A stretch of DNA of 34,963 nt from Chloroflexota bacterium (GTDB lineage: Bacteria > Chloroflexota > Dehalococcoidia > Lucifugimonadales > UBA3495), in the NCBI GenBank assembly GCA_028875055.1, contig JAPPGG010000017.1, forward strand, positions 1-34,963, in the 5' to 3' direction. The position numbers and the translations under genes are program-made. Below are positions 1 through 34,963 of this stretch, piece by piece (within the stretch, counting starts at the first letter, position 1; the number at the start of each line of letters is the position of its first letter). The notes under the pieces were generated by a model, which was not told the origin of the DNA, ran no database searches, and saw only the letters and a list, made by a program, of their open reading frames with translations.

Positions 1-73
1 ACGGCCTGCAACGGGGCCCCACCAGGCATTCCCCAAAAATTTGACGGACACCCCTACCGACAATTAACCCGTC

Positions 74-102
74 TTGCGTGCCTGCAACCCCAATGCTACC
101 AT
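74..102 (+). promoter_or_regulatory. candidate promoter of the first VOC gene
   Basis: TTGCGT at 74-79 and TACCAT at 97-102 are separated by 17 bp, and a TG at 94-95 gives an extended -10. Transcription would start near 109, about 24 nt before the ATG at 133. The hexamers are only half-consensus, so this is a prediction from spacing and position. Confidence 0.4.
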
Positions 103-132
103 TACGCCAAAGCTACATTCGGAGGTACGGAC

Positions 133-651
133 ATGGCTCTCATTTCCAACCTGGGCCACGTGGGAATAATTTGCGATGACTTCCTGACAATGCGGGACTT
201 CTACACTCGGGTTCTTGGTCTGACCGTGACCGACGAGGACCCGGACCGGGGCAGCTGCTTCCTCAGCGCGGACCCCGAGAACGAACACCACGAGTTGAAC
301 CTGGGTCAGGCCAACGAGAATCGGCCCCGCACCCAGAACGTGGGGCAGGTATCCTTCATCGTACCCAGCATGGAGGCCCTGCGGGAACTGGACCGCCGTT
401 TCAAGGCGGAGGGTACGACCATCCTGCGTACCGTCACCCACGGCATTTCCAACAGCATTTACTTCGAAGACCCCGAAGGCAACGTGGGAGAGGTCTATTA
501 CAAGACCGGTTACGTGGTCAAGCAGGGCTTCAGCCGCCCCATAGACCTGGAAGCCCAGACCGATGACGACATAATGTCCTTCGCGCAGAGTTTCGAGGCC
601 ACGGAGGGGCCCTTCCAGGGCGCCAAGCTTCCGGTGGGCAGCGCCGACTAG
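133..651 (+). CDS. VOC (glyoxalase/extradiol dioxygenase fold) family protein
   Basis: This 172-aa protein has the vicinal oxygen chelate fold: two beta-alpha-beta-beta-beta repeats, opening with 'LGHVGIICDD' and ending with 'EDPEGNVGEVYY'. Likely metal ligands are H9, H53 or H103, and E120, the pattern used by type I extradiol dioxygenases and glyoxalase-like enzymes. VOC members catalyse metal-dependent ring cleavage, isomerisation or epimerisation, and the substrate cannot be read from the sequence. The start is set by GGAGG at 121-125, 7 nt before the ATG. The last 40 residues run past the usual domain end and are acidic. It precedes a phenol hydroxylase gene on the same strand. That would suit a hydroxylase/ring-cleavage pair, although the 207-bp gap contains a palindrome and a second promoter. 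The fold is secure; the reaction is unknown. Confidence 0.85.
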   Translation: MALISNLGHVGIICDDFLTMRDFYTRVLGLTVTDEDPDRGSCFLSADPENEHHELNLGQANENRPRTQNVGQVSFIVPSMEALRELDRRFKAEGTTILRTVTHGISNSIYFEDPEGNVGEVYYKTGYVVKQGFSRPIDLEAQTDDDIMSFAQSFEATEGPFQGAKLPVGSAD

Positions 652-680
652 CCGGTTTTCCAGGGCAGTTAACCAGCAGG

Positions 681-709
681 GTAGGGGCGGGTTTCAAACC
701 CGCCCCTAC
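681..709. repeat. 14-bp perfect palindrome (REP-like hairpin)
   Basis: Arms GTAGGGGCGGGTTT (681-694) and AAACCCGCCCCTAC (696-709) flank a single C. The hairpin lies 30 bp after the VOC stop codon. It could act as a terminator, but no T-run follows. A shorter relative with the same GGGCGGGTT/AACCCGCCC core is at 20391-20414, also downstream of a VOC gene. Confidence 0.8.
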
Positions 710-792
710 GGCATTAGGAAATGCTGAAGCCGGACAATTCTGTCCCGCAAAATTCATCACCTGGGGCCCGCGAGGCCCCATAGTTCCGAGCC

Positions 793-801
793 TGATAGAC
801 T
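793..801 (+). promoter_or_regulatory. extended -10 element upstream of hpaB-like gene
   Basis: TGATAGACT (TGn plus TAGACT) ends 57 nt before the ATG at 859. I see no good -35, which is normal for extended -10 promoters. The same motif type recurs across the window. Confidence 0.4.
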
Positions 802-858
802 GCGGCCCAGCCGTTTCGGCATTCTTGAGCGGCAGCAAGGCACCGTGGGAGGTTAGCC

Positions 859-2352
859 ATGGTACTGGACGTATCTACCGCCGCCGGGGCAATGACCGGA
901 GCCCGCTACATCGAGAGTCTCCGGGATAACCGGGAAGTATGGCTGGACGGTGAGAGGGTGTCCAGCATACCCGACCATCCGGCATTCCGGGGCATGGTCA
1001 AGGAACTGGCCCGAATTTACGACCTCCAGCGCACGGAAGAATACCAGGACCAGATGACCTTTGTTTCCCCGGAAACGGGCAACCGCTGCAGCTACTCGTG
1101 GCTGCTGCCCCGCTCGGCCGAGGACCTGAAGCTCAAGCGGCGCAACAGCGAAATCTGGAACGAGCAAAGCTGGGGCCAGCTGGGCCGCAGTCCCGACATC
1201 CTGGCGCCCCACATTACGGCCCTCTATGCCATTCGCGATTCGCTGGGTTCGGTAAAGCACCCCAGGTGCGACTTCGGCGAGAACATTGCCAATTACCACC
1301 GCTTTTGCCAGGAGAACGACCTGTTTCTCACCCATGCGTTGGGCGATCCGCAGGTGGACCGCAGCCAGCAACCTCAGAACGAGCAGCGCAACATCATCGA
1401 AGAAGAACTGGCCCTGCACGTGGTGGAGGAGACCAGCGAGGGTGTCGTAATCACCGGCGGCAAACAGCTTGCCACCGCCGCGCCCATCAGCAACGAGTGC
1501 TATGTGTCCCTTTCCGCCACATTCCTGCGGCGTTCCGACCCCAAGTGCGTTCTGGCTTTTTCCATTCCCACCGATTCGCCAGGCATGAAGATTCTCTGTC
1601 GCGAGCCGGTTTCTCACGGCTATGGCGGGTTTGGCCATCCCCTGGGCCTGAACTACGATGAACAGGACGCGATGCTCTTCTTCGAAGAGGTCCTGGTGCC
1701 CTGGGACCGCATATTCATGCTGTACGACTCTTCGCCCCTGGTGGCCCACCTGACCCGGCGCACCAACTTCCAGGGCTGGCCCAACCTGGTGCGCATTCAT
1801 CATCGAATGCAGCTGATGACGGCCGTCGCCACCCTCATCGCCGAGGCCATCGGAGTGGTCGAGTACCGGGAGGTTTCCGCCAAGCTGGGCGAGATGGCCA
1901 CCTACACCGAAATGTGGCGCCACTCCATGGACGGCATCGAACACAACGCCTTTCTCACTGAAGACGGCCTGATGTCTCTCGGCGATATGAACGCCATGAA
2001 TATTTTCTTTTCCCAGATGTCGTCCAGGATGGTGGAACTGCTTCGTGAAATAGCCGGGTCCGGAATAATCATGCAGCCCAGCGAGAGGGACCTGGCCAGC
2101 CCCGACCTGCGGGTGTACCTGGACAGGTACATGCGAGGCAAGGGTGTGGACGTGGAGTACAAGTCCCGCCTGTTCCGGCTGGCGCATGACCTGGCGGTGT
2201 CATCTTTTGGGATGCGCCAGGAAATTTACGAGTACTGGCACGGGGGCGACCCGAATCGTAACCGGATCAATCTCCTTCGCAACTATGACCAGGCCGGCGT
2301 CACCGAGCGAATAAAGGACATGCTGTCCCGTCCCCTCTCCAGCGAAGGCTAG
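859..2352 (+). CDS. hpaB: 4-hydroxyphenylacetate 3-monooxygenase oxygenase subunit (HpaB/PvcC family)
   Basis: This 497-aa protein matches the family length and its landmark motifs: 'TGARYIESLRDNREVWLDGE' near residue 13, 'THALGDPQVDRSQQP' near 154 and 'VPWDRIF' near 281. HpaB enzymes use FADH2 supplied by a separate reductase (HpaC) to ortho-hydroxylate phenols, for example 4-hydroxyphenylacetate to the catechol. The family has an acyl-CoA-dehydrogenase-like fold and acts in the cytoplasm. The start is fixed by GGGAGG at 847-852, 6 nt before the ATG. No flavin reductase gene lies next to it. Relatives such as PvcC or chlorophenol monooxygenases act on other phenols, so family membership is secure but substrate assignment is not. 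Confidence 0.92.
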   Translation: MVLDVSTAAGAMTGARYIESLRDNREVWLDGERVSSIPDHPAFRGMVKELARIYDLQRTEEYQDQMTFVSPETGNRCSYSWLLPRSAEDLKLKRRNSEIWNEQSWGQLGRSPDILAPHITALYAIRDSLGSVKHPRCDFGENIANYHRFCQENDLFLTHALGDPQVDRSQQPQNEQRNIIEEELALHVVEETSEGVVITGGKQLATAAPISNECYVSLSATFLRRSDPKCVLAFSIPTDSPGMKILCREPVSHGYGGFGHPLGLNYDEQDAMLFFEEVLVPWDRIFMLYDSSPLVAHLTRRTNFQGWPNLVRIHHRMQLMTAVATLIAEAIGVVEYREVSAKLGEMATYTEMWRHSMDGIEHNAFLTEDGLMSLGDMNAMNIFFSQMSSRMVELLREIAGSGIIMQPSERDLASPDLRVYLDRYMRGKGVDVEYKSRLFRLAHDLAVSSFGMRQEIYEYWHGGDPNRNRINLLRNYDQAGVTERIKDMLSRPLSSEG

Positions 2353-2453
2353 CTCCTCTGGGCGGGCATACGGACTGGCCTGCCGCGGTCTTTGGCTCCT
2401 CGGCGAGACGGCCCCGGGCCGGTGCCACGGCCGGCCGCTGGGCCAGCTAATGT

Positions 2454-2483
2454 TTGTCCCTGAAAGGTGACGGATGATATACT
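2454..2483 (+). promoter_or_regulatory. promoter of the cation antiporter gene
   Basis: TTGTCC (2454-2459) and TATACT (2478-2483) are 18 bp apart, and a TG at 2475-2476 makes an extended -10. The predicted start is near 2490, about 39 nt upstream of the ATG at 2529. Confidence 0.5.
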
Positions 2484-2528
2484 CGACTCCGCAAAATTAC
2501 TTACGGGTTCGGGGCATGCTTATCTGAT

Positions 2529-3902
2529 ATGGGTGAAACTTTCAATATCCTGACTTCTCCTCTCTCGCTGTTCCAGGCAGGAGCAGGCGAGATCAGCGAA
2601 ATCCTCATCGTTCTCCTTATCCAGGTCGCCATCATTCTCGCCGCTGCCAAGGTCGCGGGGGAACTGGCGAGCCGATTCCTGAAAATACCCGCAGTGCTGG
2701 CCGAGCTGGGCGTTGGCGTAGCCATCGGGCCCTTCGCCCTGGGCGGCCTGTCCTTCTATGGTATCGGGCCCCTGTTTCCCATACCCCTGATAGACGGAAA
2801 GCCCGCGCCCATACCGGTGGGCAATGAACTCTACGCCCTGGCTCAGATAGGCTCAGTGGTCCTGCTCTTTGCCATTGGCCTGGAGACCAACCTTCGCCAG
2901 TTCCTGAAGTACGCCGGTCCCGCAACCGCCGTGGCCATCGGGGGCGTGGTCCTTCCCTTTGCCCTGGGCGCCGGAGCCACCGTTATGTTTGGGTTCGACG
3001 GCGGTGGAGGCTGGACGTCGCCCCAGGCCCTGTTTATGGGAGCTATACTGACCGCCACTTCCGTGGGAATCACGGCCCGCGTACTGGCCGACCTGCACCG
3101 CCTGGACGACCCCGAAGGCGTGACCATCATCGCCGCGGCGGTGGTGGACGATGTCCTGGGCATCATGGTTCTGACCGTGGTGGTGGGGATCAGCACGGTG
3201 GACGACTTCACTCTGGGCACCCTGGGCTGGATCAGCTTCAAGGCCATTGGCTTCTGGCTGGCCCTGACGGTGGTCGGCATCCTGGTGGCGCCATACCTGG
3301 AGAAAATTCTCGAAAAATTCAGCTCGACCAGCGCCCTGATGTGCATTCCCCTGGCGCTGGCCCTGCTGGCAGCGGGGCTCGCCGAACTGTTCGGCCTGGC
3401 CTTCATCATCGGCGCCTTCTCCATTGGCCTGGCGCTCTCCACCACCCGCCTGGGGCACCTGGTGGAGGCGGCCATGCTGGGGATAGTGGACTTCCTGGTG
3501 CCCGTGTTCTTCGTGGTGATGGGAATGCTGGTGGACGTGACCTCCATGCAGTCAGGCTTAGTCTTCGGACTGGTAATCTCGTTGCTGGCCATATTCTCCA
3601 AGGTTGTAGGGTCCGGAGGTCCGGCCCTGGTGAGCGGGTTCAATATGCGGGGAAGCACCCGCATTGGCGTGGGCATGATGCCCCGTGGCGAAGTGGCCCT
3701 TATCATCGCCGGTATTGGGCTCTCGAGCGGAATAATCGGCCAGGACCTGTTCGGAGTCAGCATCATGATGACGGTGATCACCACCCTGATCGCCCCGACC
3801 ATCCTGGTGCCCTTGTTCCGCTCCGGCGGCAGCGGTGTGCGGCGGATTGCCAGGGAAGAGCAGGAACAGGCAATGGCCGCGGTGGAAGGCGCGGAGGACT
3901 AG
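2529..3902 (+). CDS. CPA2-family cation:proton antiporter (Kef/NapA-type membrane domain)
   Basis: This 457-aa polytopic membrane protein has about 12-13 hydrophobic helices starting near residue 24. The helix motif 'AAVVDDVLGI' places the paired aspartates D207-D208 that carry ions in electroneutral or electrogenic CPA2 exchangers. The later 'MPRGEVALIIAGIGL' carries the conserved Arg-Gly-Glu. The protein ends about 30 residues after the last helix, so the RCK/TrkA nucleotide-binding domain of KefB/KefC is missing and it resembles the transport core alone. It would exchange Na+ or K+ for H+ across the inner membrane. The start has only a weak ribosome binding site, and the next gene lies 88 bp downstream. 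Whether the ion is Na+ or K+ cannot be decided here. Confidence 0.88.
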   Translation: MGETFNILTSPLSLFQAGAGEISEILIVLLIQVAIILAAAKVAGELASRFLKIPAVLAELGVGVAIGPFALGGLSFYGIGPLFPIPLIDGKPAPIPVGNELYALAQIGSVVLLFAIGLETNLRQFLKYAGPATAVAIGGVVLPFALGAGATVMFGFDGGGGWTSPQALFMGAILTATSVGITARVLADLHRLDDPEGVTIIAAAVVDDVLGIMVLTVVVGISTVDDFTLGTLGWISFKAIGFWLALTVVGILVAPYLEKILEKFSSTSALMCIPLALALLAAGLAELFGLAFIIGAFSIGLALSTTRLGHLVEAAMLGIVDFLVPVFFVVMGMLVDVTSMQSGLVFGLVISLLAIFSKVVGSGGPALVSGFNMRGSTRIGVGMMPRGEVALIIAGIGLSSGIIGQDLFGVSIMMTVITTLIAPTILVPLFRSGGSGVRRIAREEQEQAMAAVEGAED

Positions 3903-3990
3903 GCGGCGGCGGAAGCATTCAGGAATATTGACCATAGAGCAGGGCCCGCGGATTCGCGGGCCGGGGAATCAGTTGAGGAGTAAACGGAAA

Positions 3991-4275
3991 ATGATCGGTG
4001 TACTGACCCATCACTGGGCCAAGGCTGACAAGATAGAAGAGGCCAGGAAGCTGCTGGACGGCAACGGCGAGGCCCAGAGCAGGGCCCCCGGTTTCGGCGC
4101 CAGGGAGACTCTCTATTCCCTGACCGACCCCACCAAGATTACCACCCTGGTTACGTGGGACAGCAACGAGATTTACGACGCCTGGCGCGCCAGCCCTGAG
4201 CGGGCAGTGGCCATGGCCGGCGCCGAGGAACTCTGGTCCCAGGCCCCCGAGTCGGAGCGGTTTGAGGTTGCGTAG
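3991..4275 (+). CDS. small ABM-fold (antibiotic biosynthesis monooxygenase-like) protein
   Basis: This 94-aa protein has the size and pattern of dimeric alpha/beta-barrel ABM domains. An opening beta strand 'MIGVLTHHWA' leads to a helix, then 'FGARETLYSLTDPTKI', then a strand 'TLVTWDS' and a closing helix. Relatives include quinol monooxygenase YgiN and heme-degrading IsdG, which work as small cofactor-free oxygenases. Many others have no known role. I chose the ATG at 3991 because GAGGAG at 3975-3980 lies 10 nt upstream. A longer reading frame that begins inside the antiporter gene lacks such a site. It could be cotranscribed with the antiporter. Confidence 0.7.
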   Translation: MIGVLTHHWAKADKIEEARKLLDGNGEAQSRAPGFGARETLYSLTDPTKITTLVTWDSNEIYDAWRASPERAVAMAGAEELWSQAPESERFEVA

Positions 4276-4290
4276 CTAAGGAAAGGGACG

Positions 4291-4317
4291 CCCCGCATTC
4301 GTTCGCCCGAACGGGGG
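4291..4317. terminator. weak hairpin between convergent genes
   Basis: GTTCG (4301-4305) and CGAAC (4308-4312) form a stem, and CCCCG at 4291-4295 can pair with the following GGGG run. It lies between the convergent genes ending at 4275 and 4334. There is no clear T-run, so function is uncertain. Confidence 0.3.
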
Positions 4318-4333
4318 ATGGATGTCAGGCCGC

Positions 4334-5344
4334 TTAGGACAGAAGGGCGTTCAGCCCACCCTGCAAGTGCTGGTCGACCAGCCCGGTGAACCTGTCCAGC
4401 TTATGGTCGCTGTAGGGATTTGCCAGGGCCAGCAGGCTGCCCAGGTGTTCCGCTACCTCCAGGGTGCCGCCCTCCACGACCAGCAGAGACGCGTCCCTCT
4501 TCTGCGCTTCCACCCGAATGTATTCGGTGGGTTCCTCGCCCCCGGTCAGTACCAGGAAACGGGTGTCGCACATCAGGCTGGCCATCTGGATGTCGGGTCG
4601 CTGAGCCCGGGTTATCACCGCCTGGTGGGCGTAGCGCCCAAAGTAGTTGGGGCCGGAATCCATAATATTCCCGCCTATCAGGAACCGGTCCACCCATTGC
4701 TGGGGGTCCTCCGGTTCCCGCACCCACTGACCCTCCAGGAAATCCGCCACCTGTTCCAGGGTGAGGGAAAGCATTTCGCGGTCTTCCGGTATGGCGCCCA
4801 GGACAGGCAGCCCCCTGCTCTTGAGGGGGTTGACCAGCCTGTTTTCCACCTCGGCGCCCCGGTGGCGGCCCACGTTGTTGATGACGATGCCGGAAACCCC
4901 GGAACCGTACCGTCCACACTCCGCGGCCACCATTTCCTGCGCGGTTGCCAGGTCCTGCCCCCCGGTGTGGGAGTGAACCAGCAGCGTGGGCTGGTCCGGG
5001 GGAAGGGCCGGCGCCTGCCATTCGACCAAGACCGTATCGTAGGCAGATTCCAGGCCGGCGACAGCATCCGCGACTTCCCGGGTTCGAGCTTCCGACAGCC
5101 TGGTGGGGAGCTGGCTGGCATCCACGGGCTGGGGAAAGGGTGAAGGCGCCCCTTCCTGGGATGTCCCCATTGAATTCAGCATTCCGCCCACGAAACCCAG
5201 GTCAGGGTCATTATCCGGATTGGTGGACAAGGGTTTGTAATATGCCACCCGTTTTCCCTCTTTCGCCAGGCGTCTGGCCAAAGCCCCAGCGAGGCAGGTC
5301 TTGCCGGCTCCGGGCCGGGTGGAGACTATGTTCAGTGTAGCCAA
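4334..5344 (-). CDS. P-loop (BioD/CobB-like) ATPase domain plus DRTGG domain protein
   Basis: This 336-aa protein starts with a dethiobiotin-synthetase-like P-loop 'STRPGAGKT' (residues 8-16) and 'YYKPL', followed by 'TLLVHSHTGG' and 'GIVINNV', as in BioD/CobQ-type NTPases. From about residue 215 it has the DRTGG domain, with 'MCDTRFLVLTGGEEPTEYI'. The same two domains form the N-terminal regulatory part of large phosphotransacetylases (Pta). Here the catalytic Pta domain is absent, so this is a stand-alone version, probably a nucleotide-sensing or regulatory protein. The start appears to be TTG at 5344, preceded by GAGGG at suitable distance, and an extended -10 lies 34 bp upstream. It is divergent from the M16 peptidase gene. 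The molecular function is unknown. Confidence 0.8.
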   Translation of the reverse strand: MATLNIVSTRPGAGKTCLAGALARRLAKEGKRVAYYKPLSTNPDNDPDLGFVGGMLNSMGTSQEGAPSPFPQPVDASQLPTRLSEARTREVADAVAGLESAYDTVLVEWQAPALPPDQPTLLVHSHTGGQDLATAQEMVAAECGRYGSGVSGIVINNVGRHRGAEVENRLVNPLKSRGLPVLGAIPEDREMLSLTLEQVADFLEGQWVREPEDPQQWVDRFLIGGNIMDSGPNYFGRYAHQAVITRAQRPDIQMASLMCDTRFLVLTGGEEPTEYIRVEAQKRDASLLVVEGGTLEVAEHLGSLLALANPYSDHKLDRFTGLVDQHLQGGLNALLS

Positions 5345-5377
5345 TGCCGCTTCCCTCGCGTCTGTACTGCGCCAGAA

Positions 5378-5386
5378 ATTCTATCA
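5378..5386 (-). promoter_or_regulatory. extended -10 of the P-loop/DRTGG gene
   Basis: On the minus strand TGATAGAAT reads from 5386 to 5378, 34 bp before the TTG start at 5344. The identical 9-mer occurs upstream of the luciferase-like gene that starts at 34289. Confidence 0.45.
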
Positions 5387-5442
5387 TAGCCGGAATGAGG
5401 CGTTCGTGGCGCCGGCGCAAAGGAGGCGTCCCGGGGGCCCTG

Positions 5443-5451
5443 TGTTAGAAT
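5443..5451 (+). promoter_or_regulatory. extended -10 of the M16 peptidase gene
   Basis: TGTTAGAAT (5443-5451) lies 38 nt before the ATG at 5490, embedded in GGCCCTGTGTTAGAATTGGG. The cyclophilin promoter at 14840-14848 sits in a closely similar context. Confidence 0.45.
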
Positions 5452-5489
5452 TGGGCAAACCCAAATAGTCCGAATTACGGAGTCCTTTT

Positions 5490-8162
5490 ATGGTTTCCAT
5501 AAGCTGGGAAAAGGTCACGCTTTCCAATGGTCTGGATGTAATTCTTCACGAAGACCACTCCATTCCCCTGGCATCGGTTAACGTGTGGTATCACGTGGGT
5601 TCCAAGAACGAAGTGCCCGGCCGGACCGGTTTCGCCCACCTGTTCGAGCATGTAATGTTTGAGGGTTCGGGTCACCACAACAGCAGCCACTTCGAGCCCC
5701 TGCAGAAGGTGGGGGCCAACTTGAACGGCTCAACCAACCCCGACCGCACCAACTACTGGGAAGATGTGCCATCCAACTACCTGGAGCTGGCCCTCTGGCT
5801 GGAATCCGACCGGATGGGATTCCTGCTGGACGCCCTGGACCAGCAGCGGTTTGAAGTGCAGCGGGATGTGGTCAAGAACGAACGCCGCCAGAGCTACGAG
5901 AACCGGCCATACGGTATGGCCCAGTGGAACATCCAGGAGGCGGTATTTCCCCTGCCTCACCCCTACCACTGGATGACCATTGGTTCCCAAGAGGACCTGG
6001 ATGCAGCCAGCCTGGATGACATCAAGGACTTTTTCCGTCGCTTTTATTCTCCCTCCAACGCCAGCCTGTCCATTGCGGGGGACATCAGGCGGGATGAGAC
6101 CCTGGAGATGGTGGACCGCTACTTCGGCGACCTGCCCCCGGGCCCGCCGGTGCGCCGCATAGGCCGCTTCGACTCGAGCCTTGGCGGCCGGGTGGAGCTG
6201 GAAATGCGGGACAAGGTGTCCCTCCCCCGGTTGTACATAGTCTGGCCTGCCTTGCCCGACAACGATCCCGATGAGGGCGCCCTGGAAATGCTGCGGGCCG
6301 TCCTGGCCGATGGTCAGAGCTCCCGTCTGTATCGTTCCCTGGTGTACGAGAAGCAGATTGCCCAGAGCGTGGGCGTGCGCAACTATTCGGCGGAAATTGC
6401 CGGCCAGTTCATAGTCGAGGTAACCGCTGCCGCCGGACACTCGCTGGATGAAGTGGAGGCAGCCGTGGACGCCGAGATTGACCGGATCTGGCGGGAGCCT
6501 CCAACGGAGGAGGAACTCCAGCGCGCCAGGAATCGGCTGGAAAGCTCCCACTTCCGCCAACTGGCCCGCATTGGCGGGTTTGGCGGCCGTGCCGACGTCC
6601 TCAATTACTACAACGTCCTGTACGGCGACCCGAACATGATAAACACCGGCCTGGAGAAATACATGGCGGTCCAGCGCAAGGACATCATGCGGGTTGGTCC
6701 GAGGGTGCTGGACCGGCGCCAGGTGCGCATGAAGGTGCTTCCCGAAAACAGCCTGCGGGCGGCCTCCACTACGGGACTGGACCGTACCGTCATGCCGGAT
6801 GCCGGAGAGGAACCCGAATTTGCGCCGCCGGTTCCGGTTCACCGTGCGCTGTCCAACGGATTGAAAGTAACCGTGGTCGAGAAGCGCAGTCTCCCCATAG
6901 TATCCTTCGCCCTGATGTTCGAGGCCGGCGCGGTGACCGACCCGCCCGGCAAGCCGGGCCTGTCCTCCTTTACATCCCAGCTGCTGCCCGAGGGAACCTC
7001 AACCCGTTCCAGCCAGGACATTGCCAATGCCTTCGAATTCATCGGGGCGCGGCTGTCTTCGGAGACCCGCAAGGAAATCAGCCTGCTTTCTACCGAGACA
7101 TTGGGGAAGCACTGGACTACGGCGCTGGAACTGATGGCCGACGTGGCCCGCAACGCAACCTTCCCGGAGCACGAGGTTGAACGAGTCCGGCGGGAACACC
7201 TGACGGACATCCGCCGGGGCAAAGATGACCCCACCTTTTTGGCGGAGCGCATCATACCCCGACTGGCGTTTGGCCGGGATTCCCGTTACGGCCATCCATC
7301 CATGGGCACCGAGGAGTCGGTGGAAGCTTTCAGCGCGGCCGACCTGCGAAGTTACTTTGAAAACTACTACCGGCCTTCGCTGGCGAACCTGGTGGTAGTG
7401 GGTGATGTATCCCTTGAGGAGGTTATGGCCGAGGCCGAAAGGGTCTTTGGCAGCTGGGATGACGCCATATCCGGCCCCGAAGCCGTCAACGGCAATTCCA
7501 CCGGGCAGGAACCCGGGATCGAGTCCACCACGATCTACCTGGTGGACAAGCCCGGGGCCGCCCAGTCGGTCATCCGGGCTGGTCACCTGACCGTGCCTCG
7601 CAGCGACCCTGATTTTGGGCCGTTGACCCTGCTTAACTTCTGCTTCGGCGGCCAGTTTTCCGCCCGCCTCAACCAGAACCTCCGGCAGGACAAGGGGTAC
7701 AGCTACGGCTTCAACTCGGGAATATCCTGGTTCCAGGAGCCCTCGCTGCTGGTGGCGGGAGGCAGCGTACAGACCGCCGTCACCAGGGAATCGGTAGAGG
7801 AGACCCTCAAGGAATTCCGGGAAGTCCACTCGGAACGCCCCGTAACGGAAGAGGAACTGGAATCCGCCAAGGCCGGAATGATGCTGGGCTACCCCGCCGG
7901 TTTCGAGCGCCCCGGACAGGTGCTGTCCCAGGTCATCAACTTGCTGGTCCACGACCTGCCGGACGACTACTTCCGCACTTTCAAGGACCGCATTACCTCC
8001 ATAACCCTGGACGACGTGAGGAACGCCGGCCTGGAAAGAATCCGCCCCTCGGAACTCCATGTGCTGGTGGTGGGCGACCGCGCCACCGTTGAACCGGGGC
8101 TGCGGGAACTGGACCTGCCGCTGGTGGTCCTGGACAGCGAGGGTGCGGAACTGGCGTTATAG
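5490..8162 (+). CDS. M16-family zinc metallopeptidase, two fused halves
   Basis: This 890-aa protein consists of two M16 repeats. The N-terminal half has the inverted zinc motif HxxEH ('FAHLFEHVMFEGS', H50 and H54 as ligands, E53 catalytic) and the distal ligand E131 in 'VVKNERRQ'. The C-terminal half, from about residue 447 ('LSNGLKVTVVEKRSLP'), has 'GLSSFTSQLL' where HxxEH would be, so it is the inactive partner, and it keeps the 'YSYGFNSG' substrate-binding signature. Such proteins form a clam-shell chamber that degrades peptides or processes secreted ones, as in PqqL and the processing peptidases. No signal peptide is visible, so it is probably cytoplasmic. The start is supported by GGAG at 5479-5482, 7 nt before the ATG. 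Confidence 0.93.
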   Translation: MVSISWEKVTLSNGLDVILHEDHSIPLASVNVWYHVGSKNEVPGRTGFAHLFEHVMFEGSGHHNSSHFEPLQKVGANLNGSTNPDRTNYWEDVPSNYLELALWLESDRMGFLLDALDQQRFEVQRDVVKNERRQSYENRPYGMAQWNIQEAVFPLPHPYHWMTIGSQEDLDAASLDDIKDFFRRFYSPSNASLSIAGDIRRDETLEMVDRYFGDLPPGPPVRRIGRFDSSLGGRVELEMRDKVSLPRLYIVWPALPDNDPDEGALEMLRAVLADGQSSRLYRSLVYEKQIAQSVGVRNYSAEIAGQFIVEVTAAAGHSLDEVEAAVDAEIDRIWREPPTEEELQRARNRLESSHFRQLARIGGFGGRADVLNYYNVLYGDPNMINTGLEKYMAVQRKDIMRVGPRVLDRRQVRMKVLPENSLRAASTTGLDRTVMPDAGEEPEFAPPVPVHRALSNGLKVTVVEKRSLPIVSFALMFEAGAVTDPPGKPGLSSFTSQLLPEGTSTRSSQDIANAFEFIGARLSSETRKEISLLSTETLGKHWTTALELMADVARNATFPEHEVERVRREHLTDIRRGKDDPTFLAERIIPRLAFGRDSRYGHPSMGTEESVEAFSAADLRSYFENYYRPSLANLVVVGDVSLEEVMAEAERVFGSWDDAISGPEAVNGNSTGQEPGIESTTIYLVDKPGAAQSVIRAGHLTVPRSDPDFGPLTLLNFCFGGQFSARLNQNLRQDKGYSYGFNSGISWFQEPSLLVAGGSVQTAVTRESVEETLKEFREVHSERPVTEEELESAKAGMMLGYPAGFERPGQVLSQVINLLVHDLPDDYFRTFKDRITSITLDDVRNAGLERIRPSELHVLVVGDRATVEPGLRELDLPLVVLDSEGAELAL

Positions 8163-8532
8163 CCGAATACGGAAACAGAGAAGTCAGGACAGTTTGAGCG
8201 AGGATGCAGCGAGGAAGGAGCAACGCTCACACCGAGCTTCCTGGGTCGGCAACCGGTTTCGTTGTTGAGGGCACCAGTCAGTTGGGTAGTGGATTCCCTT
8301 AGTCGGTACTCGACTATGACCTAGACCAGGGTTAGGGTTAGAACTGCATTTGCCTGGTTGCCACCGTCATACTGGTAAAGCCGGTATCCAGAGTCTTCCG
8401 CCTCTATTGCCCTGGCTCCTGCTTGAGAATTCTGGATGCCGGCGTGAGCCGGGTGGCGCAAGGGACGGCAGGGGCATTTTCAGTCACAAGCGATTGCCGC
8501 AGCCCGCGCCAGAAGGGCCATCCATTTTGGCC
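8163..8532. other. 370-bp intergenic gap between convergent genes
   Basis: No convincing gene is visible. The right half holds a degenerate inverted-repeat element (8362-8463, listed separately). I see no clear intrinsic terminator for either flanking gene. Confidence 0.6.
8362..8463. repeat. degenerate extragenic inverted-repeat element
   Basis: GCCGGTATCCAGA (8380-8392) pairs with TCTGGATGCCGGC (8431-8443) with one T/C difference. The flank CACCGTCATACTGGTAAAG precedes the left arm. This is the layout of the widespread 'GTCATnCCnGCnAAnGCnGGnATCCAGA' family of bacterial intergenic repeats. The family assignment is from memory of the consensus. Confidence 0.6.
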
Positions 8533-9267
8533 TTAGTCCCGGACCTCAAAGCTGCGGATGGCGTGCCTTTGCGCGGCGAACAGCGGTTCCATCCCCCGGG
8601 CCGCCAGGGCCAGCGCTTCTTCAGCCCGATGCCTGGGGAAGGGAGCCCCCTCGGTGGCGCCCTGCAGTTCTACCAGTTCGCCCCGGTCGGTCATTACCAC
8701 GTTGAAATCGACCTGGGCGTCAAAGTCCTCCCGGTAACAAAGGTCAAGCAGCAAGTCGCCGTCAACCAGTCCCACGCTGACGGCGGCCACCGCGCTGTGC
8801 AGGGGAATGCGCCGTACAACGCGGTTGTCCACCAGTGTCTTCATTGCCTGGTAAAGGGCCACGTACGCCCCCGTAATGGCGGCGGTACGAGTGCCGCCGT
8901 CGGCCTGGATCACGTCGCAGTCAATGGTTACCGTGCGTTCCCCCAGGGCTTCAAGGTCGGTTACGGCGCGCAGGGAGCGACCGATGAGCCGCTGGATTTC
9001 CTGGGACCGGCCACTGATGCGGCCGGTGTCCCGGTCGCGAGCGGTGCGAGTATTGGTGGAACGGGGAAGCATGTTGTACTCCGCCGTTACCCAGCCCTGG
9101 CCCTGTCCCCGCAGGAACTGGGGCACCCGCTCCTCCAGGGAAGCGGCGCACAGGACCTTGGTCAGTCCCGTCTCAATCAGGGCAGAGCCTTCGGCGAACC
9201 GCTGGTAGCCAGGGGTAATGGCGATGGGCCTGGGCTGGTCCCAGCGCCTGCCGTCGTATCTGGTCAA
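8533..9267 (-). CDS. rph: ribonuclease PH
   Basis: This 244-aa protein is a full-length RNase PH, a phosphorolytic 3'-to-5' exoribonuclease that trims tRNA precursors and forms a hexameric ring. Visible signatures are 'YDGRRWDQPRP' at the N-terminus, 'GQGWVTAEYNMLPRST' with the substrate-contacting arginines, 'SGRSQEIQRLIGRSLRA' and the phosphate-site 'ADGGTRTAAITGAYVAL'. The start is TTG at 9267, supported by GAGGAG 8 nt upstream on the minus strand and by the expected N-terminus. It follows comEC in the same direction with a 192-bp gap. A minus-strand TACAAT at 9352-9347 could be its own promoter. Confidence 0.96.
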   Translation of the reverse strand: MTRYDGRRWDQPRPIAITPGYQRFAEGSALIETGLTKVLCAASLEERVPQFLRGQGQGWVTAEYNMLPRSTNTRTARDRDTGRISGRSQEIQRLIGRSLRAVTDLEALGERTVTIDCDVIQADGGTRTAAITGAYVALYQAMKTLVDNRVVRRIPLHSAVAAVSVGLVDGDLLLDLCYREDFDAQVDFNVVMTDRGELVELQGATEGAPFPRHRAEEALALAARGMEPLFAAQRHAIRSFEVRD

Positions 9268-9459
9268 TTTGTCGTCTCCTCTTTTTGTGATCGCAATTTC
9301 AAGGTCGCGGCCTGGGTCAACCGGTCCTCGTCAAGACCGCAAAAGCATTGTACAGGAAGTAACCCATAGAGTCGGGCGTACGCCCGGATTTTGTTGCAAG
9401 CGCCTCTTGCCCCGCCGATGGAAATTATTCCGGCAGCGCACGCCAACCCATCCGGTTCA

Positions 9460-11988
9460 TCACCGGTACGTCTCAACCCAGAGCCGCTTTCCGTCAGTCG
9501 TGAAGTGGATGGTGCCCTGGGCAGCCGTGCTGAAGACATTCTCTCCGCCTACAGCCTCATTCAGCCTTTGCAGAACTTCCGGGTGAGGGTGACCATACTG
9601 GTTGTCAGCGCCGGCGGAAATGACCGCCCAGCGGGGTTGGACGGCCCGGAGAAATGCCCGGGTGGTTGACGAGTTGCTTCCGTGGTGCCCCGCCTTCAGG
9701 ACATCGCTCTCCAGGCCCCTACCCTGCCGAATGAGATACCGCTCGGCTTCCTCTTCAATGTCGCCGGTAAGCAGAAAGCTCATCTCTCCGTAGGCAAGAC
9801 GCAGGACCAGGCTGTTATTGTTGGAGTCCCATGCCGGTCCCCTCAATGGGACTGCCGGCGGGTGCAGAACCTCAAGCAGAACTCCTTCCTCCAGCGTGAG
9901 GGCCTGGCCGGCGCGCAGGCGCTGAACCTGGAGTCCCCCTTCGGCTAATGCTTTACGCCATTGAGGATAGAGGTGGCTGCCGGAATCCGGGATTCCCACC
10001 GCGACGGACTTGGGCCGGTAGGTCTCCAGGACCCTCAGCAGACCCCGGCTGTGGTCCACGTCCAGGTGAGTAGCGGCGACCAGGTCCAGGCGCCGGTCCC
10101 AACGCGGCAGGTGATTGGATAACGCCCCGACGGCGCCGCCGAATTCGGGACCTCCATCCACCAGCACCCGCCTGCCCCCGGGGGTAACAATCAGGGCCGC
10201 GTCTCCCTGCCCCACATCGAGGAAATACACGTGCAGCCTGCCGTCACTGCCCTCCACGTTGTCAAGCAGAAGGTAAAAGATGCCCACCAACAATATCAGC
10301 CCCACGCCAGCCAGGGCCGGATAGGTTCTCTGCGCCGTCTCGCCCCAAACTGCGACGGGAGACTGGCGGCCCGGGGAACTGATTTCACGGTCCAGCTTGC
10401 CCAGTACCCTTGTGCGGTAATATTGGGTGTCTGACATTACCAGCGTTGCCAGAAGCAGACCGTACCATACCCAGGCCAGCGCCGACCCCCCGGAATAGAC
10501 CTCCACGGTCCACTTGGGAGCCGATGAAACCAGGCCCGCCAGCGCGGACAGGGGAATTGATCCGGTAAATCCAATCAGCTGTCCAGGCAGTGGGTGTATT
10601 GCCCCAGCCGCCGCGGACACCAGTCCGCCGACCAGGGCGAAGGGAAGCAAGGGCGTGGCCAGGATAGTTGTGGGAATCCCCAGCAGGGGAAATTGGCCGA
10701 ATCGGAGGGCCACCATGGGAAAGGTGGCCAGGGTGGCCGCCGCGGAAACAACGGCCCCGGAAGCCAACCATATTAGCCCCGGACCCAGGAGCCTGGCCCA
10801 CATCCGCTGTGCCTGTTCGGTGCGAGCCGCGATACCGCGCGAGACTGCTTCCTGCCAGGGCAGGGCCAGCACGATGCCCGCCATGGCGGCAAAGCTCAGC
10901 TGAAAGGAGATCTGGGTGACCACCGCCGGACTCACGGCAGTCATTATCACCGCGCTTAGCGCCAGGGCTGGCAGCAGTGACTCCCGTGGCCTCCCCAGCC
11001 CAATGGCGGCCAGGTAAACGCTGCCCATAATGGATGCCCTGACCACCGAGGCCGGCGCCCCGCTTATGACCACGTAAATCCACAGAATGCAGAGGGCCAG
11101 GGCCACCGGAATCGCGGTGTGGCGGCCCAGCGCCCCCTGAAGGGCGCCGAGGGTCAGCACCAGCAAGATTCCCAGGTGCAGCCCTGAGATAGCCAGGAGG
11201 TGAGAGGTTCCCGACTGGCGAAAGTCCTCGACCACTTCATCGGAGAGCTGTCCCCGCAATCCCAGCAGCAGGGCCTGGGCCAGCGCCGCCTCCCGGGGCG
11301 GAAGCGACCGCTCCAACCCGTCGGCCAGCAGGCGGCGAAGCCCATAGACGCTTTTCCAGGCGCCAGCGCGTACACCGGCGGCGGTGAGCCCTCGGCCTTC
11401 TTGCCGTTCGTTGTCCGAAATTATGGCGGCGCTCTCCGCCCAGAAAACGCCATGAATGCCCTTGCTTTCCAGGTAGGCGGGATAATCAAAGCCATCAATC
11501 GGTTCCGGCTGTTGAAGCGTACCTGCCAGCTGTACGGTGTCGCCAAATTGGTAGTAGGGCAGCCCTCGGCCTGAGGGTAGCTCCCCTGGCGGGTGGGCAT
11601 AAGCCATCAGCCGGGCGTTTCCCGCCTCCCACCGCATGTCCGACTGTCGGCCCGTGCCGGCGAAAGCCTCCGTCTGCAGCGTGAACTTGATGCGGGTCGC
11701 GGTTAATTCGGGGTCGGTTACGATTCGGCCTTGAACCTGGGTCCTGGAGTCCCAATTCGCTGGCAGAAGAGGGGGCAGGGCCTGGGAAGCCTCGAATCGC
11801 CACATTCCCAGCAGGAGAACCGCCACGAGGACCGGTGGCCATGCCGCGAGCTTTGCCGCGCGGCACAAGAGGGCGAGGCCCGAGAACAGGGCTGCAAGGA
11901 CCAGGAGGGGCAAGGCGGCGGCGGTGTACCAGCAGCAGGCCAGCGCCATGCCCGCCAGCCAGGCAGCCGCCAGGGCGGAAAGCTTCAT
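9460..11988 (-). CDS. comEC: ComEC/Rec2 DNA-uptake channel with metallo-beta-lactamase domain
   Basis: This 842-aa membrane protein has three parts. The first is an N-terminal DUF4131-type region with two early helices and 'FDYPAYLESKGIHGVF' near 168. The second is a polytopic competence core containing 'SGTSHLLAISGLHLG' (259-273). The third is a C-terminal metallo-beta-lactamase-like domain opening with 'YFLDVGQGDAALI' and holding 'THLDVDHSRG' near 640. ComEC forms the inner-membrane pore that passes single-stranded DNA during natural transformation, and the lactamase-like domain is proposed to degrade the other strand. Length is normal and the reading frame is intact. It follows comEA by 52 bp on the same strand, the usual order. 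The ATG at 11988 has a poor ribosome binding site, so coupling to comEA is possible. Confidence 0.95.
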   Translation of the reverse strand: MKLSALAAAWLAGMALACCWYTAAALPLLVLAALFSGLALLCRAAKLAAWPPVLVAVLLLGMWRFEASQALPPLLPANWDSRTQVQGRIVTDPELTATRIKFTLQTEAFAGTGRQSDMRWEAGNARLMAYAHPPGELPSGRGLPYYQFGDTVQLAGTLQQPEPIDGFDYPAYLESKGIHGVFWAESAAIISDNERQEGRGLTAAGVRAGAWKSVYGLRRLLADGLERSLPPREAALAQALLLGLRGQLSDEVVEDFRQSGTSHLLAISGLHLGILLVLTLGALQGALGRHTAIPVALALCILWIYVVISGAPASVVRASIMGSVYLAAIGLGRPRESLLPALALSAVIMTAVSPAVVTQISFQLSFAAMAGIVLALPWQEAVSRGIAARTEQAQRMWARLLGPGLIWLASGAVVSAAATLATFPMVALRFGQFPLLGIPTTILATPLLPFALVGGLVSAAAGAIHPLPGQLIGFTGSIPLSALAGLVSSAPKWTVEVYSGGSALAWVWYGLLLATLVMSDTQYYRTRVLGKLDREISSPGRQSPVAVWGETAQRTYPALAGVGLILLVGIFYLLLDNVEGSDGRLHVYFLDVGQGDAALIVTPGGRRVLVDGGPEFGGAVGALSNHLPRWDRRLDLVAATHLDVDHSRGLLRVLETYRPKSVAVGIPDSGSHLYPQWRKALAEGGLQVQRLRAGQALTLEEGVLLEVLHPPAVPLRGPAWDSNNNSLVLRLAYGEMSFLLTGDIEEEAERYLIRQGRGLESDVLKAGHHGSNSSTTRAFLRAVQPRWAVISAGADNQYGHPHPEVLQRLNEAVGGENVFSTAAQGTIHFTTDGKRLWVETYR

Positions 11989-12040
11989 CGAGCGCTAAGG
12001 GGCATTGGAAGTAATCAGGATGCTCCACTCCACGGCATCT

Positions 12041-12844
12041 TCAGGGATTTTCCCCAACCGTTACCAGTCCCTGAATGTTGTCCAGGATGCCCTGCCCGAT
12101 ACCAGAAACGGCGGTAATTTCCTCCACCGCAACGAACGGCCCGTTCTGCTCGCGGAAAGCGATGATTGCGCGGGAACGAGCGGGCCCAATCCCCGGCAGA
12201 GACTCGAGCTGCGACTGGGTAGCCGTATTGAGGTTGACTGGCCCGTCCGGTCCGTCGTCTTGAACCTGTGCCTCCTCCGCAGAGTCGGAGGGCTTTTCGC
12301 TGGCAAACTGTACGGACAGGGGAGGGAACCGCCGGTCAGTCCCAGCTTCGGACTCCGCTGGGGCCATTCCGGGTTTCATCTCCTGCGGCGAAATCCTTGC
12401 CGGTATGTAGTAGTACCCTTCGTCTTCAATGCGCCGCGCCAGGTTCACCGCTTCCAGGTCAGCCTCCTGGCTGGAGCCCCCGGCGGCGTCCACGGCATCC
12501 ACCAGCCGGTCTCCCGTGGTTAATTCGTAAACCCCTGGATGACGCACGGCGCCGGCAACGTACACCCTCAAGGGCGCCGTCTGCTGTTCAGGGGAAGAAT
12601 CCAGCGGCTCCCTGGTGGCCACGCCGGCGCTTTCCTGAGTGACTGCATTGGTTGCCGGCTCAACGACCTGAGACGATGGAGCCGTCAATTCTGCCAAGCC
12701 GTCGTCTTCCCCTGAATAATAGACGTAGAGGAACAGGCCAAGAAGGACCAAGCTGAGGGCTCCCAGAGAGGCGATGGCCATTTTCCTGCCGGTAGAAAAA
12801 CCCTGCAATGCTCTCCCTGCTGGTTGGCTGGGCCTGCCAGGCAT
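12041..12844 (-). CDS. comEA: ComEA-type competence DNA-binding protein with SLBB and helix-hairpin-helix domains
   Basis: This 267-aa protein has a basic N-terminus and one membrane anchor at about 23-45 ('SLGALSLVLLGLFLYVYY'). A variable linker follows, then an SLBB domain ('LRVYVAGAVRHPGVYEL', about 91-107 onward), and at the C-terminus paired helix-hairpin-helix motifs ('VNLNTATQSQLESLPGIG' and 'ITAVSGIGQGILDNIQGL'). ComEA binds incoming double-stranded DNA on the outer face of the membrane and hands it to ComEC. The ATG at 12844 has no good ribosome binding site. A second ATG at residue 22, preceded by GCAGGAAA, is an alternative start that would shorten the cytoplasmic tail. Confidence 0.93.
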   Translation of the reverse strand: MPGRPSQPAGRALQGFSTGRKMAIASLGALSLVLLGLFLYVYYSGEDDGLAELTAPSSQVVEPATNAVTQESAGVATREPLDSSPEQQTAPLRVYVAGAVRHPGVYELTTGDRLVDAVDAAGGSSQEADLEAVNLARRIEDEGYYYIPARISPQEMKPGMAPAESEAGTDRRFPPLSVQFASEKPSDSAEEAQVQDDGPDGPVNLNTATQSQLESLPGIGPARSRAIIAFREQNGPFVAVEEITAVSGIGQGILDNIQGLVTVGENP

Positions 12845-12904
12845 TGGCGTGAGAGGCTGATGCCACCAACGCTATGATGAGTTCTTCGACGAATGTGTTA
12901 CGGA

Positions 12905-12910
12905 ATTATA
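12905..12910 (-). promoter_or_regulatory. -10 candidate for comEA-comEC
   Basis: A perfect minus-strand TATAAT (12910 to 12905) lies 60 bp before the comEA ATG in an AT-rich stretch. The -35 is poor. A CGATATATCG palindrome sits upstream at 12954-12963. Confidence 0.35.
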
Positions 12911-13028
12911 TACAATGTAAGCTTGGAACGCCCGAATAAGTAGCCTTGTATAGCGATATATCGAAGAGCCCTCGGTCTTCCGGTACGGAAAAGGGGATGA
13001 AGGCGCCGGACCATTTTGCGGCAGACTC

Positions 13029-13082
13029 TTGCGCCTACGGAAGCAGGTAGTATAATCGGGTCAAGAGTTCCGATTATCGGAA
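13029..13082 (+). promoter_or_regulatory. promoter and operator-like dyad of the 147-aa gene
   Basis: A perfect TATAAT at 13051-13056 is preceded by TTGCGC (13029-13034) with a 16-bp spacer. Transcription should start near 13063. Immediately downstream is TTCCGAT-T-ATCGGAA (13068-13082), a perfect 7-bp dyad that would cover about +6 to +20, a typical repressor position. Confidence 0.5.
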
Positions 13083-13122
13083 ATTACCTGATTGAATTTA
13101 CGATTAAGGGAGGGAATGAGTC

Positions 13123-13566
13123 ATGACTCAACAGGTAATGCACGCGCAAATGGGAGGAACCACCGGGGGGTCTGAGGAACTGGTTGAGGCCGGCGCAGTC
13201 ACTTTCGGCCTGGAATACCGCACCAACGTGGGCGCCATGGATGATGAGGGCATCTGCATCCACGTTTACGGCAATGAGATTTCCGGCGACGACAAGGAAC
13301 TGCTGCGGTTTGACTGCTTCCGCATCAATCCCCACTACCACTACCGCAACAAGCCCATGGACCAGAACGATCGCCTGGAGCTCGACTTCACCGCCGAGGG
13401 CGACCCCCTTTCGTGGACCCTGGACAAGATTCAGAACCGGCTGCCCATAATGCTGATCCGCTGCAAGGCCGACGAAGTGGCTCGCTCCGTGGACCAGCGG
13501 GACGTCAACGCCGCGCTGCCCAAGATAGTTGCCTGGGCTGAGACCAAGACCCACAACCGGGGCTGA
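13123..13566 (+). CDS. uncharacterised 147-aa soluble protein
   Basis: I do not recognise a characterised family. The N-terminal 22 residues look disordered (Gln/Gly/Thr-rich). The rest is a compact soluble domain with 'FGLEYRTNVGAMDDEGICIH', 'LLRFDCFRINPHYHY' and a helical C-terminal part from 'LSWTLDKIQNRLPIMLI' on. The clustered His/Tyr of 'PHYHYRNK' and the Cys residues could bind metal or ligand, but that is inference. Translation is well supported by GGAGG at 13109-13113, 9 nt before the ATG. The gene is a single transcription unit: perfect -10, dyads in the leader and over the start codon, and a strong intrinsic terminator. That points to a regulated, independently expressed protein. 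Confidence 0.8.
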   Translation: MTQQVMHAQMGGTTGGSEELVEAGAVTFGLEYRTNVGAMDDEGICIHVYGNEISGDDKELLRFDCFRINPHYHYRNKPMDQNDRLELDFTAEGDPLSWTLDKIQNRLPIMLIRCKADEVARSVDQRDVNAALPKIVAWAETKTHNRG

Positions 13567-13630
13567 CCGGAAAGGGAAAGGGCCGACAACTCTGCTGTTC
13601 AGGGTTCCCGGCCGTATTGCTTTCAACCTG

Positions 13631-13666
13631 CGGGGCGGGAATGCATCCTGCCCCGCTCGTTTTTTT
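13631..13666 (+). terminator. strong intrinsic terminator
   Basis: CGGGGCGGGA (13631-13640) pairs with TCCTGCCCCG (13646-13655) over 10 bp with one G-T pair, loop ATGCA, followed four bases later by seven Ts (13660-13666). It ends the 147-aa gene and lies just before the binding-protein gene. Confidence 0.85.
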
Positions 13667-13683
13667 CCGGAAGTGGGGGTGAA

Positions 13684-14424
13684 ATGTTTACAGTCCGAAA
13701 GCTATCATTGGTCGGGATGCTGCTGTTGATACTGGCGGCTTCGGCTTGCGGCGACGCCCAGCCGGTGCGCATCGGTACTGAAGGGGCCTACCCTCCCTTC
13801 GGCTACATTAACGACGCAGGGGAGCTGGAGGGGTTTGAAATCGAGCTGGGCGCCGAGTTTTGCCGGCGCGCCAACCTGGAGTGTACCTGGGTAATCAACG
13901 ACTGGGAGTCCATAATTCCCAATCTCCAGGCCGACAAGTACGACGCGATAATGGCCGGCATGAGCATTACCGAGGAGCGGGACCGGCAGATCGACTTCAC
14001 CGAAGCCTACGTACCTCCCGAGCCCTCCGTATATGTGGCCCTGGCCGGAGCGGAGGAAGAAGCCATCGCCGGTCGTGTGGCGGTCCAGACCGCCACGGTC
14101 CAGGCGGGCTACCTGGCGGGAAAAGTAGCTGATCTCGTTGAGTGCGACCTGGCCGAAGAGACCATCGAAGCCGTGCTGAGTGGAGCGGCGGATTCCACCT
14201 TCGCCAGTCATTCCTATTTGAAAGACATCGTGGCCGCCAGGGGAGGCCAGCTGGATTTTGTGGGTCCGACTCTATTCCTCGGTCAGGGGACGGGTGTTGG
14301 AGTGCGGGAGGGAGACGAGGAACTTCGCGATACGCTAAACCAGGCCATTGGTTCAATGAAGGAAGACGGCTCCCTCAACAACCTGATCCGGAAATGGCTT
14401 GGGGAGGACGAACCAACCTTCTGA
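13684..14424 (+). CDS. orphan amino-acid-type ABC substrate-binding lipoprotein (SBP_bac_3 family)
   Basis: This 246-aa protein has a lipoprotein signal: basic start, hydrophobic stretch to residue 21 and Cys at 22 in 'LAASAC', so it should be tethered outside the membrane. The mature part is a periplasmic-binding-protein type II fold of cluster 3: 'VRIGTEGAYPPFGYIND', 'GFEIELGAEFCRRANLECTW', 'DAIMAGMSITEERDRQIDFT' and a final 'MKEDGSLNNLIRKWLGE'. These proteins bind polar amino acids or small organic cations for ABC import. No permease or ATPase is adjacent, so it must pair with proteins elsewhere. The start is placed by the signal peptide; the upstream GGGGGTG is a poor ribosome binding site. 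Confidence 0.88.
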   Translation: MFTVRKLSLVGMLLLILAASACGDAQPVRIGTEGAYPPFGYINDAGELEGFEIELGAEFCRRANLECTWVINDWESIIPNLQADKYDAIMAGMSITEERDRQIDFTEAYVPPEPSVYVALAGAEEEAIAGRVAVQTATVQAGYLAGKVADLVECDLAEETIEAVLSGAADSTFASHSYLKDIVAARGGQLDFVGPTLFLGQGTGVGVREGDEELRDTLNQAIGSMKEDGSLNNLIRKWLGEDEPTF

Positions 14425-14533
14425 ACTGGACCAGGCCAATCTCCCGACCCCTGCGGTGCCTTGCCGTCCCCGGAGCAGGGCAATCTCATCACAATTTCCG
14501 CTCAAATTGCGCCAGGGCCTTTGGCAAAGAATT

Positions 14534-14775
14534 ATGTCGCCCTGAGCTTGCTGAAGGGTTCGGCATGGCCTTCCAAAAAATGCAGCCGCCCTGCCCGACC
14601 CCACAGGGCAAGCGCGTTATAGATTCTGGCTATAGGGGGCACAAATTCGGCAGGCAAAAGCCATGTCGCCCTGAGCCTGCCGAAGGGCCTAAAGTCCTTC
14701 TCTTCAGCGCGGTTTCGGGTAGTGAAGTTGGTTCCAGGGATAGATTTTAGATGCTTCGGCTTCGCTCAGCATGAC
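14534..14775. repeat. cluster of CCCTGAGCnTGnnGAAGGG-type repeats
   Basis: ATGTCGCCCTGAGCTTGCTG begins at 14534 and continues with AAGGG. A second copy, ATGTCGCCCTGAGCCTGCCG, begins at 14663 and continues with AAGGG. An inverted partial copy, CTTCGGCTTCGCTCAGCATGAC, is at 14754-14775. The middle and last copies can pair. This resembles the common intergenic 'CCTGAGCCTGTCGAAGGG' repeat. Confidence 0.7.
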
Positions 14776-14839
14776 ATTCAATTAAAGCGCGATTGTCCTG
14801 TCCCTCGAAGCAGGGCAGCCCTCCTGAACTGGGCCCCTG

Positions 14840-14848
14840 TGTTAAACT
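14840..14848 (+). promoter_or_regulatory. extended -10 of the cyclophilin gene
   Basis: TGTTAAACT (14840-14848) lies 35 nt before the ATG at 14884, in the context CCCCTGTGTTAAACTAGGG. The M16 peptidase promoter has nearly the same context. Confidence 0.45.
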
Positions 14849-14883
14849 AGGGAACTGTTTCCACAAACACTCAAGGAGGAATC

Positions 14884-15429
14884 ATGCCCCCCAAGCAGTA
14901 TGCCAGTCCGCCGGACCTGATACTTGACCCCGCGAAGGTTTACTTCGCTTCCATTACGACCAATCACGGCAACATGCTGGTGCAGCTTTTTGCCGACGAA
15001 GCTCCCCGAACTGTCAACAATTTCGTTTTCCTGGCCCGCGAGGGCTTTTATGAGGACGGCAGTTTCCACCGGGTCATCAAGGACTTTATGATTCAGGGCG
15101 GCTGCCCCGACGGCAACGGCCGGGGAGGTCCGGGCTACCGCTTCCAGGACGAGCCCGTGACCCGTCCCTACGTGAAGGGAACGCTGGCCATGGCCAACGC
15201 TGGCCCTAACACCAATGGCAGCCAGTTCTTCATCGTCCACGGCGCCAACGTGGGTCTGCCTCCCAATTACACCATCTTTGGCATGCTGGTGGAGGGCGAG
15301 GAAACCCTCGACACCCTGGCTGACTCCCCGGTGGGACCCGGCGCGGGTGGCGAACGGTCAGCCCCCGCCGACCGGCTGCAGATCACCAATATCGAAATCC
15401 ACGAAAGGGAAGTTCAGGCCGGGGGCTGA
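14884..15429 (+). CDS. cyclophilin-type peptidyl-prolyl cis-trans isomerase
   Basis: This 181-aa protein is a single cyclophilin domain. It catalyses cis-trans isomerisation of Xaa-Pro bonds and helps protein folding. The active-site run 'FHRVIKDFMIQGG' holds the catalytic Arg with the Phe/Met/Gln of the proline pocket. 'MANAGPNTNGSQFFI' is the second signature, and 'NYTIFGMLVEG' occupies the region of the cyclosporin-contacting Trp loop. There is no signal peptide, so it is cytoplasmic. Residues 1-25 extend the domain. AAGGAGG at 14873-14879 supports the ATG. It is flanked by its own promoter and a terminator, so it is probably monocistronic. Confidence 0.95.
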   Translation: MPPKQYASPPDLILDPAKVYFASITTNHGNMLVQLFADEAPRTVNNFVFLAREGFYEDGSFHRVIKDFMIQGGCPDGNGRGGPGYRFQDEPVTRPYVKGTLAMANAGPNTNGSQFFIVHGANVGLPPNYTIFGMLVEGEETLDTLADSPVGPGAGGERSAPADRLQITNIEIHEREVQAGG

Positions 15430-15454
15430 GTCCGGTCCTGGTTTGAAGCGCAGG

Positions 15455-15484
15455 AAGGGGCGGGCTTAACGGCCTGCCCTTTTC
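15455..15484 (+). terminator. intrinsic terminator after cyclophilin
   Basis: AAGGGGCGGGC (15455-15465) pairs with GCCTGCCCTTT (15472-15482) over 11 bp with two G-T pairs, loop TTAACG. The T-run is short. It lies between convergent genes and may serve both. Confidence 0.65.
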
Positions 15485-15512
15485 GCGTTGTGCCCCGGTT
15501 TATCCTGGTAGT

Positions 15513-16871
15513 TCAGTCCCGATTCCCGACTCTCGGCTTGCGGGCGAACAGGAACAGGACCCCACCCAGGAAGTTGAACCCCGCCAGTATCAGGAATGCC
15601 ATATCGTAGGAGTCCTGAATGTCCCGCATGTAACCTGCCATCGGCGATCCGATAAGCAGCAGCACATTCATCGGCACCGTTGACAGGCCCAGGATGCGCC
15701 CGAAGGAAGTCCGACCGAAATACTCGCCCCGTATGGCCGTTGTCAGTGGGTTTCTCCCGCCAAACCCGATGCCGAACAGCACGGCATACGTGTAGAACAT
15801 CACCAGTGAGGACGACACCGTAAGGACCACCACTGCCGCCGCCTGGATGGTAGTGAAAATGAACAGCGCGATGTTCTTGGGCCAGCGGTCTCCCACGTAT
15901 CCACCCACCAGCTGAAACACCATGGCCGTTGCGGTATATACGACCACAATCCAGCCCGTTGTCTGGACGTCGAAACCTTTGTCCTTCAGCAGCAGCCCCA
16001 GGTGGGTCATGATGGCCAGGATAACCATGGATGTAAAGCCGTGTCCGAAGGAAATGAGCCAGAAAGCTGGTGTGCGCAGGGCCTGGCCGGCAGTCATGTC
16101 GCCGTCGTCCTGCGCGGGTGGACGTCTCGGTGCGGTAGTGGCGGTGGCGGACCGGGCGGCTGGCCCCGGCCCTCCCGCACTTGACGATTCCTGGGTGGCT
16201 GGGGCCGGGGCCGGCGCTGGTGTATCTCCGTCGGGAAGTTGGCCGTAGTCCTGTGGGCGGTTGCGAATGAGCCTGGTCAGGGGGAAGGCGATTACCAGCG
16301 TAAAGACCCCGAGAATCAGCGCCGTCATCTGCCAGCCCAGGCGTGTCTGTTCGGGATCAATGGCCCAGGCGATTGCGGGTACCAGGAGCAGCGCGCCAAT
16401 GCGGCTGCCCACGTTGGCCCATCCCATGGCGGTGGCGCGGCGGCGGGTGAACCAGTTGTTGATGGTGGTCATCAGGGGCAGCCAGCTTCCCAGCCCTTGC
16501 CCCAGGGCCATGACAATGAAGGCCAGGTAGAACATCCAGAGGTTCCGCACGCCCGCGAAAATCAGGAACCCTGCCCCCAGGATCAACAGCCCCATAAAGA
16601 CCATCCGGCGCGCGCCCAGCCGGTCGGTCATGTACCCCTCGATCGGGCCCATCAGTCCGCCCTCAATGCGGGTAAAGGTCAGGGCCAGGCCCAGTTGCCC
16701 CCGGCTCCAGCCAAAATGACTCTCCAGGGCCACCGACCAGACGGCCATGGCATGGTAAAGAGGTACGGTAGCGATGGTCATCGTAAATCCACTGATGACC
16801 ACCAGCCACCATCCGTAGAAGAGGCCCCGCGCTTTTCCGGGAGCGGAGGTAATTTGGCTTGCCAGACCCAA
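15513..16871 (-). CDS. MFS transporter, monocarboxylate/oxalate-formate type
   Basis: This 452-aa protein has two six-helix halves. The first opens with 'FYGWWLVVISGF' and has the MFS loop signature 'YMTDRLGARRMV' between helices 2 and 3. The second opens near 'TPAFWLISFGHGF' and has 'GYVGDRWPKNIA'. The central cytoplasmic loop (about 213-250) is a Pro/Ala/Ser-rich low-complexity segment. The FYGWW start and overall pattern match the OxlT/MCT-like branch, which moves carboxylates such as oxalate, formate or pyruvate, but the substrate is open. The start appears to be TTG at 16871, because no ATG or GTG lies in frame just upstream. A minus-strand TGCTACACT (16964 to 16956) could be its promoter. 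Confidence 0.88.
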   Translation of the reverse strand: MGLASQITSAPGKARGLFYGWWLVVISGFTMTIATVPLYHAMAVWSVALESHFGWSRGQLGLALTFTRIEGGLMGPIEGYMTDRLGARRMVFMGLLILGAGFLIFAGVRNLWMFYLAFIVMALGQGLGSWLPLMTTINNWFTRRRATAMGWANVGSRIGALLLVPAIAWAIDPEQTRLGWQMTALILGVFTLVIAFPLTRLIRNRPQDYGQLPDGDTPAPAPAPATQESSSAGGPGPAARSATATTAPRRPPAQDDGDMTAGQALRTPAFWLISFGHGFTSMVILAIMTHLGLLLKDKGFDVQTTGWIVVVYTATAMVFQLVGGYVGDRWPKNIALFIFTTIQAAAVVVLTVSSSLVMFYTYAVLFGIGFGGRNPLTTAIRGEYFGRTSFGRILGLSTVPMNVLLLIGSPMAGYMRDIQDSYDMAFLILAGFNFLGGVLFLFARKPRVGNRD

Positions 16872-17159
16872 GGATACTCTCGTTGGTATGAGTGTTTGCC
16901 GCGTGATTGTGCCCGCCCTTCAACGTGGACGTGTTACGCCACCGGCGGGAAGGTCAGTGTAGCACAGCCTTTCCTGCCCCTCCCTGTGGTTTGGAGTCAA
17001 TTAGGCAACATAATGCGGCAATCACCTCGCGGCTGCCCGCCACTCTGGAGAGGTAGGAGGAATATTGAGGGAGGTTAGGGACAACGAAGCATGGCGCGGC
17101 GAGCATCGGCATCCGGGCTGCAGATTCCTGGTAGCGCCGGCAAGCGAAGCCGCGGCTCG

Positions 17160-17999
17160 TCAGCCGGCGCTGTCCCCGGAGGTCTCCAGCCACAGCCGGT
17201 ACACCTCGCTTCGGGGAAGGCCGGTTGCGGCAGTCACCTGGGCCACCGCGTCCCGGGCCCGGCTGCCGGATTGGCGGAGAGACGCCAATTGCTTTCTCGC
17301 CACCTCTGGGTCGGTCAGCTGACCACTGTCGCCCGAGTCCTCTGCCCCGGCCACTCCCAGCACGAACTCTCCCCGCGGAGTGTCAAAGTATTCCAGCGCC
17401 CCGGAAACGGAACCCCGCCACACCTCTTCATGCAGCTTGGTCAGTTCCCGGCATACGGCAATGTTCCGGTCTCCCAGCGTTTGCAGCAAGTCGGACAGCA
17501 CGTCCCGCAGCCGGTGGGGAGCTTCAAAGGCGACCAGGGTTTCCCGGATGGCCGCTACCCTCGCCAGCCTTTCCCTGCGTTCTTTTCTGCGGCGGGGGAG
17601 GAATCCCAGGAAAAGAAAGGCGTCCGCCGGCATGCCCGACACGGCCAGGGCCGCGGTTACTGCCGAGGGGCCGGGAATAACCTGCACCGGGAATCCCTCT
17701 TCCGTGACTGCGGACACTATCGGGGCCCCCGGGTCGCTGACTCCGGGCATTCCGGCATCGGTTACCAGGGCTACGTCCCCTTCAGAAAGGGACTTCAGCA
17801 GTTCCGGCAGCCTTTGCTGCCAGTTATGTTCGTTGCAACTCACCATTGGTACCCGAACACCGAGATGGCTCAGCAGGCGGCGCGAAACCCGGGTGTCTTC
17901 GGCAGCCACCAGGGAAACCTCGCCCAGCACCCGCGCGGCCCGCAGCGTAATGTCCTCCAGGTTGCCGATGGGTGTCCCCACCACGTACAAAGTGCCCAT
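17160..17999 (-). CDS. rsmI: 16S rRNA (cytidine1402-2'-O)-methyltransferase
   Basis: This 279-aa protein is a tetrapyrrole-methylase-fold enzyme. RsmI uses S-adenosylmethionine to 2'-O-methylate C1402 in the decoding centre of 16S rRNA. Signatures are 'LYVVGTPIGNLEDITLRA' at the N-terminus, 'EDTRVSRRLLSHLG', 'LVTDAGMPGVSDPG' and 'VIPGPSAVTAALAVSG'. The C-terminal part ('GLPRSEVYRLWL') is the usual small helical domain. The ATG at 17999 is fixed by the conserved start, but no ribosome binding site precedes it. The predicted transcription start falls on the A of the ATG (see promoter), which implies a leaderless mRNA. It is divergent from the ThDP enzyme gene. Confidence 0.95.
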   Translation of the reverse strand: MGTLYVVGTPIGNLEDITLRAARVLGEVSLVAAEDTRVSRRLLSHLGVRVPMVSCNEHNWQQRLPELLKSLSEGDVALVTDAGMPGVSDPGAPIVSAVTEEGFPVQVIPGPSAVTAALAVSGMPADAFLFLGFLPRRRKERRERLARVAAIRETLVAFEAPHRLRDVLSDLLQTLGDRNIAVCRELTKLHEEVWRGSVSGALEYFDTPRGEFVLGVAGAEDSGDSGQLTDPEVARKQLASLRQSGSRARDAVAQVTAATGLPRSEVYRLWLETSGDSAG

Positions 18000-18005
18000 G
18001 CCGGA

Positions 18006-18034
18006 AATATACGCTTGCTGGACTAATCCTTCAA
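18006..18034 (-). promoter_or_regulatory. rsmI promoter predicting a leaderless transcript
   Basis: On the minus strand TTGAAG (18034-18029) and TATATT (18011-18006) are separated by exactly 17 bp. The first base 7 nt after the -10 is the A of the rsmI ATG at 17999. No Shine-Dalgarno sequence exists between them. Confidence 0.6.
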
Positions 18035-18166
18035 TTGATGCTTCAGCCCCTCTTCCCTGTGCCGTACGGCTTGCTTTTGTAACGCTTGCCTTGCCGAATT
18101 GGGGCGGTCAAGGTAAGCTCTTATCGTCCCACGCGGGGCCCACTCCAGAACGCAAAGGAGATCCTT

Positions 18167-19837
18167 ATGCCCAACCTGAATGGAGGTCATCTTTTCATCC
18201 GCTGCCTGAAACAGGAGGGTATAAAGCGGGTGTTTACCATTGTTGGCGATACCGTACTCCCCCTGGTGGACGCGGCCGCCGATGAGGGTATCGAGTTCAT
18301 AGACACCCGCCACGAGGGCGCTGCCATGCACATGGCCGACGGCTACGCCCGCATCACCGGCGAGCCCGCCGTGGCCCTGTTCACCGGCGGCCCCGGTTTT
18401 TCCAACGCCATTTCCGGCCTGCCCGCCATCTACACTTCCGAGAGCCCCGTGATCTTCGTGGCCGGCTGCGCCGAACTCCCCGAAAAGGGAATGACCACCT
18501 TCCAGGAAGTGGACCAGATTGGCATGACGGCTCCCGTAACCAAGGGTTCCTGGCTGATTCACGACCGGCGCCGCATCCCCGAGTTTGTGGCCACCGCCTT
18601 TCGCACCGCCATGTCCGGTCGGCCCGGCCCGGTGCATCTCACCTTGCCCATAGATATCCAGGACGAGCCCGTTTCCGAGGAGGAACTGCCTCCTTACCTG
18701 CCCAGCGAATATCGCAATATGGGCCGTCCCCAGGGCGATCCCGCTCTCATCCAGCAGGCCGCCGATCTCCTTCGCAACGCCCGGCGACCGGTCATAATCG
18801 TGGGCAATCCGGCCCGTTACACCGCTACCCAGGAGCAGCTGACCGCCCTGGTCGAGGCCACCGGCATTCCCGCCTTCACCGTGGAGCAGGCCCGGGGCAT
18901 GATAGACGATGAGCACCCCCTCTGCTTTGGGTATGCTGACGGAGCCCTCAATGCCACGGCTCGCCGTTTCCGCGAAGCCGACGTTGTCCTGCTGCTGGGC
19001 AAGCGCCTGGACCACCGCTATCGCTACGGGCAGGTTTTCGGTCCCGACGCGAAGCTCATCCAGGCAGACCCCGCGGCGGCGGAAATCGGCCGAAACCGGG
19101 GTGTGTCAGTGGGCCTCCTGGGCGACCTGGGCGCCATCACCGAGCAGCTGACTGCCGCCGCCGGTCAGGGCAGCCGCTCCGACATCAGCGACTGGGTAAA
19201 CCAGCTGGGCCAGGACCGCCAGGGCTGGCTGGACGAACTTCGTGCCAACGCCACCGGCGATGATCCCATGCACCCCCTGGACGTTTTCACCGGCATCGAA
19301 CATCTGATTGACGAAGACTCCTTCATCGTCATGGACGGCGGCGATTACGTGCAGTGGGGCCGCTCCTACTTCAGCGCCCGCAAACCGGGCCGCTTCCTCC
19401 GCCTGGGCCCCCTTAGCCACCTGGGCGCCGGCATTCCCTACGGGATGGCGGCCAAGCTGGCCCATCCCGAAAGCAAGGTGTTCGTTTTTTGCGGCGACGG
19501 TTCTTTCGGCTTCTACCCCATGGAATACGACACCTGCATCCGCCACAACCTTCCCATCACCACCGTCCTGGGCAACGACTCCAACTGGGGCATAGACAAG
19601 ACCTTCCAGCTTGCCTACTACGGCCGGGCCGTGGGCACCGACCTCCGCACTGTCCGCTACGACCAGGTTGTCGAGGCCATCGGGGGCTACGCGGAACACG
19701 TCGAGAACCCGTCAGAAGTAGGCGCGGCCGTGGAGCGGGCCATCAACTCGGGACGCCCGTCCCTGGTCAATGTCACCGTCCGCCCCGGCGCCAGCCCTCT
19801 CGCCCAGGCCATGATCAACCGCAGGACAGGGGGTTGA
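18167..19837 (+). CDS. thiamine-diphosphate-dependent enzyme, acetolactate synthase-like
   Basis: This 556-aa protein has the three-domain architecture of the ThDP decarboxylase/carboligase family. In the N-terminal pyrimidine-binding domain the cofactor-activating glutamate is E50 in 'DTRHEGAAMHMADGYARITG'. A central Rossmann-like domain starts near 'ARRPVIIVGNPARY'. The C-terminal diphosphate-binding domain begins its motif with GDGS at 443-446 and ends with 'LGNDSNWGI' near 470, which binds Mg-ThDP. Relatives include acetolactate synthase, benzoylformate decarboxylase and oxalyl-CoA decarboxylase. No ilvN or ilvC is nearby, so a catabolic decarboxylase or lyase is as likely as a biosynthetic one. 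The ATG at 18167 is chosen because AAAGGAG ends 6 nt upstream; a TTG 81 bp earlier lacks one. Confidence 0.88.
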   Translation: MPNLNGGHLFIRCLKQEGIKRVFTIVGDTVLPLVDAAADEGIEFIDTRHEGAAMHMADGYARITGEPAVALFTGGPGFSNAISGLPAIYTSESPVIFVAGCAELPEKGMTTFQEVDQIGMTAPVTKGSWLIHDRRRIPEFVATAFRTAMSGRPGPVHLTLPIDIQDEPVSEEELPPYLPSEYRNMGRPQGDPALIQQAADLLRNARRPVIIVGNPARYTATQEQLTALVEATGIPAFTVEQARGMIDDEHPLCFGYADGALNATARRFREADVVLLLGKRLDHRYRYGQVFGPDAKLIQADPAAAEIGRNRGVSVGLLGDLGAITEQLTAAAGQGSRSDISDWVNQLGQDRQGWLDELRANATGDDPMHPLDVFTGIEHLIDEDSFIVMDGGDYVQWGRSYFSARKPGRFLRLGPLSHLGAGIPYGMAAKLAHPESKVFVFCGDGSFGFYPMEYDTCIRHNLPITTVLGNDSNWGIDKTFQLAYYGRAVGTDLRTVRYDQVVEAIGGYAEHVENPSEVGAAVERAINSGRPSLVNVTVRPGASPLAQAMINRRTGG

Positions 19838-19862
19838 TCGAAATCCTGAGCCTTGGACAGAT

Positions 19863-19893
19863 AAAACGGGCGAACTCTGCGCTCGCCCGTTTT
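19863..19893. terminator. intrinsic terminator, bidirectional
   Basis: AAAACGGGCGA (19863-19873) and TCGCCCGTTTT (19883-19893) are perfectly complementary over 11 bp with a 9-nt loop. A-run and T-run flanks make it usable from both strands. It separates the ThDP enzyme from the convergent membrane-protein gene. Confidence 0.85.
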
Positions 19894-19926
19894 CACTCTT
19901 GATCAATATTCAGCGAGGGATAACCC

Positions 19927-20328
19927 TTACCATCCCTCATCCCGGGTAGGCGCTACAGGGGGTGGTTCATCAAACGCACGTCCCTCCACTTGAGCGGCCC
20001 GCATACGCTCATACCAGGCGCGCCATGCCTTGTCTCTAATTGACTCACCCTCAGCCGTTCCCTCTCGCCGGGCTTCCCGCCGGGCCTCTTCAAGCTGGGT
20101 CTTTATCTTCTCTCTCGCCCAGAACACCATGTAGTAGCTCCTCTCCACAACCGTAACAAGAAAAGTATAGCTTGCTCCTACTATCGAGACCAGTGTTGCG
20201 CTGGCCAGGATGGTCTCTGTGCCTAGTCCCCACCCCTCCATGGCCCCACCCCAAAGGTATGACACGGAAAGTACTATTGGTATGCCGACCAGAATATGGA
20301 GTATTGGCCACTGGGGGCTGTGGTTCAT
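19927..20328 (-). CDS. small two-helix membrane protein, uncharacterised
   Basis: I do not recognise this 133-aa family. It has two hydrophobic segments, about residues 8-28 ('ILHILVGIPIVLSVSYLWGG') and 39-62 ('TILASATLVSIVGASYTFLV'). A long charged cytoplasmic tail follows, rich in Glu/Arg/Ala (about 70-115), which is probably helical or coiled-coil, with a Pro-rich end. Termini of both helices are probably inside. The ATG at 20328 has no strong ribosome binding site. The tail could be a protein-interaction segment, but nothing visible gives a role. A minus-strand TATATT at 20384-20379 is a possible -10. Confidence 0.75.
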   Translation of the reverse strand: MNHSPQWPILHILVGIPIVLSVSYLWGGAMEGWGLGTETILASATLVSIVGASYTFLVTVVERSYYMVFWAREKIKTQLEEARREARREGTAEGESIRDKAWRAWYERMRAAQVEGRAFDEPPPVAPTRDEGW

Positions 20329-20390
20329 GGGGATCTCGGACGTTTGGTTCTCTTTCAGAATCTCCCAGAATAAACCACAATATAAAGCAA

Positions 20391-20414
20391 CAGGGCGGGT
20401 TCATACCCGCCCTG
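20391..20414. repeat. 10-bp palindromic hairpin downstream of VOC gene
   Basis: CAGGGCGGGT (20391-20400) and ACCCGCCCTG (20405-20414) are perfect arms around TCAT. On the minus strand it follows the VOC stop at 20443 and is succeeded by TTGCTTTATATT, so it may terminate the VOC transcript. The core matches the palindrome at 681-709. Confidence 0.7.
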
Positions 20415-20442
20415 CTCCAGAATGTAGCATCTTACTGGCGCT

Positions 20443-20883
20443 TTAGTAATGCCGCAACTCCACCACGTTGTCGTCCGGGTCGTAGATGTATAGCGAAATG
20501 CCGTCGCCGTGAGAGCCCCACCGCTTGCCGGGGCCCGCCTGGATCTCCACGCCAATGGCCTCGAACTGGGCCTTCAGCGCTTCCATGTCCGTGGGCTCGA
20601 TGACCATGCAGTAGTGGTCCTGGTTCTTGGCCCCGTCCTTGCCGATAGGCGCCTGGTCGCTGGCAAACAGGTCTATGATGGTGTCCGCGTTCAGCCTCAC
20701 CGACGGGAACCGCACGTCCCCGGCCCGCCACTGGTCCACCCGTTCCACCGGCAGACCCAGGATTTCGGAATAAAACCGCAGGGACTCTTCCACGTCGCTG
20801 ACCCGCAAGACGATGTGGTCCATCTCGGTAATGGTTACCAGCGGCTGCGATACCCGCGAACCGGTTTCAGTTTGTGTAGCCAT
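20443..20883 (-). CDS. VOC family protein (second of a tandem pair)
   Basis: This 146-aa glyoxalase-fold protein has 'MDHIVLRVSDVEESLRFYSE' at the start of repeat one and 'LYIYDPDDNVVELRHY' at the end of repeat two. Probable metal ligands are H23, H90 and E142. The gap position usually filled by the second ligand holds an Asp/Leu stretch ('TIIDLFA'), so metal binding may differ from classical glyoxalase. The ATG at 20883 is chosen because AAGGAGAG lies just upstream; the open frame runs a further 53 codons but overlaps the preceding gene. It follows another VOC gene with a 28-bp gap and is surely cotranscribed. The two proteins are divergent, not simple duplicates. Confidence 0.88.
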   Translation of the reverse strand: MATQTETGSRVSQPLVTITEMDHIVLRVSDVEESLRFYSEILGLPVERVDQWRAGDVRFPSVRLNADTIIDLFASDQAPIGKDGAKNQDHYCMVIEPTDMEALKAQFEAIGVEIQAGPGKRWGSHGDGISLYIYDPDDNVVELRHY

Positions 20884-20911
20884 ATTCTCTCCTTCGTTCC
20901 TTCCTGCTGAC

Positions 20912-21415
20912 TTAGTCGGCCTCGACGGGCACTGAATTGTACTGGGGGTGCCGCCGCCACTGGGGACTCTGGTCGTAGTGGGTAATTTCAATCTCGTTGC
21001 CGCTCGAGTCTTCAATGCCCATGGGGTGCTGCACCAGCTCAATCATGTTGCCGTCGGGGTCGTGGACGTAGGTATAGCAACCGCTGCTGTAGTCGCGCCT
21101 CCCCCAGGAATTTTCAGTCTCGTTGCGACGGCCCGGCGTGGTGGTGTACGGGACACCCAGCCGCTCCAGGTTGTCGATCAATTCGTCCCAGTCGTTAATC
21201 TCAACGGCGAAATGGACCGACGGGACCGGCGTGGGATTCCGGGAGTCCGTAGTGTGAATTTCTCCGTTTCCTATGCGCAGCTGCAGCTGGCGCGCGTTCA
21301 GTTCCGGACCCCGGTCCAGGAACTCCGCGCCCAGGACATCCTCATAGAACTTCCTGGTCTTCTCCCGGTCGCTGACCTGGATGTTTATGTGCTGGATAAG
21401 GGTGACTCGTGACAT
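20912..21415 (-). CDS. VOC family protein (first of a tandem pair)
   Basis: This 167-aa protein begins with 'IQHINIQVSDREKTRKFYED' and carries 'SVHFAVEIND' at the start of repeat two and 'YVHDPDGNMIELVQHP' near its end, the usual metal-ligand positions (H9, H68 and the Glu of 'IEL'). A 35-residue tail after the VOC domain contains 'NEIEITHYDQSPQWRRHP'. VOC enzymes act on vicinal-oxygen substrates such as catechols, glutathione adducts or epoxides; the substrate here is unknown. AAGGAGGGG directly before the ATG gives a strong start. With the next gene it forms a two-gene VOC operon between two catabolic enzymes. Confidence 0.88.
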   Translation of the reverse strand: MSRVTLIQHINIQVSDREKTRKFYEDVLGAEFLDRGPELNARQLQLRIGNGEIHTTDSRNPTPVPSVHFAVEINDWDELIDNLERLGVPYTTTPGRRNETENSWGRRDYSSGCYTYVHDPDGNMIELVQHPMGIEDSSGNEIEITHYDQSPQWRRHPQYNSVPVEAD

Positions 21416-21513
21416 AAAGCCCCTCCTTTATCTCGCCTGGAGATGAATCGTTCCGGTTAACTCTGACTTTACTACCGAAACCGCAATTTAGACAAGGGGC
21501 TGATGTTCAGGGT

Positions 21514-22263
21514 TCACCCGCCGAACGTCCTTTCCCCGCCGTTTACGTGAATGGTCTGCCCCGAAATATAGTCTCCGGCATCGGTGCAAAGGAACCGGCA
21601 AAGTTCCGCAATGTCATCCGTGCTTCCCATGCGGCCTGCCGGAATGTCCGCCAGCCGATTGCCCGTGCGTGGCGCGTTGCCGCCGTCCCTGCTGGTATCT
21701 ATCATGCCGGGCACCACGCAGTTGACCCTAATGCCGTGGGGCCCCAATTCCGTCGAGAGCGCCCGCGTAAACCCCACAAGTCCCACCTTCGCCGCCGATA
21801 TGTGCGCGCCGCCGTGCCGCCCCTGGTGGGCCTGCAGTCCGCCCAGGTTGATAATCCGGCCCCAACCCCGTTCCACCATTCCGGGAACGGCGGCCCGGGA
21901 CGTTATGAATGCCGAGTCCAGGTCCGTGGCCAGTACTCCCCGCCAGTCGTCATAGCTCATTTCCGTAAAGGGCTTGTGGGGACGTACGGAGGCGTTGTTG
22001 ATGACTATGTCCAGGTGTCCGAACTCGCCCATGGCCTTGTCCAGCAATTGCTCCAATTCTTCCCGATTACCCACGTCGGCCAGTACCGGCAAAGCGTTCC
22101 GACCCAGTTCCTTGACTTCCGCGGCCACTGATTCGACGTCGTCACGGTTAGACCGGGCATTAACCACCACGTCCGCGCCTTCCCGCGCCAGGGCCAGCGC
22201 TATTGAACGGCCAATGTTGCGCCCTGAACCCGTAACCAGGGCGGTCTTTCCTTCCAGCTGCAT
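21514..22263 (-). CDS. SDR-family protein with a degenerate catalytic tetrad
   Basis: This 249-aa protein is a classical-length short-chain dehydrogenase/reductase by fold. It has the cofactor loop 'TGSGRNIG' (11-18), 'VINNAS' (88-92), 'HGIRVNCVVPGMIDT' and 'YISGQTIHVNGGERTFGG'. The catalytic tetrad is largely lost. The Asn position is D114, the Ser position is G142, the Tyr position is I155 (in 'GGAHISAAKVGL') and only K159 remains. It may be a non-dehydrogenase member or use another general acid, for example H154. The ATG at 22263 has AAGGAGG upstream. Upstream in-frame codons exist but run through the promoter. NAD(P) binding is likely, and catalysis is in doubt. Confidence 0.88.
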   Translation of the reverse strand: MQLEGKTALVTGSGRNIGRSIALALAREGADVVVNARSNRDDVESVAAEVKELGRNALPVLADVGNREELEQLLDKAMGEFGHLDIVINNASVRPHKPFTEMSYDDWRGVLATDLDSAFITSRAAVPGMVERGWGRIINLGGLQAHQGRHGGAHISAAKVGLVGFTRALSTELGPHGIRVNCVVPGMIDTSRDGGNAPRTGNRLADIPAGRMGSTDDIAELCRFLCTDAGDYISGQTIHVNGGERTFGG

Positions 22264-22311
22264 GTGTCCTCCTTCCGGTGTGCCAGTCAAGCAGGCACAG
22301 GATTTCCCGGC

Positions 22312-22340
22312 ATTATGAATAGCGGCGCCAGATCTGGCAA
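22312..22340 (-). promoter_or_regulatory. SDR promoter with a palindrome over the -35
   Basis: On the minus strand TTGCCA (22340-22335) and CATAAT (22317-22312) are 17 bp apart, each one base from consensus. A perfect 12-bp palindrome GCCAGATCTGGC (22327-22338) overlaps the -35 and is a candidate operator. The predicted leader is about 40 nt. Confidence 0.6.
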
Positions 22341-22490
22341 CTGCTGTTTGTCCACATACGAAACGACTGAAATGGGGCGGAAATGAACTGGAAGAAGGCT
22401 CTTTTCTCCTCATGGTCAAGGGACTCCGCGATTTTTCCCGGCTTTGACCATTGATCGGCAATATTACTGGCAGTACGCCAGCTGCCGACT

Positions 22491-22496
22491 TATAAT
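22491..22496 (+). promoter_or_regulatory. -10 candidate for the small gene and amidohydrolase
   Basis: A perfect TATAAT (22491-22496) lies 29 nt before the ATG at 22526. No convincing -35 is visible at the right distance. Confidence 0.4.
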
Positions 22497-22525
22497 GACG
22501 CTATCTTCCCTAAGGAGAGTCACCT

Positions 22526-22852
22526 ATGTATCTGGTACGCAGAGTTTGCAAGACCAAGCCCGGTCAGGCCTGGGCTGTGGCCGGTTATTTGGCCAAGATT
22601 TGTGAAGCCTACGAAGAGAACGGCCGCGACAAGGCCCGCATCTACATCGAAGGTCAGGGCCTGCCCGGTACCCCCAATCGAGTCTATGCCGAGTGGACCC
22701 AGGACTCCATAGAGCCCAACTGGTTCTCCAAGGTTCCTCAGACGGTCCGTGAATATAATCCCAAGCTGCAGGAACTTCTGGACGAATACCTGCTGGAAAT
22801 TTTCGAGGTCGCCACGGCCGAAAAACTGGTGGAACGGGGCGTGGCCCAGTAG
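22526..22852 (+). CDS. small protein, probable dimeric alpha/beta-barrel fold
   Basis: This 108-aa protein has no family I can name. The order strand ('MYLVRRVCKTKPGQ'), helix ('AWAVAGYLAKICEAYEENG'), strand ('ARIYIEG'), strand ('NRVYAEWT') and helix suggests the dimeric alpha/beta-barrel superfamily (ABM/NIPSNAP-like). That superfamily includes small oxygenases and many proteins of unknown role. AAGGAG at 22512-22517 lies 8 nt before the ATG. The amidohydrolase follows 99 bp downstream on the same strand without an obvious terminator, so the two are probably cotranscribed. Confidence 0.75.
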   Translation: MYLVRRVCKTKPGQAWAVAGYLAKICEAYEENGRDKARIYIEGQGLPGTPNRVYAEWTQDSIEPNWFSKVPQTVREYNPKLQELLDEYLLEIFEVATAEKLVERGVAQ

Positions 22853-22951
22853 TTTCACCAGACCGTATTGCATTCAAGGATTGGCGGCGTCCACCATGTA
22901 TCGGCAGGGCGCCGTCACTACCATTCCCGACAGCGACGTATTGAGGCTGTT

Positions 22952-23770
22952 ATGTTGATTGTAGATGCCCAGGTCCATATCTGGGGCGCCAACCTGCCAA
23001 CCAACCCCGCCCACCGGCAGATAACTTCCTACAGCAAGGAAGACCTGCTGGCCGAAATGGACGAAGCCGGGGTGGACGCTGCGGTCATTCATCCCCCGGG
23101 TTGGGACCCCAATTCGGGACAACTGGCCCTGGATGCGGCGGCCGAACATCCCAGCCGTCTCTCCATCCTGGGCTACTTTCCCCTGGACCAGGAAGCCAGC
23201 CGTGGCCTGGTGGATGGCTGGAAGCGGCAACCCGGTATGCTGGGTCTGCGGTTTACCTTCCAGCAGCCGCATATGCTGTCCTGGCCCAGCGATGGCACCA
23301 TGGAATGGCTCTGGCCTGCTGCCGCCGCCGCCGGCCTGCCCGTGGCCCTGGCCTGCTCGGCCTTCCTGGCAGATGTGGGACCCATCGCCGAACGCCATCC
23401 CGACGTCAAGCTGATAGTTGACCATTTCGGTCGGGGCGGCGGCGCCACCGACGCCGAGGCCTGGGCCAATCTGCCCGACCTGCTGGCCCTGGCCAAGTAT
23501 CCCAACGTAGCGGTGAAGGCTACCGGCGGTCCCAGCTATTCCAGCGCCGCGTATCCCTACGCCAACATTCATGACTACATCCACCAGGTATATGACGCCT
23601 TTGGTCCTGACCGCATGTTCTGGGGGACGGACATTACCCGTATGCCCTGTTCCTGGAAACAGTGCATAACTATGTTCACCGAAGAGCTTTCCTGGCTTAA
23701 CGAGAATGACAAGGAGCTCATAATGGGCCGCGCCCTCTGCAACTGGATTGGCTGGGACCTTCCCGGTTAG
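22952..23770 (+). CDS. amidohydrolase_2 family metal-dependent or lactone hydrolase
   Basis: This 272-aa protein is a TIM-barrel amidohydrolase of the LigI/4-sulfomuconolactone-hydrolase/decarboxylase branch. It opens with 'IVDAQVHIWG', has 'LIVDHFGRGGG' with H158 and ends with 'FWGTDITRM', where D227 is the catalytic Asp of the family. The usual N-terminal HxH is QxH here (Q7, H9), a change also known in metal-independent members. Relatives hydrolyse lactones formed after aromatic ring cleavage or decarboxylate ring acids. The start at 22952 is chosen from GAGG 5 nt upstream and from the conserved N-terminus; an upstream in-frame ATG adds 28 unlike residues. Confidence 0.87.
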   Translation: MLIVDAQVHIWGANLPTNPAHRQITSYSKEDLLAEMDEAGVDAAVIHPPGWDPNSGQLALDAAAEHPSRLSILGYFPLDQEASRGLVDGWKRQPGMLGLRFTFQQPHMLSWPSDGTMEWLWPAAAAAGLPVALACSAFLADVGPIAERHPDVKLIVDHFGRGGGATDAEAWANLPDLLALAKYPNVAVKATGGPSYSSAAYPYANIHDYIHQVYDAFGPDRMFWGTDITRMPCSWKQCITMFTEELSWLNENDKELIMGRALCNWIGWDLPG

Positions 23771-23856
23771 CTGACGGGTCGCGACAAGCCCGGCCTCACC
23801 TGGAATTGGAAGGATAGGTCAGGGCATAATTGCAAATACTAGAGCCTGTTTTTTAT

Positions 23857-23885
23857 TTGACTCTTCGATTGAGTCAGATTAAACT
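23857..23885 (+). promoter_or_regulatory. promoter of the luciferase-like gene with an inverted repeat in the spacer
   Basis: TTGACT (23857-23862) and TAAACT (23880-23885) are separated by 17 bp. TGACTC (23858-23863) and GAGTCA (23871-23876) form a dyad with a 7-nt gap that overlaps the -35 and fills the spacer. The predicted start is near 23892, leaving a leader of about 100 nt. Confidence 0.6.
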
Positions 23886-23991
23886 GTAGCCAACTTATTC
23901 GGCGCAAGCCCCTGCCGAAATGCACTATGGTAAGCCGAGGTTTCCTGGTGGGGCCGCATACCTCTAATCAGCATGCCAGGAGGTAAACCCT

Positions 23992-25062
23992 ATGGACTTT
24001 GGAATCTTTCTGGACTTCCCTACCGGCGGCGGCGCTCACGAAGACGCCTTCCGCGACTCCTTTGAACTGGTTGACCTGGCCGACGAGCTTGGGCTGGATA
24101 CCGTCTGGCTGGGTGAGACCCACTTTACCCCAGAGCGCGCCGTCCATTCGGCTCAGATGGTCATCGCCAGCGCCATAGCCTCCAGGACCAGGCAGCTGCG
24201 GGTCGGTTCAGCGGTCCACGTCCTGCCCCTGGTGCACCCCCTGCGCATCGCCGAAGAGGCCGCCACGGTTGACCAGATCAGCCAGGGTCGATTCGAGTTC
24301 GGTGTTGGCCGGAGCGGCAATATGCGCGCCTACGACACCATGGGAATTGATTACATGGAGAGCAAGGACCGGTTCCAGGAAGCCCTGGAGATTATCCTGC
24401 AGGCGTTTACCGGCGAGACCTTCTCCTATGAGGGCAAGTACAACAATATTACCAACGCCCGCTTGACTCCCAGGCCCTACACCAAGCCCCACCCCAAGGT
24501 CCGAATTGCCTCCAGCGGCGAAGAGAGCTTTGAACGGGTTGGACGCCTCGGCTTCCCCATCTTCCTCTCCATGCGCGGCATGGACGTCAACGAGCTGGAG
24601 GTTAACCTCAAGCACTACCACGAGGCATGGAAGAAGGCCGGGCACGAGGGCGAGAGCGGGGACATCTCTGTCCGCTTCCCAATGTACGTGGCGCCCACCG
24701 AGGAAGATGCGCTGGAAGAACCCCGGGAGTCCATCGAGAGCTACTTCCGGCGTATGCGGGAGCGCTTTCAGCAGGGCCGCTTCGAGGAAGCCCTGGCAGA
24801 TGTTACCGGCGGCCAGGACCTGATAGAAGCCCGCCGCGCCCGCCTGGAACGACTGGAGTCCATGAGCTACCAGGAAATCCTGGACACCAAGGTCATTGTC
24901 GGCAGCCCCGACCAGGTTATAGACAAGCTCCACCAGTACCGGGAAAGGCTGGGCATCACCGGTTTCACCGCAGAACTCAACCCCGGCAACCTCCTTCCCA
25001 AGGAAGCCGTGCAGCGCAGTCTGAAGCTGATAACCCAGGAAGTAATGCCCGCCTTCAAGTAG
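23992..25062 (+). CDS. LLM-class flavin-dependent oxidoreductase (luciferase-like)
   Basis: This 356-aa protein has the bacterial-luciferase TIM-barrel pattern: 'MDFGIFLDFP', 'LGLDTVWLGETHF', 'LRVGSAVHVLPLVHPLRIAE' and 'QISQGRFEFGVGRS'. These motifs build the FMN site. The late 'VIVGSPDQVIDKLHQY' is the usual C-terminal signature. Such enzymes are flavin-dependent monooxygenases (alkane-, sulfonate- or nitrilotriacetate-type) or F420-dependent oxidoreductases, and sequence alone does not separate them well. The strong AGGAGGT shortly before the ATG fixes the start. It has its own promoter with a dyad and a downstream hairpin, so it is likely monocistronic and inducible. Confidence 0.9.
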   Translation: MDFGIFLDFPTGGGAHEDAFRDSFELVDLADELGLDTVWLGETHFTPERAVHSAQMVIASAIASRTRQLRVGSAVHVLPLVHPLRIAEEAATVDQISQGRFEFGVGRSGNMRAYDTMGIDYMESKDRFQEALEIILQAFTGETFSYEGKYNNITNARLTPRPYTKPHPKVRIASSGEESFERVGRLGFPIFLSMRGMDVNELEVNLKHYHEAWKKAGHEGESGDISVRFPMYVAPTEEDALEEPRESIESYFRRMRERFQQGRFEEALADVTGGQDLIEARRARLERLESMSYQEILDTKVIVGSPDQVIDKLHQYRERLGITGFTAELNPGNLLPKEAVQRSLKLITQEVMPAFK

Positions 25063-25099
25063 GAGTTTCCAGGCCTGTAACGCGCCCCAAAAGTACGGG

Positions 25100-25130
25100 G
25101 ACGGGAGAAGCTCCCGTCTCCTGTTTCTTT
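25100..25130. terminator. intrinsic terminator between convergent genes
   Basis: GACGGGAG (25100-25107) pairs with CTCCCGTC (25111-25118) around AAG, followed on the plus strand by TCCTGTTTCTTT. It ends the luciferase-like gene and may also stop the converging permease transcript. Confidence 0.7.
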
Positions 25131-25149
25131 GGGTTGCCAGGCAGGCTGA

Positions 25150-26055
25150 CTACACGTTTCGGAGCTTGGGGTCCAGCCGGTCCCGCAGCCAGTCGCCCAG
25201 CAGGTTCATGGACAGCACCGTCAGCAGGATTGCCATGCCCGGGAAGAAGGCCACCCACCAGGCCCTTACAATCAAGTCCCTGCCGTCGGCTACCATCAGA
25301 CCCCACGCGGGTGTCGGACGGGGTATGCCCACCCCCAGGAAGCTGAGGCCCGCCTCCAGCAGGATAACCTGCCCCACCTCCAGCGTGGCCAGCACTATGA
25401 TGGTGTTGATCACATTGGGGAAAATGTGCCGGGCAATGATTCTCCCGCTGGATGCTCCGGCAACGCGGGCCTTGGCGACAAAGTCCTGGTTTTTCAGCGA
25501 CAGGGTTTCTCCACGGACCAGCCGCGCGTATCTGACCCATAAGACCAGGGCAATGACGATGATCACCGTATGGAACCCCGGGCCGAGCACGCCCACCAGC
25601 ACCAGGGCCAGCAAAACAGCCTGTATGGAAAGCTTGATGTCCACCAGCCGCATGATGACGTGGTCAATCCACCCGCCGTAATAACCGGCAATCAGGCCAA
25701 GGGTGGTCCCCACGAAGCCGCCCGTGAGAATTGACACGCCGGCCACAATCAGGGAGACCCGGGCCCCGTGAATTACCCGGCTGGCGATGTCGTAACCCAC
25801 CTTGTCAGTACCCAGCGGGTGGTCCCACGATCCGCCTTCCTGCCACACCGGTGGCGTCAGCCGCTCGGTTACCCGCCCCTCCAGGGGATCCTGCAGCCAG
25901 GTGTTGGTAATCTGCGGCGCAAAAAGGCCGGGCAGCGCCAGCACAAAGACCAGCACCGCCATCGGAAAAATCGGATACCGGCGGGCCGTCTCCCATATTC
26001 TGAATAATCTTCCGTTCCGACGAACTGGAATGGCAATTTCGTTAACTGTTGCCAT
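25150..26055 (-). CDS. ABC transporter permease, peptide/nickel type (DppC-like)
   Basis: This 301-aa inner-membrane permease belongs to the DppC/OppC branch. A cytoplasmic start and first helix (about 31-48) lead to an extracytoplasmic loop containing 'HPLGTDKVGYDIASRVIHGA', the family signature. Five further helices follow. The cytoplasmic EAA loop, 'DFVAKARVAGASSGRIIARH', contacts the ATPase. The C-terminal region has 'LSFLGVGIPRPTPAWG', also typical. AAGGAG 8 nt before the ATG supports the start. It follows the DppB-like gene by 51 bp and ends the operon. No ATPase gene follows; a terminator hairpin lies after it. Confidence 0.93.
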   Translation of the reverse strand: MATVNEIAIPVRRNGRLFRIWETARRYPIFPMAVLVFVLALPGLFAPQITNTWLQDPLEGRVTERLTPPVWQEGGSWDHPLGTDKVGYDIASRVIHGARVSLIVAGVSILTGGFVGTTLGLIAGYYGGWIDHVIMRLVDIKLSIQAVLLALVLVGVLGPGFHTVIIVIALVLWVRYARLVRGETLSLKNQDFVAKARVAGASSGRIIARHIFPNVINTIIVLATLEVGQVILLEAGLSFLGVGIPRPTPAWGLMVADGRDLIVRAWWVAFFPGMAILLTVLSMNLLGDWLRDRLDPKLRNV

Positions 26056-26106
26056 TTGGCAATCTCCTTGGAAAGCAGACCAATGGGCTTAAGGCTCCCC
26101 CTCCAT

Positions 26107-27042
26107 CTAGGTAAGCCGGATTCTGGGGTCGAGGTAAGCGTAGAGAATATCCACCAGCAAAGCGACCAGCACGTAGATGAAGGCAAATACAACGACCACG
26201 CTCTGCACTACCTGGAAGTCGCGCGACCTGATGGCCTCAATGGCCAGCAGCCCCACTCCAGGGTAGGCAAACACTGTTTCGGTAATTACCGAGCCGGTAA
26301 TCAGGCCGGCAAACTGGATGCCGAAATAAGTCAAAGGGACCAGCGCCGCATTTCGCAGGCAGTGCTTCCAGATTATGATCCACTCCGGAAGCCCCTTCAC
26401 CCGGGCCATCTTTACGTACTCCGAGTCCAGCACGTCCAGCATGGCGGACCGGCTCAACCGAAGTCCCGCAGCCAGGTTAAAGGCGCCCAGCGCGAAGGCT
26501 GGCAATATTAGGTGGTGAATCCCGTCCCAGCCGCCGTCCCCTTTACCCGAGGTTGGGAATAAGTCCCAGTGAACGGCCAGGATCCAGACCATCATTATGC
26601 CCAGCCAGAAATTGGGCACCGCCTGCCCAAGCAGGGCGAAAATCTTTCCCCCAACGTCCCAGAAGGTGTCTTTCTTCACCGCGGTGAGGATTCCCAGGGG
26701 AAGCGCCAGGGAAACGCTGACCACCATAGCTACCACCGTAAGCTTGATGGTGGCCGGCATGCGCTGCAGAATCAGCTCCCCGGCCGTCTTGCCCGGCCAC
26801 TTCACTGACTCCCCCAGGTTGCCCGAGAACACGTTGCCCACGTAAATCAGGTATTGAATGTGGAGCGGATCGTCCAGGCGCCAGTAATCCCGCAACCGCT
26901 GCACTTCATCAATGGTGGCCTCGGGAGGGAGCATCACATCGGTTGGGTCGCCGGTAGCCCTGGTGAGGGCAAAAATAATAATGCTGATGGCAAATAACGT
27001 AATGAGTGCGTGAAATCCACGGACGATGATGTATCTTTGCAT
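26107..27042 (-). CDS. ABC transporter permease, peptide/nickel type (DppB-like)
   Basis: This 311-aa permease has the DppB N-terminal signature (first helix about 10-27, then 'TGDPTDVMLPPEAT' and 'LRDYWRLDDPLHIQYL'). The core 'ERMP'-type segment reads 'ILQRMPATIKLTVVAMV'. The cytoplasmic EAA loop is 'EYVKMARVKGLPEWIIIWKH', which docks the ATPase. 'TVFAYPGVGLLAIEAIRSRD' near the end is also characteristic. With DppC it forms the membrane channel for import of peptides, nickel chelates, oligosaccharides or other solutes. It lies 144 bp downstream of the binding-protein gene; a weak hairpin in that gap could lower its expression relative to the binding protein. Confidence 0.93.
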   Translation of the reverse strand: MQRYIIVRGFHALITLFAISIIIFALTRATGDPTDVMLPPEATIDEVQRLRDYWRLDDPLHIQYLIYVGNVFSGNLGESVKWPGKTAGELILQRMPATIKLTVVAMVVSVSLALPLGILTAVKKDTFWDVGGKIFALLGQAVPNFWLGIMMVWILAVHWDLFPTSGKGDGGWDGIHHLILPAFALGAFNLAAGLRLSRSAMLDVLDSEYVKMARVKGLPEWIIIWKHCLRNAALVPLTYFGIQFAGLITGSVITETVFAYPGVGLLAIEAIRSRDFQVVQSVVVVFAFIYVLVALLVDILYAYLDPRIRLT

Positions 27043-27110
27043 GCTGCTCTTCCTTCCGGAAGCCCGTCATCGACCCTGAGCTGGGTATCCCGGTTAAAGT
27101 GTTAATTTAA

Positions 27111-27146
27111 TCCCCCTCCTCACCCACAACGGAACGAGAAGGGGGA
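27111..27146 (-). promoter_or_regulatory. possible attenuating hairpin between binding protein and permease genes
   Basis: TCCCCCT (27111-27117) and AGGGGGA (27140-27146) form a 7-bp stem with a 22-nt loop. On the minus-strand mRNA it is followed by TTAAATTAAC. Such hairpins often keep binding-protein mRNA more abundant, but the stem here is short. Confidence 0.3.
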
Positions 27147-27186
27147 ATCTGCCCGTAGAACGATTTTGCCAATGATGCCTGTCGCT

Positions 27187-28944
27187 TTATTTGGTGGCAG
27201 GCACCTGGTTATGCCAGTAGTAGCCCCGGTTCAGGTAAACCCAGTCCTCGAGGACTTCGGGATTGACCGTAAAGTTGAACTTGAACCAGAACATGGGAAT
27301 GGTCCAGTGCTGGTCATACCAGAAATTGGAAACCTCGCGACCGATGGCGTCGATCTCCGGCTGGGTCGTCTTGTCCAGGGTTTCCTGGTACTTTTCCTCG
27401 ATGAAGGGGTGGGCGAAGTGGAAACCACTGGTATTGGAAGGCGCCTCCGTCCTTATGCGGTCATGAATCTTGCGGAAGCTGAAGACGTTGGCATAGACGT
27501 TGTGCTGCATCTGCTTCTCGCGCCGCTTCTTGGAATAGGCCCCGGAGTCCATATCCAGGATGGTGGCTTCGATGCCCACCGGCCCCCAGTACTGGGGCAT
27601 GGCCTCAACCGCAATGGGTGATTCCGGTTCACCCGAGGTCCGGTAGTTCACGATTTCGACCTTGATGGGATTGTCTGGTCCGTAGCCTGCCTCGGCCAGC
27701 AACGCCTTTGCCGCTTCAGGGTCGTAGCCGTATTCTTCATCCCAGCGGGTATCCCACTCCGGGTTGTAAATGTTGCCGTCCAGCACCGGGTGGCAGCAGG
27801 CGGTAACGTGCATCCGCTCGCCCTCCCCCTTGAAGATGAACTCGTTCAATTCGTCCCGGTTGATGGCCTTGTTCATTGCCCTGCGCACCCGGACATCAGC
27901 CCACGGGGTTGTGGGGTCGAAGTCAGCGTCGCCAGGCATAAGGTACATACCACCAAAGAACAGGCTGAGCTGGCTGAAGGCCTGCTGGGCGGGTATTACC
28001 TTCATCCCGTTCTCGATGGCAGTCTCCTGCAGGTCCCGGGAAAGGGCGATGGCGTGAATCTCACCCGCCAGGAGTCCGGCCAGCCTGGTTGATTCTTCAC
28101 CTATCCACCGGATCTCCATCTCTTCAAAGGGCGACTGTATGCGCCAGTGGTCGAAGGGTACCCGCTCGTAAACCACGCCCTCACCGAGATTGCGCTCCAG
28201 GTACTGATAGTAGCTGGTGCTGGCAGGTTTTACCCCATCCAGATTGTCGTAGCCGACTTCGTCCACCTGCTTCTTGCTGAGGGAGAAGAGCTCCAGGCCG
28301 GTGGGCAGGTTGGAAACAACGCTGATCATGGGAAGGGAGGCGTTGTTCATGGTGTACTTTACAGTGTAGTCGTCCACCGCCTCAGCCTGGGCCATTTCCT
28401 TCCAGAAGCTGGTGGTGCTGGACTGGCAGTCGGTGTTGGACTTGGCAACGGCCATATCGACGAAGTCCTGCGCCGTCATTTCGCCGTAACCGTGGTGGAA
28501 CTCGACGCCCTGCCTCAACTTGAAGGTCCAGGTTTTGGCATCGGCCGTGGTCTCCCAGGATTCGGCAAGCCACGGGTTGAACTCTGCCGTAACCGGGTCA
28601 GACTCAACCAGGAATTCCACGTAGGGCAGGAACTGGGAAATAATCGGTCGGTTGCCGCCACAGTGCTGGTTGGTCTCTACCTGGATTTCGCCCTGGGATT
28701 CCACGTAACGGACCACCGTGGGCTCTGCCATTTCCTGTTCCATGCTCGTGTCGGCAACTGCCGGTTCAGCCGTGGGAGCAGGCTCTGCTTCCGCCATCGC
28801 CTGTTCCTGGGCAGGGGCGGGCTCCGCTGCGGGCGCTGCCGGTTCTTCCGGAGCGGCAGCGCCGCACGCTACCAGCAAGGAAAGAACAAACAGCATTGTT
28901 ACGAAAAGCAGAGGTTTATAACTCAGTAACCTTTGGTTCCACAT
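27187..28944 (-). CDS. peptide/nickel-type ABC substrate-binding lipoprotein (SBP_bac_5)
   Basis: This 585-aa protein starts with a lipoprotein signal: 'LSLLVACG' with Cys27 as the lipidated residue. A roughly 45-residue Ala/Pro/Glu linker (about 28-72) comes next, suited to tethering a binding protein outside the membrane. The mature domain shows family-5 features: 'FNPWLAESWETTADAKTWTF', 'LRQGVEFHHGYGEMTAQDFV', 'DVRVRRAMNKAINRDELNEF' and 'YDPEAAKALLAEAGYG'. It binds peptides or other extended solutes. The start has AAAGGAGG about 8 nt upstream and a near-perfect sigma-70 promoter. The cysteine-rich 'VTACCHPV' is an uncommon feature. It heads the importer operon. Confidence 0.94.
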   Translation of the reverse strand: MWNQRLLSYKPLLFVTMLFVLSLLVACGAAAPEEPAAPAAEPAPAQEQAMAEAEPAPTAEPAVADTSMEQEMAEPTVVRYVESQGEIQVETNQHCGGNRPIISQFLPYVEFLVESDPVTAEFNPWLAESWETTADAKTWTFKLRQGVEFHHGYGEMTAQDFVDMAVAKSNTDCQSSTTSFWKEMAQAEAVDDYTVKYTMNNASLPMISVVSNLPTGLELFSLSKKQVDEVGYDNLDGVKPASTSYYQYLERNLGEGVVYERVPFDHWRIQSPFEEMEIRWIGEESTRLAGLLAGEIHAIALSRDLQETAIENGMKVIPAQQAFSQLSLFFGGMYLMPGDADFDPTTPWADVRVRRAMNKAINRDELNEFIFKGEGERMHVTACCHPVLDGNIYNPEWDTRWDEEYGYDPEAAKALLAEAGYGPDNPIKVEIVNYRTSGEPESPIAVEAMPQYWGPVGIEATILDMDSGAYSKKRREKQMQHNVYANVFSFRKIHDRIRTEAPSNTSGFHFAHPFIEEKYQETLDKTTQPEIDAIGREVSNFWYDQHWTIPMFWFKFNFTVNPEVLEDWVYLNRGYYWHNQVPATK

Positions 28945-29000
28945 AATAAGTCCTCCTTTTATATAGAGGTAATGGGTACCATCCGGGGCATCTTTATCGG

Positions 29001-29029
29001 AATATACAACCGCTTTCCAATAGTGTCAA
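29001..29029 (-). promoter_or_regulatory. strong sigma-70 promoter of the ABC importer operon
   Basis: On the minus strand a perfect TTGACA (29029-29024) and TATATT (29006-29001) are 17 bp apart, with an AT-rich UP-like block just upstream (29036-29062). Predicted start near 28994, leader about 50 nt. It is the best promoter in the window. Confidence 0.8.
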
Positions 29030-29042
29030 CGGATTTTATAAT
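29014..29042 (+). promoter_or_regulatory. divergent promoter candidate overlapping the importer promoter
   Basis: On the plus strand TTTCCA (29014-29019) and a perfect TATAAT (29037-29042) are 17 bp apart. It would drive the diol dehydrogenase gene with a leader of about 250 nt. It overlaps the minus promoter at 29001-29029, so the two could compete. Confidence 0.4.
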
Positions 29043-29298
29043 ATTATTATCAAATAGTATCATTTCATTGACAGTATTACGGTTTTAGCAGCTAACAAAT
29101 CGAATTATGGTTGTAAACTGACGATCAGCCTGCTGCTGAACAGCTGGCGCCTAGCAGCGCCAGGCCAGTTCCGGCTCTGCATATGAAGTTGTTGCCCGGC
29201 CCCGTATCACGGGGTAACATTGGGTCAACGCAGGAAGCAGTTCCGGAGCTGGCGAATTCTGGCCAGCGCCGGGTTCCCAGGGATAACATGGAGGGGTT

Positions 29299-30138
29299 AT
29301 GCCAGATATTCTTGACGCCAAGGCATCAGGCGCCCGACGCTTTGAGGGAAAGGTGGCCGTGATTACGGGCGCCGGTCAGGGCATAGGCGCGGCCACCGCC
29401 CGGCGGTTGGCCCAGGAGGGCGCATCCGTAGTCATCGGTGACATGGTCGAGGAATCTTCGCAACGAGTGTGCGACGAATTGCGGGATTTCGGAGCCGAGG
29501 CTGCCGTCTGCCTGGGTGAGCTTTCCAGGTGGGAAAACGCCGAGCGCCTGATGGCTTTTGCCCAGGAACAGTTCGGCCAGATTGACGTGCTGGCCAACGT
29601 GGCTGGAGGAACCATCTGGTTCCAGTCCTACCAGTATTACACGCCCGACCAGATTCAGGCCGAAATAGACAAGAGCTTCTGGACTGCCATGTGGTGCTGC
29701 CGGGCCGTGCTGCCCTACATGATTGAGCAGAAGTCCGGTTCGATTGTCAACGTGGCCACCCACGCGGTAACCGGCGCCTTCCGAGTGCCCTACGCCGCGG
29801 CCAAGGCGGGACAAATCGGATTGACCACGTCTTTGTCTCGAGAGGTGGCGGGCCTGGGCATCAGGGTAAACTGCATGGCCCCCAGTGGCACCCTGGCGGA
29901 GGACCGCGTTACGCCACGCAACTATGGCATTACCGCAATGCCCCCTGAATTGCCGCCGGAAGAACTGGACCTGCAGGAAACTTACCGGCAGCAGACCCGC
30001 CTTTCCGAAATACCCATGGGCCGGCGCGGCGAAGCGGACGAGCAGGCGGCGGCCATAGCTTTCCTGGCTTCTCATGACGCATCCTATATAACCGGGCAGG
30101 TCCTGGCAGTGGGCGGGGGACAACCATATCCCTTCTGA
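29299..30138 (+). CDS. BenD-like SDR (dihydroxycyclohexadiene carboxylate dehydrogenase type)
   Basis: This 279-aa classical SDR has the cofactor loop 'TGAGQGIG' (23-30), catalytic Y165 and K169 in 'VPYAAAKAGQIGL', and 'GIRVNCMAPSGT'. The segments 'LANVAGGTIWFQ' and 'IDKSFWTAMWCCRAVLPYMI' closely resemble benzoate cis-diol dehydrogenase (BenD/XylL), which oxidises the cis-diol made by a ring-hydroxylating dioxygenase to a catechol. The Ser position is Ala153/Thr154, a modest departure. A Rieske oxygenase follows 129 bp downstream, which supports the pairing. GGAGGGG at 29290-29296 lies only 2 nt before the ATG, an unusually short spacing. The exact substrate is not established. Confidence 0.88.
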   Translation: MPDILDAKASGARRFEGKVAVITGAGQGIGAATARRLAQEGASVVIGDMVEESSQRVCDELRDFGAEAAVCLGELSRWENAERLMAFAQEQFGQIDVLANVAGGTIWFQSYQYYTPDQIQAEIDKSFWTAMWCCRAVLPYMIEQKSGSIVNVATHAVTGAFRVPYAAAKAGQIGLTTSLSREVAGLGIRVNCMAPSGTLAEDRVTPRNYGITAMPPELPPEELDLQETYRQQTRLSEIPMGRRGEADEQAAAIAFLASHDASYITGQVLAVGGGQPYPF

Positions 30139-30179
30139 CGCCTGCAGCGCCACTACTGCCCGATTTTCCACCTGCTCCA

Positions 30180-30188
30180 TGCTATAAT
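30180..30188 (+). promoter_or_regulatory. extended -10 of the Rieske oxygenase gene
   Basis: TGCTATAAT (30180-30188) is a perfect extended -10, 79 nt before the ATG at 30268. It lets the oxygenase be expressed separately from the preceding dehydrogenase. Confidence 0.5.
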
Positions 30189-30267
30189 CGGCACCAAAAG
30201 CCGGGCGCCACGCCAGCGCATCGCGGCGTCATCCCCCAGTAAAGTCAATCACCTCGGAGGAAGTAGA

Positions 30268-31716
30268 ATGGGCCTCAAGCGACTGCTTTTGAAACCTCTC
30301 TCCGGCTACCCGGGCGGCTACAAGAACATGCGACGCGGCACTCAGGGCTTCGACCAGACGCCGCCTTTCCGAAAGCCTGATGATCCGGACGACCGGCGCA
30401 GCCGAATGCCGACCACGGGATTCAGGGAGTACTGGTATCCCGCCCTGCCGGACAAGGACGTAACGAAGGGCAAACCGGAAGTGCTGCGGATGCTGGGCAC
30501 CGATGTGGTCTTCTTTCGAGACAACAACGATGAGGTGCAGGCGCTGCTGGACTGGTGTCCCCACCGCTCGGTTTACCTGTCGATGGGCCGCTGCTATTTC
30601 CCCGGCTACGTTACCTGTCCCTACCACGGGGCCACCTTCGACGGTGAGGGCAACTGCGTGGCATTCCTTACCGAAGGGCCCGAGTCCAAAATGGTGGGCG
30701 CCCCGGGCATGAAGGCCCGCAAATTCCCGACCGCCACCATCAAGGGCCTGGTATTTGTGTGGATGGGCGAGGGCGAACCGGTAGATCCGCAGGAGGACAT
30801 CCCGCCGGAAATGTTCGAGGAACACAACATCCACCGGCCGGTCTTCTCCATGTTCGATTGCAACTGGGTGCTGGTGCTGGAAAACACCATGGATGCCCAT
30901 AACGCATTCATGGTGCACCGCAACGCCATTCGGATATTGAAGAGCCGCCTGGGAGGACGTCCGAGGACGCCCCTGGGTTACAGGGTGAACCTGGTCAACA
31001 ACAAGACGGTCCACTACCAGCCTGGGCGGGGAAAGTCCAGCGTAGAGCGCTATTACTACGACGAAGACGGAAACATCCCTTACCAGATGTACTACCCGGG
31101 CGTGGACGGTGTCTGGCCCAAGACCAAGTGGCGGCTGATGTGGACCTGGATATTCGACCGGAAGGCCCGCAAGACGGGACAGGCTCCGGGACGGGTGCGA
31201 CCGGCCCAGGCAGACACCCCCGGGGTCAACGAGTGGAACGGCACCCGTTTGCCCGGGATGTCTCGCACCGGTGGCAACAACGCCTTCTTTCGCAGCACCC
31301 GCTGGGCTGTCCCGGTGGAGGACAACCTGACCCGCATGGTGTACCTGAACGTGGAACGCTACAGCAGGAAGCCCAACGCTCTTCGAAGGCTGTGGAGTTC
31401 GGTTTCCTGGCCGTACCGCAACTGGGAGCTGAACTTCAACTTCCGCAATCAGGACTACGACGCGGAGAAGTACGTTCAGTACGAGCTTCCGGAGTATCTG
31501 TCCTCCACCGACTCGGTGGTTGTGGCCATGCGACGCCTCTTCGTGGAACACAACCGCGACGTGATGCGCCGGAGGGAGCACGAGGAGGAACTGCCCGAAA
31601 GGCTGGAAGAGACCACCGCCGAACAGATGGTCCGGGAGGGCGACGCCCGCGTGGCCGAGTCCGCCGAGGCCTTTGACGTGGACAGACTCCAGGAGGAGTT
31701 GCTGAGAAGGGTTTAG
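30268..31716 (+). CDS. Rieske non-heme iron oxygenase, oxygenase component
   Basis: This 482-aa protein has a Rieske [2Fe-2S] domain with ligands C97, H99 ('WCPHRSVYL'), C117 and H120 ('TCPYHGATFDG'). After it, 'LENTMDAHNAFMVHRNA' (205-220) marks the mononuclear iron centre. The canonical motif is DxxHxxxxH; here it reads D209-A-H211-N212-AFMV-H217, so Asn stands where the first iron His is expected, with His one place earlier. The C-terminal tail (about 415-482) is long and highly charged. The domain order and single subunit resemble the phthalate/vanillate-type oxygenases. No ferredoxin or reductase gene lies alongside. GGAGG before the ATG supports the start. Confidence 0.9.
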   Translation: MGLKRLLLKPLSGYPGGYKNMRRGTQGFDQTPPFRKPDDPDDRRSRMPTTGFREYWYPALPDKDVTKGKPEVLRMLGTDVVFFRDNNDEVQALLDWCPHRSVYLSMGRCYFPGYVTCPYHGATFDGEGNCVAFLTEGPESKMVGAPGMKARKFPTATIKGLVFVWMGEGEPVDPQEDIPPEMFEEHNIHRPVFSMFDCNWVLVLENTMDAHNAFMVHRNAIRILKSRLGGRPRTPLGYRVNLVNNKTVHYQPGRGKSSVERYYYDEDGNIPYQMYYPGVDGVWPKTKWRLMWTWIFDRKARKTGQAPGRVRPAQADTPGVNEWNGTRLPGMSRTGGNNAFFRSTRWAVPVEDNLTRMVYLNVERYSRKPNALRRLWSSVSWPYRNWELNFNFRNQDYDAEKYVQYELPEYLSSTDSVVVAMRRLFVEHNRDVMRRREHEEELPERLEETTAEQMVREGDARVAESAEAFDVDRLQEELLRRV

Positions 31717-31751
31717 CCGGCGTTGGCCAACCTGACCGCCAGGAATTTCGC

Positions 31752-31785
31752 AATTCCCCTTCGGCACGCAGGCCGAAGGGGAATT
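31752..31785. terminator. perfect 14-bp hairpin between convergent genes
   Basis: AATTCCCCTTCGGC (31752-31765) and GCCGAAGGGGAATT (31772-31785) are perfectly complementary around ACGCAG. It lies between the Rieske gene and the convergent monooxygenase gene. The flanking T-run is weak, but the stem is strong. Confidence 0.65.
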
Positions 31786-31875
31786 ATTATGGGGGCACGC
31801 ACGTGAATGGAACGAGGCGGCGTTCCTGGCCCATCCCTCTCATGCCGACCAGAATCCTGGCGTTGGAGCGGTACG

Positions 31876-33225
31876 CTACTCTTCCAGGGTTGGGAGGGCC
31901 CTTGCCCTGGCTTCCGTGTGGCGGTTGGCTGGTATGGGCAGCCCCAGGTTGCCGTGCAGTGTGTCAGCTTCGTACTCCGTTCGAAAAATGCCCCGTTCCT
32001 TGAGAATGGGCACTACCATCTCCAGGAAGTCGTTGAAGCCTGCCGGCAGCACGGAATTGTTTACCATGAAGCCGTCGGCGCCCCCCTCTTCAAACCACTC
32101 CTGCATGGTATCGGCTACCTGGGAAGCCGAGCCAATGAACTTGTGACGGGACGTGGTAGCACGCAGCGCCACCTGCCGCAGGGTCAGATTCTCGTCCAGT
32201 GCCGTCTTTTTTAGGCGGTCCGTGGCGCTTTCCCAGCCGTTCCTGCCGTAGTCGCCCAGGTCCGGAAAGGGTTCGTCCAGTGGAAACTGGCTGAAGTCCA
32301 GGTCGTCAAAGTAGCGCCCCAGATAATTGAGAGCCTGCCCTATATCCACCAGATCGGCTATGTCCTGGTATTTGCGGTCGGCTTCCCCGGCGGTGCTGCC
32401 AACTATGGGTGCGCAACCGGGCAGGATCAACAGTTCCTCCGGCCTTCTTCCAAACTCCGCCGCCCGGCCCTTCACGTCGTTGTAGAATTCCCTGGCGGCT
32501 TCCAGGCTTGGCTGTCCGGTAAAGATTACGTCGGCATGACGGGCCGCGAAGCTGCGACCTGCTTCCGAGGAGCCTGCCTGGATCAATACCGGTCTGCCCT
32601 GGCGGGAACGGGAAATGTTCAGCGGGCCCTGTACCGAATAGAAGCGGCCGTTGTGGTTAATCCGGTGCATTCTCTCCGGGTCAAAGAACACATTCGCTTC
32701 CTTGTCGAAAATGAAGGCGTTCTCTTCCCACGAGTCCCACAGGCCCTTCGTAACCTCCAGGAACTCGTGGGCCATCTCATATCTGAGATCGTGGGCGGGA
32801 TGCTCCGGCTTGCTGTAGTTGGAGGCCGAACCCTCCAGCGGTGATGTGACTATGTTCCAGCCGGCCCGGCCGCCGCTGATGTGATCAATGGACATGAACT
32901 GGCGGGCCACGGTGAACGGTTCGCTGTAGGTAGTGGAAAGGGTGGCGGCCACGCCAATGTGGGTGGTGTCCATGGCCAGGGCGGCAAGCAGGGTAAGAGG
33001 TTCGAACCGGTTCAGAAAGATCGGGTGAGACTTCTCGCTGATGTAGAGCCCGTCGCCGAAAAAAACGAAGTCCAGCCTGGCCTCCTCGGCCCTGCGGGTC
33101 AGGTCGCGATAGTATTGAAGGTTGATGGGCCCGTCGGGTACGGCCTGGGGGTGCCGCCAGGAGGCCATGTTGCTGCCCGTTCCGGAGAAGAAGGCCCCAA
33201 GCCTGAGCTTGCGCTGACTCTTCAT
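31876..33225 (-). CDS. FMN-dependent monooxygenase, NtaA/SnaA/DszA family
   Basis: This 449-aa luciferase-fold protein shows the NtaA/SnaA/DszA pattern: 'LRLGAFFSGTGSNMASWRHP' at the start, 'DFVFFGDGLY', 'FEPLTLLAALAMDTTHIGVA', 'TLSTTYSEPFTVARQFMSID' and 'GRAGWNIVTSPLEGSASNY'. Members use FMNH2 from a separate reductase to attack nitrilotriacetate, dibenzothiophene sulfone, pristinamycin or other molecules. Its length is typical. The ATG at 33225 overlaps the stop of the upstream luciferase-like gene (ATGA at 33225-33222), so translation is coupled. No flavin reductase is adjacent. The substrate is open; SAR202 genomes are known to carry many such paralogues. Confidence 0.92.
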   Translation of the reverse strand: MKSQRKLRLGAFFSGTGSNMASWRHPQAVPDGPINLQYYRDLTRRAEEARLDFVFFGDGLYISEKSHPIFLNRFEPLTLLAALAMDTTHIGVAATLSTTYSEPFTVARQFMSIDHISGGRAGWNIVTSPLEGSASNYSKPEHPAHDLRYEMAHEFLEVTKGLWDSWEENAFIFDKEANVFFDPERMHRINHNGRFYSVQGPLNISRSRQGRPVLIQAGSSEAGRSFAARHADVIFTGQPSLEAAREFYNDVKGRAAEFGRRPEELLILPGCAPIVGSTAGEADRKYQDIADLVDIGQALNYLGRYFDDLDFSQFPLDEPFPDLGDYGRNGWESATDRLKKTALDENLTLRQVALRATTSRHKFIGSASQVADTMQEWFEEGGADGFMVNNSVLPAGFNDFLEMVVPILKERGIFRTEYEADTLHGNLGLPIPANRHTEARARALPTLEE

Positions 33226-34289
33226 GGCAGGCCCTCCGCAACTTCCTGCAGGTCCCGGGAATTGCCATCCCCACTCAGAAGAGCCTCGGCCAGCAATTCG
33301 TAGGAGCGCAGGCGACTGGGAAAATTGTCAACGGCGGTTACGATGAAGACCTCGTTTACTGCATACTCTTTCTGCAGGGCCAGCAGCCGTTCCTTCACTG
33401 ACAGCGGCGAACCGTGAATTACGTTCGCCTCCTGCACCTCGTAGGAATACTCCTCGCCTGACTGTCGGCCGAACTCCCTGGCGGCATCTTCGGAGAATAC
33501 GGTGAAGGTGCGCCCGCTGGCCAGCTGGATTCTCACTACCTGGATGCCGCGGGCGAAGGCAGACGCTTCCTCGTCGGTGTCCGCCACAATAACCGGCAAT
33601 GCCAGCATTGCCGCAGGCTGAAAACCGGGCAATCCCGAGGACAACGCATGGTAGGTGTCGATGGATTTCCGCATTTCCCCCTCGTCGCCGTTCAGGAACA
33701 TGGCGAAGACATAGGGAAGCATTTGCATCGCCGCCACTTCCGCGCTTGCTGCGGTAGTGCCCAGCAGGTGTACGTCAGCGGGCTGGGCGGGCACCGGGGA
33801 GACGGTCGGGCCGCCGGCTTCCCTGGCGCCGTCGGGGGGACTGGCCAGAAACTGCCTTAGTTCGGCCAGTTTTTCCTCCAGCGGCCGGGGCAGGGAGCCA
33901 TTCATTGGTTGTGGCCGCAGCGCCTGGGTAGTATTTGGCATTCCGCCTGGGCCCCGTCCAATGCCCAGGTCAACGCGACCCGGGGCCAGGGAGGCCAGAA
34001 CGTTGAAATTCTCCGCAACCTTGTAGGGGCTGTAGTGCTGGAGCATTACCCCGCCGGAGCCCACCCGTATTCGATGGGTCCTGGCCAGGAGGTGGGAAAC
34101 AAGCACTTCGGGCGAGGACCCCATGTTGCGGTGGGAGCCGTGGTGTTCGGCAACCCAAAAGCGATGGTACCCCCAGTCTTCGGCCTTCTGTGCGAGTTCA
34201 ATAGTGTGTTGCAGGGCCTGCGAGGCCGTTTCCCCAGGGGCGGCGGGACTCTGGTCCAGGATGCTCAATTTCAGTGGAATAACTGACAT
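33222..34289 (-). CDS. LLM-class flavin-dependent oxidoreductase, MsnO8-like
   Basis: This 355-aa protein starts with 'LKLSILDQSPAAPGE', the LDQSP signature of the MsnO8 branch of luciferase-like enzymes. It continues with 'YHRFWVAEHHGSHRN', 'IRVGSGGVMLQHYSPYKVAE', 'FNVLASLAPGRVDLGIGRGP' and 'VHLLGTTAASAEVAA'. These match the FMN-binding barrel. It is cotranscribed and translationally coupled with the NtaA-like gene downstream. The ATG at 34289 has no clear ribosome binding site. An extended -10 (TGATAGAAT, 34390 to 34382) lies 93 bp upstream. Function beyond flavin-dependent oxidation is not determined. Confidence 0.9.
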   Translation of the reverse strand: MSVIPLKLSILDQSPAAPGETASQALQHTIELAQKAEDWGYHRFWVAEHHGSHRNMGSSPEVLVSHLLARTHRIRVGSGGVMLQHYSPYKVAENFNVLASLAPGRVDLGIGRGPGGMPNTTQALRPQPMNGSLPRPLEEKLAELRQFLASPPDGAREAGGPTVSPVPAQPADVHLLGTTAASAEVAAMQMLPYVFAMFLNGDEGEMRKSIDTYHALSSGLPGFQPAAMLALPVIVADTDEEASAFARGIQVVRIQLASGRTFTVFSEDAAREFGRQSGEEYSYEVQEANVIHGSPLSVKERLLALQKEYAVNEVFIVTAVDNFPSRLRSYELLAEALLSGDGNSRDLQEVAEGLP

Positions 34290-34381
34290 CGCGCGGTACC
34301 CGAATCGGGGCTTCGAATCGAGAAGGGGATCACTATGGTTATGATGGACCTACCGGCAGAACGATATTCGCCGTTGCGGCA

Positions 34382-34390
34382 ATTCTATCA
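34382..34390 (-). promoter_or_regulatory. extended -10 of the coupled luciferase-like genes
   Basis: Minus-strand TGATAGAAT (34390 to 34382), identical to the one upstream of the P-loop/DRTGG gene. It predicts a leader of about 87 nt. Confidence 0.4.
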
Positions 34391-34450
34391 CAGGACCTCG
34401 GTGGGCCGATTGCAGGGCTGCCGAGGGTGGCACGCGCGGGGACGGCAATG

Positions 34451-34774
34451 TCAGGGACTGCGGTCACGGGCCAGAAATCCCATCTCGTGGACGTGGTCCG
34501 CAGCCTGCATGGCCTGGCTGGAGCCTTCGCCTCGAACGCGCAGTGTCATTACGTGGGAAGTGTTGTAAACCGCCACGGGGTAGGCCAGGATGAAGGCTTT
34601 TGCCGGGCTGTTGCCCATCAATGTATCGATTGGCTCTCTAATGATCCCGACCATGGCTCGCTCAAACTCCGGCAGGCTCCTTACGTTGCCAATGGGGTAC
34701 CGGTGTTCAACCGTGAGGCCATTGACCAATATGACGGTGACTACAAAAGTGTCCGGCTGGCGTTCAATTGTCAT
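34451..34774 (-). CDS. small hypothetical protein (107 aa)
   Basis: I do not recognise a family. The protein begins with beta-rich sequence ('TFVVTVILVNGLTVEHRYPI'). Helices follow ('SLPEFERAMVGIIREPIDTL'), then 'FILAYPVAVYNTSHVMTLRV' and an Asp/His-containing tail. GGAG lies 7 nt before the ATG, and the composition is protein-like, so I accept it. It precedes the coupled luciferase-like pair on the same strand with a 161-bp gap that contains their promoter motif. Confidence 0.6.
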   Translation of the reverse strand: MTIERQPDTFVVTVILVNGLTVEHRYPIGNVRSLPEFERAMVGIIREPIDTLMGNSPAKAFILAYPVAVYNTSHVMTLRVRGEGSSQAMQAADHVHEMGFLARDRSP

Positions 34775-34928
34775 ACCGACGCTCCAGCAATGTGCTTGCG
34801 CAGTTTAGGAAAGTGCCCCATCCCGGCTGGCTGGCAGGGGAAAATCGGCCGGAGTATTGCCATGAAAATCGAGGGTCCAGGTTCCCGCGAAATCCCGTAC
34901 AAAAAGAGCGGGTGTCCGTCAGAGAATT

Positions 34929-34952
34929 GGGTAGGGAGGGGGTGGAAGGGGG
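34929..34952 (+). other. G-quadruplex-forming motif at the window edge
   Basis: Four G-runs (34929-34931, 34934-34936, 34938-34942, 34948-34952) with loops of 2, 1 and 5 nt fit the standard G3+N1-7 pattern in a purine-rich tail. Its context beyond the window is unseen. Confidence 0.5.
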
Positions 34953-34963
34953 TAGAATAGGGG

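Follow-up and report, generated by a model that had tools for sequence, protein, structure and literature searches.

The iron motif of the window oxygenase

Is the catalytic iron of a Rieske oxygenase held by an asparagine in place of a histidine, or has the ligand histidine only shifted its position in the sequence? The question is raised by a gene at positions 30268–31716 (+ strand) of the window, that is, of the whole stretch of 34,963 nucleotides analysed here, from a Chloroflexota bacterium (contig JAPPGG010000017.1). Its 482-residue product is identified as a Rieske oxygenase alpha subunit by Pfam: PF00355 matches with 64.7 bits against a cut-off of 20.3, and PF11723 (Aromatic_hydrox), a homotrimer model, covers residues 165–432 with 26.6 bits, barely above its cut-off of 24.4. 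The top solved relative is the oxygenase of carbazole 1,9a-dioxygenase, CarAa (PDB 1ww9 and others), with 92 bits for the single sequence and 130.7 with a profile. These last two matches, together with the nesting of the protein among oxygenases in the tree described below, indicate homology across both the Rieske and the catalytic parts. The signature of the alpha subunits of Rieske non-heme iron oxygenases, C-x-H-xn-C-x2-H, is read from the translation as C97-x-H99-x17-C117-x2-H120 (30556–30627, + strand), and the four [2Fe-2S] cluster ligands are intact, as an earlier note on this DNA had stated.

That note had also drawn attention to codons 205–218 (30880–30921, + strand), where the translation reads E205-N-T-M-D209-A-H211-N212-A-F-M-V-H217-R, exactly as it claimed, and thus D-x1-H-x5-H instead of D-x2-H-x4-H. 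A definition given in a passage of PMC5209329 is D-X2-H-X3,4-H-Xn-D, whereas the window protein has D-x1-H-x5-H-x178-D, with an Asp-to-His offset of two residues as against the canonical three; it is therefore classed as a variant relative of the Rieske oxygenase family and not as a canonical member. The bridging aspartate is described as universally conserved and essential in a passage of PMC5033481. Among open-licence PMC papers, no report of an H-X5-H or D-X-H motif in Rieske enzymes was found.

Farther along the protein, the segment QDYDA (residues 395–399; 31450–31464, + strand) contains D396, which profile alignment places on D333 of CarAa, whose iron ligands are H183, H187, and D333 according to a passage of PMC3423008. 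Because of this correspondence, and because it is kept in all 35 rows of the H-x5-H class introduced below, D396 is the putative third, carboxylate ligand. CarAa and the window protein are alike in their Rieske domain, in the Asp-His-His order, and in an alignable third-ligand region, but CarAa has D-x2-H-x3-H and its type of iron motif is not found in the window protein.

Conservation and distribution

The spacing is a conserved variant and not a sequence error. A scan of named genomes returned 21 loci, with identities between about 50% and 98% and assigned by record title to Chloroflexota, SAR202, and Dehalococcoidia metagenome-assembled genomes, and all 21 carry D-A-H-N-x4-H. Close homologues with DxxHxxxxH, which the earlier note had named as the sign of an error here, were not found. 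Profile matches, among which D-x1-H-x4-H relatives are also counted, were obtained in 38 of 250 genomes of the window's order (at E 1e-40 or better) and in 7 of the 400 genomes of a phylum sample. No close relative was found on viral contigs, which yielded distant oxygenases only, and the nine clearest of these all have the canonical H-x4-H spacing. On plasmids, 395 records match the query, none of them at 80% query coverage; among the matches listed (15 places), all are below 40% identity.

When the fetched loci were searched with a profile, 150 hits resulted, of which 112 remained once near-duplicates had been removed; with the query these make 113 rows, which were sorted according to the motif spacing counted backwards from the aligned H217. 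Thirty-six rows are D-x1-H-x5-H (35 plus the query), 36 are D-x1-H-x4-H, and 37 are D-x2-H-x4-H, the remainder being one D-x2-H-x3-H, two H-x4-H rows without the Asp, and one row without H217. Column counts were made on 35 H-x5-H rows, with the window's own copy in and the query row out. Residues E205, N206, D209, H211, H217, D396, and D415 are invariant in these 35 rows, as are C97/H99 in the 33 and C117/H120 in the 34 rows covering those positions. Residue 212 is Asn in 34 rows and Val in one, L124, whose motif is D-S-H-V-G-F-M-V-H; this is a full-length protein with an intact Rieske motif, encoded by a draft genome that is 60% complete. At each of D209, H211, N212, and H217, both synonymous codons occur, with 29 CAC and 6 CAT for H211 and 28 AAC and 6 AAT for N212, so that selection appears to maintain these last two residues.

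Sequence error or misassembly was ruled out by the 21 of 21 loci, by occurrence in many genomes, and by the synonymous codon changes. A broader alternative, that we are dealing with a catalytically dead oxygenase-like protein or else with an error, could appeal to the departure of the motif from its published definition; it is scarcely credible in the face of a full set of candidate metal ligands that are invariant in the clade and of a gene conserved across many genomes with synonymous changes.

Which residue corresponds to the canonical ligand

Two possibilities had been set out in the earlier note: either the register is shifted so that H211 binds iron, or the centre is altered, with Asn in the ligand place. 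Its premise, that a gap-free alignment to DxxHxxxxH sets N212 under the first histidine, holds. Direct profile comparison of H-x5-H with D-x2-H-x4-H rows has no gaps and sets N212 opposite the canonical His, and both MAFFT and the profile alignment to CarAa do likewise. The nearest relatives outside the H-x5-H clade are Chloroflexota oxygenases 36–41% identical to the window protein (e.g. the G179 rows L057 and L056:6982), which share its D-x1-H and are its tree neighbours, with one residue fewer between the histidines; they read ENGGDAHVPYVHR, with D-A-H-V-P-Y-V-H, i.e. D-x1-H-x4-H. When hhalign is used, H211 falls on the first His of these rows, with one inserted residue after H211, and that His, preceded by a one-residue gap, falls in turn on the canonical His. 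Since the His spacing of the D-x1-H-x4-H rows is normal, one would expect the ligand to be their first His, though their Asp-His distance is one residue short. Gap-free alignment would misplace N212 under the ligand His because the two one-residue length changes cancel.

In a tree of 79 rows (34 of the 113 being omitted as near-copies, fragments, or very distant), from which the motif columns 207–218 had been removed, the 23 H-x5-H rows are all united in a single clade with SH-aLRT 100, the only kind of support given by the quick method used. This clade is nested in a 41-row D-x1-H clade (SH-aLRT 98), all other members of which are D-x1-H-x4-H. The monophyly of the H-x5-H rows suggests that the residue between the two histidines was most likely gained in a single event. 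In an ancestor, the stretch from the bridging Asp to the first His would have been shortened by one residue (D-x2-H to D-x1-H); later, and once only, the stretch from the first to the second His would have been lengthened by one in the clade of the window protein (H-x4-H to H-x5-H).

It is the first of the two possibilities that stood, backed by the D-x1-H-x4-H intermediates, by the tree, by the invariance of H211, H217, and D396, and by the relative with Val212. H211 is very probably homologous with the first ligand histidine of canonical members, and N212 a conserved neighbour, the present arrangement having come about by one loss and then one gain. As judged from sequence comparison, this ligand assignment is well supported, the iron centre would probably be an ordinary two-His-one-carboxylate site reached by a shifted register, and N212, being nearly invariant, probably matters. 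Evidence against assigning H211 as the ligand comes from the gap-free alignments, which favour N212, and from the fact that N212 is broken in one sequence only, that of the draft genome.

The second possibility, that N212 has taken the place of His at the iron and the centre is Asn/His/Asp, with altered chemistry, draws on the same gap-free pairing in the direct profile alignment and on the retention of N212 in 34 of 35 rows. The intermediates, however, set H211 on the ligand His, H211 is kept in 35 of 35 rows, and the Val212 protein is otherwise intact. Starting from the intermediates, an asparagine ligand would moreover call for an insertion and about four substitutions, as against one insertion, and we regard it as improbable.

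AlphaFold2 gave a mean pLDDT of 31 for the window protein with 19 relatives from the named-genome scan, and of 49 for window residues 40–445 with nine relatives and eight distant viral-contig oxygenases. In the latter model, most of the Rieske domain is at about 72–85 and the catalytic domain mostly at 24–45. Neither model is reliable enough to place H211 or N212.

Geometry of the iron site

With H211 taken as the ligand, a refinement that overlaps with this reading can be considered, namely that H211 and H217 both bind iron and that the extra residue forms a bulge altering the iron geometry or the Asp209 bridge, resulting in unusual catalysis. A spacing that arose once and has been strictly kept since would be consistent with such a bulge, as would the position of the nearly invariant N212 next to the insertion and the Asp-to-His distance, which is also one residue short in the clade. 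By contrast, carbazole dioxygenase binds iron with the pair H183/H187 (H-x3-H), as a passage of PMC3423008 has it, so that the His spacing can vary without loss of ordinary dioxygenase chemistry; a functional bulge is possible but unlikely. Equally tentative is the fuller proposal of a single-origin Chloroflexota clade in which a bulged H-x5-H, a shortened Asp-His bridge, and the conserved Asn212, as a new second-sphere residue, would jointly make O2 activation or the transfer of electrons depart from textbook Rieske chemistry.

Gene neighbourhood and proposed reaction

The gene upstream (29299–30138, + strand) ends 129 bp before the oxygenase start and encodes a BenD-like SDR dehydrogenase of 279 residues. 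Its top NCBIfam matches, PRK12823 (272.9 bits) and BenD (266.7 bits), are both under cut-off, the BenD equivalog NF040811 requiring 380 bits, and its PDB matches include TsaC. The Tyr-x3-Lys is retained. At the usual catalytic Ser position, near relatives of the window SDR have Thr (NVATHA or NIATHA), and more distant ones have Ser (e.g. GSH, GSN). An SDR match within 1.5 kb of the oxygenase occurs in 22 of 35 H-x5-H rows, compared with 7 of 36 D-x1-H-x4-H rows, where a BenD-like SDR is seldom adjacent, and 2 of 37 D-x2-H-x4-H rows. Among the 22 is L084, whose SDR match is a 65-residue piece on the opposite strand at a distance of 1.2 kb. Four of the 13 H-x5-H rows without a match (L017, L022, L023, and L114) are truncated upstream by a contig end, and the other nine have flanking sequence but no SDR. 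Among the near relatives of the window protein, most carry a BenD/TsaC-like SDR next to the oxygenase gene. Depending on the row, the SDR is located upstream or downstream of the oxygenase. On its other side, the window oxygenase is followed by two luciferase-like monooxygenases encoded in the opposite direction.

In the reaction that we propose, electrons from NADH would reach the Rieske cluster (C97, H99, C117, H120) through a reductase or ferredoxin encoded elsewhere, and would pass via D209 to the iron of the neighbouring subunit, where activated O2 would hydroxylate the substrate, probably an aromatic or cyclic compound. The adjacent SDR would then oxidise the alcohol or diol product, with NADH being returned. 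Both the substrate and the SDR step are only conjectures drawn from the neighbouring genes and from known pairs. In the genes scanned next to the oxygenase, no electron-transfer partner was recognised; the one NAD_binding_1 reductase found in this genome is on a different contig. TsaM/TsaC is a precedent for an oxygenase–SDR pair returning NADH, according to a passage of PMC10579966, and in this pair and in BenD-type pairs, as in the window, the oxygenase adjoins the SDR. The window SDR differs from BenD-type SDRs by its score under the equivalog cut-off and by the Thr of its near relatives.

Other unusual Rieske oxygenases

Several other variants were noted among the loci. Two adjacent Rieske oxygenases of L061 (G179:C6; 1694–3190 and 3314–4567, + strand) have Gly instead of the bridging Asp (ENTAGGHAQMIH and ENVGGGHASMLH) with both His kept, and they are grouped together in the tree. 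In L071 (G114:C17; 332–1543, + strand), the Rieske motif is intact, the iron motif reads SLDPDSEWLQ with both His lost, and KHVMW is found at the expected place of the third ligand; this homologue adjoins a canonical oxygenase (1732–3054) and is possibly a triad-less partner subunit. L051 (G020:C4; 1456–2616, + strand) has a CarAa-like D-x2-H-x3-H (DFSHAYLHR) and a very long tree branch. Finally, G231, G247, and G360 (G231 and its relatives belong to f85, of the same phylum) each have more than 100 first-look candidate Rieske oxygenase places.

Significance for the lineage and the enzyme family

A passage of PMC6946804 describes an expansion of ring-hydroxylating dioxygenases (RHD; COG4638) in SAR202, with 365 RHD alpha subunits and most copies in group VII, and presents the lineage as one thought to degrade recalcitrant organic matter; the window protein shares the marine SAR202 lineage and the broad enzyme family with this expansion, though the passage makes no mention of the iron motif. 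Ring-hydroxylating dioxygenases are also reported from sponge Chloroflexi in a passage of PMC6306507. Screens using D-X2-H-X3,4-H, the definition taken from the passage of PMC5209329, would miss or misread the H-x5-H clade, and its case illustrates that a conserved metal ligand may pass for a mutated one when two one-residue length changes cancel each other. Should the site turn out to have an altered geometry, the clade would constitute a natural test of how far a Rieske iron site can vary with O2 activation retained.
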